Assembly (NCBI RefSeq): GCF_030531065.1
Contig: NZ_JAUNOQ010000002.1
Location: 125,953-189,952, forward strand
Length of the DNA stretch: 64,000 nt
DNA from: Phascolarctobacterium sp.
GTDB lineage: Bacteria; Bacillota; Negativicutes; Acidaminococcales; Acidaminococcaceae
Direction: 5' to 3'
Shown here: positions 1-64,000 of the stretch, in pieces
How positions within the stretch are numbered: position 1 is the first letter of the stretch
How the letters are laid out: each line of letters starts with the position of its first letter
The notes under the pieces: model-generated
What the model was told of the DNA's origin: nothing
The model's input: only the letters and a program-made list of their open reading frames with translations
Database searches by the model: none
Program-made: the position numbers and the translations under genes

Positions 1-207
1 CAGCGTCGGCAAATATTTCTGCATATTAGCGTTGGGCATACCGCGATCCACCCAATAGCCGGCAAAAACTACGCTGAAAGCGTCAGCGGCGGGAGCCTCG
101 TCACAGCGGCAGAGCAGCGCTCTTGCGCCTGCGGCCTCGGCCAAAGCCTTAGCCACCTTTTCCGTATTGCCTGTTTTGCTGTCGTAAACAATTAAAATAT
201 CCTGCAT
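1..207 (-). CDS. Flavodoxin-family protein, N-terminal part
   Basis: The first 69 codons of a flavodoxin-like FMN protein that runs off the left edge. The N-terminus reads MQDILIVYDSKTGNTEKVAK, the usual first beta strand followed by the phosphate-binding loop (SKTGNT) of flavodoxins. Later GYWVDRGMPN resembles the second flavin-contacting loop in short single-domain flavodoxin-family proteins of anaerobes. The ATG at 205-207 follows a GAGGAG ribosome site with normal spacing, so the start is secure. The likely role is cytoplasmic electron transfer; the partner is unknown because the rest of the gene and its downstream neighbours are outside the window. Confidence 0.8.
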   Translation of the reverse strand, partial: MQDILIVYDSKTGNTEKVAKALAEAAGARALLCRCDEAPAADAFSVVFAGYWVDRGMPNANMQKYLPTL

Positions 208-694
208 CTTCGTACTCCTCGTATAATATATTCAGAAGCCAAAAGCAGCTTCCGTTAAATTAACATATTTGTGTAATCGGCTTAGTCAAGCCCATGATAT
301 AATTGACTTTACTTTAAATTTTTCATCGCGCCCAGCATTTTCTGCCCGGCGTCCTCAAACAAATTCCAGCAACCTTTTCTTTGTTAGTCAAGGCTCACTC
401 ATCGCTAAAGTTAATTTTAGTATATCATTAAGACTGAAACACGTCAATGCGCAAGTACCAAATTACTAACGGCAAAATATAAAACAGCCTTCTGCCGCGC
501 TCTGTCCAACGCAGTAGAAGGCTGTCTTGCAAAAAGCTCCTAACATATTTGCCAATGTCCCCTAAGCAAGTATATCAAGAAGAAGGTATTGTGCATTCGT
601 CTATCGATTTGTCTGATCCAAGCAAGTGTAAAATTTGTATCTCAAGAAAATTTTTTAAGGAGAAAAATGTTGTTGTGAAAAAGTTTTATACGCT
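208..694. other. Intergenic region without a supported gene
   Basis: No credible coding region. A 66-codon plus-strand frame at 269-469 has no ribosome site and no recognisable protein features. The right part holds the terminator of the SLC13 gene; the left part should contain the promoter of the flavodoxin gene, but I could not pick one out. Confidence 0.5.
484..525 (-). terminator. Intrinsic terminator after the SLC13 gene
   Basis: Arms ACAGCCTTCTGC (484-495) and GCAGTAGAAGGCTGT (511-525) form a hairpin with an AGCCTTCT/AGAAGGCT core. Read on the minus strand it is followed by a T-rich run, so it ends transcription coming from the transporter gene at 695-1990. Confidence 0.75.
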
Positions 695-1990
695 TTAAGC
701 GGCAGCGGCTGCTGCGCCAGCGGCTGGGAAGAAGGGCCATACTACCGGAATAACCAGAATGGATACTACCAGGCACACGGCGACCAAGCCGGAACCGCAT
801 TTTACATAGTCCATGAATTTATATTTGCCGGGGCCCAGTACCAAGGTATTCGGCGGAGTGCCTACAGGAGAAGCGAAAGCGCAGCTGGAAGCAATCAGGA
901 TAGCCATCAGCACGGCCTTCGGAGAAGCGCCCATTTGTGCGGAAAGCGCAATGCCAACCGGGCACAGCAGAGCTTTAGACGCGGTGTTGGACATGAACTG
1001 AGTCAGCACCACAGCCAAGCAGAACAGTACGGCGGTAACAGTGTAGGGAGAAGGATCGCCGCCCATCATATTGACGGTAGCTTCAGCGATCAGCTTGCCT
1101 GCGCCGCTGGAATTCATAGCGTTAGCTACGGGAATCATGCCTGCAAACAGGAAGATTGTTACCCAGTCGATGGAATTATAGGCTTGCTTTTCGGTGATGC
1201 AGCCTGTCAGTACGCACAGTACCGCTCCCACAACAGCAGCCAGCTCCAGGGGTACTAGGCTGGTAGCCATGCACAGGATAACGCCTGCCATAATCACGCC
1301 GCAGATGATCTGCTTTTTGGTGCTGGTAGCGTTGGCTTCAAACTCCTGCTCCACATCAGCCTCAACCTCGACTACATCGTTGGGCAGGAAGTATTTGCCA
1401 ACAAACATCATATAAAGGATACCGGCAACCGTAATGGGAATGCCGATGTAAGCATATTCAAAGAAGCCGAATTGCAGGTTTTCCATACCGGCAGCTTTCA
1501 AGGCTACGTTAGCCAGAATGTTAGGCGGCGTGCCGATCAGGGTAATAGTGCCGCCCAAGCCTGCGGCGAAAGCCAAAGGCATCAGCTCGCGGGAGCTGGA
1601 CAGCTTGGCGTTAGCGCAAATGCCCAGAACTACCGGAATCAAGCAAGCCGTAGTACCGGTGTTGGAAAGAAAAGCGGACATCAAAGCCGCAATAACCATA
1701 ATACCGAACATCAAGCTGTTTTCGCCTTTGCCAAACAGCTTAACGACAGCGCCGCCGATCTTCTGTGCCAAACCGGTGTAAAACATGGCAGCGCCAACCA
1801 CGAACATACCGCCGAACAAAACTACGGTAGAATCGGCCAACCCCAGAAAAATTTGATTTTCTGGTACCAGACCCAAAGCGCTGCAGGCTACAGCCGCCAT
1901 TACTGCCGTCATTGCCAACGGAACCATTTCAGTGACAAAGAGCAGAGCGACTACTGCCAAAAGAATTAAGCATTTAATTGCCGGACTCAT
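695..1990 (-). CDS. SLC13/DASS-family anion:sodium symporter
   Basis: A 431-residue inner-membrane carrier of the divalent anion:sodium symporter (SLC13, CitT/INDY) family, which imports di- and tricarboxylates or sulfate. The two inverted halves are visible: SNTGTTACLIPV and SNTASKALLCPVG carry the paired Ser-Asn-Thr motifs that bind sodium and carboxylate, and each half also has a GTPPN loop. Hydrophobic segments run throughout. The C-terminus ends in an odd alanine stretch (AAGAAAAAA). Length is slightly below the family norm of about 460. The ATG at 1990 uses a GGAGGG site that overlaps the end of the small gene just upstream, so the two are co-transcribed. The LysR gene nearby is the probable regulator. 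A succinate or related dicarboxylate substrate is plausible but not shown. Confidence 0.9.
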   Translation of the reverse strand: MSPAIKCLILLAVVALLFVTEMVPLAMTAVMAAVACSALGLVPENQIFLGLADSTVVLFGGMFVVGAAMFYTGLAQKIGGAVVKLFGKGENSLMFGIMVIAALMSAFLSNTGTTACLIPVVLGICANAKLSSSRELMPLAFAAGLGGTITLIGTPPNILANVALKAAGMENLQFGFFEYAYIGIPITVAGILYMMFVGKYFLPNDVVEVEADVEQEFEANATSTKKQIICGVIMAGVILCMATSLVPLELAAVVGAVLCVLTGCITEKQAYNSIDWVTIFLFAGMIPVANAMNSSGAGKLIAEATVNMMGGDPSPYTVTAVLFCLAVVLTQFMSNTASKALLCPVGIALSAQMGASPKAVLMAILIASSCAFASPVGTPPNTLVLGPGKYKFMDYVKCGSGLVAVCLVVSILVIPVVWPFFPAAGAAAAAA

Positions 1991-1991
1991 A

Positions 1992-2210
1992 CTATCCCTC
2001 CAGTTTATTTTTGTCTTTAAAAAGATTTACGTATTGGAACGTGTTGGCGAACAGCTTACCATCTTCGCCGCGATGGGGAAAGACCAGCCCTTCCTTCTTA
2101 CGGTTTTCAATCGCGCGATAATAAAACTTTTTATCCACCTGTCTCAGGTACTCCCGAATTTTTGATTCTTCCTTTTCATTTTCATTATCCATAATGAGAG
2201 TTATATCCAC
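1992..2210 (-). CDS. Small protein with VFPHRG motif, upstream of the SLC13 gene
   Basis: A 72-residue charged, soluble protein of unknown function. Its middle contains YRAIENRKKEGLVFPHRGED, and a second small protein at 2536-2712 repeats the VFPHRG-x-D-x3-F core. I chose the GTG at 2210 because AAAGGAG lies nine bases before it; a TTG three codons upstream is too close to that site. The stop codon is one base from the SLC13 ATG, and the SLC13 ribosome site overlaps its end, so translation is likely coupled. Its promoter (2264-2311) matches that of the other small gene. It could be a modulator of the transporter, but nothing in the sequence proves this. I do not recognise the family. Confidence 0.7.
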   Translation of the reverse strand: MDITLIMDNENEKEESKIREYLRQVDKKFYYRAIENRKKEGLVFPHRGEDGKLFANTFQYVNLFKDKNKLEG

Positions 2211-2263
2211 CAAATTCAACTCCTTTCTTTCTGTTATTAGAGAGTTTCCCTTGACTGAAATAG

Positions 2264-2311
2264 ATTATACAATATATTCCGAAATAAGAAAAATATCTGA
2301 TTGGCATTAAA
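2264..2311 (-). promoter_or_regulatory. Promoter with upstream box, copy 1 (small gene and SLC13)
   Basis: On the minus strand a TATAAT -10 element (2264-2269) lies 19 bases after a 23-base box (2289-2311) containing AATGCCAATCAGATATTTTT. The -35 region is poor, as expected for an activator-dependent promoter. The same box, with the same 19-base spacing to a -10 element, occurs at 2780-2827. The adjacent LysR-type regulator is the natural candidate to bind here. Confidence 0.6.
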
Positions 2312-2359
2312 GTTATTCTTAAATCAGTATATGTTACTTATAAATACAGGCAAGCAAAA

Positions 2360-2417
2360 ACCGGCTGGAGAAAGATATACAAGGAGGTGGGAGATACAAT
2401 ACCTTTCTCAAGCCGGT
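2360..2417 (-). terminator. Terminator of the 58-residue small gene
   Basis: A 19-base inverted repeat with two mismatches: ACCGGCTGGAGAAAGATAT (2360-2378) pairs with ATACCTTTCTCAAGCCGGT (2399-2417). On the minus strand the stem is followed by TTTTTGCTTG. It separates the transcript of the 2536-2712 gene from the promoter of the next small gene. Confidence 0.75.
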
Positions 2418-2535
2418 CTATATCGATTTAATCGTAGCATTCGTTATAACAGAACTGTCTTCAGATACTTCCAGTAAAAATCCCTATCCATGATTTTCAG
2501 CCAGCGACTGAACAATACCTGCAGCTGCATTTCCA

Positions 2536-2712
2536 TCAGCCCCTTTTCAGCGCTCTAACGGAAGAATCGGACAACCTTGCGCCTTGAATGCGTTTAATAA
2601 AGTCTGCCGCATCCTGGCCACGATGAGGAAATACTTGAGCTGCCGCATTGCGTTTTCTTTGCAGATAAGCGTACACACCGGTTTTTTGTTGAATGTTTTG
2701 CTTTGCTTCCAT
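2536..2712 (-). CDS. Small 58-residue protein with VFPHRG motif
   Basis: A very short gene read directly from the sequence. The product starts MEAKQNIQQKTGVYAYLQRK and continues through AAAQVFPHRGQDAADF to a basic C-terminus (RALKRG). The ATG (2710-2712) has an AAAGGAG site at good spacing, the gene has its own promoter module (2780-2827) and its own terminator (2360-2417). The VFPHRG(Q/E)D-x3-F core, preceded by Tyr and Arg residues, is shared with the 72-residue protein at 1992-2210, so the two are probably paralogues. There is no signal peptide or membrane segment. The overlapping 65-codon frame at 2594-2791 is not favoured because it lacks these signals. Function unknown. Confidence 0.7.
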   Translation of the reverse strand: MEAKQNIQQKTGVYAYLQRKRNAAAQVFPHRGQDAADFIKRIQGARLSDSSVRALKRG

Positions 2713-2779
2713 GACGATCTACTCCTTTGCTAAATTCTTGCAATTTGTATTCACAAGGCTCTTTGCCTTTGTTGGTAAC

Positions 2780-2827
2780 AGTATACAACAAAAATCTTAA
2801 TAATAAAAATATCTAATAGGAATTAAA
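2780..2827 (-). promoter_or_regulatory. Promoter with upstream box, copy 2 (58-residue gene)
   Basis: TATACT -10 element (2780-2785, minus strand) and 19 bases upstream a 23-base box (2805-2827) containing AATTCCTATTAGATATTTTT. It differs at few positions from copy 1 at 2289-2311 and keeps identical spacing. An AACATAT word lies a little further upstream in both copies. Confidence 0.6.
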
Positions 2828-2867
2828 ATTATAACCAAGTAATATGTTCTTTAGCAGTAAATTCTCA

Positions 2868-2919
2868 CTGCAAATGAATTTGCATTTGCAGGTTGCTTTA
2901 TTTTTAGCAATATGCTAAA
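2868..2919. promoter_or_regulatory. Palindromic operator candidates between the small gene and the LysR gene
   Basis: Two inverted repeats: CTGCAAAT (2868-2875) with ATTTGCAG (2884-2891), and TTTAGCA (2903-2909) with TGCTAAA (2913-2919). They lie 64-115 bases before the LysR start codon, as expected for autoregulatory sites of LysR-type proteins. Binding is inferred only. Confidence 0.4.
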
Positions 2920-2982
2920 CTGATTTAGTAAATTAATAAATCATCCTATTTATTTTTATATATTACTTTGGAGGTGAAGCGT

Positions 2983-3915
2983 TTGGAATTAGATACCTAC
3001 CGTAACTTTCTTGCCATAGTTGAAGCAGGCAGCTTTACCGGAGCCTCCGATTATGTGCATATCGCTCAGCCGGCGCTGAGCAAACAGCTGCGCAATCTGG
3101 AAAACTACTTTGGCGCCAAGCTGATCCTCACCCAGCGCGGCAGTCGTCAGATTCTGTTGACCGAAGCGGGACGCGCCCTTTATCAGAAAGCAAAATATAT
3201 GTGCTCGCTTGAGGACCTGGCCCGCAATGAAATTGAAAATATCATGGGCGGCGTTATCGGCACGCTGCGCTTCAGCATCGCCAATTCCCGCTCGCCCGTT
3301 TTCATCGAATCCTCCCTCAAGGGCTTCTGCCAGCTGTATCCCAATATAAAATGCGAGCTGTACGAAGCAAGCATCAACGAGCAAAGCCAGCAGCTGCTCA
3401 ACGGCATTACGGAGCTTGGCATTTTCAGCGTTCCCGTCAATCACCAGGACAATTTTGAAGTACTGTTCCGCCGCGACGAGGAACTAGCCGCCGTTTTTCA
3501 TCACGAGTCTGTTTTTTTAGAGGACGATAAGCCCTGCGTCGGGCTCAAGGAACTGCATAATGTTCCCATCAGCCTTTCCGCCGGGTCTGCCGATATCTTC
3601 CTCAAGGGCTGCGAGCAGGCGGGAGTTATGCCCCGCGTCACCTGCGTCAGCACCACGCGCAGCACGGCGCTGGCCTGGACGCAGGTTAAGGCGGCTATTT
3701 CCATTGTCCCAGTAGAGCCGGGCGAAGATTTGGGCGAAGGCTTCGTTATCAAAAAGATAGCCGACCTGAACGCCGACGTCTATAAAACCGTAGTCAAGGT
3801 CAAGGACCGCCCGCTGTCCGTAGCGGCGCAGCATTTTCTGCGCTTCTATGCCCGCACCCGCGGCAGCCAGCAGGTGTGCGACTTGGACGCATTGCTAAAA
3901 AACGAAATCCTGTAA
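2983..3915 (+). CDS. LysR-family transcriptional regulator
   Basis: A 310-residue LysR-type regulator. The N-terminal winged helix-turn-helix is clear: ELDTYRNFLAIVEAGSFTGA then HIAQPALSKQLRNLE (about residues 2-45). The rest is the periplasmic-binding-like effector domain, with GVIGTLRFSIANSRSP starting its first lobe. I chose the TTG at 2983 because TTGGAGGTG forms a strong ribosome site seven bases upstream; a TTG at 2968 would place that site inside the gene. It is divergent from the two small-protein genes and the SLC13 transporter, the usual layout for a LysR activator and its targets. A terminator follows at 3954. Confidence 0.9.
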   Translation: MELDTYRNFLAIVEAGSFTGASDYVHIAQPALSKQLRNLENYFGAKLILTQRGSRQILLTEAGRALYQKAKYMCSLEDLARNEIENIMGGVIGTLRFSIANSRSPVFIESSLKGFCQLYPNIKCELYEASINEQSQQLLNGITELGIFSVPVNHQDNFEVLFRRDEELAAVFHHESVFLEDDKPCVGLKELHNVPISLSAGSADIFLKGCEQAGVMPRVTCVSTTRSTALAWTQVKAAISIVPVEPGEDLGEGFVIKKIADLNADVYKTVVKVKDRPLSVAAQHFLRFYARTRGSQQVCDLDALLKNEIL

Positions 3916-3953
3916 ATTAAAAACAAATCGCTTGCTGCCTGTAAAAACAAACA

Positions 3954-3990
3954 CCGCTCCTGCATACTGCTTTACGGTATGCCGGAGCGG
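3954..3990 (+). terminator. Terminator after the LysR gene
   Basis: Stem CCGCTCCTGCATAC (3954-3967) with GGTATGCCGGAGCGG (3976-3990), one bulge pair, followed by TTTCTTTCC. The minus-strand side is also T-rich, so it may also end transcription from the uracil-DNA glycosylase gene. Confidence 0.8.
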
Positions 3991-4064
3991 TTTCTTTCCG
4001 TCGATATTTTTTTGCGTATCGTTTCGTTACCCGAAAAAATTCAGCCACCTTCCGAACAATATTT

Positions 4065-4712
4065 TCACAAATAATCGTTGACCCGCTTTTTGAAAAGCTT
4101 AAATAAATCCGTCTTTTCCTCGGACATCAGCTTACAATCCGGCGCCAGCTGCAGCGTTCTTGCCCGCGCGGCCTCCAAATCATGGAAAACGTCCCATTTA
4201 GCCGCCACGAGCTGTCTGCCCGTCAGCCGCAGCAGATAAGCCGGATGATAGGTTGCAATGCAATCAAAGCCCTGCCGCGTACGGAACCATTGGCCGCGGT
4301 CGCGGGTAATGCGCATATTGGGATTGCCTAAAAAGTGTAGCGCCACGCTGCCCAAAGCCACCACTACTTTGGGCTGAATAATTTCCAGCTCCCGCTCCAG
4401 CCACATTTTGGCGCAAAAATCCGCCTCGGCAATATCAGGCGTGCGGTTATTTTGGGGACGGCATTTAATAACATTAGTCGTCAGCACTCTATCCCGTGTC
4501 ATCTTTACAGCCCACAGCGCTTTATCCAACAGCTGTCCTGAAGGGCCAATCAACGGGCAGCCGTAATCATCCTCCACACCGCCGGGCCCCTCGCCCACAA
4601 AAACGATGGGGCTATGAGGATCGCCGTACCAGCCCACCGGCGCAATAGCATCCCCGCGCAGCGGGCAGCTTTGGCAGCTTTTCAATTCCTGTTCCAATGC
4701 TTGTAAATCCAT
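4065..4712 (-). CDS. Uracil-DNA glycosylase, iron-sulfur family 4/5 type
   Basis: A 215-residue glycosylase that removes uracil from DNA as the first step of base excision repair. Family features in order: the N-terminal CQSCPL cysteine pair, motif 1 VGEGPGGVEDDYGCPLIGPS, then TNVIKCRPQNNRTP and FCAKMW supplying the other two cysteine ligands of the 4Fe-4S cluster, and the C-terminal motif ATYHPAYLLR with the conserved His. The ATG at 4712 follows GGGGGAAG; an in-frame upstream start would lie inside the lipase gene. It begins 16 bases after the lipase stop codon and is probably co-transcribed with it. Family 4 (UdgA-like) seems likelier than family 5. Confidence 0.9.
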   Translation of the reverse strand: MDLQALEQELKSCQSCPLRGDAIAPVGWYGDPHSPIVFVGEGPGGVEDDYGCPLIGPSGQLLDKALWAVKMTRDRVLTTNVIKCRPQNNRTPDIAEADFCAKMWLERELEIIQPKVVVALGSVALHFLGNPNMRITRDRGQWFRTRQGFDCIATYHPAYLLRLTGRQLVAAKWDVFHDLEAARARTLQLAPDCKLMSEEKTDLFKLFKKRVNDYL

Positions 4713-4728
4713 AGCGTACTTCCCCCAT

Positions 4729-6111
4729 TTATTCCTGCGACAAACGCGCTTCGTGCTGCAAAAGTACGAAAGGCAGCTGCTTATGCAGCTCCCGCCCGGC
4801 GTCCACCAGATTTTCACCGGCCGCCTGAATATTGCCCGCGCCCGGCGCTACCTTACGCCCCAAGCTGCTCATAGACAGCATCCGCCCCTGCTTATCGAAC
4901 AGCGCCTGCTCCAAGGTTAAATACCAGCCGCTGTCGTTGCGCTGACGGCTGCCGTCGATGCCGCAAATCAAAACGTAATCCGCGCCCGCATAACGGCTCA
5001 GCTGCACAAGATCCTGCTCCGCATAGGCCTCCTGTCCCAGCGCTTTGTCCATCACTACATAGGACGGCAGCATCCGCTTATACTCGTCGGTCAGGAAGCG
5101 TTTCAAATCCACAACCGTCGCCACCTTATGCAAGCGCGCGGCTTCGTTGATCCACAGCGCCACCACCGGTTCGTCCCTGGTTATTTTCGTATCCGGCGCA
5201 GGATACAGATGTCCCTGCGCCACCTCTTTATCAAACGCCTCATACAATTCGCTGACGCTGTAATCAAAATACATCGCCATATCGTGCTGCATGCTGCTCA
5301 ATTTAGGCGACAATCTGTATTTAATATGCCGCCCGAACTGCTTATAGCCGCCGAAAAAAGTTTGCAGGCTGCCTGGCACCGGGTCGGCAGTATTGGTAAT
5401 GCGCAGCAAATTAACAGCCGCGCCGTATTCCTGCACAAATTCCTCGTTGCCCACGGCAGGAGCGCCAAAGGTAACGATGGTAAATTTATCCTTGGGCAAG
5501 CCCAGGCTCACCAGACGCTCGCCCAGCAGCGTCGCCGCCGCGCCGCCCAAGCTGTGCCCCGACAAAACAAGGTAAGCGTCGCCGTCCTCCGCCGCCGCTT
5601 TAAACACGCCTTTGAGCTTACCGGCTTCATCCAGCACGGAACTGCGCAGCACCGCGTTCACATAGCTGTTGAAGCCCTCGTGTACGGCCGGCGCCTTTTC
5701 CCGCAAAGGCTTCGCGGCCAGGGCCTCCATCGCAGCCAAATCCGCGCCGCCAAAATTTACCTTCTGCGTTTGCAGGTTGACGCCCCAATCCTTTTTGCTG
5801 GCGCTGCCGCGAAATGTGACTAAAAAAACGCGCTTCTGCAGCTCAGGAAAATAATTGCGGGCGATAATGAAATTAGTTTCCACTTTGTCTTCCGCATAAG
5901 TTTGCGGCGCCAGCTCCCAGCCGTAGCTGCGCAGATAGCTGAATTCCGTAGAGCTGTCCGGCAAATATACGCCCAAGCACGACGCCGCCGCGACAGTCGT
6001 AAAATATTTATCGATATACTCCCGACTGACGTTCGGCACAGCAGCAGCCGCCGAAGCAACCCACAGTAATAAAGATAATAACAGCAAACATATTCTGCCT
6101 GACTTTCGCAT
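4729..6111 (-). CDS. Secreted lipase, class 3 alpha/beta hydrolase
   Basis: A 460-residue exported esterase or lipase. A classic Sec signal peptide opens the protein (MRKSGRICLLLLSLLLWVAS then AAAA, cleavage near residue 24). The class 3 fold is marked by TFRGSASKKDW (oxyanion-hole strand), the nucleophile elbow LSGHSLGGAAA and TFGAPAVGNEEF; NTADPVP offers the catalytic Asp, and a His in FGRHIKY or further on may complete the triad. About 200 residues follow the catalytic core and are of unknown role. There is no lipobox, so it is periplasmic or released. The ATG has a GGGAGG site. A promoter is visible at 6155-6182. Confidence 0.85.
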   Translation of the reverse strand: MRKSGRICLLLLSLLLWVASAAAAVPNVSREYIDKYFTTVAAASCLGVYLPDSSTEFSYLRSYGWELAPQTYAEDKVETNFIIARNYFPELQKRVFLVTFRGSASKKDWGVNLQTQKVNFGGADLAAMEALAAKPLREKAPAVHEGFNSYVNAVLRSSVLDEAGKLKGVFKAAAEDGDAYLVLSGHSLGGAAATLLGERLVSLGLPKDKFTIVTFGAPAVGNEEFVQEYGAAVNLLRITNTADPVPGSLQTFFGGYKQFGRHIKYRLSPKLSSMQHDMAMYFDYSVSELYEAFDKEVAQGHLYPAPDTKITRDEPVVALWINEAARLHKVATVVDLKRFLTDEYKRMLPSYVVMDKALGQEAYAEQDLVQLSRYAGADYVLICGIDGSRQRNDSGWYLTLEQALFDKQGRMLSMSSLGRKVAPGAGNIQAAGENLVDAGRELHKQLPFVLLQHEARLSQE

Positions 6112-6154
6112 AGCGCACCTCCCATACTGTCAAACGCTGCTCATACTTACTTTT

Positions 6155-6182
6155 ATTATAATCCACTTTGACTAAAAAACAA
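6155..6182 (-). promoter_or_regulatory. Promoter of the lipase gene
   Basis: Minus strand: TATAAT (6155-6160) with TTGTTT 16 bases upstream (6177-6182). The -35 element falls inside the direct repeat copy at 6174-6198, i.e. in the T-run of a broken terminator. Confidence 0.55.
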
Positions 6183-6198
6183 GAGCCGACGCGCTGCG
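6174..6198. repeat. 25-base direct repeat, copy 1 (left of the ATPase gene)
   Basis: Six A, one C, then AAGAGCCGACGCGCTGCG. An exact second copy lies at 7618-7642, so the ATPase gene is bracketed. This copy has the T-run and 3' arm of a terminator (minus strand) but not the matching 5' arm. Confidence 0.9.
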
Positions 6199-6199
6199 T

Positions 6200-7513
6200 T
6201 TAGTCCAAACAAAAATCCAACGCTCTGATTATTTTTATTCCGTCCTGTGTCTGAATAAATTCGCAATCCAAAGCAATAACAATTTTTTCGTAGCTGTCTC
6301 GAATTTTACGCAACGGGCTTAGCTCCCGTTCCCGCGTTTCCGGAGCGTTCATCGATTCAGTGACCTGGATATATTTTTTCTCGTCCGCTTTGGTAGCGAT
6401 AAAGTCAACCTCCTGATTGTCTATTTTCCCTATAGCCACATCATAACCACGGCGCAGCAATTCAAAATAAATGATATTCTCCAAAATATGTCCGCTGTCG
6501 CCATCACGATACCCCAAAAGATAATTTCGCAAGCCAATATCCACAATATAATATTTGCCAAGCGTACGCAGGTATTCCTTACCCTTAATATCAAAGCGCT
6601 TGATTTCATAAAAAATATAGGCTTCTGTCAGCGCTTCAATATACGCCTGAATCGTTTGTACGGCAGGCTTCGTCTTGCGAGCTCCGTTCGCCAAAAGCCC
6701 CTCGTTGACTAAAGTATTGCCAATAGACGTAGCGGAAGTATTATTGCCAATATTGTAGGCCAAAAATAAAATAATTTTTCTCAACAGTACCGGGTTAGTA
6801 ATATTTCTCTGCCCTTTTCTCTTTTCCCGTTCCAAGATATCGTTGACCACAGCCGCAGAATACACGCCGTCTAAAGCCGCTGCTACCTTATCGATTTCCA
6901 AGCCTACGTCCGCCAGCATCGGCATGCCGCCAAATTTCACATAAGCGTCAAACAGCTCTTTGACCTCATAGGTTTCGCCGTTCATATCCGTTATTCTCTT
7001 TTTGACGCCTCCGGCCGGCGACCTTCGTTCTGTCAGGATATATCCATGAAATTCCAAAAATTCCTTAAATGATAAGGGCAGCATCTTGATCTCCACATAG
7101 CGTCCGGAAAGGTAAGTGGAAAGCTCGGAAGAAAGCAAATAAGCATTGGAACCTGTAATATATATATCGCAATCAAAATCAACCCGAAATGCATTGACCG
7201 CCTTTTCCCAGCCGGACACCTGCTGCACCTCATCAAAAAAAAGGTAAGTGCGTTTCTTCGGACAAACGCGCGCTTTAATATATTCATAAAAGCCTCTCGC
7301 ATCCATATCGGGAATAGTCATAGACTCAAAATTGATTTCGATAATTTGTTCCTCCGTCACTCCGGTATCCCGCAAATGCTCTGCCATCAGCTTCATCAAG
7401 CTGGACTTACCACAACGGCGTATACCGGTGACGACTTTAATCATTTCAGTATCCTGAAACGCTATAAGACGCTTCAAATATAGATCTCGTTTACGCAAAG
7501 CAGTTTTTTTCAT
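6200..7513 (-). CDS. AAA ATPase with DUF4143 domain (AAA_14 type)
   Basis: A 437-residue ATPase of the AAA_14/DUF4143 group, found as isolated accessory genes in many bacteria and archaea; function unclear. Walker A is VVTGIRRCGKSSLMK (about residue 27), Walker B is YLFFDEVQQVSGWEKAV, and SGRYVEIKMLPLSFKEFLEF is the typical stretch leading into DUF4143. The C-terminus (NQEVDFIATK, then KYIQVTES) resembles the PD-(D/E)XK-like fold seen at the end of these proteins. It is less GC-rich than its neighbours and is bracketed by an exact 25-base direct repeat, both signs of insertion. A candidate promoter (TTGAAA, 17 bases, TATTGT) lies just upstream. Confidence 0.85.
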   Translation of the reverse strand: MKKTALRKRDLYLKRLIAFQDTEMIKVVTGIRRCGKSSLMKLMAEHLRDTGVTEEQIIEINFESMTIPDMDARGFYEYIKARVCPKKRTYLFFDEVQQVSGWEKAVNAFRVDFDCDIYITGSNAYLLSSELSTYLSGRYVEIKMLPLSFKEFLEFHGYILTERRSPAGGVKKRITDMNGETYEVKELFDAYVKFGGMPMLADVGLEIDKVAAALDGVYSAAVVNDILEREKRKGQRNITNPVLLRKIILFLAYNIGNNTSATSIGNTLVNEGLLANGARKTKPAVQTIQAYIEALTEAYIFYEIKRFDIKGKEYLRTLGKYYIVDIGLRNYLLGYRDGDSGHILENIIYFELLRRGYDVAIGKIDNQEVDFIATKADEKKYIQVTESMNAPETRERELSPLRKIRDSYEKIVIALDCEFIQTQDGIKIIRALDFCLD

Positions 7514-7617
7514 AAAGGAGACCCCCCTTCACTTAAAACAATAACATAAACTCTCAAAAATTTCAAGTTTATAGAATCAATACCATAAACTTTTGCTTCG
7601 AAGAAGTTTCTAACGAC

Positions 7618-7642
7618 AAAAAACAAGAGCCGACGCGCTGCG
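7618..7642. repeat. 25-base direct repeat, copy 2 (right of the ATPase gene)
   Basis: Identical to 6174-6198. This copy overlaps an intact terminator and contains its T-run, 3' arm, loop and first bases of the 5' arm, so it looks like the original site. Confidence 0.9.
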
Positions 7643-7649
7643 CCAGCTC
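7624..7649 (-). terminator. Terminator of the Ugp-like transporter operon
   Basis: On the minus strand GAGCTGGCGC, loop AGC, GCGTCGGCTC gives a 10-pair stem (two G-T pairs), followed by TTGTTTTTT. It ends the operon whose last gene is the TIM-barrel protein at 7671. Confidence 0.85.
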
Positions 7650-7670
7650 CTTTTCTTCATTATTATATAT

Positions 7671-8426
7671 TTATAATTTGTACGCTTCCTTCAGTTCGGC
7701 GATGTGCCGCGCCAGCGCTTCCGTTCCGTCAAAGCCGCAGCTGTATTCCAGCACCTGCGCCGCCTGGGGCGCATACTCTTTTACGGCGGCAAAGTAAGCC
7801 TGCCAGTCGATAGTTCCCCGTCCTACCGGCAAATGCTCGTCCCCCGCGCCGCTGTTATCGTGAATATGGCAGGCCTCCAGCCGCGTGCCCAAAGCCCGCA
7901 CCGTCTGCGCCAAATCCCAGCCGTTGACATGGGCGTGACCTGTATCCAGCAGCGCGCCCGCTTGTGGAAAAGTTTTAAACAGCGCCAGATATTCTTCAAA
8001 GTCAAACAGCACGTTGCCCTTCGTCCGCAGGCCCACGTTTTCAATGAGCAGCCGCACATTACATTCAGCGGCCAGCTCCAGCAGTTCGCCTAAACGGCGC
8101 TGTACCAGCAGCTGCGTCTGAAGCTTAGCGCCCCGCCAGCCTTCGTTAGTATGCGCCACCACAAAGCCCGCGTTAATTTTGGCCGCATAAGCCAGCGTCG
8201 CTTTAAAAGCCGTCAAATAATGCTTATCGTCGGCGTCGGCCAGATTAACGGCCACGCAGGGGCCGTGGATGGACAGCTCCCGCCGCCCCCAGGCGGCCGT
8301 CTCTTCATCCCAGTAATAGTCCTTGCCAAATTCGTAAAAAAATTCAATGCCGTATTCCGGCGGCAAAGAACGCAAAGCATTTTTTGTAAAGCCTGCAAAC
8401 AGCAGGTCGCTGACCTCAAAGCGCAT
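7671..8426 (-). CDS. Sugar phosphate isomerase/epimerase-like TIM-barrel protein
   Basis: A 251-residue protein of the xylose isomerase-like/AP endonuclease 2 superfamily. Metal-site motifs expected for the fold are present: VVAHTNEGW, LLIENVG (Glu ligand), GALLDTGHAHVNG (Asp and His ligands) and CHIHDNSGAGDEHLPVGRG followed by IDW. This superfamily includes sugar isomerases, epimerases and endonuclease IV; the motif layout favours the isomerase/epimerase side. The ATG directly abuts the stop codon of the ABC ATPase gene, so it is the last gene of the importer operon and probably acts on the imported compound or its product. Substrate unknown. Confidence 0.8.
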   Translation of the reverse strand: MRFEVSDLLFAGFTKNALRSLPPEYGIEFFYEFGKDYYWDEETAAWGRRELSIHGPCVAVNLADADDKHYLTAFKATLAYAAKINAGFVVAHTNEGWRGAKLQTQLLVQRRLGELLELAAECNVRLLIENVGLRTKGNVLFDFEEYLALFKTFPQAGALLDTGHAHVNGWDLAQTVRALGTRLEACHIHDNSGAGDEHLPVGRGTIDWQAYFAAVKEYAPQAAQVLEYSCGFDGTEALARHIAELKEAYKL

Positions 8427-9527
8427 TTACTTACCTCCCAGCTCCAAATTGATTCCCGTATCCGCATCAAACAGGCACACGTTCTCCCAGGCAAAATCAA
8501 AGCCGCGCACAGCTTGTAAATCGACGCCGGGGTCGCTGCATTGCAGATAAAAAACAGAACCGTCCGCCAAATGCAGCGCGGCTGTTTTCAAATTACCGGT
8601 GTTTTCAACGAAATCCGCCTTACCGTTTATCATACCACTATCAAAGCGCGCCTGGCAAGCCTCCGGACGCAGGCCGAACAAAACCTTATTGCGCGGGCCG
8701 ATAAGCTCCAGCTTATCCTGAGGCAGCCGCACAGCGCATTGCCCTGCAATCAGCATGCCGTTCAAAACGTCGGCAGGCAGAATATTCATAGCCGGCGAGC
8801 CGATAAACCCGGCGACAAAGGTATTAGCCGGGTGATGATAAATATTATACGGCGTATCGATTTGCTGAATGCATCCCTGATGCATAACCGCAATACGGTG
8901 CGCCACAGTCATAGCTTCGATTTGGTCGTGAGTAACGTAGACCATAGTCGGCTTAAACATTTCGTGCAGCTTCACCAGTTCCGTCCGCGCTCTCTGCCGC
9001 AGCTTGGCGTCCAGATTTGATAAAGGCTCGTCCAGCAAAAAGTAGGGCGACTGCTTCACTAAAGCGCGGCACAGAGCAACGCGCTGCTTTTGGCCGCCGC
9101 TCAACTCGTGGGTCTTTTTATTTTCGTAGCCTGCAAGGTGCAAAATTTCCATAGCCTGACGGGCGCGGGACTCAATTTCCCTCGGCGGCAGCTTTTGCAG
9201 CTGCAGGCCGAAGGTAATATTTTCCCATACCGTCATGTGCGGGAACAAAGCGTAGCTTTGGAAAACCATCGCGATATTGCGCTCGCCGGGCGCTACGTCG
9301 TTGACCACCCGGCCGCCCATAAATAATTGCCCGCCGGAAATTTCTTCAAAGCCGGCGATCATGCGCAGAGTCGTCGTTTTGCCGCAGCCGGACGGCCCCA
9401 AAAGTATCAGGCGCTCGCCCCGCTTAATTTCTAAATTTAAATCTTTAATGACTTCCGTCTTGCCGTAAGATTTATTAACATGGGAAAAAATTATACTGTA
9501 TTCGTTGTCTTTGACTGCATTATCCAT
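8427..9527 (-). CDS. ABC importer ATPase, UgpC/MalK type
   Basis: A 366-residue ATPase that powers the binding-protein-dependent importer encoded next to it. Walker A LGPSGCGKTTTLRMI, Q-loop VFQSYALFPHMTV, signature LSGGQKQRVALCRAL, Walker B YFLLDEPLSNLDAKL and switch His in YVTHDQIEAMT are all intact. After residue 240 comes the C-terminal OB-like regulatory domain of MalK/UgpC ATPases. It lies between the permease genes and the TIM-barrel gene, with a 4-base gap to the permease gene. MalK and UgpC cannot be separated by eye; the nearby glycerol-related genes make UgpC attractive but not certain. Confidence 0.9.
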   Translation of the reverse strand: MDNAVKDNEYSIIFSHVNKSYGKTEVIKDLNLEIKRGERLILLGPSGCGKTTTLRMIAGFEEISGGQLFMGGRVVNDVAPGERNIAMVFQSYALFPHMTVWENITFGLQLQKLPPREIESRARQAMEILHLAGYENKKTHELSGGQKQRVALCRALVKQSPYFLLDEPLSNLDAKLRQRARTELVKLHEMFKPTMVYVTHDQIEAMTVAHRIAVMHQGCIQQIDTPYNIYHHPANTFVAGFIGSPAMNILPADVLNGMLIAGQCAVRLPQDKLELIGPRNKVLFGLRPEACQARFDSGMINGKADFVENTGNLKTAALHLADGSVFYLQCSDPGVDLQAVRGFDFAWENVCLFDADTGINLELGGK

Positions 9528-9531
9528 AGCT

Positions 9532-10368
9532 TTATCCTTTCACGCCCGCCTGCATAAACGTATTGATAATAAATTTCTGGCAGAAAATATACAGCGCCAG
9601 CGGCGGCAAGCTGGTCAGCGTCGCCACCGCCATCGCCACGCCCCACTCGCTGCCGCCCTCCGCGCTGATAAACATTTGCAGCGCTAACGGCAGCGTCAGG
9701 TTAGCCTTGTCCTGCAAAATCAGCAGCGGCCAGAAATATTCGTTCCAGCTGTTAATAAAAAAGAGAATCGCAATCGCCAGTACCGACGGCTTAATCAGCG
9801 GCGCGACAATTTTCGTCAGCACCTGCCACGGCTTGGCGCCGTCTAAAATCGCGGCCTCCAGCAACGGTTTGGGAATGCTGCGCATGGTCTGCCGCATCAA
9901 AAAAATACCCATGCCGTCGGCCAACCCCGGCAGCATAACGCCGTAAGGCGTATCCAAAAGTCCCAGCTTCGCCATCAGCAGATAATTGGGCATCACCAGC
10001 ACGGTAACGGGAATAAAAAATGTCAGCAGCATGCCGTTGAAAATCGTTTCTTTATATTTAAAATCGTAATAGACAAAGGCGAAAGCCGCCAGCACGCTGG
10101 TCAGCGCCTTGCTCGCCGTAACGACGGCCGCAATGAAGAAAGTGTTCCAAATATATGTCAGCAGCGGAAAGCCCTCCAGCACGTTCAGATAATTGCTCAA
10201 TGTCGGCGGCCACGGCAAAGGGTTCAGCGTCGATTCAAAAACCTGGTTCAAATCCTTCAGTGAAGTGGACAGCATAAAAACGATGGGCCACAGCATTAGA
10301 AAAACCGCGATAAGCAGCAGCCCGTGCCAAAGAATTTCTTCACGCCAGCCTTGCAGTTTAGTTTTCAT
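9532..10368 (-). CDS. ABC importer permease, UgpE/MalG type
   Basis: A 278-residue inner-membrane permease of the carbohydrate ABC importer family (CUT1). Six membrane segments are apparent. The cytoplasmic EAA loop reads EAAILDGAKPWQVLTKIVAP, which contacts the ATPase. The C-terminus ends in FMQAGVKG, typical of MalG/UgpE proteins. It overlaps the partner permease gene by 11 bases, so the two are translated together as a heterodimer. Confidence 0.9.
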   Translation of the reverse strand: MKTKLQGWREEILWHGLLLIAVFLMLWPIVFMLSTSLKDLNQVFESTLNPLPWPPTLSNYLNVLEGFPLLTYIWNTFFIAAVVTASKALTSVLAAFAFVYYDFKYKETIFNGMLLTFFIPVTVLVMPNYLLMAKLGLLDTPYGVMLPGLADGMGIFLMRQTMRSIPKPLLEAAILDGAKPWQVLTKIVAPLIKPSVLAIAILFFINSWNEYFWPLLILQDKANLTLPLALQMFISAEGGSEWGVAMAVATLTSLPPLALYIFCQKFIINTFMQAGVKG

Positions 10369-11236
10369 AGTACACCTTCTTTTCCAAATACTTGCTCTTG
10401 AATAACAGGAACAGCAGGTAGCAGACCATCGTAATCACAGCGTAAGCGGCGCTGCGCCCCGTCTGGAAAAAAGTAAAGGCGTACTGATAAATGATATACA
10501 CCAGATTAGAGCTGCCTTGGTCGGGGCCGCCCTGCGTCAGCATATTCACAGGCACCAGCACATATTGCAGGCCAAAAACCACGGTGATAGTAAAAACGTA
10601 AATCGCCGTGGACGAAGTCATGGGTAAAATAATTTTTTTGAAAATTACCCAGTTAGAAGCGTTTTCCAATCTGGCCGCTTCAATCATCTCTTTAGGAACC
10701 GCCACCATAGCCGCCAGCATGACGATTAAATTGTAGCCGAAAACTTTCCAGCCGATAATCGTACAGATAGCGAAAATTACCAGATAATCCTCTTTGAACC
10801 AGCGCGGCGAGCCTAAAGAAAACCAGCTCAGCACAATATGCAGCGGCCCGGCCAGCGGATTATAAATCCACAGAAAAAGAATGCTGGCCACCGCCAAGGA
10901 CAAAGTGGACGGTAAAAACAGCGCCGAACGGTAGAAAGCGGTAAAGCGCCGCACCACATGACCTAAAATATAGGAATAAACATAGGGCAGCACAAAATTC
11001 AGCGCCAGCATAATCGCCACAAACAGCGCCGTATTCAGCAAAATTTTCAGCAGCTCGGCAGAAAATAAAATCGCGGTAAAATTTTCCAGTCCCACAAAAG
11101 TCATCTGCGGGCTGACCATATTCCAGGAAAAAAAGCTTAAATAAATATTCTGCAGCAGGGGCCAGTAATAAAATATTACAAACAGCAGCGCCGCCGGCAG
11201 CAGATATAACGCGGCTTCGCGGTTATTCTTATTCAT
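10358..11236 (-). CDS. ABC importer permease, UgpA/MalF type
   Basis: A 292-residue inner-membrane permease, partner of the gene at 9532. The N-terminus (YLLPAALLFVIFYYWPLLQN) is the conserved first membrane segment of UgpA/MalF-type permeases, and EAARLENASNWVIFKKIILP is the EAA coupling loop. It lacks the long periplasmic insertion of enterobacterial MalF, which fits UgpA-like systems better. A stem-loop at 11272-11294 separates it from the solute-binding protein gene. Confidence 0.9.
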   Translation of the reverse strand: MNKNNREAALYLLPAALLFVIFYYWPLLQNIYLSFFSWNMVSPQMTFVGLENFTAILFSAELLKILLNTALFVAIMLALNFVLPYVYSYILGHVVRRFTAFYRSALFLPSTLSLAVASILFLWIYNPLAGPLHIVLSWFSLGSPRWFKEDYLVIFAICTIIGWKVFGYNLIVMLAAMVAVPKEMIEAARLENASNWVIFKKIILPMTSSTAIYVFTITVVFGLQYVLVPVNMLTQGGPDQGSSNLVYIIYQYAFTFFQTGRSAAYAVITMVCYLLFLLFKSKYLEKKVYYEN

Positions 11237-11271
11237 GATATCTCCTTTTACGGGCTAAACGGTTATAAAAA

Positions 11272-11294
11272 GAACGCCGCGCGAGGCGGCATTC
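11272..11294 (-). terminator. Partial terminator between binding-protein and permease genes
   Basis: Minus strand: GAATGCCGC, loop, GCGGCGTTC then TTTTT. Located directly after the solute-binding protein gene, it probably lets most transcripts stop there so that binding protein is made in excess over permeases. Confidence 0.7.
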
Positions 11295-11344
11295 CTAAAC
11301 AAAACGCTTATTGAAAACAACTGCGAGGGGAAAGCAGCAATCTT

Positions 11345-12643
11345 TTACAGCAGCTTATTGATTTTTTCAGCGGTTTGGTGCAGCGCGTCGGCAGCAGTCA
11401 TTTTGCCGCTGAGGATAATATCGCGGGCGTCAATCAAAAGCTGCTCGGCCTGCAAGCCGTTGGCACCGGGGAAGCTGGCCCATTTCGTCACCTTAGCCAT
11501 CTGCTCCAAAGCCATTTTAATATTGGGGTTTTCATCCGCCAGCTTCTTGAAGCCCTGCGGATCGTCGGCTACGCCCTTGCGCGGCGGCAGATAGCCCGTG
11601 CCCGTGCTCCACTTAGCCAAGGCTGCAGGAGATTCCAGATATTTAATAAATTCTACGGCAGCTTTTTGCTTTGCGGCGTCCTTGGAGAAAACCATTAGGA
11701 AATTGCCGCCTGCGGGAATCTTAACCTCTTTGCCGTTAAACGCCGGGAAAGGAGCGGCCTTTACGTTAAACTTAGCGGCCTTTTCAAAATTGGCGCGCTT
11801 ACCGATAGTAGTGCAGACCATGCCCAGCTTGCCGCTCAGATAAGCCTGAAAGCCTTCTTCATTGGTAGCGTGCAGCCCGCTGCCGTCCTTCACCATATCG
11901 GCCAGCATCTGGTAAGCCTGCGCCGCTTCCGGCGTATCGAAACCGGCTACGGTTTTGCCGTTTACTTTTTTCAGCATCTGGCCGCCGTTGGACTCGATCA
12001 AGCCCTGCTGCGTCCAGTTATCGGCGTATTCCTGCATAAAGAAGCCCATATTACCGGTTTTTTCTTTAATCTGCTTAGCGGCCGCCATAACCTCGTCCCA
12101 GGTTTGCGGCGGTTTATTGGCGTCTAAGCCTGCTTTTTGAAAAATTTCCGGATTATAAAACAGTACCGGCACGCTGACGGAATAGGGCAGGCCAATCTGT
12201 TTGCCGTCCTCGGTCTGCGCCAGCTTCAAGACGTTGGGCAGGAAGTTGTCCTGCATAAAATTAGCGTCGCCCGCTTCCTTAAAGGCCACGTTCAAATCGG
12301 TGTACTTCAAATTTTCCGCAGCGTAGTTCAGGAAGGAGTAGCCCATTTGCACCACGTCGGGATTTTTGCCGGAAGCCATCGCTGCCTGCAAATTCTGCGT
12401 CAGGCCCTTGTACATATCGGGATTATATTTTTCTACAACTTCAATGTTCGGATGCGTTTTATTAAAATCGGCTACCAGTTCTTTTACCGTAGCGCCGCCA
12501 AAGCTTTCGGCAGCTACGTGCCAATATTCAATCTGTACTTTCTTGCCGCTGTCGGCGTTTTTCTTTTCGCCGCCGCAGCCGGTTAAAGCCGCTGCCGCCA
12601 GCAAAGAAATCATGCCCACGGCCAAAATCTTTTTCAATTTCAT
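11345..12643 (-). CDS. Solute-binding lipoprotein of a Ugp-like ABC importer
   Basis: A 432-residue extracellular solute-binding protein, family 1. It starts with a lipoprotein signal (MKLKKILAVGMISLL then LTGCGG; Cys 23 is the lipidation site). The mature N-terminus (IEYWHVAAESFGGATVKELV then FNKTHPNIEVV) is typical of CUT1 binding proteins and resembles UgpB. I prefer the ATG at 12643, ten bases after GGAGG, over the ATG at 12652, which sits against that site. First gene of the importer operon. Glycerol 3-phosphate or a glycerophosphodiester is a reasonable ligand given glpK and a glycerophosphodiesterase 14-19 kb away, but other sugars remain possible. Confidence 0.85.
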   Translation of the reverse strand: MKLKKILAVGMISLLAAAALTGCGGEKKNADSGKKVQIEYWHVAAESFGGATVKELVADFNKTHPNIEVVEKYNPDMYKGLTQNLQAAMASGKNPDVVQMGYSFLNYAAENLKYTDLNVAFKEAGDANFMQDNFLPNVLKLAQTEDGKQIGLPYSVSVPVLFYNPEIFQKAGLDANKPPQTWDEVMAAAKQIKEKTGNMGFFMQEYADNWTQQGLIESNGGQMLKKVNGKTVAGFDTPEAAQAYQMLADMVKDGSGLHATNEEGFQAYLSGKLGMVCTTIGKRANFEKAAKFNVKAAPFPAFNGKEVKIPAGGNFLMVFSKDAAKQKAAVEFIKYLESPAALAKWSTGTGYLPPRKGVADDPQGFKKLADENPNIKMALEQMAKVTKWASFPGANGLQAEQLLIDARDIILSGKMTAADALHQTAEKINKLL

Positions 12644-12742
12644 ACTTTTCATGCCTCCATTAATACAATAAATTTTGAACTATCTTTATTGTAAAGGAAG
12701 AATGTTAAATCCGAAACAAGAGTATGTAAAATGAAAGTAAAA

Positions 12743-12794
12743 GAAGGGGCCGTCGCATTAGACGATTTATTTTCGTCAATGCGACAGCCCCTTC
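12743..12794 (-). terminator. Strong terminator after the GIY-YIG gene
   Basis: GAAGGGGC (12743-12750) pairs with GCCCCTTC (12787-12794), and inside it GTCGCATT and GACGA pair with TCGTC and AATGCGAC. On the minus strand it is followed by TTTTACTTTC. It insulates the importer operon from the genes upstream. Confidence 0.8.
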
Positions 12795-12907
12795 GTAATA
12801 AATTGCCAATTGTCAGCCGCGTTAAAAAAAGCAAGCGCAACTTAACGCTGAAATTTTCGTTTTCAAGCTGCGGCTGTAAAAAACACAGCCGGCTTCGCTT
12901 GAAAAAT

Positions 12908-13171
12908 TCAGCTCGTCCGCCGCTCCGCCCAGGCCGCGCACAAGGCCAGCTTGCCGGCGCGGGGCAAGCCCTTCACCGCGCATTCGCGCTTCATGGCGCT
13001 TTCCTTATCCGGCAGCTCCTCCACGTAGGCCAAAGTCAGCGGCCCGCGTCCGCGGGTATATTTTGCGCCCTTACCGCACTCGTGCATTGCCAGGCGACGG
13101 GCCACGTCGTTAGTCCAGCCGGTATATAGGCTGCCGTCCTTGCAGCGCAGCATATATACGTAAGCCGCCAT
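12908..13171 (-). CDS. GIY-YIG domain protein (UPF0213 type)
   Basis: An 87-residue single-domain GIY-YIG protein. The signature is YVYMLRCKDGSLYTGWTNDV (YVYML for GIY, LYTGW for YIG), followed by the conserved Arg of VARRLAMH and Glu in KRECAVKG. Proteins of this size form the UPF0213/YhbQ group of putative nucleases; cellular role uncertain. Its start directly follows the stop codon of the cyclophilin gene, so it is in the same transcript, ended by the terminator at 12743-12794. Confidence 0.85.
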   Translation of the reverse strand: MAAYVYMLRCKDGSLYTGWTNDVARRLAMHECGKGAKYTRGRGPLTLAYVEELPDKESAMKRECAVKGLPRAGKLALCAAWAERRTS

Positions 13172-13642
13172 TTATTTTACAACCTCAACCTTTTCCATAA
13201 TTACCGCTTCGCGCGGACGATCGCGGAAATCCGTCGGCACTACGCCGATTAAACGCACAACGTCCATACCCTCGACGATTTTGCCGAAAATAGCGTGGTG
13301 ACCATTCAGCCAGGGAGTGGGAGCCAGGGTAATAAAGAATTGGCTGCCGCCGGTGTTGGGGCCCGCGTTAGCCATGGACAGAACGCCCTCGTCGTCATGC
13401 TTCAAGCCCTCGCCGAACTCGTCCTTAATGTGATAGCCGGGGCCGCCCATGCCCGTACCGGTGGGGTCGCCGCCCTGAATCATAAAGCCGTCGATGACGC
13501 GGTGGAAAATAACGCCGTCATAAAAGCCCTTTTCTGTCAAATCGATAAAATTTTTCGTAGTCAGCGGCGCTTTGTCCTCAAACATTTCCGCTACAAAAAC
13601 GCCTTTGTTAGTCGTAAATTTAATTTTTCTGTTTTCACTCAT
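13172..13642 (-). CDS. Peptidyl-prolyl isomerase, cyclophilin type
   Basis: A 156-residue cytoplasmic cyclophilin catalysing cis-trans isomerisation of prolyl bonds. Active-site residues are conserved: [20 protein letters not shown] (catalytic Arg), then [17 protein letters not shown], and [12 protein letters not shown] in place of the usual LDGKHTVFG. No signal peptide. I chose the ATG at 13642, eight bases after GGAGG; the ATG at 13648 is only two bases from it. Confidence 0.95.
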
Positions 13643-13658
13643 GGTCATATCCTCCCAA

Positions 13659-14555
13659 TCAATATTTTTTGAAAGCTACCTGATGGCGCAGCAAAGCCAC
13701 TAACAGGTACGCGCCGCAGCCGATGGCCGCCATAGCCGCAGGCAAAAGCTGCTGGCCCGCGCCGTCGCCGTGCAGGAAGGTCAGGCTGAACAGCACCATA
13801 AGGAAATATCCCATCATGGTCTGCAAGCGGCGCGGCAGCAAACGCCTGCCGTTCTTATCGCCCTTGGCCTGAGTAAATACCGCTACGCGGATTTCCGGCA
13901 GATACAAAATAAACGCGGCGCACATAATATAAATATACGGCATGGATAAAATATTGGGCTGCTTGCTGTATTCGGCGATAATCAAACCGGCCAGGGACAC
14001 GCCCGCCAGGTACAGGCTGCGGAAATAGCCGCCCTGAATCTGGCTTTCCAGCACATAGGCCGCGCCCGTCAGCAGCGGGTAAACCCAAAAGCCCTGCTTG
14101 CCCAGCCACACGGCCGAGCCGATGATGATGACGTTATCCGCCAGACGGTGACGGTCGCCGGAGCTGCGGTTGAGCATGCGCAGCACGAACAGCAGCCACA
14201 GCAAAACTAAAATATTGCCCTCGCCCAAAAAGTGATAGCCTGCCAGCGTCAGGCCGCCGCCGATAATACCGCCCAGCTGGCGGTCGGGGTCCAACTCCTG
14301 CGCGATCATATAGCACAGCAGAAAGCCCAAAGCCGCGCCCACCGCCGTCAAGACGGCAGCGCCGGACTCCATGCCCTCCGCAGATTTCCACAGCGTAACG
14401 GCAACGGAAATAAAAACGGCGCACATCATGGCGGCCTTAGTCACCTTATTGGCAAAATCAATCGGACGGCCCAGGCCCAAATATTGATTCATGCCTGTGG
14501 GGTCGTACACCTCGCCGGGATTATAGCCGGCGTATTTATTACTTTTTTTCGACAT
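13659..14555 (-). CDS. Multi-pass membrane protein of unknown function
   Basis: A 298-residue integral membrane protein I do not recognise. A soluble N-terminus ([20 protein letters not shown]) is followed by eight or nine hydrophobic segments, with a glycine-rich stretch at [14 protein letters not shown] and a basic cytoplasmic loop [15 protein letters not shown] before the last two segments. The ATG at 14555 follows AAGGTG; an upstream in-frame ATG lacks a site. It precedes the cyclophilin gene by 16 bases and is probably co-transcribed with it. A long palindrome (14655-14679) about 100 bases upstream may control it. Confidence 0.75.
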
Positions 14556-14654
14556 CAGATCACACCTTATCACAAAAAATTTAACTATTACATTATACCA
14601 TGAAAAGTCTCTGCCGTCATAAAATTTTACCTTGAAATCAATTCAAACATTTGT

Positions 14655-14679
14655 TTCGAGTAACGATTCGTTACCCGAA
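14655..14679. promoter_or_regulatory. Operator-like palindrome
   Basis: TTCGAGTAACG (14655-14665), ATT, CGTTACCCGAA (14669-14679): 11-base arms with a single mismatch. It lies upstream of the membrane-protein gene and downstream of the M20 peptidase gene. The half CGTTACCCGAA recurs at 4025-4035. It has no T-run, so it looks more like a protein-binding site than a terminator. Confidence 0.45.
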
Positions 14680-14699
14680 GCGAAAAGTTGATAAGCAAA

Positions 14700-14722
14700 G
14701 CTCCCGACCGTAAGCCGGGAGC
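14700..14722 (-). terminator. Terminator of the M20 peptidase gene
   Basis: GCTCCCG (14700-14706) and CGGGAGC (14716-14722) form a stem; on the minus strand it is followed by a modest TTTGCTTATC. Confidence 0.6.
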
Positions 14723-14758
14723 CTGCTCGACATTAGCAATTTATAAATCTGTCGCCGT

Positions 14759-15985
14759 TTAAAAAACCTCCGCCAGCTCGGCCAGCGTTAAAGCGAAGGC
14801 CGCCGTTCTGGGAACGGCCGTGTTCAAATCCACGGATTCGTGGTCCGTATGCTCGTCGTAATTTTCTACGCCCAAAGCGTCCAGCGTCGGCACAAATTTA
14901 GCGGTGCGGTTGCCGTCCGTCAGGCCGCCCGCCACCCATTCGCTGACTTCGCCGCCGAATTCTTCCTTCACGATGCGCTTGTAAACGTCCACCATTTTCT
15001 GCGCCCGGGCAGTTTTCTGCATGGGGCCGGTCACGATGCCGCCGCTAATTTTTACCGTAGTGCCGGGAATGACGATTTTATTCGCCAAAGCCTTCACCGC
15101 GGCGTCGATGCGCTGCTGCTCCTCGATGGTGAAGCAGCGGATATTGACCTCGCAGAAGGCGTCGCCGGGAATCACGCTGATCTTATCGTTCGTGGAGCCG
15201 ATAACGCCCACGTTGACCGTATTCTGCGGGATGAACTGGCCTGCGTCCACAATGCCGCGCATCTTGAGCGCCTCCGCCGTAAAATCCGCCGGATTGCCGG
15301 GCATGGGGCTGGCCAGCTTGTGCAGCTCGGTAATGGTATAAGCCAGCTGATGAATAGCGTTGGCGCACTCCTGGGAAGCGTTGCCGTGATGCCCGCCTAT
15401 GCCCGTTACCTCTACGCGGTACTTAGCGTTGCCCTTGCGCTGGGTAACAATGCCCCAATTAGGACGCGCCACGTCCATGATAATGGCGAAATCGGACTGT
15501 TGGCTCAGCTCGGCTACGATGGCCTCCGCAGTTTTGGAGCCGCCCTCCTCCTCGCCGTTCGTGTAATAAATAATCTCTTTAAAATTATCGAAGCCTGCCG
15601 CCTTCAGCGCCGCCAGGCCGTAGATAACCTCTACCACCGTAGCCTTGTCGTCGCCCACGCCGGGGCCCCAGGCAAAATTGTTTTCATCGACGCGGAAGGG
15701 GCGGCGGGCAGCCTCGCCCTTCTTGAAAACCGTATCCACGTGGGCTACCAGCAGAATCGTGTACTTGCCCTTGCCCCGCAAGCGGGAAATCAGATGGCAG
15801 GCGCGGTCGTTATAACGAAACTCCGTCGCCGCGCCGAGAGCCTCCATTTTTTGCGCCACAAATTTATTGGCGCGCTCCGTGCCCTCGCGGTCGCCGTTGC
15901 CCGAATCGATATTGGTCAGCGTTGCCAAATCCTTAACGTAGTCCTCGTAATGGTCCGCCAAATATTGTTTGACAAATTTTTTCAT
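14759..15985 (-). CDS. M20-family metallopeptidase (glutamate carboxypeptidase-like)
   Basis: A 408-residue zinc aminoacylase/carboxypeptidase of the M20A family. The two-zinc site is intact: VAHVDTVF (His ligand and Asp), GPGVGDDKATVVEV (bridging Asp), TNGEEEGG (catalytic Glu and Glu ligand), then Asp in IIMDVARPN and His in DEHTDHESVD. The dimerisation domain spans about residues 185-300. The absence of a signal peptide suggests cytoplasmic action on peptides or N-acyl amino acids. I used the ATG at 15985 with an AAAGGAG site; the upstream in-frame start lacks one. Single-gene transcript. Confidence 0.88.
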   Translation of the reverse strand: MKKFVKQYLADHYEDYVKDLATLTNIDSGNGDREGTERANKFVAQKMEALGAATEFRYNDRACHLISRLRGKGKYTILLVAHVDTVFKKGEAARRPFRVDENNFAWGPGVGDDKATVVEVIYGLAALKAAGFDNFKEIIYYTNGEEEGGSKTAEAIVAELSQQSDFAIIMDVARPNWGIVTQRKGNAKYRVEVTGIGGHHGNASQECANAIHQLAYTITELHKLASPMPGNPADFTAEALKMRGIVDAGQFIPQNTVNVGVIGSTNDKISVIPGDAFCEVNIRCFTIEEQQRIDAAVKALANKIVIPGTTVKISGGIVTGPMQKTARAQKMVDVYKRIVKEEFGGEVSEWVAGGLTDGNRTAKFVPTLDALGVENYDEHTDHESVDLNTAVPRTAAFALTLAELAEVF

Positions 15986-16105
15986 TGCGTTGCTCCTTTC
16001 GTCGTCGACATACAAAGTATAACGGTAATTATATTCGTGAACATACCTGTTTTTTCCTGCCGCCGTAAAATAGTTCTCATAATTGACAAAAAGAAGAATT
16101 CCATT

Positions 16106-16131
16106 GGGAAATTTTGCGGAGATGCTGCGCG
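16106..16131. repeat. 26-base direct repeat, copy 1 (left of the relB-like gene)
   Basis: GGGAAATTTTGCGGAGATGC followed by TGCGCG. An exact second copy lies at 16577-16602, so the antitoxin gene with its promoter is bracketed. Confidence 0.9.
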
Positions 16132-16172
16132 GTTGGAAAAATTTAAGCCGGAAGATTTATCTTGCTTGCAAT

Positions 16173-16204
16173 TGCTTGCAAGCACAGATGAAATCTGCTA
16201 AACT
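16173..16204 (+). promoter_or_regulatory. Promoter and self-operator of the relB-like gene
   Basis: A perfect 12-base palindrome TGCTTGCAAGCA (16173-16184) overlaps the -35 element TTGCAA (16176-16181); TAAACT (16199-16204) is the -10 element at 17-base spacing. This is the expected arrangement for antitoxin autorepression. Confidence 0.6.
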
Positions 16205-16227
16205 TTAGCTAAAAGGAGTGATAACTT

Positions 16228-16530
16228 ATGGCAAGCACTACTGCTCTTTACGCTCGCATTGATACTAATTTAAAAGAAAACGCGGAACAAATCCTGCAAC
16301 AGTTAGGCATTACCCCTGCCAGCGCTATCCAAATGTTTTACAGCCAAATTGTTTTGACCAGGGGATTGCCGTTAGAATTAAAACTCCCGGCGAAAAAGCC
16401 TACGGCTGTCGGCGGCTTGAGCCGCGAAGAGCTGGACGCTGAATTAACAAAAGGATGGGAATCGCTAAAACAAGGAGCGTATTCTGCCGCAGAAGTCGAC
16501 GCTATTTTAGCCAGGGAGTTTGGCATATGA
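16228..16530 (+). CDS. RelB/DinJ-family antitoxin without a toxin
   Basis: A 100-residue RelB/DinJ-type antitoxin. The N-terminal ribbon-helix-helix is clear (ALYARIDTNLKENAEQILQQ then LGITPASAIQMFYSQIV), followed by a toxin-binding tail with GLSREELDAEL. The ATG has an AGGAG site nine bases upstream. Its TGA stop overlaps an ATG (ATGA), the usual coupling to a toxin gene, but that frame reads Met-Asn-stop, so the toxin gene has been lost. An autoregulatory promoter is intact. The gene is flanked by a 26-base exact direct repeat. It could now be a solo regulator or act against a toxin elsewhere. Confidence 0.85.
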   Translation: MASTTALYARIDTNLKENAEQILQQLGITPASAIQMFYSQIVLTRGLPLELKLPAKKPTAVGGLSREELDAELTKGWESLKQGAYSAAEVDAILAREFGI

Positions 16531-16576
16531 ATTAAAAATATTATCTAACCGCTCGGCCTGCGCACAGTGGAGCGAA

Positions 16577-16602
16577 GGGAAATTTTGCGGAGATGCTGCG
16601 CG
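16577..16602. repeat. 26-base direct repeat, copy 2 (right of the relB-like gene)
   Basis: Exact copy of 16106-16131. Flanking bases differ on both sides of the two copies. Confidence 0.9.
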
Positions 16603-16635
16603 CGGAGGAAATTTGCGCCTATATTAGATCAAAAA

Positions 16636-16655
16636 GGGACGGCTGCGACCGTCCC
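16636..16655 (-). terminator. Bidirectional terminator after leuA
   Basis: GGGACGG (16636-16642) with CCGTCCC (16649-16655). On the minus strand TTTTTGATC follows, ending leuA; on the plus strand TTGAGTTTTTT follows. Confidence 0.85.
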
Positions 16656-16705
16656 TTGAGTTTTTTGAGCTTTAATTTGCCTGCATTCGGCATTGCGTAT
16701 ATTTT

Positions 16706-18385
16706 TTATTCTTCCGCTCTGTTGATGGCGCAGATGATGCCCAAAAGCGCCGCCACGTTGATATTGGAATGGATGCCCGCGCCGAAGATATGCTCGCTGT
16801 TCGGCTTCCTGAGCTCGATATAGCAGATGCCCAGCGCGTCGCTGCCACGGGAAATAGCGTGCTCGTGGTAATTGACGAAGCCGTAGCCCGTAACGCCCAC
16901 TCCCGCCAACGCCTGGAAGAAGGAGTCGATGGGGCCGTTGCCCACGCCGACAATATGGCGTTCCTGCCCGTTAATGCTTATCGCGCCTTCAAAACGGCTG
17001 TGGACGCTGCCGTCGGGCTCGTGCAATTCGGTGAAACGGTGACGCAGCAGCATATATTTGCCGACGCGGTCGAGATATTCCTTTTGGAACAAGTCGACGA
17101 TTTGCTGGCTGCTCAGCTCGTCGCCGTAAGCGTCGGCCGCCGCCTTAACGATATTGCCGAATTCGGGATGCATTTCCTTCGGCAGATTATAGCCCACGGC
17201 GTGCTGCAGCACGAAGGCCGCGCCGCCCTTGCCGGACTGGCTGTTAATGCGGATAACGGGCTCATATTCGCGGTTCAAATCGGCGGGATTGATGGGCAGG
17301 TAAGGCACCTCCCAATATTCCGTGCCGCTGTTTTTCATAAACTCGTAGCCCTTGCGGATAGCGTCCTGATGCGAGCCGGAAAAAGCGGTGAAGGCCAGCT
17401 CGCCGGCGTAGGGCTGGCGTTCGGGCACGTGCATTTTCGTACACTCTTCATAAATCTTTTTGATATCCAGAATATGCGAAAAATCCAGCTTGGGGTCCAC
17501 GCCCTGGGTGAACATATTCAAAGCCACCGTCACGATATCCAGATTGCCTGTGCGCTCGCCGTTGCCGAACAGCGTGCCCTCGATGCGGTCCGCGCCCGCC
17601 ATCAGCGCCAGCTCGGCGGAAGCGACGCCGGTGCCGCGGTCGTTATGCGGATGGATGCTGATGACGGCCGCCTCGCGATTATGCATATGGCGGCAGAAGT
17701 ATTCGATTTGGTCGGCATAAGTATTGGGCGTACACATTTCCACCGTCGACGGCAGATTGAGAATGATGGGATTTTCCTTAGTCGCGCCCATTTCCCGCAT
17801 AACCGCTTCGCAGATGGCAATGGAAAAATCGATTTCCGTCCCGGTGAAGCTTTCGGGAGAATATTCGTAGCGGATATTCATGCCGCTGCGGGCTACCTCT
17901 TCCTCCGTCAGCTGGCGAATCAAACGCGCCCCCTGCACGGCGATTTCCGTAATGCCGTCCATGTCCTTGCCGAACACTACCTTGCGCTGCAAGATCGAAG
18001 TGGAATTGTAAAAATGGATGATGACGTTTTTCGCGCCGCGCACGGCCTCAAAAGTTTTGCGGATCAGCTCCTCGCGGGCCTGCACCAGCACCTGCACCGT
18101 TACGTCGTCGGGAATGTGGCGGCCTTCGATAAGAGTGCGCAGGATTTCGTATTCCGTTTCGGAAGCCGAAGGAAAGCCTACTTCTATTTCCTTAAAGCCT
18201 ACGTCCACCAGCGTGTGGAAAAATTTCAGCTTTTCGTCAATGCCCATGGGCGTTACTAAAGCCTGATTGCCGTCGCGCAAATCCACGCTGCACCAGATCG
18301 GCGCTTTTTCGATTATTTTTTCCGGCCACTGACGGTCGGGTAAGGAAACTCGTTGAAAGGGCACGTATTTTTTTTCTTGCTGCAT
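16706..18385 (-). CDS. leuA: 2-isopropylmalate synthase, long (LeuA2) form
   Basis: A 559-residue enzyme that condenses acetyl-CoA with 2-oxoisovalerate, the first committed step of leucine synthesis. The N-terminus KYVPFQRVSLPDRQWPEKII with APIWCSVDLRDGNQAL identifies the long form shared with actinobacteria and fungi; the catalytic TIM barrel includes ISIHPHNDRGTG (His metal ligands) and GNGERTGNLD. The last ~150 residues form the leucine-binding allosteric domain. The ATG at 18385 follows GGAGG at eight bases. A T-box leader upstream (18409-18674) controls it by tRNA charging. It stands alone; the other leucine genes are not nearby. Confidence 0.95.
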   Translation of the reverse strand: MQQEKKYVPFQRVSLPDRQWPEKIIEKAPIWCSVDLRDGNQALVTPMGIDEKLKFFHTLVDVGFKEIEVGFPSASETEYEILRTLIEGRHIPDDVTVQVLVQAREELIRKTFEAVRGAKNVIIHFYNSTSILQRKVVFGKDMDGITEIAVQGARLIRQLTEEEVARSGMNIRYEYSPESFTGTEIDFSIAICEAVMREMGATKENPIILNLPSTVEMCTPNTYADQIEYFCRHMHNREAAVISIHPHNDRGTGVASAELALMAGADRIEGTLFGNGERTGNLDIVTVALNMFTQGVDPKLDFSHILDIKKIYEECTKMHVPERQPYAGELAFTAFSGSHQDAIRKGYEFMKNSGTEYWEVPYLPINPADLNREYEPVIRINSQSGKGGAAFVLQHAVGYNLPKEMHPEFGNIVKAAADAYGDELSSQQIVDLFQKEYLDRVGKYMLLRHRFTELHEPDGSVHSRFEGAISINGQERHIVGVGNGPIDSFFQALAGVGVTGYGFVNYHEHAISRGSDALGICYIELRKPNSEHIFGAGIHSNINVAALLGIICAINRAEE

Positions 18386-18408
18386 ACTGTATTCCTCCAA
18401 TAAAATAA

Positions 18409-18674
18409 CCCGCCCCATAGTTTTTTAATAACTAGGGGCGGGGAAAATCCACGCTGTACCACCCTATTTCAGCCGCCGCAGCAGCCCTTTAGCCTCCAAC
18501 AAGGCCTTTGCCTGTAACGTGGCCGCACGTCCTTCCCTACATATCAGGAAGGCAACTCCGGGATCAGTATACATATAATTACCGGCGCCGCTTTGCACCC
18601 AACAGCGGCTCTCTGAGGCCCTTCATTATATCTTCTTCCCTTCCTCGTCTTTTAGGGGCGATATATAGTTGTTG
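18409..18674 (-). ncRNA. T-box leader riboswitch of leuA
   Basis: On the minus strand the transcript contains the T-box sequence AGGGTGGTACAGCGTGG (18449-18465), which forms the antiterminator and binds the tRNA acceptor end, followed by a terminator with arms CCCGCCCC and GGGGCGGG (18409-18443) and a T-rich run. Upstream, stem I is recognisable: GGAAGG near its base pairs with CCTTCC, and CAGAGAGCCGC marks the AG bulge. The internal loop holds GTATACTGATCCCGG; CTG (Leu) is a candidate specifier, ATC (Ile) the alternative. Control by uncharged leucyl-tRNA fits the target gene. Confidence 0.9.
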
Positions 18675-18680
18675 AAAAAT

Positions 18681-18710
18681 ATTATACTAATTAAACGAGA
18701 CGCTTGTCAA
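18681..18710 (-). promoter_or_regulatory. Promoter of the T-box/leuA transcript
   Basis: Minus strand TTGACA (18705-18710) and TATAAT (18681-18686), both consensus, with an 18-base spacer. Confidence 0.8.
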
Positions 18711-18763
18711 CTAACGTGCGCGGATATTTTTGCCCTGCCGCGCAACTGTTAATATTGAAACAA

Positions 18764-18792
18764 AGCGCAGGCTGCAACGTCTCGCCTGCGCT
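18764..18792 (-). terminator. Terminator after guaB
   Basis: AGCGCAGGC (18764-18772) pairs with GCCTGCGCT (18784-18792), followed on the minus strand by TTGTTTC. Confidence 0.75.
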
Positions 18793-18805
18793 AAAAAGTT
18801 ATTTA

Positions 18806-20317
18806 TTATTTAGGATAGCTGCTGTTGGAGTTTTCTTTCAGCAGCACGTCGTGAGCGCCGCCCTCGACCAGAGAGGTTGCCGATACCAGAGTCAGCTTGG
18901 CCTTGGCCTGCAATTCCGCAATGTTCAGCGCGCCGCAGTTGCACATGGTGGAGCGGATCTTGGACAAGGTCAGGTTGACGTTATCCTTGAGGCTGCCTGC
19001 ATAGGGAACGTAGGAATCAACGCCCTCTTCAAAGGACAGCTTGGCCGCACCGCCCATATCGTAGCGCTGCCAGTTGCGGGCGCGGGCAGAACCTTCGCCC
19101 CAGTATTCCTTCATATAAGTGCCGTTGATATTTACCTTGTTGGTCGGGCTTTCGTCGAAGCGGGCGAAATAACGGCCCAACATCATAAAGTCGGCGCCCA
19201 TAGCCAAAGCCAGGGTCATATGGTAATCGTAAACGATACCGCCGTCGGAGCAGACGGGAACGTAAACGCCGGTTTCCTTATAATATTCGTCGCGGGCCTT
19301 GCAAACCTCAATCAAAGCCGTAGCCTGGCCGCGGCCGATACCCTTTTGCTCGCGGGTAATGCAGATGGAACCGCCGCCGATGCCGACCTTAACAAAGTCA
19401 GCGCCTGCTTCCGCCAGGAAGCGGAAACCGTCGGCATCGACTACGTTGCCTGCGCCAACCTTCACGCTGTCGCCGTAATGTGCGCGAATCCAGTCCAGCG
19501 TCAGCTTCTGCCAGGCGCTGTAGCCTTCGGACGAGTCGATGCACAGTACGTCCACGCCCGCGTCCACCAAAGCCGGTACGCGCTCGGCGTAATCGCGGGT
19601 GTTAATGCCTGCGCCGACGATATGGCGCTTCTTGCTGTCCAGCAGCTCCAAGGGATATTCCTTGTGCGTAGCGTAGTCCTTGCGGAAAACCATGTATAAC
19701 AAGCGGCCCTCGTCGTCGACGATGGGCAGCGTGTTCAATTTCTTTTCCCAAATGATGTCGTTAGCCTGCTGCAGAGTGGTATCCTTGCCGGCGAAAATCA
19801 TTTGGTCGATAGGCGTCATAAAATCGCGCACCTTGGTAGCGCGGTCCATGCGGCTGGGGCGATAATCGCGGCTGGTAACAATGCCCTCCAGCTTACCGTT
19901 AACAGTTCCGTCGCTGGTAACGGCTACGGTGGAATGGCCGGTGCGCTCCTTCAAAGCTAAGATATCCGCCAGCGTGCTGTCGGGACGAATGTTGGAATCG
20001 CTGCTGACAAAGCCTGCGCGGTGAGCCTTAACGCGCGCTACCATAGCGGCCTCGTCTTCGATGGACTGGGAGCCGTAAATAAAGGAAATGCCGCCCTCCT
20101 TGGACAGAGCGATAGCCAGCTTTTCGCCGGATACGGCCTGCATAATTGCGGATACCATGGGGATGTTCATAGTAATAGCGGACTCTTCGCCTTTTTTGAA
20201 TTTAACCAGCGGCGTGCGCAGGTCAACATTAGTCGGAATGCATTTTTCAGAGGAATAACCGGGAACTAACAGATACTCACTAAAAGTATGGGCAGGTTCA
20301 TCGTAATAAAAAGCCAT
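18806..20317 (-). CDS. guaB: IMP dehydrogenase
   Basis: A 503-residue enzyme oxidising IMP to XMP with NAD, the first step from IMP to GMP. The catalytic loop [18 protein letters not shown] contains the active-site Cys, and [20 protein letters not shown] forms the phosphate-binding region. Two CBS domains are inserted at about residues 95-220 ([19 protein letters not shown], then [16 protein letters not shown]). [10 protein letters not shown] corresponds to the mobile flap region. It directly follows the purine operon in position and strand but has its own terminator; a 39-base gap separates it from purD, so read-through from the pur operon is possible. Confidence 0.95.
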
Positions 20318-20356
20318 TCTTTCATCATCCTTTGCTAAAAATTTATTTTATCTATT

Positions 20357-21634
20357 TTACCTCTTTAACGCTCTCCACGCAATATCTTTCCGGCAAAAAG
20401 CTTTATCAAATTTAATTTTTTCCACGGCGTTGTAAGCGCGGTCGCGAGCCGCCTTAATCGAAGCGTCCACGGCGGTGACGCCCAAAACGCGGCCGCCCGC
20501 CGTAACGATGCTGTCGTTTTCGTACTTCGTTCCGGCGTGGAACACAACTACGTTTTTATCGCTGGCCGCAGCCTCCAGACCGATAATATCCTTGCCCTTT
20601 TCGTAGCTTTCGGGATAACCGCCGCTGGCCATCACCACGCACACCGCGGCCTTGTCGTACCAGCCTACCTCGGCCTTGTCCAGCGTGCCGGTAGCGCAGG
20701 CCAGCATAATGTCGGCCAAATCGCCGTCCAAAAGCGGCAGCACCACCTGAGTTTCCGGGTCGCCGAAGCGGCAGTTGAACTCCACTACCTTCACGCTGTC
20801 GCCCTTAATCATCAGCCCGGCGTACAAGCAGCCCTGGTACGGCATACCCTCCGCAGCCATAGCTTCGACCACGGGCTTTAAAATGCGCTCCGTAGCCTTC
20901 AACCGCAGAATGTCCGTCATCACCGGAGCGGGCGCATAAGTTCCCATGCCGCCGGTGTTGGGGCCCTCGTCGCCGTCAAAAACGCGCTTATGGTCCTGCG
21001 CGGCGATCATGGGCACTACGGTTTTGCCGTCGGTGAACGCCAGCAGCGACGCTTCCTCGCCCTCCATATATTCCTCCAGCACCAGACGCGCGCCGGCGTT
21101 GCCGAATTTATGGTCCGCCATCATCTCGTCGATAGCGGCCAAAGCTTCTTCCTTGGTCATGGCTACCACGACGCCCTTGCCGGCAGCCAGGCCGTCGGCC
21201 TTAACCACGATGGGCGCGCCCTTTTCTTCAACGTAAGCCTTAGCCGTAGCGATATCCTCGCAAATTTTAAAGAAAGCCGTGGGAATATTATACTTAGCCA
21301 TCAGCTCCTTGGAAAAGGCCTTGGAGCCCTCCAGCTGCGCCGCAGCTTTGGAAGGGCCGAACACCGGCAGGCCGCGGCGTTTGAACACGTCCGCCAACCC
21401 CGCTACCAGCGGCGCCTCCGGGCCAACGACGGTCAAATCGATGCTCTTTTCCTCGGCGTAATCCGCTACGCTTTCCAAATCGTCAATATTGATGTTGATA
21501 CATTCGCACTTTTTGAGCTGCGCAATGCCGGGGTTGCCCGGAGCCGCATACAGCTTTTCTACCTTGGGGCTTTGGGCCAGCTTCCACGCCAGCGCATGCT
21601 CGCGGCCGCCGCCGCCGATCAATAAAATACGCAT
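20357..21634 (-). CDS. purD: Phosphoribosylamine-glycine ligase
   Basis: A 425-residue GAR synthetase, ATP-grasp family, second step of de novo purine synthesis. It opens with RILLIGGGGREHALAWKLAQ; ATP-grasp motifs include APIVVKADGLAAGKGVVVA, RLVLEEYMEGEEASLL and EFNCRFGDPETQVVLP (metal and ATP binding). Last gene of the operon purE-F-M-N-H-D, 20 bases after purH. Confidence 0.96.
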   Translation of the reverse strand: MRILLIGGGGREHALAWKLAQSPKVEKLYAAPGNPGIAQLKKCECININIDDLESVADYAEEKSIDLTVVGPEAPLVAGLADVFKRRGLPVFGPSKAAAQLEGSKAFSKELMAKYNIPTAFFKICEDIATAKAYVEEKGAPIVVKADGLAAGKGVVVAMTKEEALAAIDEMMADHKFGNAGARLVLEEYMEGEEASLLAFTDGKTVVPMIAAQDHKRVFDGDEGPNTGGMGTYAPAPVMTDILRLKATERILKPVVEAMAAEGMPYQGCLYAGLMIKGDSVKVVEFNCRFGDPETQVVLPLLDGDLADIMLACATGTLDKAEVGWYDKAAVCVVMASGGYPESYEKGKDIIGLEAAASDKNVVVFHAGTKYENDSIVTAGGRVLGVTAVDASIKAARDRAYNAVEKIKFDKAFCRKDIAWRALKR

Positions 21635-21654
21635 ATCCTTACCTCGCTATCCCC

Positions 21655-22248
21655 TCACTCAGCCAGCCGCTTCTTTAAATATTCGCTAATCATCGCGTCG
21701 TATTCGGCAGTATGGGAAAACGCCTCCAGCGCCAGCTCCTTGCGGGTGCGCTCGTCCACGTCGCCGTCCTTGCGCAGCATTTCCATCAGCCCGGCATAAC
21801 GGCTGGGATAGGTCACGACGACCACGTCCTTAAAGTTTTTTGCGGAAGCGCGCACCATCGCCGGGCCGCCGATATCGATATTTTCAATAGCCTCCGCCTC
21901 GGTCACGCCGGGTTTGGCCACGGTTTCACGGAACGGATACAGATTTACGACCACCAAATCGATGGGCGTAATATCGTGCTCGGCTAAAGCCTTCATGTGC
22001 TCCGGATTGCTGCGGACAGCCAGAATCGCGCCGTGAATTTTGGGGTTCAGCGTTTTCACGCGGCCGTCCATAATTTCCGGGAAGCCGGTCACGTCGCTGA
22101 CATAGGTTACGGGAACGCCCGCGTCCTTAATCGCCTTCATCGTGCCGCCGGTGGAAATAATTTCCACGCCGTTGTCGCTTAAAAATTTTGCCAGCTCCAC
22201 AATGCCGGTCTTATCGGAAACGCTTAATAATGCTCTTTTAATCTTCAT
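21655..22248 (-). CDS. purH: IMP cyclohydrolase, stand-alone PurH N-terminal domain
   Basis: A 197-residue protein equal to the N-terminal IMP cyclohydrolase (MGS-like) domain of PurH, which closes FAICAR to IMP. It matches from [20 protein letters not shown] through [25 protein letters not shown] and [13 protein letters not shown] to [17 protein letters not shown]. Bifunctional PurH is about 510 residues; the AICAR transformylase part is absent here, and the stop codon is followed within 20 bases by purD, so this is not a recent frameshift. A separate transformylase must be encoded elsewhere. Confidence 0.92.
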
Positions 22249-22265
22249 GCTTGCACCTCTGTTCT

Positions 22266-22871
22266 TTATGCCAAAACCTTAACCTTGCGCCCGTCGATCT
22301 GCAGCTTGCCCTCGGCCCACAGTTTCAGCGCCTCCGGCATCGCGATATGCTCCTGCACTAAAATGCGGTCGGCCAGCGTATCCTCCGTATCGTCGTCCAG
22401 CACGGGGACAACCTTCTGCAAAATTATCGGGCCGCTGTCCGTGCCCTCGTCCACGAAATGCACGGTGCAGCCGGAAAATTTCACGCCGTAAGCCACCGCC
22501 TGTCCCTGGCCGTGCAGTCCGGGAAAGCTGGGCAGCAGCGCGGGATGGATATTGATAATTTTATGATGCCATTGATTGACAAAAGCGCCGCTTAAAATGC
22601 GCATAAAGCCTGCCAGCACCACCAGCTCGCAGCCTGCCGCCGTCAAAGCGTCGTTGATTTTCGCTTCAAATTCCTCTTTGGAAGCGCAGCCCTTACGCTC
22701 CGCAACCACGGTTTTAATGCCGGCCCGCGCCGCGCGCTCCAAAGCGAAGGCGTCCGCCTTATCGCTGATAACCACCGCGATTTCCAAAGGCAGATAGCCA
22801 TCGGCAATGCGGTCCATAATGGCCTGCAAATTACTGCCGCGGCCGCTGACTAATACGCCGATCTTACGCAC
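22266..22871 (-). CDS. purN: Phosphoribosylglycinamide formyltransferase
   Basis: A 201-residue folate-dependent GAR transformylase. Motifs: [16 protein letters not shown] at the N-terminus, [32 protein letters not shown] (catalytic His with the formyl site) and [17 protein letters not shown] (catalytic Asp). The GTG start at 22871 overlaps the end of purM by eight bases, giving translational coupling. Confidence 0.95.
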
Positions 22872-23925
22872 CGAAAACGCCGCCCTTCATCACAGTCTTT
22901 TTGCTGCCGGGCACAATTCTGCCCAGCTCGTAGAATACCTCGCCCGCTTCCGCCAGATGCGCGCGCACGGCGTCGGCCTCCGCCGGGTCCACTACCAGCG
23001 CCATGCCCACGCCCATATTAAAGGTGCGGTACATTTCCGTCCAGGGCACGTTGCCCCATTCCTGCAATTTTTTAAACACCACGGGAACCTCCCAGGCCTC
23101 GGCGTTCACCTCGGCGTCGCAGCCCTCCGGCAGAATGCGGGGAATATTGTCATAGAAGCCGCCGCCGGTAATATGCACCATAGCGTGCAAATCAAATTTT
23201 TCAATCAGCGGCAGACAGGTCTTGGGATACAGGCGCGTCGGCGTCAGCAGCTTTTCGCCCAGAGTGCAGCCAAATTCCGCAATCGGCGTATCCATGTCGT
23301 AGCCCATGGCCTCGAAGCAGATTTTGCGCACCAAAGAGAAGCCGTTGGAATGCACGCCGCTGGACGGCAGGCCCAGCAGCACGTCGCCGACCTTAACCTT
23401 CTCGCCGGTAATCATCTTGGCTTTATCCACAACGCCCACGCAAAAGCCGGCGATATCGTATTCGCCCTTGGCGTAAAAGCCCGCCATCTCCGCAGTTTCG
23501 CCGCCGATCAGCGCGCAGCCGCTTTCCTTGCAGGCGTTGGCCACGCCCTTCACGATATTGGCCACCTTTTGGGAATCGACCTTATCCACGGCAATATAAT
23601 CCAGGAAGAACAAAGGCTCCGCGCCCTGTACCAGAATATCGTTGACGCACATAGCCACCGCGTCCTGGCCGATGGTATCGTGCTTGTCGGCCATAAACGC
23701 CAGCTTCAGCTTCGTGCCTACGCCGTCGGTGCCGCTTACCAAAACCGGCTCCTTGTACTTGCCGCAGTTCAAAGCGAACAAGCCGCCGAAGCCGCCTAAA
23801 TCGCCGATGACCTCGCTGCGATAGGTAGCGCGCACGCTGTCCTTCATCAGCTCCACCGCTTTATTGCCCGCGTCGATATCCACCCCGGCGTCGGCATAGG
23901 TAAGTTGTTTCTTTTCTTCGCTCAT
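22864..23925 (-). CDS. purM: Phosphoribosylformylglycinamidine cyclo-ligase
   Basis: A 353-residue AIR synthetase (PurM/PurL superfamily). Typical segments are LTYADAGVDIDAGNKAVELM, SGTDGVGTKLKLAF, GQDAVAMCVNDILVQGAEPL, CALIGGETAEMAGFY and GGGFYDNIPRILP. A GGGAGG site precedes its ATG. A 214-base gap with repeat-like stem-loops separates it from purF. Confidence 0.96.
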   Translation of the reverse strand: MSEEKKQLTYADAGVDIDAGNKAVELMKDSVRATYRSEVIGDLGGFGGLFALNCGKYKEPVLVSGTDGVGTKLKLAFMADKHDTIGQDAVAMCVNDILVQGAEPLFFLDYIAVDKVDSQKVANIVKGVANACKESGCALIGGETAEMAGFYAKGEYDIAGFCVGVVDKAKMITGEKVKVGDVLLGLPSSGVHSNGFSLVRKICFEAMGYDMDTPIAEFGCTLGEKLLTPTRLYPKTCLPLIEKFDLHAMVHITGGGFYDNIPRILPEGCDAEVNAEAWEVPVVFKKLQEWGNVPWTEMYRTFNMGVGMALVVDPAEADAVRAHLAEAGEVFYELGRIVPGSKKTVMKGGVFGA

Positions 23926-23975
23926 GATTGGCCTCCCAAATTTATAGAATTATGTAAATATCGTAAAAGTAATAA

Positions 23976-24103
23976 CTCCCCCAGTCGCCGTCGGCGACAG
24001 CCCCCTCTTAGAGGGGGCAATTCACTTTAGCTCAGAAAATTCTCTTTTCCTCCCTCTTTGAGGGAGGTGCCGAGCTAATGCGAGGCGGAGGGAGAATTGC
24101 TCC
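23976..24103. repeat. Stem-loop-rich intergenic repeat between purF and purM
   Basis: A chain of short palindromes: CGCCGTCGGCG, CCCCCTCTTAGAGGGGG (24001-24017) and CCTCCCTCTTTGAGGGAGG, ending in GCCGAGCTAATGCGAGGCGG then AGGGAG. Sequences of this style are dispersed repeats in many gut Firmicutes genomes (recollection, not searched). It sits inside the pur operon and may form stable RNA structure that modulates expression of the distal genes. Confidence 0.65.
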
Positions 24104-24139
24104 GTATTACGCGCATACTTTAAAGCAGTTATCGCCAGT

Positions 24140-25570
24140 CTACTCAAAAATTCCCTCAGGCTCCTGCCCTATAACCTCGTCCGCCTTGTCGGGATAGTCG
24201 GAACTGAAGCAAGCGCAGCACAGGCCGTCCGGGTCGATTTTGCCGATGGCGCGCTTCATGCCGTCCATAGAAATATAATGCAGGCTGTCGGCGCCGATAA
24301 AGCGGCAGATTTCTTCATTAGTACAACGGGCGGCAATCAGCTGCTTGCGCTCGGAAGTATCGATGCCGTAATAGCAGCTGTCCACAACCGGCGGCGAAGA
24401 AATGCAGACGTGCACCTCGCGGGCCCCCGCCTCCTTGAGCAGCTTGACCACCTTGCCGCTGGTAGTGCCGCGCACGATGGAATCGTCCACCATCACCACG
24501 GACTTGCCCTCTACCACGCTGCGCACCGGGTTCAGCTTCAAGCGCACGGCGTTGGCGCGTTGCTTTTGCGTGGGCTGGATAAAGGTGCGGCCTACGTAGC
24601 GGTTTTTCGTCAGGCCCTCCATAAAGGGGATACCGGACTCCAGCGCATAGCCGATGGCGGCGGGAGTGCCGCTGTCCGGCGCGGAAATAACGATGTCCGG
24701 CTTAATTTCCTTCGTTTCCTTAGCCAGCTCGCGCCCCATCTGAATGCGGGCGTCGTAAACAGGCTGCTTATCGATAACGCTGTCGTTGCGGGCAAAATAT
24801 ACATATTCAAAAACGCAGTGCGCAGTTTTTTCCGGCAGCTTGTCGGCCCACATAACGCTGCGGGGCTCGGCGTTATCGCTGTCGATAATCACCATTTCGC
24901 CGGGCTTGACGTCGCGCACCAGCTCCGCACCCACCAAATCGAAAGCGCAGGACTCTGACGCCACGCACCAGCCGTTTTCCAGCTTGCCCAAAACCAGCGG
25001 GCGGAAGCCGTAAGGGTCGCGCACGGCGATAATCTTATTATCCGTCATAAACAAAATAGCGTAAGCGCCGCGAATCTGCTTCACGGCCTCGGCCACGCGC
25101 TCCTCGATGGTCGGGCGCGCGCTGTAGGCGATCAGCGTCAGCACCACCTCCGTATCCACGGTAGTAGTGAAAACAGCGCCCTCCTTGGCCAGATTAGCCC
25201 GCAGCTGCCCGGCGTTGGTCAGATTGCCGTTATGGCTCAGCGCCAGATTGCCGCCGTCGAAATAAACCTTCAGCGGCTGAATATTATAAGCCATGCTGGC
25301 GCCGGTAGTGGAATAACGCACGTGCCCGATGGCGGCGAAGCCCTGCAAATCGCCGACGCCGTCCTTGTAAACGTCGGGAACCAGGCCCATGCCCTTTTTC
25401 ACCTTCATCGTCTTGCCGTCGGTAACGACAATACCGGTACTTTCCTGGCCGCGGTGCTGCAAAGCGTACAAGCCCCAATAGGTATTGAGCGCTACGTCCT
25501 CGCTGTGACTGAAAATACCAAAGACGCCGCATTCCTCATGCAGCTTATCATCCTGAAATAAGTTTTCCAC
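24140..25570 (-). CDS. purF: Amidophosphoribosyltransferase
   Basis: A 476-residue enzyme that makes phosphoribosylamine from PRPP and glutamine, the committed purine step. The N-terminal glutamine amidotransferase domain begins after a short propeptide: [20 protein letters not shown], with Cys 14 the expected nucleophile after processing. [15 protein letters not shown] and the PRPP loop [17 protein letters not shown] are intact, and Cys residues in [17 protein letters not shown] suggest the iron-sulfur type found in Bacillus. The GTG at 25570, eight bases after AAGGAG, is preferred over an upstream TTG without a site. Confidence 0.95.
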
Positions 25571-25621
25571 AATCAATTCTCCTTGCCAATTATTCGCTTC
25601 GCGCAAGCGCTTGGTATGGTC

Positions 25622-26119
25622 TTACTTGCTTTCCGCTCTCAACTTAGCCAGCTTTTCGCCCTTGGCCTTAACCTCCTCCCGCATTTGCAGGCGGTTGGCG
25701 GCCAGCTTATCCGCCAGCTCGGGGTATTTGACGGCCAGAATCTGCACGGCGAACAGCGCCGCATTTTTCGCGCCGTTAATCGCCATCGTCGCCACGGGAA
25801 TACCGGAAGGCATCTGCACAAAGCTCAGCAGCGCGTCCATCCCGCCCAAGGGAGTAGCGTTGATGGGAATGCCGATAACAGGCACAGTAGTGTAAGCCGC
25901 GATAACGCCGCCCAAATGCGCGGCTGCGCCCGCCGCCGCAATAATGACTTCCACGCCGCGCTCGCGCGCGCCCGCAGCAAATTCGTGCACTACGTCAGGA
26001 GTGCGGTGGGCGGAAGCTACGACAACTTCTACCTCGACGCCAAAATCCTTCAGAGTTTTTTCAGCCGTCTCCAGTATGGGCCAGTCGGAATTGCTGCCCA
26101 TAATGATTGCTACTTTCAT
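25622..26119 (-). CDS. purE: N5-carboxyaminoimidazole ribonucleotide mutase, PurE class I
   Basis: A 165-residue Pur[21 protein letters not shown] carries the phosphate-binding GSxSD loop, followed by VASAHRTPD (catalytic His) and [20 protein letters not shown]. No purK is visible, so either purK lies elsewhere or the enzyme uses CO2 directly (class II); the sequence alone does not settle this. The ATG at 26119, nine bases after GGAGG, is preferred to the ATG two codons earlier. First gene of the operon, preceded by a strong promoter and a leader with a possible attenuator. Confidence 0.93.
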
Positions 26120-26161
26120 CAACATCTACCTCCCAAAATTTGCTTACTAAAAAAAACAAAA

Positions 26162-26184
26162 CCCAAGCAAAATGTTTTCTCAGG
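26162..26184 (-). promoter_or_regulatory. Possible attenuator in the purE leader
   Basis: On the minus strand CCTGAGAAAAC, loop, TTTTGCTTGGG (with G-T pairs) is followed by TTTTGTTTTTTTT, i.e. a weak intrinsic terminator inside the ~90-base leader between promoter and purE. No conserved purine riboswitch core is present. Confidence 0.4.
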
Positions 26185-26213
26185 CTACAATACACGCTAG
26201 TATAGTTACTATC

Positions 26214-26242
26214 ATTATATCAACAGCCGCGAGCATCGTCAA
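26214..26242 (-). promoter_or_regulatory. Promoter of the purine operon
   Basis: Minus strand TTGACG (26237-26242), 17-base spacer, TATAAT (26214-26219). Confidence 0.8.
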
Positions 26243-26306
26243 ATAAAACGTGAACTTTTTAACACTGGCAAAGACTTTCCCGGCGGCGCGGCGCAGAAAA
26301 AGGAAA

Positions 26307-26348
26307 AAGGCTATCGTTTTACAGCGTTTTCGCCGACACGATAGCCTT
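26307..26348 (-). terminator. Terminator after glpK
   Basis: AAGGCTATCGT (26307-26317) pairs perfectly with ACGATAGCCTT (26338-26348). T-runs follow on both strands (minus: TTTTTCCTTTTT), so it works in both directions. Confidence 0.85.
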
Positions 26349-26385
26349 TTTTACAATTTATTTTTTCTTTGTCCGGCAAAGCCTT

Positions 26386-27939
<1,554 letters not shown>

Positions 27940-27954
27940 CTACAAAATATCAAA

Positions 27955-29232
27955 TTATAAGTTCGGCAGGAACATTACCAGCCCCGGCACGTAGGTAACG
28001 ATTAAAAGCGTAATAACCAAAGCGAGGATGAACGGCCATACCTCTTTGAAAAATTCGCCCAGCGGCGTTTCCGTTATCGCGCAGACCGTAAACATCATGG
28101 AGCCGAAGGGCGGCGTCAGGCCGCCAATCATAATATTCACGATGCAGATAATGCCGAAATGCACGGGGTCGACGCCCAGCTGCTTCACTACCGGCACCAG
28201 CAGCGGGGCCAGAATAATCAGCGCCGCGCCGCCTTCCAGGAACATACCCAGCACCAACAGCAATACGTTGACCAGCATCAGCATCACATAAGGGTTCCTG
28301 GTCATATCCAGCATGGCGGAGGTAATCTGCTGGGGAATGCGCTCCCAGTTCATGTAATAGCCAAAGAAGGAAGCCGCTACGATAATCAGGCACACGGAGC
28401 TGGTGCCGTAAATTGTTTCCTTCATAATCGGCCAGGCGTATTCCCATTTCAATTCCTTATAAATAAACGCGCCGACAAAAACGCAGTACACTACGGCTAC
28501 GGCGCCCGCCTCGGAGGGAGTGAACATGCCCATGCGCAGGCCGGCGATAATGCCGAAGGGGAACAGCAACGCCCAAATCGATTCCTTGAGCTGCTCCATA
28601 ATTTCGCCGAAAGTCGCGGCCTTCTCGCGCGACGGCTTGTAGCCGCGCTTGCGCGAAACGATGGCGACGACGATCATCATCGAAACCGCCATCAAAATAC
28701 CCGGCACATAACCGGCCATAAACATTTTGGTAACGGATACGCTGGCAATCAAAGCGTAAATAATCAGGTTGATGCCGGGCGGGATAACCGGCGTGCTGGC
28801 GGAAGAAGCCGCCGTAACCGCCGCCGAAAAGGCGCGCCCATAGCCGCGTTTTTCCATTTCCGGCACCAGCATTTTGCTCTGCATCGCGGCGTCGGCGTTA
28901 GCGCTGCCCGACACGCCGCCCATCAGCAGGCTCAGCAGCACGTTGACCTGCGCCAGTCCGCCCGTCATATGCCCCATTAAAACGTCGGTAAATTTCATCA
29001 GCTTATCGCTGATACCGGCATAATTCATAATGGAGCCCGCCATAATGAAGAAGGGTATCGCCAGCAGCGGGAAGGACTGGGTGCTGGTGATAATTCTCTG
29101 GAACATCAAATGCGTCGGCGACGCGCTGTCGATAAAGGTAAAATAGGATACCGTCGCGCCGAACAGGGCGTAAGCGATGGGGATGCTGGAAAAATAGAGG
29201 ATAAAAACAATTATCACGGGCAAGTAAGCCAT
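27955..29232 (-). CDS. TRAP transporter large permease, DctM type
   Basis: A 425-residue large membrane subunit of a tripartite ATP-independent periplasmic transporter. About twelve hydrophobic segments; family motifs include PLLAIPFFIMAGSIMNYAGI, MGGVSGSANADAAMQSKMLV, and NLIIYALIASVSVTKMFMAG. The ATG overlaps the TGA of the dctQ-like gene (TGATG), so the subunits are co-translated; a GTG one codon earlier is also possible. Confidence 0.93.
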   Translation of the reverse strand: MAYLPVIIVFILYFSSIPIAYALFGATVSYFTFIDSASPTHLMFQRIITSTQSFPLLAIPFFIMAGSIMNYAGISDKLMKFTDVLMGHMTGGLAQVNVLLSLLMGGVSGSANADAAMQSKMLVPEMEKRGYGRAFSAAVTAASSASTPVIPPGINLIIYALIASVSVTKMFMAGYVPGILMAVSMMIVVAIVSRKRGYKPSREKAATFGEIMEQLKESIWALLFPFGIIAGLRMGMFTPSEAGAVAVVYCVFVGAFIYKELKWEYAWPIMKETIYGTSSVCLIIVAASFFGYYMNWERIPQQITSAMLDMTRNPYVMLMLVNVLLLVLGMFLEGGAALIILAPLLVPVVKQLGVDPVHFGIICIVNIMIGGLTPPFGSMMFTVCAITETPLGEFFKEVWPFILALVITLLIVTYVPGLVMFLPNL

Positions 29233-29708
29233 CACGCTTCAACCTCCTTTTTACCAAATAAATCTTCAACGACAAATTTCACGGAATAAGCCGTCATCAA
29301 TACGAAGGCAATGAGCACGGACGAGCTGATGTAGGCGGACGAAACGCCCAGCACCGGCGTCATTTTCGTATAGGACGTTTGAATATAGAGCACGGAAAGA
29401 TAAGCCATATAGCCGTTAAGCGCCACCAGAATCAAATCGGTTACCAGTCTGACGCCCCACTGCATGGCCCGGGGCAGGCGCTTAACTATCAGGTCCACGC
29501 CCACATGGCCGCGATGCTTGAATACGGCTACCGCCCCGATGAACACGGACCAGACGAAGCAGCCCGTAGCCACCTCCTCGGACCACACCAGGCCGGAATT
29601 AAAAATATAACGCAAAATAATATTGATAATAACGAGAACCGTCGTAATGGATATGAAGATTGAAGCGACGATATCCTCAAGATTTTGCAGAATAAATTTT
29701 AAATTCAT
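29232..29708 (-). CDS. TRAP transporter small permease, DctQ type
   Basis: A 158-residue four-helix small membrane subunit. SGLVWSEEVATGCFVWSVFI with GAVAVFKHRGHVGVDLIVKR matches the DctQ core (WxEE and the AxxxRxxxHxxxD region, here HRGHVGVD). ATG at 29708 nine bases after GGAGG; the in-frame upstream start lacks a site. Confidence 0.9.
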   Translation of the reverse strand: MNLKFILQNLEDIVASIFISITTVLVIINIILRYIFNSGLVWSEEVATGCFVWSVFIGAVAVFKHRGHVGVDLIVKRLPRAMQWGVRLVTDLILVALNGYMAYLSVLYIQTSYTKMTPVLGVSSAYISSSVLIAFVLMTAYSVKFVVEDLFGKKEVEA

Positions 29709-29752
29709 TAACAGACGCCTCCACAAAAAAAATATACCGCGTGTGCAAAAGA

Positions 29753-29788
29753 AAGCGTTCCGTTTAAAAAACTTTAAACGAAACGCTT
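29753..29788 (-). terminator. Partial terminator between the TRAP binding-protein and permease genes
   Basis: AAGCGTTCCGTTTAAA (29753-29768) pairs with TTTAAACGAAACGCTT (29773-29788), followed on the minus strand by TCTTTTGC. It likely raises the ratio of binding protein to permease. Confidence 0.7.
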
Positions 29789-29809
29789 CGATTTTAGAAC
29801 AACGAAAGA

Positions 29810-30844
29810 TTATTTAGAGCTGCGAATCTTAGCAATTTCCTCTTTCAGTTTTTTGTAAATGCCAGGAGTTGCGCCTTCTTTTTCTTCCATCTGTTGGAAT
29901 ACGGGCTCGGTTGCTTTTTCAAAGGCTACATGGTCAACGTCGTTGAATTTTACGCCCTTGGCTTCCAGCTCTTTGTAAACCTGATTATAGGACTCGGTGG
30001 AAATCTTGGTCATTTCCTTGCCGCCGTAAGCAAATTCTTCGGCTACGATTTTTTGATCCTCCGGAGACAGCTTGTCCCAAACCTTGGTGGAAATGTAAAC
30101 GCCGCAGGTACCCAGGAAATGTTTCGTAGTAGCTACGTTCTTGGTATATTCATAGCATTTGGTGCCGATGTTGGTGAACTCGGAGCCTTCCAGGCCGTCG
30201 ACTACGCCCTGGGAAACGCCGGACAAGGTCTCGGAGAAGGGCAGGCTGGTAGCGGTTGCGCCCATAGCGTTAATGGTGTCGATGAACAGCTTGCTGCCGG
30301 GAGTACGCAGCTTCATGCCCTTCAAATCTTCCGGCTTGGTAATAACCTTATTGGTAATCAGGTTACGGAAACCGAATACATAGTCCAGAGCCAGAACCTT
30401 AATGCCCTTTTGCTCTGCCTTAGCGATCATATCCTTAACCAGCGGAGTTTCAATCATCTTAGCGTACTCGTCGTAGGTTTGGTACAGCATCGGGCCGACC
30501 AGAGGCTTAAAGTCCGGCACATAATCGCCCAAATAAGACGGATCCTCTACGGAAATAAAATTAGCGCCGTTAGCTACCTGCTCCAGGCCGTCCTTGTAGC
30601 AAGCCAGCTGGTTTTGACCGTAGCATTGAATTTCTACGCGGCCGTTGGTTTTTTTATTGATGCGCCCGGCAACCAGCTCCATAGATTTATACAGCTGCTC
30701 GTCGGGAGAGAATACGTGGCTCAGCTTCAGCACAACCTTTTTGTCAGAGCCGGCAGCCTTGTCCTCAGCTTTTTTGTCGCCGCCGCAGCCTGTCAGCGCC
30801 AGCATCATTACTGCCATCATTAACAGAGCGATTATTTTTTTCAT
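29810..30844 (-). CDS. TRAP transporter substrate-binding lipoprotein, DctP type
   Basis: A 344-residue binding protein, first gene of the TRAP operon. A lipoprotein signal (MKKIIALLMMAVMMLALTGC, Cys 20) anchors it to the membrane. The DctP fold is marked by LKLSHVFSPDEQLYKSMELV at the N-terminus and GMKLRTPGSKLFIDTINAMG, with the Arg of LRTPG expected to hold the ligand carboxylate. FSETLSGVSQGVVDGLEG is the conserved hinge segment. A carboxylate ligand is expected; its identity is not visible. A promoter is present at 30922-30950. Confidence 0.92.
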   Translation of the reverse strand: MKKIIALLMMAVMMLALTGCGGDKKAEDKAAGSDKKVVLKLSHVFSPDEQLYKSMELVAGRINKKTNGRVEIQCYGQNQLACYKDGLEQVANGANFISVEDPSYLGDYVPDFKPLVGPMLYQTYDEYAKMIETPLVKDMIAKAEQKGIKVLALDYVFGFRNLITNKVITKPEDLKGMKLRTPGSKLFIDTINAMGATATSLPFSETLSGVSQGVVDGLEGSEFTNIGTKCYEYTKNVATTKHFLGTCGVYISTKVWDKLSPEDQKIVAEEFAYGGKEMTKISTESYNQVYKELEAKGVKFNDVDHVAFEKATEPVFQQMEEKEGATPGIYKKLKEEIAKIRSSK

Positions 30845-30921
30845 GTAAATCCTCCTCTACTGCTTGTTAAAATTTGTTGAAATTTTTACGGAATATTTTC
30901 CCGTTCACAATGTCTCTTATC

Positions 30922-30973
30922 ATATTATCAGAGCTTCACATAATTGTCAATAATTTTACGATAATTTGACAAT
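30922..30973 (-). promoter_or_regulatory. TRAP operon promoter within an inverted repeat
   Basis: Minus strand TTGACA (30945-30950), 17-base spacer, TAATAT (30922-30927). The -35 element is part of an inverted repeat ATTGTCAA (30943-30950) / TTGACAAT (30966-30973) that could bind a regulator. Confidence 0.65.
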
Positions 30974-31031
30974 CCAGTCTCCGTCTAGCTTTTGGCTGTT
31001 TTTTGTCCCTCGCGGACAGAAATAGTCCCGC

Positions 31032-31060
31032 TTGTTTTTTGGCTTATCTTGTGCTAAGAT
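31032..31060 (+). promoter_or_regulatory. Candidate promoter of the glycerophosphodiesterase gene
   Basis: TTGTTT (31032-31037), 17 bases, TAAGAT (31055-31060). Moderate match only. Confidence 0.4.
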
Positions 31061-31125
31061 GGTGTTGAAAATTGTTGAACTTATTTTAAATTCTATTGTC
31101 CAAGACAAGCAAAGGAGACTTTTTG

Positions 31126-31854
31126 ATGACTATGATTTTTGCCCATCGCGGCTTTTCCGGCTATTATCCCGAAAACACTATGCTGGCTTTCCAAAAAACG
31201 GCGGAGGAATCTCCTGCCGACGGCATCGAGCTCGATATCCAGCTGACGAAGGACGGCGAAATCGTCATTATGCACGACGAAGCGCTGGACCGCACCACCA
31301 ACGGCAGCGGCTTTTTAAAGGACTATACGCTGGAGCAGCTGAAAACCTTGTCCGTAGGCGTCAACGTCAAGGGCTTCTTCCCCCGCCAAACTATTCCCAC
31401 GCTGCGCGAATATTTTTCCTGGCTCAAGACCACGAAGCTCATTACCAATATCGAGCTGAAAACCAGCGTGTTTGAATACGAGGGTATGGCGGAAAAGCTG
31501 GTGGCTATGGTTCACGAATTCGGTTTGGAAAAACAAATCTGGTATTCTTCCTTCAATCATTATTCCATCGCGCGCATCAAGGAATTGCAGCCTGACGCCA
31601 AATGCGGCCTGCTGACCGAAACCTGGATTATGAACGTCGGCGCTTATGCCGCCAGTCAGGGCGCTGCTACCGTCAACGCCTGCAGCCCTTTCTGCCTGAA
31701 GGAAGGCGTTGCGGACGATTTGCATCAGCACGGCGTGGGCCTGCAGGCCTGGACGCCTAACGACGCGGAGCTGATGGCCAAGCTAGTCAAGGCCGGCGTG
31801 GATACGCTTATTACCAATTTCCCCGACGTCGCCGCCAAGGTCATCGGCCGGTAA
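31126..31854 (+). CDS. Glycerophosphodiester phosphodiesterase
   Basis: A 242-residue cytoplasmic-type GDPD that splits glycerophosphodiesters into glycerol 3-phosphate and an alcohol. Catalytic residues are visible: FAHRGFSGYYPENTMLAF (His and Arg), GIELDIQLTKDGEIVIMHDE (metal-binding Glu and Asp, second catalytic His), then LDRTTNGSGF. Near the end, LQAWTPNDAELMAKLVKAGV and DTLITNFPD are typical. ATG at 31126 with AGGAG eight bases upstream. No signal peptide, so it acts on imported substrate, consistent with a UgpQ-like role. A LacI-family regulator follows by 18 bases. Confidence 0.93.
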   Translation: MTMIFAHRGFSGYYPENTMLAFQKTAEESPADGIELDIQLTKDGEIVIMHDEALDRTTNGSGFLKDYTLEQLKTLSVGVNVKGFFPRQTIPTLREYFSWLKTTKLITNIELKTSVFEYEGMAEKLVAMVHEFGLEKQIWYSSFNHYSIARIKELQPDAKCGLLTETWIMNVGAYAASQGAATVNACSPFCLKEGVADDLHQHGVGLQAWTPNDAELMAKLVKAGVDTLITNFPDVAAKVIGR

Positions 31855-31872
31855 ACAAGAAAGGAGGGCGAC

Positions 31873-32943
31873 ATGCCCAAGAAGGTCACCCTCAAGGACG
31901 TCGCCGCCGCGGCGGGGCTTTCGCCTGCCAGTGTCTCCATGATTCTCAACCGCCGCAGCATCAACCGCTTTAACGACGAAACAGTGCGGCAGGTTTTCGC
32001 GCTGGCCGAAAGCATGGGCTATCAAAACGGCAAGAAGCAGTCCTACAGCCTTATAGCGCCTGCGGATACGCTGATTTTTATCATTTGCCCCTCCGTTTTT
32101 AATCCCTTTTATACAACTATTATCCAGGGAATTGAAATCGCCGCCCGCAGGCAGGGCTTCGTAACCTCCGTGCGTACCACCTATTGGGACACGACAACGG
32201 AAAAGGAAATCATGGAGCAGGCGCGACGGCTGCATGTGGCGGGCGTCATCTTCGCCATGATACCGCAGCAGCCCCAGCTGGCCTACGAGCTGAGCCGACG
32301 TCTGCCCGTAGTAGCCATCGGCGACCGCCGCGGCGACCTGGAGCTGGCCACGGTGGATATGAATAATTTCACCGCCGGGCAGCTGGTGGGCAAGCATCTT
32401 TTGGACTTAGGCCACCGGCGTATCGCTTACCTGTCCACCACTCTCAACGAGCAGCACACCTCCCGCGTGCGCCGTTGCGAAGGGCTGCAGGCCGCCTGTC
32501 AGGACTGCGAAGGAGCGCAGCTGAGCGTTTTCGCCAAAGAAATCACGCCCGATTTTGAGCTTTCGCATGTGGACGTAGAATACGCCACGGGCTACGAGCT
32601 GGCTTTGTCCTGCCTGGCGCAAAAGCCGGAAACGACTGCCCTCGTCGCCGTCAACGACATGGTGGCCTACGGCGTCTATAACGCCGTTTGCGATAAGGGC
32701 CTGCGCATCCCACAGGATATCAGCCTGTGCGGCTTCGACAATATCTTTCCCTCGCGCCTGCGCGGAATCAGCCTGACCAGCGTGGATAATTCCCTGACCG
32801 ACTGCGGTCAAAGCGCCTTTCAGCTTTTGCAGGAGGAAATCGCCGGCTATCACAGTCAGGGAAAATTTACCAGCATCACTCACGTAGAATATAAATGCCG
32901 TTTAGTGGCCCGCGCCAGCAGCGGCCCTGCGCCGCGCGGTTGA
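31873..32943 (+). CDS. LacI-family transcriptional regulator
   Basis: A 356-residue LacI/GalR repressor. The N-terminal helix-turn-helix and hinge are clear (KKVTLKDVAAAAGLSPASVS, then MILNRRSINRFNDETVRQV). The periplasmic-binding-like domain begins near residue 68 and includes FNPFYTTIIQGIEIAARRQG, VAVNDMVAYGVYNA and SLCGFDNIFPSRLRG. GAAAGGAGG precedes the ATG. It is probably co-transcribed with the glycerophosphodiesterase and may control it together with the Ugp-like importer; this is inferred from context. Confidence 0.92.
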   Translation: MPKKVTLKDVAAAAGLSPASVSMILNRRSINRFNDETVRQVFALAESMGYQNGKKQSYSLIAPADTLIFIICPSVFNPFYTTIIQGIEIAARRQGFVTSVRTTYWDTTTEKEIMEQARRLHVAGVIFAMIPQQPQLAYELSRRLPVVAIGDRRGDLELATVDMNNFTAGQLVGKHLLDLGHRRIAYLSTTLNEQHTSRVRRCEGLQAACQDCEGAQLSVFAKEITPDFELSHVDVEYATGYELALSCLAQKPETTALVAVNDMVAYGVYNAVCDKGLRIPQDISLCGFDNIFPSRLRGISLTSVDNSLTDCGQSAFQLLQEEIAGYHSQGKFTSITHVEYKCRLVARASSGPAPRG

Positions 32944-33015
32944 CGCGCCGAGGCTTTTCCTGTATAATATTTTCTATCTGAATTATATGTTTTACGATTG
33001 CGCAGGTAACTTTAA

Positions 33016-33708
33016 ATGAACAAATATCGAGCGGCCTTCCAAGCCGCGTTCCCGTTAACGCTGCCCATCTGCGCGGCGTTTCTTTTTTTAGGGCTTTCCT
33101 ACGGCTTTTATATTTGCAGCAAGGGCTTCTCGCCCTGGTATCCGTTTTTCACCAGCGCGTTGGTTTTCGCCGGCTCCATGGAGTTCGTGCTCGTAACCAT
33201 GCTGCTCGGCGCCTTCGACCCGCTGTATTGCTTCCTGATGACGCTCATGGTCAACTCCCGCCATCTTTTTTACGGCCTGTCCATGCTGGAAAAATTCAAA
33301 GGGCTGGGCTGGAAAAAATTCTATCTTATCTTCGGCATGTGCGACGAATCCTTCGCCATCAACTGCTCTACCAACCCGCCGCCCGGCGTCGACAAGGGCT
33401 GGTTCATGACCTTCGTCACCTTGCTCAACCAAATTTACTGGGTTGCGGGCGCTACGTTGGGCGGACTGCTGGGCAGCAGCCTGCAAATCAACACCAAGGG
33501 TCTGGATTTCGCTCTGACGGCGCTCTTCGTCGCCATTTTCGTCAGCCAGTGGCAAAGCGCGGAGCATCACGCTCCCGCCGTTACCGGCGTCGCCATCCCC
33601 TTGGCCTGCCTGCTGCTTTTAGGCCCGCGTAGCTTTATCCCGCCGTCCATGCTGCTCATCATCAGCGTTTTTATTTTTGCTTACTATAAAGGAGTACGCC
33701 AGCCATGA
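33016..33708 (+). CDS. azlC: AzlC-family branched-chain amino acid exporter subunit
   Basis: A 230-residue membrane protein of the AzlC family, the large subunit of AzlCD exporters. Conserved segments: AAFPLTLPICAAFLFLGLSY, GFSPWYPFFTSALVFAGSME, MVNSRHLFYGLSMLEKF and GMCDESFAIN. It overlaps azlD by four bases (ATGA). Confidence 0.9.
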   Translation: MNKYRAAFQAAFPLTLPICAAFLFLGLSYGFYICSKGFSPWYPFFTSALVFAGSMEFVLVTMLLGAFDPLYCFLMTLMVNSRHLFYGLSMLEKFKGLGWKKFYLIFGMCDESFAINCSTNPPPGVDKGWFMTFVTLLNQIYWVAGATLGGLLGSSLQINTKGLDFALTALFVAIFVSQWQSAEHHAPAVTGVAIPLACLLLLGPRSFIPPSMLLIISVFIFAYYKGVRQP

Positions 33709-34034
33709 CCTTCGCCGAACAACTGATTACTATCGCCGTCGTCGTAGCCGGGACTATGCTGACGCGCTTCATTCCCTTTTTGCTCTTCCCCGCCGACAAA
33801 CCCACGCCGCCCCTGGTCGCCTTTCTCGGCAAGGTGCTGCCCGCCGCAGTCATGGGTATGCTGGTAGTATATTCTCTCAAGGATATCGATTTCACAGCCC
33901 CCGCTCACGGCCTGCCGGAAACCGTCGCCGTAGCGCTGACCGTTCTGCTGCAGCTGACGCTGAAAAATCTTTTGGCCACCATCGCCGTCGGCACGATAGC
34001 CTATATGCTGCTGGTGCAGTACGTTTTTATGTGA
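33705..34034 (+). CDS. azlD: AzlD-family branched-chain amino acid exporter subunit
   Basis: A 109-residue small membrane protein with three or four hydrophobic segments. TMLTRFIPFLLFPADKPTPP then FLGKVLPAAVMGMLVVYSL is the AzlD signature. Coupled to azlC by an ATGA overlap, with GGAG upstream. Confidence 0.9.
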   Translation: MTFAEQLITIAVVVAGTMLTRFIPFLLFPADKPTPPLVAFLGKVLPAAVMGMLVVYSLKDIDFTAPAHGLPETVAVALTVLLQLTLKNLLATIAVGTIAYMLLVQYVFM

Positions 34035-34177
34035 ACGAAGCAATAAATAAAGTCTTTAAATTACCTCATAAGACACACTGTTGCTTACTTTACAAACCAA
34101 AGGATGTTTCAGAGGCAAATTTTATTTTAATGTCTATTATATTGACAAAGCGAATTTTTTCTTAGAGACTGTTTTTA

Positions 34178-34201
34178 GACATCGTTGTTGCAAACGATGT
34201 C
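34178..34201 (+). terminator. Possible terminator downstream of azlCD
   Basis: GACATCGTT (34178-34186) with AACGATGTC (34193-34201), then TTGTATTAT. It lies about 140 bases beyond azlD; strength is uncertain. Confidence 0.45.
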
Positions 34202-34295
34202 TTGTATTATCTAAATAAACTACAATATTGTGGAACCCTTATTTGTTAGACAATATTATACACTATATCAATGTGAACTCCAAAAATTATACTTT

Positions 34296-34333
34296 AAATA
34301 TACATAGCAATCAAGAGTTTCCTATGTATATTT
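34296..34333. other. Perfect 12-base inverted repeat next to the IS remnant
   Basis: AAATATACATAG (34296-34307) pairs exactly with CTATGTATATTT (34322-34333), followed by TTACG. It could be a terminator or the trace of an older element; it is just outside the left end of the IS3-like remnant. Confidence 0.5.
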
Positions 34334-34374
34334 TTACGCCTCTAAAAGACTACGCCTAATTGTACAAAACTACG

Positions 34375-35120
34375 CTATCCTAGTTTCTCTCTAATTTGTT
34401 TTTCATTATAGTATTTTATATATCTTTCAATTTTCGAACGCAGCTCTTCATAGCTATAATACACAACACCGTAATAGATTTCCTGCTTGAGCCATCCAAA
34501 GAATTTTTCCATGACAGAATTGTCAAAGCATTTTCCTTTTCTAGACATACTTTGGAACATTCATTTCTTTTTATAATATTTAATATATAATCTCATTTGA
34601 TAAATTTAATCTCAGTATGAATGAAATGCTCTGCGATATGAGCAGTCAGAAATGATTTCTATTGCTTGTTCTGACGCAGCCATTACATTTTTGGCGAATA
34701 GTCGTTGTCTATGCCAAAACTAACTATTTCTCCATTACACATATCCATGAATGGATCAAGGTATAATTTATGCATCGTTATATGTCCATTTACATCTACT
34801 TCATAGTATTTAAACTCCGTTGTATCAGTTGTTATTTTCTGATGAGGTATATGAGTATTAAAACGCCTTTTAATTCTATTTGGTGCAATGGCTTCTACTT
34901 TTCCTTTATTATGAACTGTATTTCCTGCTTTTACGCAGGAATGAAGTAACCTGCAAGTCAAACTTTTGTGTCAATCTCCAATCATTTTTATTAACAATAT
35001 ATCTCTAGTTACAAAATTCTCCAAGTATTCGACGATATCCATAATCTTTATTTAGTTTTTTAATCTCAACGATCTTGTCTTCAAGTTCTTTGTCAGGATT
35101 TCTTTTTTCGAATCGCTTTT
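34375..35120 (-). pseudogene. IS3-family orfB transposase remnant
   Basis: Pieces of the DDE integrase are spread over frames: KDYGYRRILGEF near 35010-35050 (the GYRRI segment), then QKITTDTTEFKYYEVD (34683-34961) with the first catalytic Asp, and SMSRKGKCFDNSVMEKFFGW with LKQEIYYG and RYIKYYNEKQIREKLG (34375-34560) with the catalytic Glu region and C-terminus. Frameshifts and stops separate them, so no active transposase is made. Confidence 0.8.
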
Positions 35121-35251
35121 GTCAATACATATATGTCGCTTTAAACATACCTATATATGAGAGAAGGTCTTTTAGTTTGAACTGTCTTCGGGGGCTGTTG
35201 ATGACTCGTGCCGTTCTCTTATTTGGGCTTCGTCCCCTAAACGCAATCTCC

Positions 35252-35556
35252 TCAGGTTTTTTTAAAGGCATTCTCTATACTTAATTTAAGAAGTTCATCC
35301 TTTAGCTGCTTTATATATTCAGTATTTACATCGGTAGAAGGCTCATTTTCTGATTGCACTTTAATACATTTATTTACCATATCCAATACTTTATTTCGAC
35401 CTTTCTTCTGTAGTCTCAAAGCTTCAACTCCAACATCACGAAAGCCGTTAACCAAATTCCTTAGCAATATACTTAAAACTTCCTTCACTATTAAGGTATG
35501 CCATAACTACTTTTTCTTAAATTCCAAACCACACTTAACCATAAAAATACCGACCT
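35252..35556 (-). pseudogene. IS3-family orfA remnant
   Basis: GLEFKKKVVMAYLNSEGSFK with YIAKEFG is the helix-turn-helix start of orfA but spans different frames from the C-terminal part (GVEALRLQKKGRNK, then EYIKQLKDELLKLSIENAF), showing at least one frameshift. The C-terminal coiled region is typical of IS150-group orfA. Confidence 0.7.
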
Positions 35557-35738
35557 AAAATCATTAGATTTTTAAGTCTAACTTTTTTAGGTCTGTACAT
35601 CTAGCAAATTGTTAGAAAATTCTTTATATAAAATCCATCCACAACAAACCTGCTAGGAATTGATAATAAAAGCTATCGTCATAACTCTTGTACAATTTTC
35701 ACCAAAGTTGCTGATATAGAATAAATATAAAGATAATA

Positions 35739-38700
35739 CTATTTATCTAATTCGAACTCACACATTTTTTCGGCTTGCTCTATTATCAAATCTACCGTAG
35801 TTACCTGTTTATCCGGTGGATATTTATATTTTCTGAGCAACCTTTTTACAGTAATTCTCATCTGCGCCCTAACACTTTCTCGCACATCCCAATCAACCTT
35901 AATATTATTTTTAATGCTAATTGTTAATTCTTTAGCAATTTGTTTTAGGACATCATTTTCATAGAAATCTCTGGCAGATTCATTGGACGAAATTGCATCA
36001 TAAAATGCCAGTTCATCGTTTGATAATCCCAGCTGTTCTCCTCTTTTATGAAGTTCATTCATATCTTTTGCCATATCAACCAGAGCCTTTATAATCTCTA
36101 CGGTCTCTAAAGAACGTTTTTCATATTGAATTACTGAGGCTTCAAGCATTTCAGAAAATTTCTTTGCTTGTACAATATTCTTTTTAGCTATCTCCTTAAT
36201 CTTACCATCAAGCAAACGTCGTAAAAGTTCCAGAGCTAAATTTTTTTGTGGCAGTCCTTTTACCTCTTCAAGAAACTCATCAGATAAAATTGAAATATCC
36301 GGTTTATTCAATCCAACTGAAGCAAATATGTCAACGACTGCTTCGGAAATAACTGATTTGGAAACCAATTGACCTATTTCATATTCTATTTGATCTTTCG
36401 TTTTCTTCTGTTTGTCCTTTGGTAATATTTTTATAATACCTGATTTGATGGCTTTAAAATAACTAATCGCTACATTGATTGCTTGAGCTTGCTCAGAAGT
36501 CGAACATAATGCGTATGCCTTACCAATTTCTACAACCAAATTAAGAAATTTTTTTTTCTCATCTTCCGATTTACCCAAAACAAAATCCACACCAGAAACG
36601 ATACACGCCATTCGTTCACTTGCGGAGCCGCTTATGTAAGAAGAGTAATCCAACCCATGCAATATTCCTTGAATTTGCTCATACTTCTCAAGCATGAGAT
36701 CAATTGCTATTTGCGGATCAATACCTGTTGTCTTTCGGTCAGACGGTGTATATTGTGCTAATGCACTTCTTAAGTTATCTGCAATACCAATATAGTCTAC
36801 AATTAAACCACCGGGCTTGTCTTTAAACACACGATTAACTCGTGCTATGGCTTGCATAAGATTATGATCACTCATTGGTTTATCGACATACATTGTGTGA
36901 AGGCAAGGTACATCAAATCCCGTCAACCACATATCGCAAACAATAACAATTCTTAATTCATCTTCAACATCTTTCATTCTCTTTGCAAGTAGCTTTTTCT
37001 GAGATGCAGTAGTTGAATGCAGCTGAAATTCAGGCGGATCAGATTCTGTAGAAGTCATAATAACCTTAATTACACCTTTATCAATGTCATCACTATGCCA
37101 TTCCGGACGATACTCTATAATCTTTGAGTAAAGTTTTACTGCAATCTTTCTAGACATAGCTACAAACATAACTTTTCCATTAATCGCTTGTTGTCTAAGG
37201 TCGTAATGAGTAATGAAATCTTTCACCACTACATCAATACGACTATCTGTTCCAACAATGGCTTCTAACCTTGCCCATTTTCGCTTTTGGCTTTCGGCGT
37301 AAGTTTCTTCCTGTCCCTCAACAATGCTGTCATACTCATCATCAATCTTTGGCTTTAATTCCTGAGGAAGATCTAACTTTGCAATTCTGCTTTCATAATA
37401 AATCGGAACAGTAGTTTTATCTTTAACCGCTTGAGTCAAATCGTAAATATCAATATAGTCACCAAACAAGGCGGGTGTGTTCTTATCGCTCAACTCAACA
37501 GGAGTTCCAGTAAATCCGATAAAAGAAGCATTCGGCAATGCGTCTCGCATATGTTTTGCAAAACCAAAAGAAACTTTTCCGTCTTTTTCTTTTGCTTCTA
37601 ACCCGTACTGACTGCGATGTGCTTCATCTGCTATAACAACCACATTTCGTCTGGTAGTCAGTGCTTCCATTGATTGGTCACTCTGGTCTGGCGAAAACTT
37701 TTGGATAGTCGTAAATACAATGCCGCCAGCTTGAACGCTTAATAGTTCTCGTAGTTTCTTTCTTGTGTCTGCCTGTTTGGGTGTTTGACGCAAATAATCG
37801 GCACTTTTTGAAAAAGTGGTAAATAGCTGATCGTCCAAGTCATTTCTATCAGTAATAACAACAATGGTCGGGTTATTCAGTTCTAAAACCAATTGACGAG
37901 TATACATGAGCATAGAATAACTTTTTCCGCTACCCTGTGTATGCCAAATTACACCCGCTTTTCTGCTTCCATTTTCAGAAGCTGCCAAGTGAGTGGTATA
38001 CAAAGCTTTATTTACAGCAAAAAATTGATGATAACCAGGTAAAATTTTGAAAGACTTATCTTCCTCATGAACAAAGAAGCTATACTTTGAAATAATGTCC
38101 AAAAATCTCTTTTTATTCATCATTCCATACAGCATAACTTGCAATTGCGGAAAAGAAAGTCCTGATTCTTTTTCTCCGTCAATTGTTCTCCAAAACATAA
38201 AGCGATCCAGATCAGAAGTAATTGTACCAACTTTTGCATTGATACCATCACTTATGATCATAAAGGCATTGTAATAAAACAAAGAAGGAATATCTCTTTT
38301 ATAAGTCTGAAGCTGATTAAATCCATCAACAATATCCACTTCTTCGTTTGTTGCATTTTTCAGTTCTATTACAACAACAGGAATACCATTTAAGAAAGCG
38401 ACAATATCAGGTCTGCGTTCTTTTCCGCTTTCAATTACAGTATATTGATTGATTGCCAAGAACTCATTATTTTCAATATCTTTGGCATCAAAAATATAAG
38501 CTTTTTCGGTTTTTATGCTTCCGTCCTTCTGCTTAACCTCTACATCAATACCATCGGTTAATAATTTTTGAAACGCAACATTATTTTGGACAATAGATAA
38601 GCTTTGCTGACGAGTAATCTTCTTAACCAGCTCTGAAATCGTATCATTGGAATATTGTTTATTAATGCGTTTTAATGCACTATGTAACCTGTCGTACAGA

Positions 38701-38846
38701 ACAACATCTCCAAAACTTTCTCTCTCTGAAAAGCTTCCTCCCGGCGAAATATCTGGTCCATATTGAGTTTGGTAGCCTAAATCTTGAAACCACTCCAATA
38801 CAGCTTGTTCAAGATCATTTTCTATAAAATTGGACATTCTATTCAC
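35739..38846 (-). CDS. hsdR: Type I restriction enzyme subunit R
   Basis: A 1035-residue motor and nuclease subunit. The N-terminal nuclease (PD-(D/E)XK) has RRPDIVAFLNGIPVVVIELK. The SF2 helicase follows with Walker A VIWHTQGSGKSYSMLMYTRQ, DEAH box VVIADEAHRSQYG, motif III FIGFTGTPVE and motif VI QAIARVNRVFKDK. The C-terminal helical domain contacts the methylase. Its start overlaps the FRG gene by eight bases. It is the last gene of the operon; the intact motifs suggest it is functional. Confidence 0.95.
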   Translation of the reverse strand: MNRMSNFIENDLEQAVLEWFQDLGYQTQYGPDISPGGSFSERESFGDVVLYDRLHSALKRINKQYSNDTISELVKKITRQQSLSIVQNNVAFQKLLTDGIDVEVKQKDGSIKTEKAYIFDAKDIENNEFLAINQYTVIESGKERRPDIVAFLNGIPVVVIELKNATNEEVDIVDGFNQLQTYKRDIPSLFYYNAFMIISDGINAKVGTITSDLDRFMFWRTIDGEKESGLSFPQLQVMLYGMMNKKRFLDIISKYSFFVHEEDKSFKILPGYHQFFAVNKALYTTHLAASENGSRKAGVIWHTQGSGKSYSMLMYTRQLVLELNNPTIVVITDRNDLDDQLFTTFSKSADYLRQTPKQADTRKKLRELLSVQAGGIVFTTIQKFSPDQSDQSMEALTTRRNVVVIADEAHRSQYGLEAKEKDGKVSFGFAKHMRDALPNASFIGFTGTPVELSDKNTPALFGDYIDIYDLTQAVKDKTTVPIYYESRIAKLDLPQELKPKIDDEYDSIVEGQEETYAESQKRKWARLEAIVGTDSRIDVVVKDFITHYDLRQQAINGKVMFVAMSRKIAVKLYSKIIEYRPEWHSDDIDKGVIKVIMTSTESDPPEFQLHSTTASQKKLLAKRMKDVEDELRIVIVCDMWLTGFDVPCLHTMYVDKPMSDHNLMQAIARVNRVFKDKPGGLIVDYIGIADNLRSALAQYTPSDRKTTGIDPQIAIDLMLEKYEQIQGILHGLDYSSYISGSASERMACIVSGVDFVLGKSEDEKKKFLNLVVEIGKAYALCSTSEQAQAINVAISYFKAIKSGIIKILPKDKQKKTKDQIEYEIGQLVSKSVISEAVVDIFASVGLNKPDISILSDEFLEEVKGLPQKNLALELLRRLLDGKIKEIAKKNIVQAKKFSEMLEASVIQYEKRSLETVEIIKALVDMAKDMNELHKRGEQLGLSNDELAFYDAISSNESARDFYENDVLKQIAKELTISIKNNIKVDWDVRESVRAQMRITVKRLLRKYKYPPDKQVTTVDLIIEQAEKMCEFELDK

Positions 38847-39735
38847 CTGCCTTTACCAAATGCCTTTTTTTGATATACGATGTCTGATGCTCTAATTCAG
38901 GGTAGACAAATGCTTCATTTATTCCAATCATATCAAGTTCATGCAGTATAGAAGATTTCTGTTCTGCTGGGATACGTAAATATCTTGGAATCCCTTCATC
39001 TACATATTCACTGAGACTATCTTTTAAATTGAAACTGTTTTTTAGATAATAATCAGGAGCAGATATGTCTATTCCCAAGATTAAAAACGCACCATTTTGG
39101 CGTCTTATACGTTCATTGTTCTTAGGAGCTACCACCGGGACATATTTATTTTGAAACTGCGTCTTCAGTCGCTCCACTTTCTCTTCAAAGTTCGATAAAA
39201 TATCATCTCCAAGTCCTTTTCTTGAAAAATAATCCAAAAAATTACCTTCGCTTTTTCCATCATATTCTGCAAGTGCAGAAAATAATTTCACTTCTTTTTG
39301 TGTAGGACGCTGTAGCGATTCGATAAACAAAATCAGTTCACCGTCTTTGTCCTCATGTTCAGAACAAGCAAAATAGAGAGCGATTAAAGGATTAGTTGTA
39401 ATATCCAGCAATCGAGTCGGCAAGCCGTAATGTTGCATTTTGACCAACTGTTCAAAATCCGTCATATGATTTCCAAATTCCAGTGGCTCTTGCAATATCA
39501 GTTCATTAACGATAGTAGTTTCTTTTGCCAATAGTCCATTTCTAAAAATGCTTCCATTGATGCCGAATTTAATGTCAGATTGTCCACGAAAAAGCAATGT
39601 ACCAGGTATTCCATTTTCAGAAATAATACGACTATAGTCAGAAAGTTTTGACAGCAAGTGAGAAACACTATAAATTGAAAGCTGTTCTTCTGATTCATCT
39701 TGTAGATATTCTTCGTATCGTTCACGTTCATCCAT
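38839..39735 (-). CDS. FRG-domain protein inside the type I R-M operon
   Basis: A 298-residue protein with an FRG domain. The name-giving motif is LLFRGQSDIKFGINGSIFRN (about residues 48-67) and the second conserved segment is LVKMQHYGLPTRLLDITTNP followed by LIALYFAC. FRG proteins are widespread in phage-defence neighbourhoods, but their biochemical activity is not settled. The gene overlaps hsdS by one base and hsdR by eight, so it is translated with them; this argues that it belongs to the system rather than being a passenger. It might be an effector triggered when restriction fails, or a modulator of the enzyme. No signal peptide. Confidence 0.88.
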   Translation of the reverse strand: MDERERYEEYLQDESEEQLSIYSVSHLLSKLSDYSRIISENGIPGTLLFRGQSDIKFGINGSIFRNGLLAKETTIVNELILQEPLEFGNHMTDFEQLVKMQHYGLPTRLLDITTNPLIALYFACSEHEDKDGELILFIESLQRPTQKEVKLFSALAEYDGKSEGNFLDYFSRKGLGDDILSNFEEKVERLKTQFQNKYVPVVAPKNNERIRRQNGAFLILGIDISAPDYYLKNSFNLKDSLSEYVDEGIPRYLRIPAEQKSSILHELDMIGINEAFVYPELEHQTSYIKKRHLVKAGE

Positions 39736-40895
39736 TAATTTTCACCCACTTCCACTGGCAGTTCTCCACTCATCAATTTAGGGAGTAGGGTATCTCTAAT
39801 CTCTGCCAAAACCTCATTTTCTTCTTTCAATTTTGCAATTTTCTGCTCAATAGGTTTTGCTATTTCTTCAAACTTTAATTGAAGTTCCATCGGCGGTACA
39901 ACCATAGGAAACATTTTAAATGCTTCGAAAGGGAAGTTCTGCCTTGTTGTGCCAATGGCATAGTGTTTGATCATTTCCTGAAATATCGGCTGTTTCATAT
40001 AGTAATAAAAGAAAGTAGGAGTAATAGTATCCTTCATCTCAAAAACAGTGTAGATCGGACTAACGAGTCCAATATCATACTCCTTGAGCATGGCAATAGA
40101 ACCGATATTGGCTCTTGCCGGATTGTATGCTACTTGATTGCGGCGAACAATTTTATAGTTTTTGGTACTCTTACTATAAACTTGTTTTGTAAATACATCT
40201 TCCGATGCTTTAAATTCACCTTCTTTTACAACTGAAAGAACTGGATAATTCTCCTCGTTTTTATTCTTAATTTTTACGTCTAAAATATTATCTAATACAT
40301 TTGACACGCTATAGTTATGATTTAAAAACCAATGTTCAAAAAGAGCATTTAAAATTTCTTGCATAATAGCAGATTCATTTTGATTTTTTATAATTTTTTT
40401 ATCATATATACTAATGAACTTTACTAGCTCTTTTTGCATTTTAATTGGGAAACAAGGTACCAGTATATTTTCAATGACATTTGTTTCAAGTTTACCGGCG
40501 CCAATCCCTGTGACTCCTATACTTTTTAGCAAATGGTCATGTATGCTTGTTAGAAAATAATATAAAAATTCTCCATCTAAATTTTTGTGAGGTATTATAC
40601 ATTTTACATCTTGGTTAAAGGCAACATCTTTTTCAACAAAACATATCGGAACTCGATTAAATAGTTCACTGCCTCTCGTCAATATTAAGATACTTCCTTT
40701 AGGTGCAATTTTACTTCCTTTTTCTAAACCCGTCTTGGAAATGTGAAGGTTTGATGTCGAAACCCTTGATGTTTTCATCATTTTAGCACTTATCCAAGGA
40801 ATATCTCCATCCCAATATTCTAGGATTTTTTTTGATGGCGTACCTCCTGATAATATCTCGGATAGTTGAGTTAATGGTTTTAAAATAGTATTCAT
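39735..40895 (-). CDS. hsdS: Type I restriction enzyme specificity subunit S
   Basis: A 386-residue DNA-recognition subunit with two target-recognition domains. TRD1 starts with LTQLSEILSGGTPSKKILEY and GDIPWISAKMM, the first helical spacer is about residues 160-195, TRD2 runs to NFPFEAFKMFPMVVPPMELQ and the second coiled spacer is FEEIAKPIEQKIAKLKEENE. The C-terminus IRDTLLPKLMSGEL is the standard end. Both TRDs look intact. It overlaps hsdM by four bases (ATGA). Confidence 0.93.
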   Translation of the reverse strand: MNTILKPLTQLSEILSGGTPSKKILEYWDGDIPWISAKMMKTSRVSTSNLHISKTGLEKGSKIAPKGSILILTRGSELFNRVPICFVEKDVAFNQDVKCIIPHKNLDGEFLYYFLTSIHDHLLKSIGVTGIGAGKLETNVIENILVPCFPIKMQKELVKFISIYDKKIIKNQNESAIMQEILNALFEHWFLNHNYSVSNVLDNILDVKIKNKNEENYPVLSVVKEGEFKASEDVFTKQVYSKSTKNYKIVRRNQVAYNPARANIGSIAMLKEYDIGLVSPIYTVFEMKDTITPTFFYYYMKQPIFQEMIKHYAIGTTRQNFPFEAFKMFPMVVPPMELQLKFEEIAKPIEQKIAKLKEENEVLAEIRDTLLPKLMSGELPVEVGEN

Positions 40896-42451
40896 TCACC
40901 CATCCTCCGTTCATCTATTTTTTCTAATTGAAATTTAATTTCTCGATCAAGACTTTCAATATCTTGATGGATTTGAAGAAGTTTTGATGTTAATCTATCT
41001 ATTTTGTCATAAAATGGTTCCGTATCTTTTTCCAAAGGAATAATTCCAACATAGCTTGAAGGGGTTAAATTATAGTCTTTTTCACGAATTTCTTCCAATG
41101 TTGCTATCTTCCAAAATCCCTGTTTATCAGCATATTCAATCTCTGTACCATCTGCCTTTGTTGCCTTCTTTTCATGGTTACGAAAAGCATGGTATGCGGA
41201 GGTGATTTCATCAATAGTTTTTGCAGTCAGCTGTCTCTGCGTACGGCTGTCCTCATAAGGTTCTGTTTCCATATTTCTGGCATCGATAAACAGAATCTCT
41301 CCATGACGATCACGGTGTCCATTTTTCAGCTTATTGCGAGCCATAAACCACAGACAAACAGGAATTGATGTTGTTGAAAACAGTCCACCCGGCAATGTAA
41401 CAATACAATCGATTTTGTCATCTTCAATCAAGTTTTTACGAATATTGTATTCACTAATTGTAGAAGATGAAAGTGAACCATTAGCCAATACAAAACCTGC
41501 CGTTCCGCTTGGCGCTAAGTGATAAAGCATGTGCAAAATCCAAGCATAGTTAGCATTACCTGTAGGCGGAATACCGTATTTACTCCATCTTGGATCATCT
41601 ATCAAACGCTCACCGCCCCAGTCACTAATATTAAACGGTGGGTTTGCCATAATATAATCTGCCTTTAAACTCTTGTGTTGATCGTTATGAAAAGAATCCG
41701 CATTTTGCTGACCGAGGTTTGCTTCGATTCCACGGATAGCAAGATTCATTTTACAAAGTTTCCAAGTATTATAATTCGATTCCTGCCCATAAATGGCTAA
41801 TTGACCGTCAATTCTTCCCTCTCTGTCTTCTACAAAGCGCTCACTCTGGACAAACATACCACCAGAACCACAGCAAGGGTCATAAACTCGACCATCGTGA
41901 GGTTCAATCATAGCTACAATTAAATCAACTACACTACGTGGAGTATAGAACTCCCCACCAAGTTTTCCTTCAGCACGTGCAAACTTCCCAAGAAAATATT
42001 CATATGCAGAGCCTAAAGTGTCTTTGTTCTTATCGTTTCCAATCTCAAGCTCAGATAATAAATCAACCAATTCACCCAAAGAACGTTTATCTAAAGATGC
42101 TCTTGCAAAATCTTTAGGAAGCACACCACGAAGAGAAGAGTTTTCCTTTTCAATCACATACATAGCATTATCGATAACCTGGCCAATTATCGGATCTTTA
42201 GCACTGTTTTTAATTGTTTCCCAACGTGCTTCCTGCGGCACCCAAAACACATTTTTTGCAAGGTATTCATCTCTATCTTCTGGATCGGCATACTCATCTT
42301 GAGAAATTTCTTGATAAGCTCTTTCAAAACTATCAGAAATATATTTCAAGAATATAAGGCCAAGACATATATGCTTATACTCTGCAGAATCCATATTATT
42401 ACGAAGTTTATCCGCCATTATCCACAAATCTTCTTTTCTTAATTCAGCCAT
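40892..42451 (-). CDS. hsdM: Type I restriction enzyme methyltransferase subunit M
   Basis: A 519-residue N6-adenine methyltransferase. N-terminal HsdM domain (MAELRKEDLWIMADKLRNNM and ICLGLIFLKYISDSFERAY), then GEFYTPRSVVDL, SAM motif VYDPCCGSGGMFVQSERFV and catalytic motif IV YIMANPPFNISDWGG. The ATG at 42451 follows GGAG at eight bases; the longer frame upstream overlaps the regulator gene and has no site. Confidence 0.95.
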   Translation of the reverse strand: MAELRKEDLWIMADKLRNNMDSAEYKHICLGLIFLKYISDSFERAYQEISQDEYADPEDRDEYLAKNVFWVPQEARWETIKNSAKDPIIGQVIDNAMYVIEKENSSLRGVLPKDFARASLDKRSLGELVDLLSELEIGNDKNKDTLGSAYEYFLGKFARAEGKLGGEFYTPRSVVDLIVAMIEPHDGRVYDPCCGSGGMFVQSERFVEDREGRIDGQLAIYGQESNYNTWKLCKMNLAIRGIEANLGQQNADSFHNDQHKSLKADYIMANPPFNISDWGGERLIDDPRWSKYGIPPTGNANYAWILHMLYHLAPSGTAGFVLANGSLSSSTISEYNIRKNLIEDDKIDCIVTLPGGLFSTTSIPVCLWFMARNKLKNGHRDRHGEILFIDARNMETEPYEDSRTQRQLTAKTIDEITSAYHAFRNHEKKATKADGTEIEYADKQGFWKIATLEEIREKDYNLTPSSYVGIIPLEKDTEPFYDKIDRLTSKLLQIHQDIESLDREIKFQLEKIDERRMGE

Positions 42452-42467
42452 TTTTATTTCTCCATCA

Positions 42468-42848
42468 TTAAATAATCTGCGATATTTTTGCCCAGATTTT
42501 CTTTTCATTTGGATTTTCTTTTATTATTCTAATAATTTTTAATATTGATTTGTTTTTTATAATATATTCTTTGATATCTGCTGGAACGTCTTTTCTCTCT
42601 TTTGCTGCCGAATCATACAACTTATTTCTTACGTCTGGAAAATCGGCCAATTGTAATGCTGCAAGTATTTTATTCAATAACTCTATTTCTGGTGGTTTAT
42701 TATTACCGTTTTCAATATCACTGATATATGTAGGTGTTTTACTCACCTCTTTTGCAAGTTGACGAATTGATATTTTTTTCGCTTGTCGAACTAAACGTAA
42801 ATATTGACCGAATTCTGTATTTTCTGTTTTGAAATTCAAATCATTCAC
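42468..42848 (-). CDS. XRE-family HTH regulator of the R-M operon
   Basis: A 126-residue protein with an N-terminal Cro/C1-type helix-turn-helix (EFGQYLRLVRQAKKISIRQL then AKEVSKTPTYISDIENGNNK). The C-terminal half is a charged helical extension. It is 16 bases upstream of hsdM and likely acts as a controller (C-type) protein that times methylase and nuclease expression. The GTG at 42848 has AGAGG eight bases upstream; a GTG three codons earlier abuts that site. TATAAT lies a few bases further up. Confidence 0.85.
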   Translation of the reverse strand: MNDLNFKTENTEFGQYLRLVRQAKKISIRQLAKEVSKTPTYISDIENGNNKPPEIELLNKILAALQLADFPDVRNKLYDSAAKERKDVPADIKEYIIKNKSILKIIRIIKENPNEKKIWAKISQII

Positions 42849-43134
42849 TTTTATCACCTCTATTATAAATTAGTTAGTTAGCTTACATATTTATTTTATA
42901 CTGCTTTCTTAACCATGTCAACCAATATATACCAAACCTCCTAATAAGCTATGATAATATTCCCATACTCAGTATTATTATCTTATGCTTTTGACAACTC
43001 CTGAATTACAAAAAATAATTTAGATAGTATCTATTTCACAATTCAAGAACCGTCTTGTCACAAAAATTGGCTGTTAATCAAAGTAACACTTTTTCTCAAC
43101 AATAAAGTAACTCAATAATAACTATTTCTTCTAT

Positions 43135-43299
43135 CTATACTTTCAGATTATTCATATAGCGTCCTATTGCCATTTGTTGAGTAACTTTATATGATGCCAG
43201 ATACTTCTCCAATAGATCAATCATCAATTTCTCCACTCTACAATGTGCTATTTCATCAATCTCCCACAGATGCAGAGCTGCTCGCTGGAAATCATATTA
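43135..43299 (-). pseudogene. Remnant of a TnpV-like transposon protein
   Basis: An open stretch with no start codon reads YDFQRAALHLWEIDEIAHCR then VEKLMIDLLEKYLAS and VTQQMAIGRYMNN. The spacing of the EID, VT-Q and MNN parts resembles the C-terminus of TnpV proteins of Clostridiales transposons. The match is from memory and short. Confidence 0.35.
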
Positions 43300-43466
43300 T
43301 TCAGCATAAACCATTTTCGTTTGCAGATATATTCTCCTCATTATTCCATATTTACTAAACATTTTGTGTTCGTATAGACTTAACTGAATGCAGGAATAAA
43401 ATAATGATCACATTGATAATATATAAACTTTTATTTCTGAAGCTATTGTATCTTATATATATCCTT

Positions 43467-43606
43467 ATGCGAAGTTTGTTGATTACTTTGCATTTACGGC
43501 ATCCATAATTTACTGATAGTCTTTTCCGTAAGGTCTGTGACTTCCTTTTACATACGATAATAGCAACTGGTTTTCAAAACAAATAAGTCACAGATAAACT
43601 TCGCAT
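43467..43606. other. Nested inverted repeats, possible structured RNA or element end
   Basis: ATGCGAAGTTT (43467-43477) pairs with AAACTTCGCAT (43596-43606). Within lie TTACGG/CCGTAA (43494-43499 / 43526-43531) and TCTGTGACTT/AAGTCACAGA (43534-43543 / 43585-43594). Together they would fold as a three-way junction. No coding capacity. Confidence 0.4.
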
Positions 43607-44044
43607 TAACTCTCAACTACTTTTAAATTTTTACAGCAATATCATATGGTATTAGAATAAATTCCACCTATTCAGCAAGACATTTGGCAGTAAAATTATT
43701 TCGCAGTCAATAATAACGCAAATATTTTCCTGACTGATCAATATTTGGCTTTTCTTCAAATAGCAATGTTAGATGAAAAGTAAGTTTTCATGACGGTATT
43801 GACACAATGATTTCTAGTTAAAAATATTATTGTAAATACTAGATGAAATTTGCAATTTCAAGATAGACATGCTAAGTTTTCTTTACTATTCACAAAAAAC
43901 TTCTAATTATTTTAACAATATAGCTGATAAATTACATTATCTTATCATGAAAGGATTTTTTCTTTAATATCGCCAACATAACTGATGGTTGTTGTTCTTT
44001 CAATTCTCCGCCGCTAAGAACCTACACTAAAGCTTATAACATTA

Positions 44045-44074
44045 AAGCGCAGCCCTCGCGTGAAGGCTGCGCTT
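44045..44074. terminator. Terminator beyond the DUF1638 gene
   Basis: AAGCGCAGCC (44045-44054) pairs with GGCTGCGCTT (44065-44074). The plus-strand side has TTTACTTTT, the minus side TTTAATG; probably bidirectional. Confidence 0.75.
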
Positions 44075-44171
44075 TTACTTTTATAGTACAATATTATTTT
44101 TACAATCTGAAGTTCTCTACGCCTTGTCCAGTTTCATATCGACGTCGCTATGTAAAATTTAAACGACGCGC

Positions 44172-44843
44172 CTACTTTTTAATCGTACACGGCCTCAGCC
44201 CGTCGAATTCGTGAATGCTGAGCGTGCCGCCCTTCGGTATAAAAATCACGCTGCCGTCATAATTGCCGGACGCCAATTTTTCCAGAACTTTATACGGCCC
44301 CGGCAAACGAGTAAGCTGGCCGTCCAAAAGCTTTACCAGCGGCATAATGTATTCTTCAACTTCTTGCAAATCATAAGTACCCGTATCGATAATATAAAAA
44401 TCGGTAAAGCCCTTATACAGCTTCTTGAGATATTCCTCCGCCGCGTCCTTGCCCTGCTCCCGCACCAGCTTCATATAATCTATGGAAGAATTTTTCATAA
44501 AGTTCATCCAGCTTTTGGTTATAAATATCGCCCCGTCCGGCCTTTTAACGCCCGAGCCCGTCAAAAGCACGTCGATGCAGTCCATCGTCCGCGGGAGCGC
44601 TAGGTTACAGGTGCTGGCCTGCAAGCCGCAGGTCGCCTTGCCGCAGCCCGAAACGCAAATTATTATTTCCTCCGCTTCGGTATTATCGTCGATAATTTTT
44701 TGCAGCGTCCGGTGCATTTTCTGCGGGTCGCTGTGCAACGCGACGTCTAAATACCTAACCCTGCCGTCGAAGCCTGTTTTAGCAATCGTCTTTTCCAACT
44801 CTTTTTGCAAAGTAATGCACGAACAAAGCAGTTTTTGCGCCAT
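44172..44843 (-). CDS. DUF1638 domain protein
   Basis: A 223-residue soluble protein of the DUF1638 family. Its landmarks are LLCSCITLQKELE at the N-terminus, LHSDPQKMHRTLQKIIDDN, CVSGCGKATCGLQAS and LALPRTMDCIDVLLTGSG, where the family has its conserved Cys and DCI motif. Several Cys residues could bind metal or cofactor. Homologues occur in methanogens and anaerobic Firmicutes, sometimes near corrinoid or methylamine genes (recollection), but no such neighbours are seen here. Monocistronic. Function unknown. Confidence 0.8.
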   Translation of the reverse strand: MAQKLLCSCITLQKELEKTIAKTGFDGRVRYLDVALHSDPQKMHRTLQKIIDDNTEAEEIIICVSGCGKATCGLQASTCNLALPRTMDCIDVLLTGSGVKRPDGAIFITKSWMNFMKNSSIDYMKLVREQGKDAAEEYLKKLYKGFTDFYIIDTGTYDLQEVEEYIMPLVKLLDGQLTRLPGPYKVLEKLASGNYDGSVIFIPKGGTLSIHEFDGLRPCTIKK

Positions 44844-44909
44844 TTTATCTCCTTTCCTGACAGCCGATGAGCTGCTCTGCCAATTCTTCTAATGCATATC
44901 TATAATTAC

Positions 44910-44955
44910 ACAGGCACAGCCAAATACTTCCTGCGAAGTATTCAGTTGTGCCTGT
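44910..44955 (-). terminator. Terminator of the galU-galE unit
   Basis: ACAGGCACA (44910-44918) with TGTGCCTGT (44947-44955), and AATACTTC with GAAGTATT inside. The plus-strand side is followed by CTTGTTTATA. It lies just after galE on the minus strand. Confidence 0.75.
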
Positions 44956-44999
44956 CTTGTTTATATTCAATTATTCAATACGTAAAATATTTTCGCCGC

Positions 45000-45989
45000 T
45001 TACCCCTCGTACCCGTGAGGATGTCCCTTGTGCCACTTCCAGGCCGTGCCGATAACTTCCTCCACGCTGCTGTGCTGCGGAACCCAGCCCAGCTCGCTGC
45101 GGATTTTTTCCGAGGAGGCGATTAACACCGCCGGGTCGCCTGCGCGGCGCGTTTCCTCCACTACCGTAAAATCCACGGCCGTAACCTTTTTGGCGCAGTC
45201 GATCATCTGGCGCACGCTGAAACCGTTTTCGCTGCCCAGATTGTAGACGCGGCTGTCGCCGCCCTTGAGCAGATGCTGCAGCGCCAGCACATGAGCCTTA
45301 GCCAAATCGCAGACGTGAATATAATCGCGGATGCAGGTTCCGTCCTCCGTCGGATAATCCGTGCCGAAGATAGCCACCTGCTTGCGCACGCCCTGCGCCG
45401 TTTTCAAAATCAGCGGAATCAAATGGCTTTCCGGGCTGTGGTCCTCGCCGATATCCCGCGTGGGCGAAGCGCCCGCCGCGTTAAAATAACGCAGCGCCAC
45501 ATAGCGGAAATCGTAAGCCATATCGTAATCGGCCAGCATTTTTTCAATCATCAGCTTGCTGCGGCCGTACACATTCGTCGGCTGCAGCTTGCTATCCTCG
45601 GTAATCGGCACCTGCTCCGGCTCGCCGTACACTGCCGCCGTCGAAGAAAAGACGATGCGATCCACGCCCGCGCCGCGCATAGCCTCCAGCAAATGCAGGC
45701 TGCCTTCCACATTATTAAAATAATATTTAGCCGGGTCGACCATGGATTCGCCCACCAGGCTGCTGGCGGCAAAATGAATCACCGCGTCGATCTCGAACTG
45801 CTCCATAATATGTCTGGCAAAGCGCACGTCATGGATATCGCCCTCCACCAGCTGCACGTCCTCAGGCACGGCAGCCGCGTGGCCGGTAGAAAAATTATCG
45901 TAAACGATGGGCGTAAAGCCGCTCTTTTGCAGCTCCTCAACCACATGGGAGCCAATATAACCGGCGCCGCCGGTAACGAGAATATTCAT
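45000..45989 (-). CDS. galE: UDP-glucose 4-epimerase
   Basis: A 329-residue extended short-chain dehydrogenase interconverting UDP-glucose and UDP-galactose. MNILVTGGAGYIGSHVVEEL is the NAD-binding start; the catalytic region has FSSTAAVYGEPEQVPITED (Ser) and NVYGRSKLMIEKML (YxxxK). GASPTRDIGEDHSPESHLIP is the substrate loop. ATG at 45989 after GAGGAG. It follows galU by 8 bases, so both supply sugar nucleotides for surface polysaccharide. Confidence 0.94.
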   Translation of the reverse strand: MNILVTGGAGYIGSHVVEELQKSGFTPIVYDNFSTGHAAAVPEDVQLVEGDIHDVRFARHIMEQFEIDAVIHFAASSLVGESMVDPAKYYFNNVEGSLHLLEAMRGAGVDRIVFSSTAAVYGEPEQVPITEDSKLQPTNVYGRSKLMIEKMLADYDMAYDFRYVALRYFNAAGASPTRDIGEDHSPESHLIPLILKTAQGVRKQVAIFGTDYPTEDGTCIRDYIHVCDLAKAHVLALQHLLKGGDSRVYNLGSENGFSVRQMIDCAKKVTAVDFTVVEETRRAGDPAVLIASSEKIRSELGWVPQHSSVEEVIGTAWKWHKGHPHGYEG

Positions 45990-45997
45990 TTTACTCC

Positions 45998-46879
45998 TCA
46001 CTTGCCTTCCTTAGCTACGATGCCCTGCAAATACGCCAAAAAGCCGTCGTGCAGCTCCGGACGCTTCAGCGCCATTTCCACAGTAGCCTCCAAAAAGCCC
46101 TGCTTGTCGCCCACGTCATAACGGCGCCCTTCAAAATTATAAGCGTACATCGCCTGCTGTTTAGCCAAAACCTTTAAAGCGTCCGTCAGCTGGATTTCGC
46201 CGCCGCGGCCCGGCTCGGTATGCTCCAGGATTTCAAAAATTTCCGGATTGATAACGTAACGGCCCAAAACAGCCAAACGGGAAGGAGCTTCCTGCACCGC
46301 AGGCTTTTCCACCATATCGCTCACGGTAAAGGTGCGCGGCTCGTCCGTAGGCTGTCCGGCGACGATGCCATACGCGGATACCTTTTCCTGCGGCACCTCC
46401 TGCACGCCTAAAACGCTGGCGCCCGTCTTATCATAAACGTCAATCAGCTGCTTTAAGGCCGGAACCCGCCCGTCCACTACGTCGTCGCCCAGCAAAACGG
46501 CGAAGGGCTCGTCCTCGACGAAATGCTTGGCGCATAAAATAGCGTGACCCAAACCGCGCGGCTCCTTTTGGCGGATGTAATGGATGCGCACCTCGGAAAT
46601 TTTGCGCACCATTTCCAGCTCCTTAATTTTGCCGTGCTCCTCCAGATTTAATTCCAGCTCGATGCTGCGGTCAAAATGATCCTCGATCGCGCGTTTGCTG
46701 CGGCCGGTAATAATCAAAATGTCCTCGATGCCGGAAGCCAGCGCTTCTTCAATAATATATTGGATAGTCGGTTTATCTACAATGGGCAGCATTTCCTTCG
46801 GCGTAGCCTTCGTCGCGGGCAAAAAGCGCGTGCCCAGCCCTGCCGCAGGAATAACTGCCTTGCGTACCTTACGTTCCAT
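45998..46879 (-). CDS. galU: UTP-glucose-1-phosphate uridylyltransferase
   Basis: A 293-residue nucleotidyltransferase making UDP-glucose. N-terminal KAVIPAAGLGTRFLPATKAT with PKEMLPIVDKPTIQYIIEEA is the nucleotide-binding loop; DDVVDGRVPALKQLID and GRYVINPEIFEILEHTEPG are typical. Same transcript as galE. Confidence 0.96.
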   Translation of the reverse strand: MERKVRKAVIPAAGLGTRFLPATKATPKEMLPIVDKPTIQYIIEEALASGIEDILIITGRSKRAIEDHFDRSIELELNLEEHGKIKELEMVRKISEVRIHYIRQKEPRGLGHAILCAKHFVEDEPFAVLLGDDVVDGRVPALKQLIDVYDKTGASVLGVQEVPQEKVSAYGIVAGQPTDEPRTFTVSDMVEKPAVQEAPSRLAVLGRYVINPEIFEILEHTEPGRGGEIQLTDALKVLAKQQAMYAYNFEGRRYDVGDKQGFLEATVEMALKRPELHDGFLAYLQGIVAKEGK

Positions 46880-46939
46880 GTGCGTTCCTCCTTCGCAAAT
46901 TCTTCTGCCTGCTGCCGCAGGCTACCTTATTTTATAGAT

Positions 46940-48307
46940 TTAAGCCTCTTCGCCGCCGATAATTGCCAGCAGCTCCTGCGTTTTAGCGGTCAAAAGCTCT
47001 TTGTCGCCCTTGGTTTCCACATTCAGACGCATAACGGGCTCCGTATTGGATACGCGCACGTTAAAGCGCCACTTATCATACGCCACGCTCAAGCCGTCCA
47101 GATGGTCCTGCTCGCCGTCGGCATAACGCTTGGCCAGCTCGGCCAAAACCGCAGCCGAATCCTCCACCTTGCGGTTGATCTCGCCGCTGCAGGGATACAT
47201 AGCCATACGCTCGCCCACCAGCTGGGACAGCTTCTTGCCGGAGCGGCACAGCAGCTCCGTCACCAGCAGCCAGGGAATCATGCCGCTGTCGCAATAGGAA
47301 AAATCGCGGAAGTAATGATGCGCCGACATTTCGCCGCCGTAAAGCACGCCGTTTTGGCGCATGCATTCCTTCATAAAGGCGTGACCGCTCTTGCAGCGTA
47401 CCGGCACGCCGCCGTCGCGCCGCAAAATTTCTTCCGTGTTCCAGGTAAGCCGCGGGTCGAACATAATCTTCGCGCCCGGCTCCTTGCGCAGGAAGGCCTC
47501 CGCCAGCAGACCCACGATATAGTAGCCCTCGATAAATTCAGCCTTTTCGTCGAACAGGAAGCAGCGGTCGAAGTCGCCGTCCCAGGCAATCCCCAGATCC
47601 GCGCCGCTTGCGCGCACTACCTTCGCCGTAGCCTCGCGGTTGGGCAACAGCAAGGGATTGGGTACGCCGTTAGGGAAGCTGCCGTCCGGAGTATCGTTGA
47701 GCGTAATAAATTCAAAGGGTAAATGCTTAGCCAATTCTTTCAGCACTGGGCCTGCGCCGCCGTTGCCAGGGTTAGCCACAATCTTCATGGGCTTCAACGC
47801 CTTAACGTCCACATAGCTTAATAAATGCTTGATATACGCGGGCATAATGTCCATTTTTTCCACTGCGCCCAAGGTTTTGCCGGGGACAAGCTGATGCGCA
47901 AAATTCCGCGCTGCCGCCATCTCGCCAATTTCCTTCAGCCCGGTATCGGCGGAAATAGGACGCGAACCGCGGCGCACCAGCTTCATGCCGTTGTATTCCT
48001 TAGGATTATGGCTGGCGGTAATCATAATACCGCCGTCGGCCTGCAAATGCGCCGTCGCGAAATAAATCATTTCCGTGCCGCATTGTCCTATATCGATTAC
48101 CTTCGTGCCGCCGTGACGCAAGCCCTCCGTCAGCGCCTCAACCAGCGCCGGACCGCTCAAGCGGATATCGTGACCCACAACCACAGTTTCCGCCGCAAAC
48201 ATAGCGGAAAAAATACGTCCCACGCGATAAGCCAGCTCCTCGTTGACCTCGTCAGGATAAACGCCGCGCACATCGTACGCTTTAAACGCCTTATTGGTTA
48301 TTTCCAT
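46940..48307 (-). CDS. Phosphomannomutase/phosphoglucomutase
   Basis: A 455-residue alpha-D-phosphohexomutase converting hexose 6- and 1-phosphates. Four domains are marked by FKAYDVRGVYPDEVNEELAY, the phosphoserine loop ITASHNPKEYNGMK, the metal loop AWDGDFDRCFLFDE, the sugar loop YGGEMSAHHYFRDF and the phosphate-binding RVSNTEPVMRLNVE. These match ManB/CpsG-type enzymes. ATG at 48307 with AAGGAG eight bases upstream. It lies 60 bases before galU on the same strand and feeds hexose 1-phosphate to it. Confidence 0.93.
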   Translation of the reverse strand: MEITNKAFKAYDVRGVYPDEVNEELAYRVGRIFSAMFAAETVVVGHDIRLSGPALVEALTEGLRHGGTKVIDIGQCGTEMIYFATAHLQADGGIMITASHNPKEYNGMKLVRRGSRPISADTGLKEIGEMAAARNFAHQLVPGKTLGAVEKMDIMPAYIKHLLSYVDVKALKPMKIVANPGNGGAGPVLKELAKHLPFEFITLNDTPDGSFPNGVPNPLLLPNREATAKVVRASGADLGIAWDGDFDRCFLFDEKAEFIEGYYIVGLLAEAFLRKEPGAKIMFDPRLTWNTEEILRRDGGVPVRCKSGHAFMKECMRQNGVLYGGEMSAHHYFRDFSYCDSGMIPWLLVTELLCRSGKKLSQLVGERMAMYPCSGEINRKVEDSAAVLAELAKRYADGEQDHLDGLSVAYDKWRFNVRVSNTEPVMRLNVETKGDKELLTAKTQELLAIIGGEEA

Positions 48308-48449
48308 CTTACGTACTCCTTTTAGCTGATTTTTTATAATAATATGCAAAGTCAATCAATCATTATTTCTATTCTGCATAAAGGGAGAAAATCCTGCCGC
48401 CTTACCAAAAGTAAACGGCCTATTTCCTCCCTTCCGTTTAAATTATAAA

Positions 48450-49229
48450 TCATAACCTGTCGCCGCTGGCGCGAATCACCTGTTCCGCCGCCTCGCCCAG
48501 GTACCAGCGGATAACGGAAAAGAAAGATAAGGACACGCCTTCGTAATCAGGCAGCAGGCAGGTTTCCGCCAGAAGCGCCAAAGCTTCCTCCAGCGGTTGT
48601 CCCTGCGCCAGCATCTGTGAAATTTCATCTTCTAATTTTTCGATAACGGCCAGGCGCATACGCATCAGCCGCGGCGCGTTCAAATTCAGCTCTCTGATCG
48701 TACTGTTCGCTTTGCGCCGCAAATGCTGCGGGCAGCTCTCCTCGTCCACAAACATTTTGCCCGAATGCTCCGCATAACGAAAAATCCGTACCCGTCCCGG
48801 AATCTTTAAAGGATTCAAAATCAAGCCGCTGATTTCTTTGCCGCCCTTGGGCACGTCGCAGCTGCGGTCGCGCTTCAGCTCCGAATAACGGCGCTCCGCG
48901 TCCGGCACGCAGGGCTGGCTGCCGCCGTGGCAAACGCCCAGCAGATTGCGCCAATCCAAATGATAATTATGCCCGCGCTCTTGCGTCGCACCCTTAGGAT
49001 AGAAATGCTCCACGCGGAAATCGTCCACTTCCGTTTCAGCCTGCGCCAGCTTAATGCCAATTTCGCAATAAGCGCACAGCCCGTGCTGGTCCTGCAAAAT
49101 CTGCCGCTTCACCTCGCGGTAGCCGTTGCGGGCGCGGCGGCGGAAATGCTCCCAGGTTTCGCGCGGGTAGGACTTGCGGTAGCGAGCTAAAGCCTCCGGC
49201 TCCTGCTTGCTCTTATACACCCGCTTCAT
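48450..49229 (-). CDS. ptuB: HNH endonuclease of a Septu-like defence pair (PtuB-like)
   Basis: A 259-residue HNH nuclease of the family found with retron and Septu ATPases (TIGR02646-like). The zinc/HNH core is visible: GLCAYCEIGIKL, VEHFYPKG, YHLDWRNLLGVCHGG and QPCVPDAERRYSELKRD. Its ATG overlaps the stop codon of the ATPase gene by four bases, so the two products are made together, as for PtuA-PtuB. No reverse transcriptase or retron RNA is seen next to it, which favours stand-alone Septu over a retron. GC content is like the surrounding core genes. Confidence 0.82.
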   Translation of the reverse strand: MKRVYKSKQEPEALARYRKSYPRETWEHFRRRARNGYREVKRQILQDQHGLCAYCEIGIKLAQAETEVDDFRVEHFYPKGATQERGHNYHLDWRNLLGVCHGGSQPCVPDAERRYSELKRDRSCDVPKGGKEISGLILNPLKIPGRVRIFRYAEHSGKMFVDEESCPQHLRRKANSTIRELNLNAPRLMRMRLAVIEKLEDEISQMLAQGQPLEEALALLAETCLLPDYEGVSLSFFSVIRWYLGEAAEQVIRASGDRL

Positions 49230-50545
49230 GGCCGTTTTCTCCTGAACTGCCGCATCCTGATATCCATATCGGCGCGCAATAGCGCCGGCTCCTGCCCGTT
49301 AGACCATTGGTCGAGACGGTCGCGCAAAGCCAGAGCCTCCGGCGTATCCCATTTATCTTCGCTTACCAGTTCCAGATAACGCTTCAAGCTCTGCACAATG
49401 GGCAGCCGCTCCGAGCGCGGCGCTACGTTCTGGATGTCCTGCAAAATCTGTGTGCTGGTCGCGCCCATGGAAAAGCTTACGCGGCGCACGCCCTCAAACT
49501 GCTTGCCCCACATCAGCACGCGGATACTTTCCGCAGGCACGCTGCCCAAAACGTGCGGGCTGTGCGTCGTCACCACAAACTGCACGCTGGGAAAAGCTTT
49601 CTGCAAATCCAGAAGCACCGTCTGCTGCCACAGGGGGTGCAGGTGCATATCAACCTCGTCTATCAGCACCAGCCCCGGCGTATCCAGTACGGCGCGTTCG
49701 CCCAACTGCGGGTTAAGGCGCACCATGCGGTACGCCAGGTCGGCCACCATGCTCAGTACGCTACGGAAGCCGTCGCTCAAATCGTCCACCACCATCTCGC
49801 CGGCGTCCGGATGGCTGACCACAAAGGTTTTCAATTTGAAATTATAATACAAATCGTGCATCCCCATGCTGGCCATACAGGCGTCCACCGCTTGCTGAAT
49901 CGCTTTTTTTATCAGCAGATTGCGCTGCAGTTCCTGACTGCCCTGCTGCCTTTCCTCCAAGGCGCAGCGGCTGACGTGTTCAAACCATTGGCCGAAAGTA
50001 TTATACGAGGACGAAGGCTCCAGGCATTCCTCATACCCCACTTCGCGCGCTTCCATCGATCTGTCGTAATGCGTCATCAAGCTGCTGTCAATCCAAATGC
50101 GGGACGTACCGTAATAGGCAAAGACCGGCAGCAACGCCCATTCGCGTCTGGCTGCCGCCTGACGCATACTCTCGCCGTTATCGAGCAAATCGTCCACATT
50201 CTCGCGCAGCGTCCCATCAGCTTCCAAGACGCGAGTGCTGCTCATGCTGCGCCCCAACGCCTCGCCCTCCAAGCGCACCTCCACGGGATATTTGTTTTCC
50301 ATGCGCTCGATATGCCTGCCGTCGCCGCCGTAAATCGGTACGCGCCGCACATCCTTAGCCATAATCGAACGTCCCGGCACGTTAAAGGCGCGCAAATACG
50401 GCTCCAAAGCAATCACCAAAGCGTCGAAAATAGCCGTCTTGCCCTTGCCGTTTTCTCCCACGATAACCGTCAGCTTGGGCTCAAAGTCGATATCCAATTC
50501 ATCATAGCAACGGAAATTTTTCAGCTTTAATCTGTCAATACGCAT
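49226..50545 (-). CDS. ptuA: AAA ATPase of a Septu-like defence pair (PtuA-like)
   Basis: A 439-residue SMC/ABC-like ATPase. The N-terminus RIDRLKLKNFRCYDELDIDF leads to Walker A VGENGKGKTAIFDAL; the signature helix is DLSDGFRSVLSMVADLAYRM, Walker B is GLVLIDEVDMHLHPLWQ and FVVTTHSPHVLGSVPAES holds the switch His. No TOPRIM domain follows, so it is not an OLD nuclease. It is coupled to the HNH gene by an ATGA overlap. The known Septu system provides phage defence through such an ATPase/HNH complex; substrate here is unknown. The ATG has GGAGG seven bases upstream. Confidence 0.82.
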   Translation of the reverse strand: MRIDRLKLKNFRCYDELDIDFEPKLTVIVGENGKGKTAIFDALVIALEPYLRAFNVPGRSIMAKDVRRVPIYGGDGRHIERMENKYPVEVRLEGEALGRSMSSTRVLEADGTLRENVDDLLDNGESMRQAAARREWALLPVFAYYGTSRIWIDSSLMTHYDRSMEAREVGYEECLEPSSSYNTFGQWFEHVSRCALEERQQGSQELQRNLLIKKAIQQAVDACMASMGMHDLYYNFKLKTFVVSHPDAGEMVVDDLSDGFRSVLSMVADLAYRMVRLNPQLGERAVLDTPGLVLIDEVDMHLHPLWQQTVLLDLQKAFPSVQFVVTTHSPHVLGSVPAESIRVLMWGKQFEGVRRVSFSMGATSTQILQDIQNVAPRSERLPIVQSLKRYLELVSEDKWDTPEALALRDRLDQWSNGQEPALLRADMDIRMRQFRRKRP

Positions 50546-50732
50546 AATACAACCTCCGCTTCTGTTTCTATATTAACAGTATACACCATTTTGCGCCGCC
50601 TGCTAAATTTTTCTGTAGCAAATATTAGAAAAAAGCGTAAAAACGATGTATAATAAACAAGCTGCCGCAATAATGCGCGTCTGGCCGCTAATACGGCAGT
50701 ACAGTACTCGCTTAATAAAGGATGAAGCTTTT

Positions 50733-51950
50733 ATGAATATTTTTTTATTAGTGGCGCTCGCCATGCTGTTGATTATAATTATGCTGCGCAAGCATATCCC
50801 CATCGGCCCCTGCATGCTGGCGGGCGGTCTGCTGATTTGGGCCGTTAAGGCTCCCAGCCTGCACTATCTGACGCAGGCTGGCGTCGAAACCATGACCATG
50901 AGCCGCACCTACGATATTCTGCTGGCCCTGTACTTCGTTATGTGCCTGGAAATCGAGCTGCGTACCAGCGGCGCGCTGGCCGGTATGGTCCACGCCCTGC
51001 AGCGCATCTTCTCCAGCACCAAGGTAACGCTGGCCGTCATGCCCGCCTTTCTCGGCCTGTTGCCCTCGCTGGGCGGAGCGCGTTTTTCCGCCCCCATCGT
51101 TGAAGAAGCCAGCCGCGATTTAGATATCACTCAGGAGCACAAAGCCGCTATCAACTTTTGGTTCCGCCACATTTTTGAATTTTCCAGCCCCATCATTCCC
51201 GGCATGATTATGGCCTGCAATATCGCAGGCGTCGCCTACAGCGATTTCATTATGCACCTTTGCTGGCTCACCGCTCTGGCCTTCGCCGCAGGCTGGCTCG
51301 TACTCATCCGCCCCATCGGCGACGACACGCTCAAGACCGTTGCCGCCGCGCCCGCAGAACACGAGCAAAATATGCAGGACCTGTGGCTGGCCCTGTCGCC
51401 GGTAGTGCTGACCTTTATTTTGGTAGTCTTCTTCGATTTCAACGCTTCGCTGGGCATGGGCGTCGTGACCGCAGGCCTGTTATTCGTGCTACGTTTCACC
51501 AAGCGCTTCGTCAGCCTCAAAGAAGTAATAGTCGGCGCGCTGGATATTAAAATGTTTCTCAACGTGCTGTGCATACTTTACTTCATTCAAATTCTCACCG
51601 TCACTAACGTCCTCAACGAAATCGTCGTCGCTTTCCAAAATTCGCCGCTGCCCGTGCCGGTCATCATCGCCTGCGTAACCTTCATCATCGGCGTGCTGAC
51701 GGGTATGTCCCAGGGCCACGTGGCGATAGTAATGCCCATTGTCGCCGCTATGGATACGGGTAACCTGAACCTGGCGGGAGTAGCGATGGCCTTCGGCGTA
51801 GCCGGCCAAATGCTGACGCCCACGCATATGTGCCTGGTCATTACTGTGGACTACTTCAAAGCTAACTTCTTCAAAACGCTCAAGCCCGTGGTCATGGGAG
51901 AAATTATTATCCTGACGATTTTCAGTATTTATACGTACTTCACGTGGTGA
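50733..51950 (+). CDS. DUF401-family membrane permease
   Basis: A 405-residue integral membrane protein of the DUF401 family (related to the ion-transporter superfamily). About ten hydrophobic segments; LGLLPSLGGARFSAPIVEEA and FWFRHIFEFSSPIIPGMIMA are the conserved loops, with VTFIIGVLTGMSQGHVAIVM near the end. Transport substrate unknown. I start it at the ATG 50733 (weak AGGA site ten bases upstream), because the 29 codons before it are polar and lack a site. It is divergent from the Septu pair and ends in a strong terminator. Confidence 0.8.
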   Translation: MNIFLLVALAMLLIIIMLRKHIPIGPCMLAGGLLIWAVKAPSLHYLTQAGVETMTMSRTYDILLALYFVMCLEIELRTSGALAGMVHALQRIFSSTKVTLAVMPAFLGLLPSLGGARFSAPIVEEASRDLDITQEHKAAINFWFRHIFEFSSPIIPGMIMACNIAGVAYSDFIMHLCWLTALAFAAGWLVLIRPIGDDTLKTVAAAPAEHEQNMQDLWLALSPVVLTFILVVFFDFNASLGMGVVTAGLLFVLRFTKRFVSLKEVIVGALDIKMFLNVLCILYFIQILTVTNVLNEIVVAFQNSPLPVPVIIACVTFIIGVLTGMSQGHVAIVMPIVAAMDTGNLNLAGVAMAFGVAGQMLTPTHMCLVITVDYFKANFFKTLKPVVMGEIIILTIFSIYTYFTW

Positions 51951-51983
51951 GAGCAAACAATAAAACTCAATAAAAAATAGAGT

Positions 51984-52016
51984 AGAGCTGCCGCACTAGT
52001 TTAGCACGGCAGCTCT
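51984..52016 (+). terminator. Bidirectional terminator after the DUF401 gene
   Basis: AGAGCTGCCG (51984-51993) with CGGCAGCTCT (52007-52016), followed by TTTTATTT. The minus side also has a T-rich tract, serving the exonuclease remnant. Confidence 0.85.
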
Positions 52017-52018
52017 TT

Positions 52019-52498
52019 TTATTTATCAGTGCTTCCTGTATCCGGCGTTGTACTTGCCAAATATTTTTCCGGCGTCCAGCCTTTTTCTACAAGCTTCCGC
52101 AAAAGCTTGCCTGTATTATTAGCGTCGTCAAAAGCAGTATGCCAAAGCCCGGCAGTATCCACGTCCTGTTCTTCGGTTGCAGCTTTTAGCCCGGTAGTAT
52201 AATTATCGCCTTTCATAAATTTATAAGCCGCGGCAAAGTCAAGATAATCTTCCTCCCTGATGGGATTAGCAATTTTATACCTTTTGCAAGCGGTATTGAG
52301 CACCTTATAATCGCTGTCGCCCCAAGCTACAAAATAAGTTTCTCCCGGCGCGTACATCTCCGCCAGCTTCTGGACCATCTCCGGAAACTCTACGGCTTTT
52401 TTCATATCTTTTTCCGTAATCATGCAAAACGCCAAAGAATCCTTCGCCTGCTTAGGGAAAAATTTGGGATTGACAAAACTTAGAGATTCATCGTTTCC
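52019..52498 (-). pseudogene. N-terminally truncated DEDD-type 3'-5' exonuclease
   Basis: The frame reads SFVNPKFFPKQAKDSLAFC then MITEKDMKKAVEFPEMVQKL, YFVAWGDSDYKVLNTACKRY and ends WHTAFDDANNTGKLLRKL, matching the middle and end of ERI-1/KapD-like exonucleases (second and third acidic motifs, final H-x4-D). The first motif (D-x-E) is missing: upstream the frame hits a TAA at 52499-52501 and no start codon precedes SFVNPK. A shorter start at 52435 (TTG) is possible but the protein would still lack motif I. Probably inactive. Confidence 0.7.
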
Positions 52499-52513
52499 TT
52501 AGAGTTACTTAAT

Positions 52514-54190
52514 TTAAAACCCAGCTTTTGCCAACTCATCCAACATAGCCGTTCTGCGACGATAAACTACACGCCAATCAGCTGCAATCGCTTGGACGGC
52601 TTTATCGCCATCAGGATACTTTCTAAGCTTGCGCAAATACCGCATCAATTTTTTATAAGCGTCTCGTTGAGCTATTACAGCAGCCTCATGTTGAATGTAT
52701 TTTATATAAATATCTCTCACCGACTCCGGAAAATTGTTACGCAAAACACGCTCATATTTATCCAGCGCCCAAATGGATTTTTCTTTTACTATCGCCTGCA
52801 AAAGCTCCTCATACATGCTTTCTTTTTCCAACAACTCATATCGAATATCAGCACAAGTTTCTGCCGCTAAAATTTTAGCGCGATACGACGGCCATTGGAC
52901 AACGGTCAAATTTTCTTTGAGCGATAAAATATACTCTAAACTATCTTGACGACACGTAAAAATATATTGCTCCAATTCTTGCAGGTAATCCTTGCGCCAA
53001 TTATTAGTTTGAAAAATTTTCTGCAAACGCCGACTGTACTTTGCAAAAATTTCTGGAGATTTAGCCGCAACTTTCTTACCATCGTTTAAAAGCCCCACCG
53101 CAGCTTGCACATCTCCAACCTGCAAATACATATACGATTCCATAAGCCGTACTTCAGGAAAATCTCGATACTTTCTTTGATAGCGTAAAATTTCTTCGCG
53201 CGGCAGCTGCAATTCTTTCATAAATTGAATGCGCTTAACAAGCATTTTTTCTACCCGATAGCGAAGGAGATAATTATCTTTTTCTGCCAAAGCATCGGCA
53301 ATATCGGCGTCCAATAATTGCAATTTTTCTTTCAGAAAATCATTGCTATGAAATTCGTCCATTAAGAAAGCGTATAGATATTCCCTAATAAAATCATCCT
53401 CGTCATGGCTAGTAAGCGCTTTCTTCGCAGCAGCAAATAGTTCCTTAGCTTGCGCGTCATCGCATTGGCGCGCTATCTGCCGCCATAAGTCAGCGCATGT
53501 ACTTCCTAAAACCGATAGTCCGCCATCATCGTCCATATCCTGCTCATAAGCATAGCTCAAACCTTCATACGTCAGCTCAAAAGCCTGCATGCAAAATTTA
53601 TTTTCTAAGAGTTTTGCCACTGTATCGCTAAGGTAATTGCTCAACGCACAAGTATAATCATAAGCATGTTCCCAATCAATAAACCCGCGCCCATCCTCGT
53701 ATTCGCCAGTTATCGCATAAATTTGCCCCTTAAGCTCCTGCATACGCGCCCCGCCTGCAATATTGGCATATTTAAGCAGCAAATCCCTTTTAACGTCGCC
53801 GTTGCTCAATGCCAACCCTAATAAAAAAGCGCGTAATTCTTCTTCCGATATCTGCGTGATTATGTTGTTCAATTGCTGTCGTTCCTTGGTCAATTCTTCT
53901 TTACGCTTCTGCGGGGAAAGTTCTCCTTGTTCTCCCGTCAGCTTATACAAAACGGCCGCCATATGCTTACAATTGTTGCCGTCTTCAGCATAAGGGCAGT
54001 CGCATTCCATATAAGCCGCTTTACCGTCGCGTAATGCAATACTAACCGTATAATCTTCCGTACCGCTAACAATTGCGGCATATCCCAAAGGCGTAGGCTT
54101 TATATCATGCACATGATCCATCAGACAGTATATCCAACCTCGTTCTAATATCCGCTCTTGAAATAATTTTTTCCATCCTTTTATTTTCAT
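52514..54190 (-). CDS. SWIM zinc-finger protein
   Basis: A 558-residue protein with an N-terminal SWIM zinc finger: YMECDCPYAEDGNNCKHMAA gives the CxCx(n)CxH ligand set (about residues 61-80). The remaining ~470 residues are mostly alpha-helical, with coiled or repeat-like segments, and have no helicase motifs. SWIM fingers bind DNA or protein; in bacteria they often accompany SNF2-type helicases, but none is adjacent. The ATG at 54190 or the one three codons earlier is the start. AT-rich compared with the region to the left. Confidence 0.8.
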   Translation of the reverse strand: MKIKGWKKLFQERILERGWIYCLMDHVHDIKPTPLGYAAIVSGTEDYTVSIALRDGKAAYMECDCPYAEDGNNCKHMAAVLYKLTGEQGELSPQKRKEELTKERQQLNNIITQISEEELRAFLLGLALSNGDVKRDLLLKYANIAGGARMQELKGQIYAITGEYEDGRGFIDWEHAYDYTCALSNYLSDTVAKLLENKFCMQAFELTYEGLSYAYEQDMDDDGGLSVLGSTCADLWRQIARQCDDAQAKELFAAAKKALTSHDEDDFIREYLYAFLMDEFHSNDFLKEKLQLLDADIADALAEKDNYLLRYRVEKMLVKRIQFMKELQLPREEILRYQRKYRDFPEVRLMESYMYLQVGDVQAAVGLLNDGKKVAAKSPEIFAKYSRRLQKIFQTNNWRKDYLQELEQYIFTCRQDSLEYILSLKENLTVVQWPSYRAKILAAETCADIRYELLEKESMYEELLQAIVKEKSIWALDKYERVLRNNFPESVRDIYIKYIQHEAAVIAQRDAYKKLMRYLRKLRKYPDGDKAVQAIAADWRVVYRRRTAMLDELAKAGF

Positions 54191-54359
54191 TGCATCCACC
54201 CTACTGCCCCCTTTCTTCGAGAAAAGGTCATTTCCCTATAGTAGTAAATCCAAAATCCGCTAAAAGAAAGCTTTTCAAAATACGCACTCTTCAATAACAA
54301 TCATAAATTGCAATAACAAAAAACATTTATGATGTTTATTCATAAATAATTTTGTGATT

Positions 54360-55421
54360 CTAACCAATTACTTGAAAACCTAATTTTTTCATTTCTTCAA
54401 CAAGTTCCTCTTTATGAATACTGCCGTCTGCAAACGCTTTCTGTAACCCTTGTCCAAAGGAAATTGTCGGCCCCTCGTTGCCTTTATACTGCATATATAG
54501 TTCTACCGGTTTCCACCCGCATAACGGCCACCAACGGCTATTGTTTGAAAAATTAGTATATAATTTAAGCAATGTCTTTAGCTGTGATTTGGTAAGACGT
54601 ACTCCTACTTCATCTAAATCGTCAAACAAATATTGAATTTGCCTTTTGACATCAGCATATAACACTGAACTGTTTAACCGCCACTCTATTGCTCGAAGCG
54701 TCTTTTCCAATTCTGTTACATCATAGTATTCCTTAAGCTCAGCTTTTACCCACACTCTCTTGGTATAATCATAGTTAATTATTTCATCCTTATGCCAGAA
54801 TACAAACTCGGTAAGGCGCTTTCCAGCGATTTTCACACCATTGGTATCAATATTATCCGAGTTTTGGTGTACAGTAAGAGATTTTATAAACCGCTTTAAT
54901 GCCCTCCCTTCCGACGAACGCCACAAATTACCCGGCTCTGCCCATGAAAGGACTTCTTCTCTTTCAAGTGCGCATAAAGTTCTTTTCATTTGTTCCTCAG
55001 CAAGTCTATAATAATCTGAAAATCTGCCGTACCCTTTACGATAAAGCTTTTTATTCACAATGAAGCGAGTTCCGGCATTGCCCCGCTTTTCATCTTCATA
55101 TAATTCATCTATTTCAAGCACATAATAGTCATAAGATTCATATCTAGCCACTTCTGAAAAAGCAAAAAAATCTTTTTTTAGGATTTGCTTTTTATCCGTA
55201 ATTTCTTTTTCGGCAAAACTAAATAACTCCCATGCCTCTTTAAGCATTAAAGCGCCATATAAATTTGAAAAGGCGCTATAGTATTTTTGTAGCAACTCTA
55301 GGTTAGCCTTTCCTCTTTCATTTGTGAAATCAAGACGTCCTTTAGATTCCAGAGCAAGAATTTGATACTTTTTATTCAAGTTTTTCTGCGATAGCGGTCT
55401 AGGTAATATTTTGCTAGGCAT
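54360..55421 (-). CDS. Hypothetical protein
   Basis: A 353-residue soluble protein I do not recognise. It is rich in charged and aromatic residues (for example YYRLAEEQMKRTLCALEREE and LIKSLT-like helices) and predicted mainly helical; TISFGQGLQKAFADGSIHKE near the C-terminus precedes a final helix. No signal peptide, membrane segment or catalytic motif. AT-rich, alone on its transcript within accessory DNA. It may be a mobile or defence-associated gene, but nothing in the sequence proves this. Confidence 0.6.
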   Translation of the reverse strand: MPSKILPRPLSQKNLNKKYQILALESKGRLDFTNERGKANLELLQKYYSAFSNLYGALMLKEAWELFSFAEKEITDKKQILKKDFFAFSEVARYESYDYYVLEIDELYEDEKRGNAGTRFIVNKKLYRKGYGRFSDYYRLAEEQMKRTLCALEREEVLSWAEPGNLWRSSEGRALKRFIKSLTVHQNSDNIDTNGVKIAGKRLTEFVFWHKDEIINYDYTKRVWVKAELKEYYDVTELEKTLRAIEWRLNSSVLYADVKRQIQYLFDDLDEVGVRLTKSQLKTLLKLYTNFSNNSRWWPLCGWKPVELYMQYKGNEGPTISFGQGLQKAFADGSIHKEELVEEMKKLGFQVIG

Positions 55422-55561
55422 GGTAACTATCCTCCATTATGAAAATCATGATACAAAAACTCTTTACAGTACCTATGAAATTTCTTTTTCCTATACGCTT
55501 AATTTTATTTTATCATCAATCTGCTATATTTCAGATTAAGAAAATATTCCTACGTCCATAG

Positions 55562-55891
55562 TTATTCTCTGTTTTCCATAGCTGTTTTAAGCTTATCGGC
55601 CAGCGTAAAAGTAAAGCCAACGCTTTTTCTTCTGGCGACTTCCTCTCGCAAAGCTTTCCGAGCTAACAAGTCAGCCATAACATTAAAATATTCCAAAGAA
55701 TGCCCTCTTACTTTTTTAAACGTCAGGCTGTGCTTTTCTCTGAACTTTATTATCAATTCCTTATACCAGGTATCCACGCTGGTTTGAGGCTGATATTCTT
55801 TCTTCCCCATCGCGCTGACACTGCTGTTATCATGCTTTATAATAAGATTTTTAATATGCCGCTTCTTTCTTAAGCCCCATAACCAACACAC
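55562..55891 (-). pseudogene. C-terminal fragment of an RNase HI-like protein
   Basis: About 109 codons ending with FREKHSLTFKKVRGHSLEYF then NVMADLLARKALREE, which matches the last part of RNase HI (the KVxGHSxxxxN-x2-AD segment with catalytic His and Asp). The first acidic residues of the active site are not encoded upstream, so this is a truncated copy. Confidence 0.65.
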
Positions 55892-55936
55892 CTCAATCCA
55901 TATATAAGCTGAAATTTATAACTTGACATGCTCTAT

Positions 55937-57334
55937 CTATTTAACTCTGATATATTTCTGATTCTTGCTTTTAGGCTTATCCGGTATTGTCATAGCAAGC
56001 TTACCATCAGCGAGCAATGCTCTTAAATATTTATTGACAAAATAGGCTCTGCTACCTACATTCATGAAAGCTGTCATCTCTGCCCGTGACCGTGGCTGCT
56101 CGCAAAAAACAAGTAAAGCTAGTACTTTTTCATCTGCATCATGTACACCGTCATGTACACCATCAACTACACCGACATGTACACCGTCATAGTTTACATT
56201 CTTCAAAATAACTCTAAAGTCCGATGCAGTCGAAATAAATTCCGGTTTCATCGTTTCATCATAACCGGGTAAATTTTTAGTTTCATTTAATATTTTTCTT
56301 AAACCGCTACCGCGGCGTTCCATATACTTCATCCTATGGAATAAATCAGCTAAAATTGGATTCCTACGCATAGAACCAACGCTATCTAAATCATATTCTT
56401 GTATCAGCTTCCCACTAAACATACCTCCCGGAGATTGAATTTCAACTCTATCGTCGTACATATCAATATGTATTTCGCTCCCCATTATTATATAATCACG
56501 ATGAATCAACGCGTTAACCAAAGCTTCTGTAACAGCGCGCATAGAATAGTCCGGCTTATCAACTCTATACTCATCTTTCTTTTCAAAACGAACTTTAGAG
56601 TTATTCTTAATAAAATCATATGCACTTTGCAATAAATAAATCAGATTACCTTCATATTCCTTATCATCAAGAGCATCATCAAAAATAGAACCTTTGTCCA
56701 AGCCATTCCATCTGGTACAAAAAATACGTGAATTATAAACTATATGCTGATCCGCCAATAGTTTTCCTGCATTAGTCAGATATCCATTATCAGCAAGCCC
56801 AAACGAATAGTAATCTTTGCCTTCCAAAGTAATTCCTGTACGCTCCCTATACGTAGCTTCTAATTGATTAAAGCTATAATCAACTTTTTTAGCATCAGAG
56901 CGCAACGAATCATATGATTGATTATTCCCTTTTAAAATTAATTCGTTAAGTAGATAATCTGGCGCTACTATAGTCTCATTCCCCACTCTAACATATGCTT
57001 CCATAACGCCGTCTGCTTTATAATAATATGGAGTTGAACGACCAGAAGTAACTGTTAGAACGAGTAAAAATTTACCATTTTCATTAATTGCTGACAAAAC
57101 AAACTGCGGCAAAGGCGTAATTCTTTCTTTAATTAATCTACTGATAATTTCCGCATCTGATTGAGCATTATTCAAACCTGTAACAGTCCCATCATTAGCG
57201 ACGCCAAATAATAACACTCCCCCTATACCATTAGCGTACGCGCTAACGCTTTTTAACCAACTTTTGGGTTTCTTCTTTTCCAAAGCGATTTTAAAATCAT
57301 ATTCCGTTGCTTCAGCAATAATTTTTTCAAGCAT
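55937..57334 (-). CDS. AlbA_2 (Schlafen-type) DNA-binding and ATP-binding regulator-like protein
   Basis: A 465-residue protein of the group often called RecG-related transcriptional regulators. The N-terminal AlbA_2/Schlafen domain has LKSVSAYANGIGGVLLFGVA followed by NDGTVTGL; the middle has AVTEALVNALIHRDYIIMGS and RVEIQSPGGM, an HATPase_c-like fold, and ERRGSGLRKI. Near residues 390-410 is an imperfect repeat built from GVH and DGVHD units, then a winged-helix end (PRSRAEMTAFMNVGSRAYFV). No nuclease motifs. It may be a DNA-binding switch; it stands alone with its own start (MLEKIIAE) after GGAG. Confidence 0.85.
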   Translation of the reverse strand: MLEKIIAEATEYDFKIALEKKKPKSWLKSVSAYANGIGGVLLFGVANDGTVTGLNNAQSDAEIISRLIKERITPLPQFVLSAINENGKFLLVLTVTSGRSTPYYYKADGVMEAYVRVGNETIVAPDYLLNELILKGNNQSYDSLRSDAKKVDYSFNQLEATYRERTGITLEGKDYYSFGLADNGYLTNAGKLLADQHIVYNSRIFCTRWNGLDKGSIFDDALDDKEYEGNLIYLLQSAYDFIKNNSKVRFEKKDEYRVDKPDYSMRAVTEALVNALIHRDYIIMGSEIHIDMYDDRVEIQSPGGMFSGKLIQEYDLDSVGSMRRNPILADLFHRMKYMERRGSGLRKILNETKNLPGYDETMKPEFISTASDFRVILKNVNYDGVHVGVVDGVHDGVHDADEKVLALLVFCEQPRSRAEMTAFMNVGSRAYFVNKYLRALLADGKLAMTIPDKPKSKNQKYIRVK

Positions 57335-57407
57335 ACTGAGCTCCTTTTTAGGCTTTTAAAAGAAAAACCTAGATCAAAATTATTATGGTTTATCCCAAAA
57401 ACTTCAA

Positions 57408-58172
57408 TTACATTGCAACTCTTCCGATAAAAGCTGCCATGTTCTTTTTAAAATCTGAAAGATCGTAAAATTGTTTATCAGCAGCACTCATTAGAAGTTT
57501 TTGATCTTTTTTACCCAAGTTACCAAAATTATCATAAACTACTGCACCGGTAAAAGGAATATCAGCATTTTGAAAAGACAACATAGAAATCACCGCCGTT
57601 TTAGCTCTGTCAGAGCCCTTAACGGTGAATAAGTAAATAGGTTTATTCATATTAGGAAAGCAATAGTCTACAGTTAACTCATCGCGTCCTGGTATTGGAG
57701 CAAAATCTTTTTTAGGGTCAAATCGATGTAAGTTAGTTATAACAAAATCATTTACCTGCTCAAAAAACAACGATGTTATCACATCCCGTTGGTAAAAAGA
57801 CATTGCACTTATTTTATTTATAGTTTGCGTCATCGAAAGAATTGTTTGAAATAAAAACTCCGGCTTAGTGCTAATAGATAAATTTTCATCATAGCTAGAT
57901 ACATTATTTTCTTTGAGAATACTTTTTAAAATATTTTTTTTCCGTTCTGTATCTATATCGTAATCATAAGACAAGCGCATCAGTGTTATTCCGCAGTCGC
58001 ACACTGTAAGCAGCGGACTTTCTGGATTAACCTTAACAAATATGTCAATCATATCACCGTCAGAATGATAAAAAGGCGCAAATATTTGATATAAGCCTTC
58101 TTTTCTTTCAGTGATTGTAAAGCTATTATTTAGATTTGTTTTTAGTATGTTTATCAATCCTGTTTTGTCCAT
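57408..58172 (-). CDS. DUF1828/DUF1829 domain protein
   Basis: A 254-residue soluble protein with an N-terminal DUF1828 domain: YQIFAPFYHSDGDMIDIFVK then VCDCGITLMRLSYDYDIDTE are its hallmark segments. The C-terminal half (TVKGSDRAKTAVISMLSFQN) resembles DUF1829. These domains occur as small mobile genes and as putative antitoxin-like partners; a biochemical role is not established. It follows the 58203 gene by 30 bases on the same strand, so the two probably form one operon. Confidence 0.75.
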   Translation of the reverse strand: MDKTGLINILKTNLNNSFTITERKEGLYQIFAPFYHSDGDMIDIFVKVNPESPLLTVCDCGITLMRLSYDYDIDTERKKNILKSILKENNVSSYDENLSISTKPEFLFQTILSMTQTINKISAMSFYQRDVITSLFFEQVNDFVITNLHRFDPKKDFAPIPGRDELTVDYCFPNMNKPIYLFTVKGSDRAKTAVISMLSFQNADIPFTGAVVYDNFGNLGKKDQKLLMSAADKQFYDLSDFKKNMAAFIGRVAM

Positions 58173-58202
58173 TATATAACCTCCTAAGCGGATATAAACA
58201 TA

Positions 58203-58688
58203 TTATATATCACTAAAGAGAGATTGGCTTCTTATTTGAGGAAAAAAGTTACAAGCATCTTGTATACCACAATTTAGGCAGAAAAAAGACAATGCTTCGT
58301 CAAATGTGTTATATTTCGCAGTTATCTCGATTCCTTCAATTGTAGGCTTATAAATTTCATTTTCAATGTTCTTTGCAGTTATTTTATGAATGTGCGGTTT
58401 AAAATGTTCTTTTATTTTAATGTTACCGCCATGTGGACCGTTACATCTGTATAATATGATATTCTTGTTAAGCTCAGCATTTTTCCAAATAAGCCCTAGC
58501 GAAAAGTTATCTGGAAGTTGTGTGTTTTGCCTTATAAATACGCTAAAATGTTCCTGTCCGTCACTAGAACTCAACTCCATATCGTTGCGCAGGTTGACAC
58601 CATGCTCTTCCATATGCCTTTTGGGATTTTGGATTATTATTTTATTACACGTAATCATACGGTTAATTATATCATCTGTAATACACAT
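58203..58688 (-). CDS. Hypothetical partner of the DUF1828 protein
   Basis: A 161-residue protein. The central CNGPHGGNIKIKEHFKPHIH and the DIINRMITCNKIIIQNPKRH start fit a small family often seen directly beside DUF1828 genes (DUF6978-like; from memory). Cys and His residues near the end (FFCLNCGIQDACNFF) could bind metal. ATG at 58688 with GGAGG upstream; a slightly earlier in-frame start has no site. It is the first gene of the pair. A toxin-antitoxin relation with its neighbour is possible but unproven. Confidence 0.65.
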   Translation of the reverse strand: MCITDDIINRMITCNKIIIQNPKRHMEEHGVNLRNDMELSSSDGQEHFSVFIRQNTQLPDNFSLGLIWKNAELNKNIILYRCNGPHGGNIKIKEHFKPHIHKITAKNIENEIYKPTIEGIEITAKYNTFDEALSFFCLNCGIQDACNFFPQIRSQSLFSDI

Positions 58689-58787
58689 GCCAAGCCCTCC
58701 TTTACTCATCATTGATATTTAATTTCCCCTCACCGCTTCGCCGCTACAAATTCCAAAACATCGTACAAAAACTTTTAGAATTAACAA

Positions 58788-59612
58788 CTACCTTTGCACA
58801 GCTTGCTTATAATAAGACTGCTTGATTACCGTATTTCCCAAGCCCTTTTCTTTCAACAATTCTACTATCTTCATCTCCATTTCAGTATTCACCCATGGAG
58901 ACAATATTACCTCATCTATCAATTTATTCAAATTACAATCTACCATAGTATACTCTATGCCATTGTTTTTATCCAAATTTATTCTAAAGAAATCTTCTAT
59001 TGAATTAATGCCATTCAACTCCTGAATGATTTTATTAGTTTCATCAAAATTCACAACAGCTAACCGTAGCTCTTTTTCCCAATCATAAGTAACTTTATCC
59101 TTTAAAAAAGCAAAAGAAAATGGATCATAATTTTTATTACGATATTTCTCATGTCTAACATACTTAATTTTACCTATAAAAACTTCTTGCTTAGTGCTAG
59201 AAAATGCATCTTTAAGATTTCCTATCGTTGTTTTGATAGCAACAGCTCCTTCGATATTATCACGCCCAGCATACTCCTTCCACATTCTATAATTTTCTTT
59301 ATCAGAAAGACTCCAGCAATTAATACATGTAAAATGTTGACAAAATTTTACTATTTGATTAAGTTTAGCATAATCATGATATGCTTCTATTATTTCATTC
59401 CGAAATTGTACTCGCAAAAATCCACCAGCAAGAATATTTCTATTCGCATATGGTATCATGCCCTCTTTTGGATCGGTTTCAATAAATTTTGAGATTTCTC
59501 TAAAATAAATTTGTTTTCTACTTAGCAAATCCAAAAACTTTTCATAAGACCAATAACGTATTATCGAACTATCGTCCGGTGGAGTATTCCATAGATCAGA
59601 AAATGTATACAT
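58788..59612 (-). CDS. DUF2971 domain protein
   Basis: A 274-residue protein of the DUF2971 family. Landmarks are IIRYWSYEKFLDLLSRKQIY near the start (the family's RY-x(n)-F motif), INCWSLSDKENYRMWKEYAG and EKELRLAVVNFDE, followed by EVILSPW. Many DUF2971 genes sit in defence or mobile regions; enzymatic role unknown. The ATG lies in AT-rich sequence with a weak ribosome site. It is 75 bases from the membrane-anchored gene upstream, on the same strand. Confidence 0.75.
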   Translation of the reverse strand: MYTFSDLWNTPPDDSSIIRYWSYEKFLDLLSRKQIYFREISKFIETDPKEGMIPYANRNILAGGFLRVQFRNEIIEAYHDYAKLNQIVKFCQHFTCINCWSLSDKENYRMWKEYAGRDNIEGAVAIKTTIGNLKDAFSSTKQEVFIGKIKYVRHEKYRNKNYDPFSFAFLKDKVTYDWEKELRLAVVNFDETNKIIQELNGINSIEDFFRINLDKNNGIEYTMVDCNLNKLIDEVILSPWVNTEMEMKIVELLKEKGLGNTVIKQSYYKQAVQR

Positions 59613-59690
59613 AAACTCATTACCTCATTCCTTAGATTTTCTCAAAAAATCATTATACTCCTCTATATTAAAAATACTAATATATTCCTT

Positions 59691-60263
59691 CTACATATTA
59701 TCTTTCTCTTCTTCCCAACCAAATCTTTTGTCACAACATTCATCTAAAGTTTCTAGATACCGATCCGTTTGCTCTAAAAATTTGATTATATATCTACAAT
59801 TAGCTTCGAGAACTTCAGCAATATCTTTCGACTTTACTATATTATTCCCTAGCGGATTCTTTATTTTAGCTTTACATATTGCTACATTTAAACAACCTTC
59901 CATTAGGCTAATAGCAAACCACTGCTTAATTTTTTTACAAAAATATTGATGTCTATCAACTAATAAATTCTTTTGAAAAATTCTTATATAATCTATATTT
60001 TGAATTGCAGCAATATATTGTCTCACTATCGGAAGATGGTAACCTAAAAAGTCATCCGGTATAATTATATCCGGCTTATCTAAATATTCTTCAATATTTC
60101 TATGCATCAAATATAAATGCTTATATAATTCCAATGCTTGCTGAAACATTAATGCTTCACAATCCATTTTATTATAACTATATTTTCGGAACTCACACAA
60201 TAAAATTGTAATGAAGCTTACAAATAACCCGCCACAAATTGTTAAAGCAAAGTTGTTCGACAT
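59691..60263 (-). CDS. Hypothetical membrane-anchored protein
   Basis: A 190-residue protein with one N-terminal membrane segment (LTICGGLFVSFITILL) followed by a cytoplasmic helical domain (YKHLYLMHRNIEEYLDKPDI and CRYIIKFLEQTDRYLETLDE). No recognised family. Its ATG is within TGATGGTGGATG, overlapping the end of a 37-codon membrane peptide gene, with GGTGG as ribosome site, suggesting coupled translation. Confidence 0.6.
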   Translation of the reverse strand: MSNNFALTICGGLFVSFITILLCEFRKYSYNKMDCEALMFQQALELYKHLYLMHRNIEEYLDKPDIIIPDDFLGYHLPIVRQYIAAIQNIDYIRIFQKNLLVDRHQYFCKKIKQWFAISLMEGCLNVAICKAKIKNPLGNNIVKSKDIAEVLEANCRYIIKFLEQTDRYLETLDECCDKRFGWEEEKDNM

Positions 60264-60269
60264 CCACCA

Positions 60270-60383
60270 TCAATTAGGTGTAAAAAAATAGTTTTCGATA
60301 TTTAATGTTATTAGATAAGTAAGGAGCATAAGTCCAATACTTAAAATAGCTGTGAATTTTATAGTTCTTATATTTTCTCGCAT
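60270..60383 (-). CDS. Small single-pass membrane peptide
   Basis: 37 residues, beginning MRENIRTIKFTAILSIGLML with LTYLITLNI, i.e. a basic start and one hydrophobic segment, then a short tail. Too small for certainty; evidence is the coupling to the next gene and the typical composition of a membrane peptide. No clear ribosome site of its own. Confidence 0.35.
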   Translation of the reverse strand: MRENIRTIKFTAILSIGLMLLTYLITLNIENYFFTPN

Positions 60384-60785
60384 ATTATCAATTACCAAAC
60401 GGCTTTCTGCTTAAATGATTTATATACGACGCAAGTTCATGCTAACGCCCTTGATTAAACAATAGTTCCGTCGTTTGACACTCTCTTACTAAATCATATA
60501 TTTCTTTAAGCAACCTCATCTGCTCGATAATTTTATTTTACATAACCGTCATTCTCCTTCGCATAGCACAAATGCTTAGATTACAAAAAAATATATACCT
60601 CTCGCAGCTTCATTATACTATGCTCTATCAGCAAAACAATAGTTTGAATTTTGCAAATAAATTTTAATATTATATCTTCATCCTCGATATTATATTGTGA
60701 ATTTTAAATATTTATATGCATATAAATTGCGTATTTCCTCTGTAAAATCTATTTTTATAATACCTAATGACTGCTTTTTATGTTT
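60384..60785. other. Intergenic stretch with a broken small frame
   Basis: About 400 AT-rich bases. Around 60460-60545 (minus) a short frame reads KIIEQMRLLKEIYDLVRECQ but has a TAA in its second codon after a good GGAG site, so it looks decayed. No promoter was identified with confidence. Confidence 0.4.
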
Positions 60786-61940
60786 TTATTTATTACTATC
60801 CCTACTATTTAGTATGATATCAATAACATTTATTCTTAAGTTATTAGTTGCAATCTCGCCCAACTTACAACTACAAAACCAGCAAACTACAAAAACTATA
60901 ACTGCAGTACACACAAAAAGTATACTATACAAATTAATGGCTTTATCTAAAGCATTTGGCAAAGATAGAAGCTTTTCATTCCACCCATTTAAAATTGGCA
61001 AAGCTCCAAATAAAAATCCAATTATAGCTAAAGCTCCTGCTAAAGCTATAGTTCCATAAAAATTTACTAAGTTTTGTTTGTGATCACGCTCAGTTACGAT
61101 AAGTGCTCTCTCTTTCTCTAGATACGATACTGCCTTAGTTTGGTATTCAAACATTATCTCATCAAAATTAATGCTCAAATCTCGATGAATAATTTTCTTG
61201 AAATTCTTAAATGATGCATCTATTATATTAAATTTAACTGCAGTTTCAACTATTGGTTGTGTTTCAAGATCGCAATAATATTTTTTATTTTTCACTGCAT
61301 CTTTTTCAATATCAGAAGCAGCATTTATGACTGATACGCTTAAGAACGAAAGAATTAGTACTCCTAGCCACCACATAAATATAAAAATAATAGTTCTAGG
61401 GTCATAGGCCAACAAATCTCCCTTTATAACGCAATATCCTACTCTTAAGGTTTCACAAAAAGAAGAAAAAGCCTCGTAATTTTTATTAAAATCAGCACAT
61501 TCTTGATACAATATGCCCAAACTAACTAGAGTATTAAAAACTACAATAATATATTCAATTACAGTATACGCCAGTGCTCCCAGCAACCTAATATGGTGAT
61601 TTCTTTGCTTAAAAAAGATAATTATATTTACAAGATATACAGCAAGTATGAATGTTCCTATTATTATTTCCTTGTACTGATTATTATATACAATTTTAAT
61701 CATAGCTGGAGTTACAAACATAAACAATGCAGTATATCCAACAACTAATAATAACAATAACATAGCCTCAAATAATGTATAAATGCTTCCTACGCTAACG
61801 CCAATATTCAATCGTAAACATCGTTTATTCAGCATTTCACTAATTTTATATATACACACAAAGTTATCTTTTGCAAAAATAAACTTACAGAAAATATAGT
61901 AGAACAAACAATTTATTATAAGCAATGTATAAATAGGCAT
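60786..61940 (-). CDS. Hypothetical multi-pass membrane protein
   Basis: A 384-residue protein with about seven hydrophobic segments: five in the first 200 residues (for example YTLFEAMLLLLLVVGYTALF), a ~90-residue cytoplasmic helical stretch (FKNFKKIIHRDLSINFDEIM then YLEKERALIVTERDHKQN), and two more at the C-terminus (GTIALAGALAIIGFLFGALP). Family not recognised. It is AT-rich and stands between the unknown membrane-anchored protein and the damaged polysaccharide genes. It could be an accessory surface or defence protein; no motif supports a specific role. Confidence 0.6.
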   Translation of the reverse strand: MPIYTLLIINCLFYYIFCKFIFAKDNFVCIYKISEMLNKRCLRLNIGVSVGSIYTLFEAMLLLLLVVGYTALFMFVTPAMIKIVYNNQYKEIIIGTFILAVYLVNIIIFFKQRNHHIRLLGALAYTVIEYIIVVFNTLVSLGILYQECADFNKNYEAFSSFCETLRVGYCVIKGDLLAYDPRTIIFIFMWWLGVLILSFLSVSVINAASDIEKDAVKNKKYYCDLETQPIVETAVKFNIIDASFKNFKKIIHRDLSINFDEIMFEYQTKAVSYLEKERALIVTERDHKQNLVNFYGTIALAGALAIIGFLFGALPILNGWNEKLLSLPNALDKAINLYSILFVCTAVIVFVVCWFCSCKLGEIATNNLRINVIDIILNSRDSNK

Positions 61941-61970
61941 ATTACTACCTTCTCCTGTTATATTATGCTT

Positions 61971-62450
61971 TTATTTACTAATGCATTTCATGATATATCT
62001 CTCTACCGCGTCCTGCCAATCCGGCAGCGGCTCAAAAACTTTTTCTACTAACAACCTTGCCAAATCAAAGGTATATGTCTGGGTACCAATTTGGTCGCTT
62101 ACTACGCGCAAAGTATCATACTTCTTCCCCAAGTTCAACATTGTTTTAATAAAGTTATTACCGTTAGCGCCAAACACCCAGGCGATGCGCACAATAAAAT
62201 ATTTTTCCAAAAGCTTTGCTACCGCCAGTTCGCTCCGCAATTTACTTTCGCCGTAAACATTCAGCGGCGCGTAATTTTTGCAATCCGGCTGCCACGGTTC
62301 GGCACCTTGCCCGTCAAAAACATAATCTGTGCTGATATACATCTTTTTACAATTTAACTTTTTACAAACTTCCGCAACATTGTGTGTTCCGTCCGCGTTA
62401 ATAGCGAAAACTTGCGCGCGGTTAACCGCTTTATCCGCAGCAGCTACACC
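61971..62450 (-). pseudogene. rmlD: dTDP-4-dehydrorhamnose reductase remnant
   Basis: The frame contains INADGTHNVAEVCKKL, YISTDYVFDGQGAEPWQPD and NVYGESKLRSELAVAKLLEK (YxxxK catalytic motif) of RmlD/RfbD. The N-terminal NAD-binding half is missing: upstream of 62450 the frame meets a stop. The end joins DLARLLVEK directly to EPLPDWQDAVERYI, which is the normal C-terminus of RmlD, so roughly 60 residues between them have been deleted. Nonfunctional remnant of a rhamnose pathway gene. Confidence 0.8.
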
Positions 62451-62491
62451 TGTTCACATCATGCGCACACAATTTAAACTTAAATTGCACT

Positions 62492-62513
62492 GCAGTGTAT
62501 TATAATACACTGC
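62492..62513. promoter_or_regulatory. 22-base perfect palindrome
   Basis: Each half is GCAGTGTATTA; the second half is its exact reverse complement. CACTGC also occurs directly to the left. It lies downstream of the acetyltransferase remnant and upstream of the rmlD remnant. It could be an operator or a stem-loop; it has no T-run for a terminator. Confidence 0.45.
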
Positions 62514-62627
62514 CTAATTTTATTGCTCCAAACACTTCTCTAGATTTTCAAAAGTAATGACTAAAAACACTTCTACAAAATTATTTTCATTTAATATATT
62601 CAAATTACTCTCCTAATAAAATTCTCA

Positions 62628-63322
62628 TTAAATATTTTCTTGTTCGCCATAATATCGGATAAATTTTTCTGGACTATACCATAAAGAGAAGCTCTCTTTA
62701 ATTTTATCGTCATCCCAATTCCACCATTTTATTTTTAATAATTTCTCGATAACTTCATCAGAAAAACGATATTTAAGCAAGCGGTCTACCCCCCGATTAC
62801 TGCATATGGAGGAACGTCTTTTCTTACAATACTGCCAGCCGCAATCACAGCTCCATCACCAATTTTTACATTATTAAATATAATACTACCCGCCCCTATC
62901 CAAACATCATTCCCGATTTCTATAGAATGTTCTATATTCGGACAAAATTCATCTAGTCTATCTTTAGAGCAAAAGCCATACTCTTTTAATGTAGCTATCG
63001 AACTAGTAGTAACCCAGTCCATATTGTGTCCATTAGGAACTGTTATAGAATGCGGAGCAATTGAACAAAAAGCGCCTATTTTCTTAACAAATAGCGTACC
63101 TAAATTTTGATAACCATAAGTATATCTTCCAACTTCTACTCCATCATACTTCTCCCACCAATACCTTGCTAAATTATCTTGCCAGCCATAGTTATTATGA
63201 GATTTTTTATAAATATACTTAGGGCAATTACTTGTTCCCCTAATAAATCTAACTATCGAACACAAATAAGCTTCGCTATCAGTAATTTTATATTTATTCA
63301 CAAGGTTTATGTCCATCTTCAT
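62628..63322 (-). pseudogene. Hexapeptide acetyltransferase (CatB/LPS type), frameshifted
   Basis: A left-handed beta-helix acyltransferase. The first frame (63322-62786) gives ten or more hexapeptide turns with VGRYTYG, FCSIAPHSITVPNGHNMDW (catalytic His) and IGNDVWIGAGSIIFNNVKIG, ending VPPYAVIGG at a run of six G. Translation in the next frame continues VDRLLKYRFSDEVIEKLLKI then WWNWDDDKI and ends at 62628, exactly the expected C-terminus. A seventh G would restore the whole ~230-residue protein, so this is a one-base deletion. ATG at 63322 with AAGGAG. Confidence 0.85.
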
Positions 63323-64000
63323 AGAATCTCCTTACTTCTGTTTCTACTTTGTCAACAGTTATGCTGTCCATACACCAAGGATGATCGCAGCGTTCACCAC
63401 CAGTAATAAGAAATTCACATGGAGCACAATAAGCTTCCGAACGAATGGCGGCAAAAATATTTGGGGGAGGCGCCACGCCTAACTGGTTGTGGTCCATATA
63501 TCCCTATAACCGGAATGTCAAACGCATATGCAACGTGAACGAACAAACTACACACAGCTATTAATAAATCTGCTCTTTTTACCAAATAACCCATTTCAAT
63601 AAGAGTAGTTTTTCCACGCATATCTATAACATTACTAGGCAATTCTATATTTTCCAGCCTCTTTGACTTAACTCCCAAAACGACAAACTGTTTATCACCC
63701 AACTTACTAAATAGCTTCAACCAATTTTCAATAGGCCAGTCTTTCTGCCAAGTATCCGACTCTAAGCTAACTGCAACATAACCTTTTTCAAAATTCCCGC
63801 CTGAGTCAATAAAAATCTTTTCTATGTTTTCTTTTTCTGCTTTAGTTGCTTCAGGATAATAAAATTTATTCCAATTATTTACAGTTGTAACGTCAAGACC
63901 TGTCGCTTGCTTAAACAACATAGCATGAACATATGGCTCCCACTCTTTATCCATCCAAGGTTCATACTTTAAATTTTTTGTCAGATATATTCCTCTTTTA
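63294..64000 (-). pseudogene. Glycosyltransferase family 9 (heptosyltransferase-like), frameshifted and cut by the window edge
   Basis: The frame is open to the right edge and contains YVAVSLESDTWQKDWPIENW, KQFVVLGVKSK, RADLLIAVCSLFVHVAYAFD and IPVIGIYGP, the C-terminal nucleotide-sugar-binding half of GT9 enzymes such as heptosyltransferases that build the LPS core. At about 63497-63510 the frame shifts; the proper continuation DHNQLGVAPPPNIFAAIRSE to the stop at 63294 lies in another frame. The last bases overlap the start of the acetyltransferase gene. Truncated at the window edge. Confidence 0.85.

Follow-up and report, generated by a model that had tools for sequence, protein, structure and literature searches.

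A LysR-type regulator gene, a pair of promoters with a predicted LysR site, genes for small proteins and a DASS/SLC13 family transporter gene lie together in Phascolarctobacterium sp., and the recurrence of this small-protein set next to such a transporter in further genera and families points to what is probably a real control module for succinate uptake. Our reading of the locus, tentative and held at a little less than an even chance, is a LysR-controlled uptake module for C4-dicarboxylates, most likely succinate, in which a dedicated small-protein family would tune uptake in trans. The analysed DNA (the window) is a stretch of 64,000 nucleotides from a genome of 2.37 Mb, with the following features:

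695..1990, minus strand: gene for a DASS/SLC13 family transporter (CitMHS) of 431 aa; Pfam PF03600, NCBIfam TIGR00785
1992..2210, minus strand: S1, 72-aa small protein; conserved ORF, synonymous/nonsynonymous change
2264..2311, minus strand: S1-DASS promoter, with the box at 2289-2311, a 19-nt gap and the -10 hexamer TATAAT at 2264-2269
T at 2306 and A at 2294, minus strand: T-N11-A half-site of the S1-DASS promoter; matrix score 63.7, present in 19/19 promoters
2358..2419, minus strand: rho-independent terminator-like hairpin with a downstream U run, in the gap from S3 to the S1 promoter
2444..2536, minus strand: S3, 30-aa ORF overlapping the S2 stop codon (TGATG); equivalent in genome G003, pS/pN
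2536..2712, minus strand: S2, 58-aa small protein, predicted paralogue of S1; 8 members, profile comparison
2780..2827, minus strand: S2-S3 promoter, with the box at 2805-2827, a 19-nt gap and the -10 hexamer TATACT at 2780-2785
T at 2822 and A at 2810, minus strand: T-N11-A half-site of the S2-S3 promoter; matrix score 51.9
2983..3915, plus strand: gene for a LysR-type transcriptional regulator, divergent from the small genes; PF00126, PF03466

Both small ORFs of the initial annotation (58 aa at 2536-2712 and 72 aa at 1992-2210) are present on the minus strand, and S3 is a third ORF absent from it. The coupling of a small gene to the SLC13 gene that it proposed is borne out by an S1 stop codon 1 nt before the DASS ATG, and the DASS SD sequence (GGAGGG) lies inside the 3' end of S1. 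S1 starts with GTG at 2210, with an SD-like AAAGGAG, and an upstream in-frame TTG would give 75 aa. The LysR gene, also annotated as divergent, starts with TTG and the SD sequence GGAGGTGAAGCG, in an ORF open from 2968, and its product has PF00126 (HTH_1) and PF03466 (substrate-binding) above cut-off. Region 2338-2450 folds at -30 kcal/mol (z -4.2 against 200 shuffles); the hairpin within it was missed by a simple terminator scan, which takes loops of 3-8 only. As this hairpin and its U run lie between S2-S3 and the S1 promoter, the small genes probably belong to two transcription units. No Rfam match was found in window positions 1-8000.

Comparison with G003 gave pS 0.86 and pN 0.20 for S1, 0.71 and 0.40 for S2, and 0.71 and 0.29 for S3. 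Synonymous change is thus near saturation while nonsynonymous change is lower, so that the small ORFs are under purifying selection and S1 and S2 are genes; indeed, SD sequences precede nearly all of their copies. S3 could be a functional peptide. Its C-terminus in the window is DFYWKYLKTVLL, and that of the G003 equivalent is MPALSFFDRWIRLLERDFYWKYIKTVLL; weaker equivalents were found in G006 and G028. The C-terminal DFYWKY(L/I)KTVLL is kept in G003, and a weaker KVVLL ending is seen in G006.

By profile comparison, S1 and S2 are paralogues. An S1 alignment (A3) of 13 further members, besides which more distant relatives were found, matched the S2 set of 8 members with an hhalign E of 5e-7 and a score of 35.4, as compared to at most 18.5 in 150 column-shuffled profiles. 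Because the profiles match so far above the shuffles, the resemblance of the tandem genes in the window reflects a true duplication. The VFPHRG(E/Q)D-x3-F stretch, annotated as their shared core, is indeed present in both window proteins, but it is not the core of the family: we rejected FPHRG as a family-defining motif because many homologues are without it, the position reading FPLLG, FPYNG or LPHYR in S1 homologues and FPHN, YKKR or FTDY in S2 homologues. A better common core is an aromatic/basic helix (YxxxIxxR), followed by F some 7-8 residues on. Small ORFs near the LysR/DASS loci of G349 (L145:3602-3892 and 4068-4331, minus strand) and G348 (L144:5249-5482, plus strand) carry two copies of a ~20-residue motif, Yx(H/Y)L(L/C)xxRLxxA(D), that resembles the S1/S2 core and is perhaps an ancestral repeat unit.

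S1 and S2 lie outside any family described in Pfam, NCBIfam, PHROGs or PDB and are unclassified. Pfam gave only chance-level, non-recurrent matches for all members of alignments A3 and A7, NCBIfam only chance-level matches for the window S1 and S2, PHROGs no match for the S1, S2 and S3 representatives scanned, and PDB sequences none for S2 and none below E 0.17 for S1. DUF6870, Lsm2 and Mrr_cat_2 appeared as weak Pfam/PDB matches of single members, and were set aside as chance. No transmembrane segment is predicted in either protein: the maximal 19-residue Kyte-Doolittle mean is -0.37 for S1 and -0.18 for S2, and at most 0.77 in the other S1 and S2 sequences computed. AlphaFold modelled S1 as a long helix plus a short one (pLDDT 60) and S2 as a helix, a kink at FPH, a helix, a short hairpin and a helix (pLDDT 76). 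A fold search was run on the S2 model, the S1 model being too poor as a query, and gave no meaningful match (best E 5).

Across three families of Negativicutes, 12 genomes have between them 13 loci at which an S1 homologue adjoins a DASS gene, and at 12 of the 13 loci DASS starts ~1-45 nt after S1. S1 homologues occur in 4/6 other genomes of the genus, in up to four copies, and also in another genus; the named relatives matching the S1 profile are all Phascolarctobacterium MAGs. The order LysR, S2-S3, S1-DASS, or a rearrangement of it, is found in eight genomes of one family besides the window's own, although S2 was not detected in three g14 members of these, where S1 was found by a class-wide profile search. 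The class-wide search also led to an S1/S2/LysR/DASS set in a second family (G324), with a DASS 78% identical to the window's and S1 at 322 nt from it. The third family (G348, G349) was reached by a DASS search, and here an S1-like ORF lies between the divergent LysR gene (39-42% identity to the window's) and the DASS gene (70%).

S1 is directly upstream of all ten family DASS genes with 75-100% identity to that of the window, and a divergent LysR gene is in view at nine, the contig of the tenth (G006) ending before the LysR position. The closest DASS relatives, those of the family at 75-92% identity and that of G324 at 78%, all have S1 adjoining, while for DASS paralogues at 63-70% identity within the family no related LysR gene was found in the flanks compared. 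LysR orthologues adjoin S1/S2/DASS at every module locus on a contig long enough to show it; S2, wherever found on a contig that reaches LysR, adjoins it on one side or the other. Extra S1 copies exist in G004 and G005, which have S2 and another S1 copy beyond LysR, and in G006, where the second S1 comes after DASS; none of these copies has a DASS gene following. The window's own genome has one S1 and one S2 versus five DASS matches. A second S1 match in it (E 0.0056) was discarded, as its frame is broken by stop codons.

Conservation of the small frames in related genomes extends to the promoter boxes, the reverse of what the initial annotation had named as a refutation. In the window, the boxes at 2289-2311 and 2805-2827 are identical at 20 of 23 positions and each stands exactly 19 bases from a -10 hexamer, as annotated. 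When aligned on the -10, 19 promoters (S1, S2 and extra S1 genes of nine genomes) need no gap and give the consensus ATA-N2-TtttATGcc-N6-gaTATTTTT-N19-TATAaT; the -10 hexamers were chosen by eye, and the computed part is the promoter alignment. Scored with a matrix derived from the 17 promoters outside the window, the two window sites come out first and second of 127,892 positions (63.7 and 51.9), and the third-best position reaches 9.5. Since the matrix places both sites so far above position three, the box pair is not due to chance. Counted from the first base of the -10, 19/19 promoters have T at -37 and A at -25, where 2.6 are expected; the best other position for this spacing is found in 11. 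T-N11-A is the half-site signature of LysR regulators. The S1-DASS and S2-S3 promoters are without a good -35 hexamer of their own. Searching the own genome by pattern only, we found box plus -10 with 0 mismatches at the two window sites alone, the other matches being two 3-mismatch copies of one unrelated sequence. In G324, the matrix score is 27.2 before S2, and only 9.0 for the S1 box. The conserved layout and the invariant T-N11-A spacing thus speak for the suggested small regulon of LysR, in which small-protein genes precede that of a transporter. The AACATAT word noted upstream does occur in both window promoters, but it is 3 bases out of register and absent in relatives, and we ascribe it to chance.

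LysR relatives form two clades in a tree. Members of one lie beside succinate CoA-transferase genes (TIGR03458), which are cut by locus ends and score below the full-length cut-off; members of the other lie beside DASS genes, MatC dicarboxylate carriers (MatC_N) and small genes, and one adjoins mmdA (a cut gene). Using a matrix built from module loci only, for which the top scores of background loci reach ~12, we found the top site directly before the gene divergent from the LysR paralogue, namely DASS in L130 (32.0) and MatC in L126 (19.1), and likewise before single 60-aa ORFs in L131 (35.3), L127 (32.2) and L128 (32.4). Scores before the succinate CoA-transferase genes of the sister clade are lower and mixed (0.5-21.5). 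Because the same box precedes other LysR-divergent genes, it goes with the LysR subfamily and not with the small genes. The LysR-DASS pair L130 and the LysR-MatC pairs have no small gene in the stretch examined, so that the small proteins are dispensable for the basic circuit.

The 60-aa proteins (L131:2352-2531, plus strand; L127:5438-5617, plus strand; L128:497-676, minus strand) have no DASS gene in the stretch examined. These A6-type ORFs resemble S2 in KRN-x5-F and QGxxL(S/T), and their profile scores 14.8 against that of S2, a value reached by 1/150 shuffles; they are possibly distant S2 relatives, the comparison being only suggestive. Weak A6 matches in G019, G122 and G336 proved to be chance matches when the loci were inspected.

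The DASS gene of the window scores 202.2 bits with TIGR00785 (cut-off 198.6) and 263 bits with PF03600 (cut-off 31.9; E 4e-78). From this family membership and the LysR neighbourhoods we regard it as a probable importer of succinate/C4-dicarboxylates, and we infer that the substrate is succinate or a close C4-dicarboxylate. As the box precedes DASS, MatC and small genes and, weakly, succinate CoA-transferase genes beside LysR paralogues, the link of the module to succinate uptake appears supported, and the carboxylate-transport role conjectured earlier gains ground with it. Phascolarctobacterium-type gut bacteria, by using succinate, provide a main route by which succinate of microbial origin becomes propionate. 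P. faecium specializes in succinate, and high expression of two of its DASS genes was reported for co-culture with a succinate producer (PMC7568257). Our search of the literature for Phascolarctobacterium, succinate, transporter and LysR found no paper, and no regulator of succinate uptake in Phascolarctobacterium-type bacteria turned up in the library searches. The module names a candidate regulator, with a probable binding site placed at base resolution by footprinting across the promoters, and it brings to light an unclassified, fast-evolving small-protein family tied to one kind of SLC13 transporter. The own genome has two further tandem pairs of DASS paralogues (G000:C3:25417-28374 and G000:C26:152426-155457), with ~68-70% identity to the window's.

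Strong comparative evidence suggests that LysR would bind the T-N11-A site overlapping the -35 region of the two promoters, and it would in all likelihood activate the units S2-S3 and S1-DASS. Codon-level selection indicates that S1, S2 and probably S3 would then be translated. More speculatively, S1 and S2 would be small regulators that act in trans to adjust uptake once it is induced, the probable target of S1 being the transporter encoded next to it, so that transport activity or specificity would be set together with transporter expression. There is a precedent in Methylomonas sp. DH-1, where a LysR-type regulator, WatR, controls paralogous and previously unannotated polypeptides of ~50 aa (WatS1-WatS5) and the WatABO pump, and a WatS small protein is proposed to tune or change the specificity of the pump (PMC10355033). 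The likeness, paralogous small proteins of ~50-75 aa under one LysR regulator together with organic-acid transport, concerns only the site and the way the genes are arranged. A single transmembrane segment is predicted for each of WatS1-4, whose genes lie apart from those of the pump, whereas S1 and S2 have no hydrophobic segment and share one locus; WatABO is an RND exporter, and the window transporter a DASS importer. As in WatR/WatS, the small proteins are most likely trans-acting modulators of LysR-induced uptake. That they tune the transporter is our preferred, if speculative, reading, with tuning of LysR as a close rival. Its boldest form, in which S1 and S2 would represent a novel soluble small-protein family with direct control over an elevator-type DASS/SLC13 transporter, as paralogues within the transporter's own LysR regulon and with S3 as a 30-aa peptide under the same control, we consider rather unlikely. 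As the AlphaFold models are weak and S2 is without a fold match, the transporter-tuning step has no structural support.

The S1 copies away from DASS, and the S2-like genes beside LysR genes without DASS, fit an action on LysR as well as one on the transporter. S1 and S2 could accordingly be feedback modulators: LysR would induce S2 and S1, which would bind LysR or the LysR-DNA complex and dampen or sharpen the induction. The LysR box on both small units is what such a loop needs, S2 stays beside LysR in every locus where the contig extends to it, and LysR paralogues with no visible DASS neighbour have divergent single S2-like genes that carry the same box. However, DASS immediately follows S1 at 12 of 13 loci, some LysR paralogues have no small gene (L124-L126, L130), and the homology of the A6-type proteins to S2 is only suggestive; we regard feedback on LysR as possible but doubtful.

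Two other explanations appear considerably weaker. S1 and S2 might play an unrelated cytosolic role in succinate dissimilation, for example as binding partners of a carboxylase or CoA-transferase subunit, and have no more than the LysR promoter in common with the transporter. This would agree with the succinate CoA-transferase genes adjoining the sister LysR clade and with the one LysR gene that has a small gene and adjoins mmdA, but all S1 genes found lie at loci of this DASS group and none by pathway enzyme genes, making such a role improbable. Slightly less probable again is that the small ORFs are leaders or spacers that only couple translation or place a regulatory mRNA structure, their peptides being inert. 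The 1-nt distance from S1 to DASS, the DASS SD sequence within S1 and the overlap of S3 with the S2 stop codon are all as expected for leaders; yet amino acids are conserved while synonymous change is near-saturated, the extra S1 copies of G004, G005 and G006 have no DASS after them, and S2-S3, ending in a hairpin before the next promoter, leads nothing.

Tuning of the transporter by S1 and S2, the preferred reading, also differs from other known cases. SgrT is a small protein that acts on a transporter and is made from a dual-function RNA. The membrane small protein AcrZ changes the activity or specificity of the AcrB transporter (PMC7267776). Neither AcrZ nor SgrT is known to be encoded in a LysR divergon that has paralogues next to a transporter gene. 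Small proteins under LysR control are also known from Agrobacterium and Brucella, where VtlR directly activates small-protein genes, one of them linked to fucose use in Brucella (PMC7486931). VtlR also drives an AbcR small RNA, while the window locus is without an Rfam match, and no transporter gene is described in the VtlR small-protein unit, whereas the S1 unit has DASS. The window LysR scores best against the CidR, CynR and GltC models, and like these regulators it has a divergent target and a T-N11-A site near the -35; all three scores are far below the equivalog cut-offs, so it is none of them. Lastly, LysR proteins with 39-44% identity to that of the window are encoded next to genes for succinate CoA-transferase in many of the family's genomes (L110-L121, L132), and form a candidate regulator subfamily for succinate-to-propionate metabolism.

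What the first reader, a model, noticed from the sequence alone, without database searches (positions are those of the whole stretch)
6174..7642. Single AAA ATPase gene bracketed by an exact 25-base direct repeat and inserted into a terminator
The same 25 bases lie at 6174-6198 and 7618-7642. The right copy is part of an intact terminator of the Ugp-like operon; the left copy keeps only its 3' arm and T-run and now supplies the -35 element of the lipase promoter. The gene between is an AAA_14/DUF4143 ATPase. This is the pattern of an insertion that duplicated about 25 bases of its target, yet no transposase or integrase is present.
Basis: partly seen in the sequence, partly recalled or inferred. 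Interest (0 to 1): 0.55.

Follow-up and report, generated by a model that had tools for sequence, protein, structure and literature searches.

The report
Single-gene ATPase cassette inserted at terminator
A single gene for a very common but uncharacterised candidate anti-phage ATPase, carrying its own control site, has been inserted into the end of a sugar-transport operon and is framed by two copies of 25 bases of the site; some relatives elsewhere sit the same way at other gene ends, so this gene family may travel as a one-gene cassette by a route that is still unknown.

Summary
In detail: the 25-base direct repeat is exact, occurs only twice in the genome, and brackets one AAA_14/DUF4143 gene with no integrase or transposase between the copies. 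The protein belongs to PADLOC candidate family PDC-S01; its predicted fold is STAND/Orc1-like plus winged helix plus DUF4143. The insert (6199-7617) is the ORF plus about 104 bp of promoter holding a palindromic operator-like site, and ends one base after the stop codon. Closely related copies at unrelated sites share the same boundaries. Direct repeats flank 21 of 118 AAA_14-like genes but 11 of 418 control ORFs. Some repeats are the 3' end of the invaded gene (tRNA-Gly, gnd, trkH, terL, here a terminator); others are the gene's own palindrome, repeated after the stop codon. How the cassette moves is unresolved. One relative shares its repeat pair with an integrase-bearing element, so remnants of integrative elements, or homology-facilitated illegitimate recombination, stay live rivals to a cassette with its own mobility. 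Most copies have no repeat.

The parts
6174..6198 (+). left copy of the 25-bp direct repeat: orphan 3' arm and T-run of the operon terminator; begins at +2 after the ATPase stop codon
7618..7642 (+). right copy of the 25-bp direct repeat, part of an intact terminator
7625..7651 (-). intrinsic terminator stem-loop of the Ugp-like operon (intact side of the target)
   Evidence: 12 pairs; -22.9 kcal/mol, z -4.5
6200..7513 (-). 437-aa AAA_14 + DUF4143 ATPase, PADLOC PDC-S01
   Evidence: structure model
7565..7592 (-). palindromic operator-like site AAGTTTATG..CTATAAACTT, once in the genome, touching the -35 of the predicted promoter
   Evidence: promoter 7566-7538
7545..7553 (-). further half-site GAGTTTATG in the promoter spacer
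   Evidence: read
6199..7617 (-). inserted unit (both repeat copies left out): promoter/operator plus ORF
7671..8426 (-). last gene of the invaded operon (xylose-isomerase-like TIM barrel)
4729..6111 (-). lipase class 3 gene downstream of the insert

Best explanation
A horizontally acquired single-gene cassette of the PDC-S01 family (own operator and promoter plus ORF, 6199-7617) was inserted into the 3' arm of the Ugp-like operon terminator. The event left 25 bp of target on both sides, so the operon kept an intact terminator and an orphan half remained beyond the ATPase. Inferred: the protein, a STAND/Orc1-like AAA+ ATPase with a winged helix and a nuclease-like DUF4143 end, binds its own palindrome and represses its promoter, and works as a sensor in defence. 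Inferred and less sure: the cassette is a recurrent mobile unit whose ends lie at the operator and at the stop codon, and whose insertion duplicates the 3' end of the invaded gene or, in sister clades, leaves the family's own palindrome at both ends. Shown: repeat, boundaries, family pattern, operator-like palindrome, predicted fold. Not shown: DNA binding, movement, the enzyme that moves it, defence activity.
For: Unique 25-bp repeat. Related copies at different sites share DNA from about -38 to -123 up to 0 to +8 after the stop (L101/L106 92%, L147/L148 89%, L131/L139 86%). Direct repeats of >=40 bits flank 21 of 118 AAA_14-like genes against 11 of 418 control ORFs, p 5e-8; first set 14 of 95 against 6 of 235. 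The L068 and L088 repeats also occur exactly twice in their genomes. Targets are gene 3' ends: tRNA-Gly, gnd, trkH, terL. Sister sites without the gene hold one copy. Upstream and downstream 140 bp of the same gene match far above mismatched pairs: 11 of 170 against 0.13 expected; the palindrome-gene-palindrome layout recurs at unrelated loci. Upstream inverted repeats score >=10 in 44 of 144 genes against 15 of 300 controls. Horizontal origin: best relative 81% in an Oscillibacter MAG, best in other genomes of the own family 66%.
Against: 97 of 118 genes show no repeat of >=40 bits, and of 12 plasmid copies only one has a repeat of that strength, in a sequence that looks dispersed. Repeat lengths vary from 25 to about 140 bp with 69-100% identity. 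No sign of amplification: the best paralogue in the own genome is 64%. In G024 the same 45-bp pair encloses a 15.7-kb stretch with a tyrosine recombinase as well as the ATPase, so at that site an integrase is the likelier agent. In phages the TerL-portal gap holds many other inserts and the ATPase is only one of them. The third nuclease motif reads Q-x-T/S, not (D/E)-x-K. No empty site for the window locus.
Confidence: 0.6

Rival explanations
1. Remnant of a site-specific integrative element: the 25-bp copies are attL and attR of an element that used a tyrosine or serine recombinase at a terminator, and all but the ATPase cargo was lost.
For: Repeats at 3' ends of tRNA and protein genes are the usual mark of such elements (recalled). 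In G024 a 15.7-kb stretch with tyrosine recombinase, relaxase-like protein and type I RM genes lies between the same 45-bp pair as the ATPase, with no third copy.
Against: No integrase between the repeats in the window, or by eye in the ORF lists around L088 and L069; the targets differ every time; the window insert ends at +1 after the stop and matches the cassette boundaries seen elsewhere, so every loss would have had to stop at the same points.
Confidence: 0.2
2. One-off homology-facilitated illegitimate recombination: donor DNA carrying the target's 3' end plus the ATPase recombined by homology on one side and joined without homology on the other, leaving the recipient's own tail as an orphan. 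No mobility of the cassette itself.
For: Copies often differ by 5-19%. In L235 the orphan tail after the ATPase seems to belong to a different TerL (read). The process is known (PMC3240628, start of abstract seen in the listing); PMC5361080 also holds the term (listing only).
Against: In the window the copies are identical; the right joint lies within 12 bp of the stop codon in several unrelated copies, which random joints would not do unless selected. For gnd the functional copy, not the orphan, matches the relative G043 exactly. Control ORFs rarely show such repeats.
Confidence: 0.3
3. Chance similarity or a dispersed repeat.
For: Some other ATPases are flanked by what look like dispersed repeats (L125, L226).
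Against: The window repeat has exactly two copies in the genome and none in shuffles.
Confidence: 0.02

Closest known systems
PDC-S01 (PADLOC phage defence candidate, single gene)
   Same: same family by HMM (4.4e-153); described as fourth most common defence across prokaryotes, with validation pending for most PDCs (PMC12988326, passages)
   Different: the passages read there and in PMC13356809 say nothing of flanking repeats, operators or cassette boundaries
Phage morons (recalled)
   Same: single gene with its own promoter in a gap between phage genes, here TerL and portal in several loci
   Different: the window copy is chromosomal; morons are not known to me (recalled) to carry terminal palindromes or to duplicate the target end
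Integrative elements with tyrosine recombinase (IME/ICE)
   Same: direct repeats made of gene or tRNA 3' ends
   Different: no recombinase in the unit, different target each time
RAYT genes with REP palindromes (recalled)
   Same: single gene flanked by palindromes that go with the protein
   Different: RAYTs are HUH Y1 transposases; this is an AAA+ ATPase with DUF4143
STAND ATPases (archaeal 2qen, 2fna; NLRs, CED-4, Avs5)
   Same: predicted fold of residues 1-337 (Z 17.8 and 17.6 for 2qen and 2fna; EfAvs5 12.7)
   Different: about 400 residues, no C-terminal sensor repeats, DUF4143 at the C-terminus

Membership tests
PDC-S01 | matches the PADLOC PDC-S01 models over nearly full length | tested here: met
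   PDLC04787 E 4.4e-153, residues 5-436
PDC-S01 | protects against phage | not testable with these tools
   no experiment
AAA_14/DUF4143 | both Pfam domains over cut-off | tested here: met
   119.8 and 56.8 bits
DDE-type insertion sequence | transposase gene within the unit | tested here: not met
   the only ORF with a family match between the repeats is the ATPase
DDE-type insertion sequence | terminal inverted repeats | tested here: not met
   no inverted pair at the unit ends
Integrative element (tyrosine/serine recombinase) | direct repeat containing a gene or terminator 3' end | tested here: met
Integrative element (tyrosine/serine recombinase) | integrase gene between the repeats | tested here: not met
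   present in the G024 relative (named by eye)
Moron-like single-gene insert | own promoter, single gene between conserved genes, absent from relatives | tested here: inconclusive
   promoter/operator; no syntenic empty relative for the window
STAND NTPase | AAA+ plus winged-helix fold like 2qen/2fna | tested here: met
   model pLDDT 88.9, Z 17.8/17.6 over 269/272 residues
PD-(D/E)XK nuclease | E, D and (D/E)-x-K motifs | tested here: inconclusive
   E345 and D370 invariant, third motif Q383-x-T/S; activity not tested

The most novel reading that the evidence does not exclude
PDC-S01 genes are autonomous one-gene mobile elements: the STAND-type ATPase binds palindromic sites at one or both ends of its own gene and, with its nuclease-like domain, inserts the cassette at gene 3' ends while duplicating a variable stretch (25 to about 140 bp) of the target end so that the invaded gene stays intact. 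One of the commonest candidate defence genes would then owe its spread to its own mobility.
Probability: 0.18. Interest if true: 0.9.

Novelty: new variant of a known kind. Interest (0 to 1): 0.6.

Why it matters
[quoted passage not shown] The cassette boundaries, the family-specific operator-like site and the repeats give a handle on how these genes spread and how they are controlled: the palindrome predicts a DNA-binding site that can be tested in vitro, and the boundaries predict what should be absent in sister strains.

Tried and rejected
Dispersed-repeat and chance explanations: rejected. An empty site at the window locus: sought in the six other genomes of the genus; operon position differs or contigs end, so it could not be found. 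E. coli genomes: no match, so strain-level tests there are impossible. Plasmids: many copies (233 records), but I saw no clean empty site in two flank searches (rows only, no partial hit was opened) and 12 inspected copies gave one repeat of >=40 bits, in a sequence that looks dispersed. Empty sites for palindrome-flanked copies L475 and L484: left flanks were found in relatives, but the right sides were different or multi-copy. L233: could not tell donor from recipient tail. PDB sequence searches: nothing. Literature: DUF4143 occurs in one held paper, AAA_14 only in unrelated ones, PDC-S01 in three, PDC-S01 with promoter in none; searches gave nothing on point. Absence of other structure families from the list says nothing about them. 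Among the repeats, L077, L125, L133, L130, L119, L463 and L470 were not shown to be unique and some may be dispersed or assembly effects. Three of the seven control hits of >=45 bits (L474, L479, L469) are AAA ATPases by eye that my motif filter missed; I left them in the control counts. Genes with too little flank (under 150 bases on a side) and repeated proteins were dropped before the counts; one search also dropped genes without a recognisable Walker A or start.

Full report
Observation. The repeat is real, exact and unique. 6174-6198 and 7618-7642 are identical; the window holds no third copy within three mismatches and shuffles give none; the whole 2.37 Mb genome holds exactly two. The right copy belongs to a strong terminator of the operon that ends with the TIM-barrel gene 7671-8426. 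The left copy is the orphan 3' arm. The claim that it supplies the lipase -35 box is weak.

The gene. 6200-7513 (-) carries AAA_14 and DUF4143 and is PDC-S01 in PADLOC (E 4.4e-153). A model from 57 aligned sequences (A2) has mean pLDDT 88.9. Residues 1-337 match archaeal ATPases 2qen and 2fna (Z 17.8, 17.6), plant NLRs, CED-4 and EfAvs5 and, by Foldseek, Orc1/Cdc6. The C-terminal part was barely tested by that search; Pfam calls it DUF4143. E345 and D370 are invariant, but the third motif reads Q-x-T/S instead of (D/E)-x-K, so nuclease activity is uncertain. The PD-(D/E)XK assignment of DUF4143 is recalled.

The unit. Between the repeats lie the ORF and 104 bp of promoter. Comparison of related copies in other genomes shows shared DNA that stops at about -38 to -123 and at 0 to +8 from the stop codon. 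The window insert, from -104 to +1, has the same ends. The best protein relative is 81% identical in an Oscillibacter MAG, against 66% in other genomes of the own family and 64% for the best paralogue in the own genome. So the cassette moves between lineages but shows no sign of amplification in this genome.

The operator. Upstream of many of these genes lies a palindrome or paired half-sites. In the window it is AAGTTTATG N9 CTATAAACTT at 7565-7592, touching the -35 of the predicted promoter, with a further half-site downstream; it occurs once in the genome. Across 144 upstream regions, inverted repeats score >=10 in 44, against 15 of 300 control ORFs. Clostridia, Spirochaetales and Synergistaceae copies of the window's clade share the half-site (organisms). 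I infer autoregulation; no binding was tested.

Repeats in the family. A first set gave direct repeats (>=40 bits) in 14 of 95 genes against 6 of 235 control ORFs (Fisher 1e-4). A wider set chosen by motif gave 21 of 118 against 11 of 418 (p 5e-8); the two sets overlap. Two repeats, in G047 (L068, 54 bp) and a Spirochaetales genome (L088, 107 bp), were checked and occur exactly twice, only around the ATPase. Two kinds appear. In the first the repeat is the 3' end of the invaded gene, intact on one side and orphan on the other: tRNA-Gly in G022 (45/45), trkH in L088, gnd in G054 (57 bp, 95%), terL in L233 (118 bp, 93%), and the terminator here; the target of L068 is unknown. In the second the repeat is the gene's own palindrome, once in the promoter and again just after the stop (L063:845-2095, L475, L459, L484, L066, L065, L274/L276/L277; perhaps L490, L491). 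A pairing test, each gene's upstream against its own or another gene's downstream 140 bp, gives 11 of 170 self pairs at score >=22 against 0.13 expected (L276 and L277 are near-duplicates, L224 is AT-rich, and the window is among the 11). L063b/L475 (79% aa) and L066/L484 (79% aa) keep this layout at loci whose flanks do not match.

Empty sites. At tRNA-Gly, G025 holds one copy of the 45 bp and no ATPase; in G022 the insert is L071 562-2251. At gnd, G043 and G044 hold a single gnd end, while G045 keeps a decayed ATPase tail. The gnd case is not clean: after the orphan piece in G054 the native tail is missing.

Against a simple story. In G024 the 45-bp tRNA-Gly pair encloses a 15.7-kb stretch with a tyrosine recombinase, relaxase-like and type I RM genes (names by eye) together with the ATPase, and there is no third copy. 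In G023 a different ATPase sits beside the same tRNA with no repeat seen and 22 bp replaced. In prophages, ATPases of two clades lie between TerL and portal, but of 135 TerL relatives given to only L282, the query's own contig, has one, and many hold other inserts or none; the gap is a general hot spot. In L235 the orphan tail seems to come from another TerL (read). 97 of 118 genes have no repeat of that strength, and so have 11 of 12 plasmid copies.

Reading. The window locus is best read as a single-gene PDC-S01 cassette inserted into a terminator with duplication of target sequence. Whether the cassette has its own way to move (most novel reading), is carried by integrase elements and later stripped, or is pasted by homology-facilitated illegitimate recombination cannot be decided from sequence. 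The recurrent right edge at the stop codon (+1 to +12 in several unrelated copies) and the palindromes at both ends in sister clades are the strongest hints for the first; lack of amplification and the G024 element are the strongest against.

Known work. PDC-S01 is described as the fourth most common defence across prokaryotes, with validation pending for most PDCs (PMC12988326, passages), and as the most frequent individual locus in rumen genomes (PMC13356809, passages). The searches found nothing on flanking repeats, operators or mobility of this family; most subscription journals and all bioRxiv preprints are outside the library.

Noticed in passing
L201 8880 - L202 7602 (G024:C4): 15.7-kb element in tRNA-Gly with tyrosine recombinase, relaxase-like protein and type I RM genes, sharing its repeat pair with an AAA_14/DUF4143 gene.
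   Followed up: partly
L230, L231, L233, L236, L239, L241 (IMG/VR): TerL-portal gap of related prophages is a cargo hot spot; ATPases of two clades use it, other inserts of 0.4-1.9 kb are common.
   Followed up: partly
L217, L218 (Acinetobacter plasmids): A PDC-S01 relative sits at the edge of a BREX island; the shared block begins about 158 bp upstream of it.
   Followed up: partly
window 7671-12652 and L054: The Ugp-like operon and the lipase/uracil-DNA-glycosylase pair have swapped order between G000 and G004.
   Followed up: no
L066 3026-4195; L455 4045-5352: Two non-ATPase genes are also bracketed by strong direct repeats (110 bp 96% in a type I RM region; 74 bp 91% around an AlbA_2-like ORF, both named by eye).
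   Followed up: no
L210 about 3360-3460 (G045): Decayed ATPase 3' remnant next to gnd, a trace of loss of the cassette.
   Followed up: partly
L223 and L228 (Moraxella osloensis plasmids): Shared backbone with a recombinase family gene, then two different ATPases of the family at the same place.
   Followed up: no
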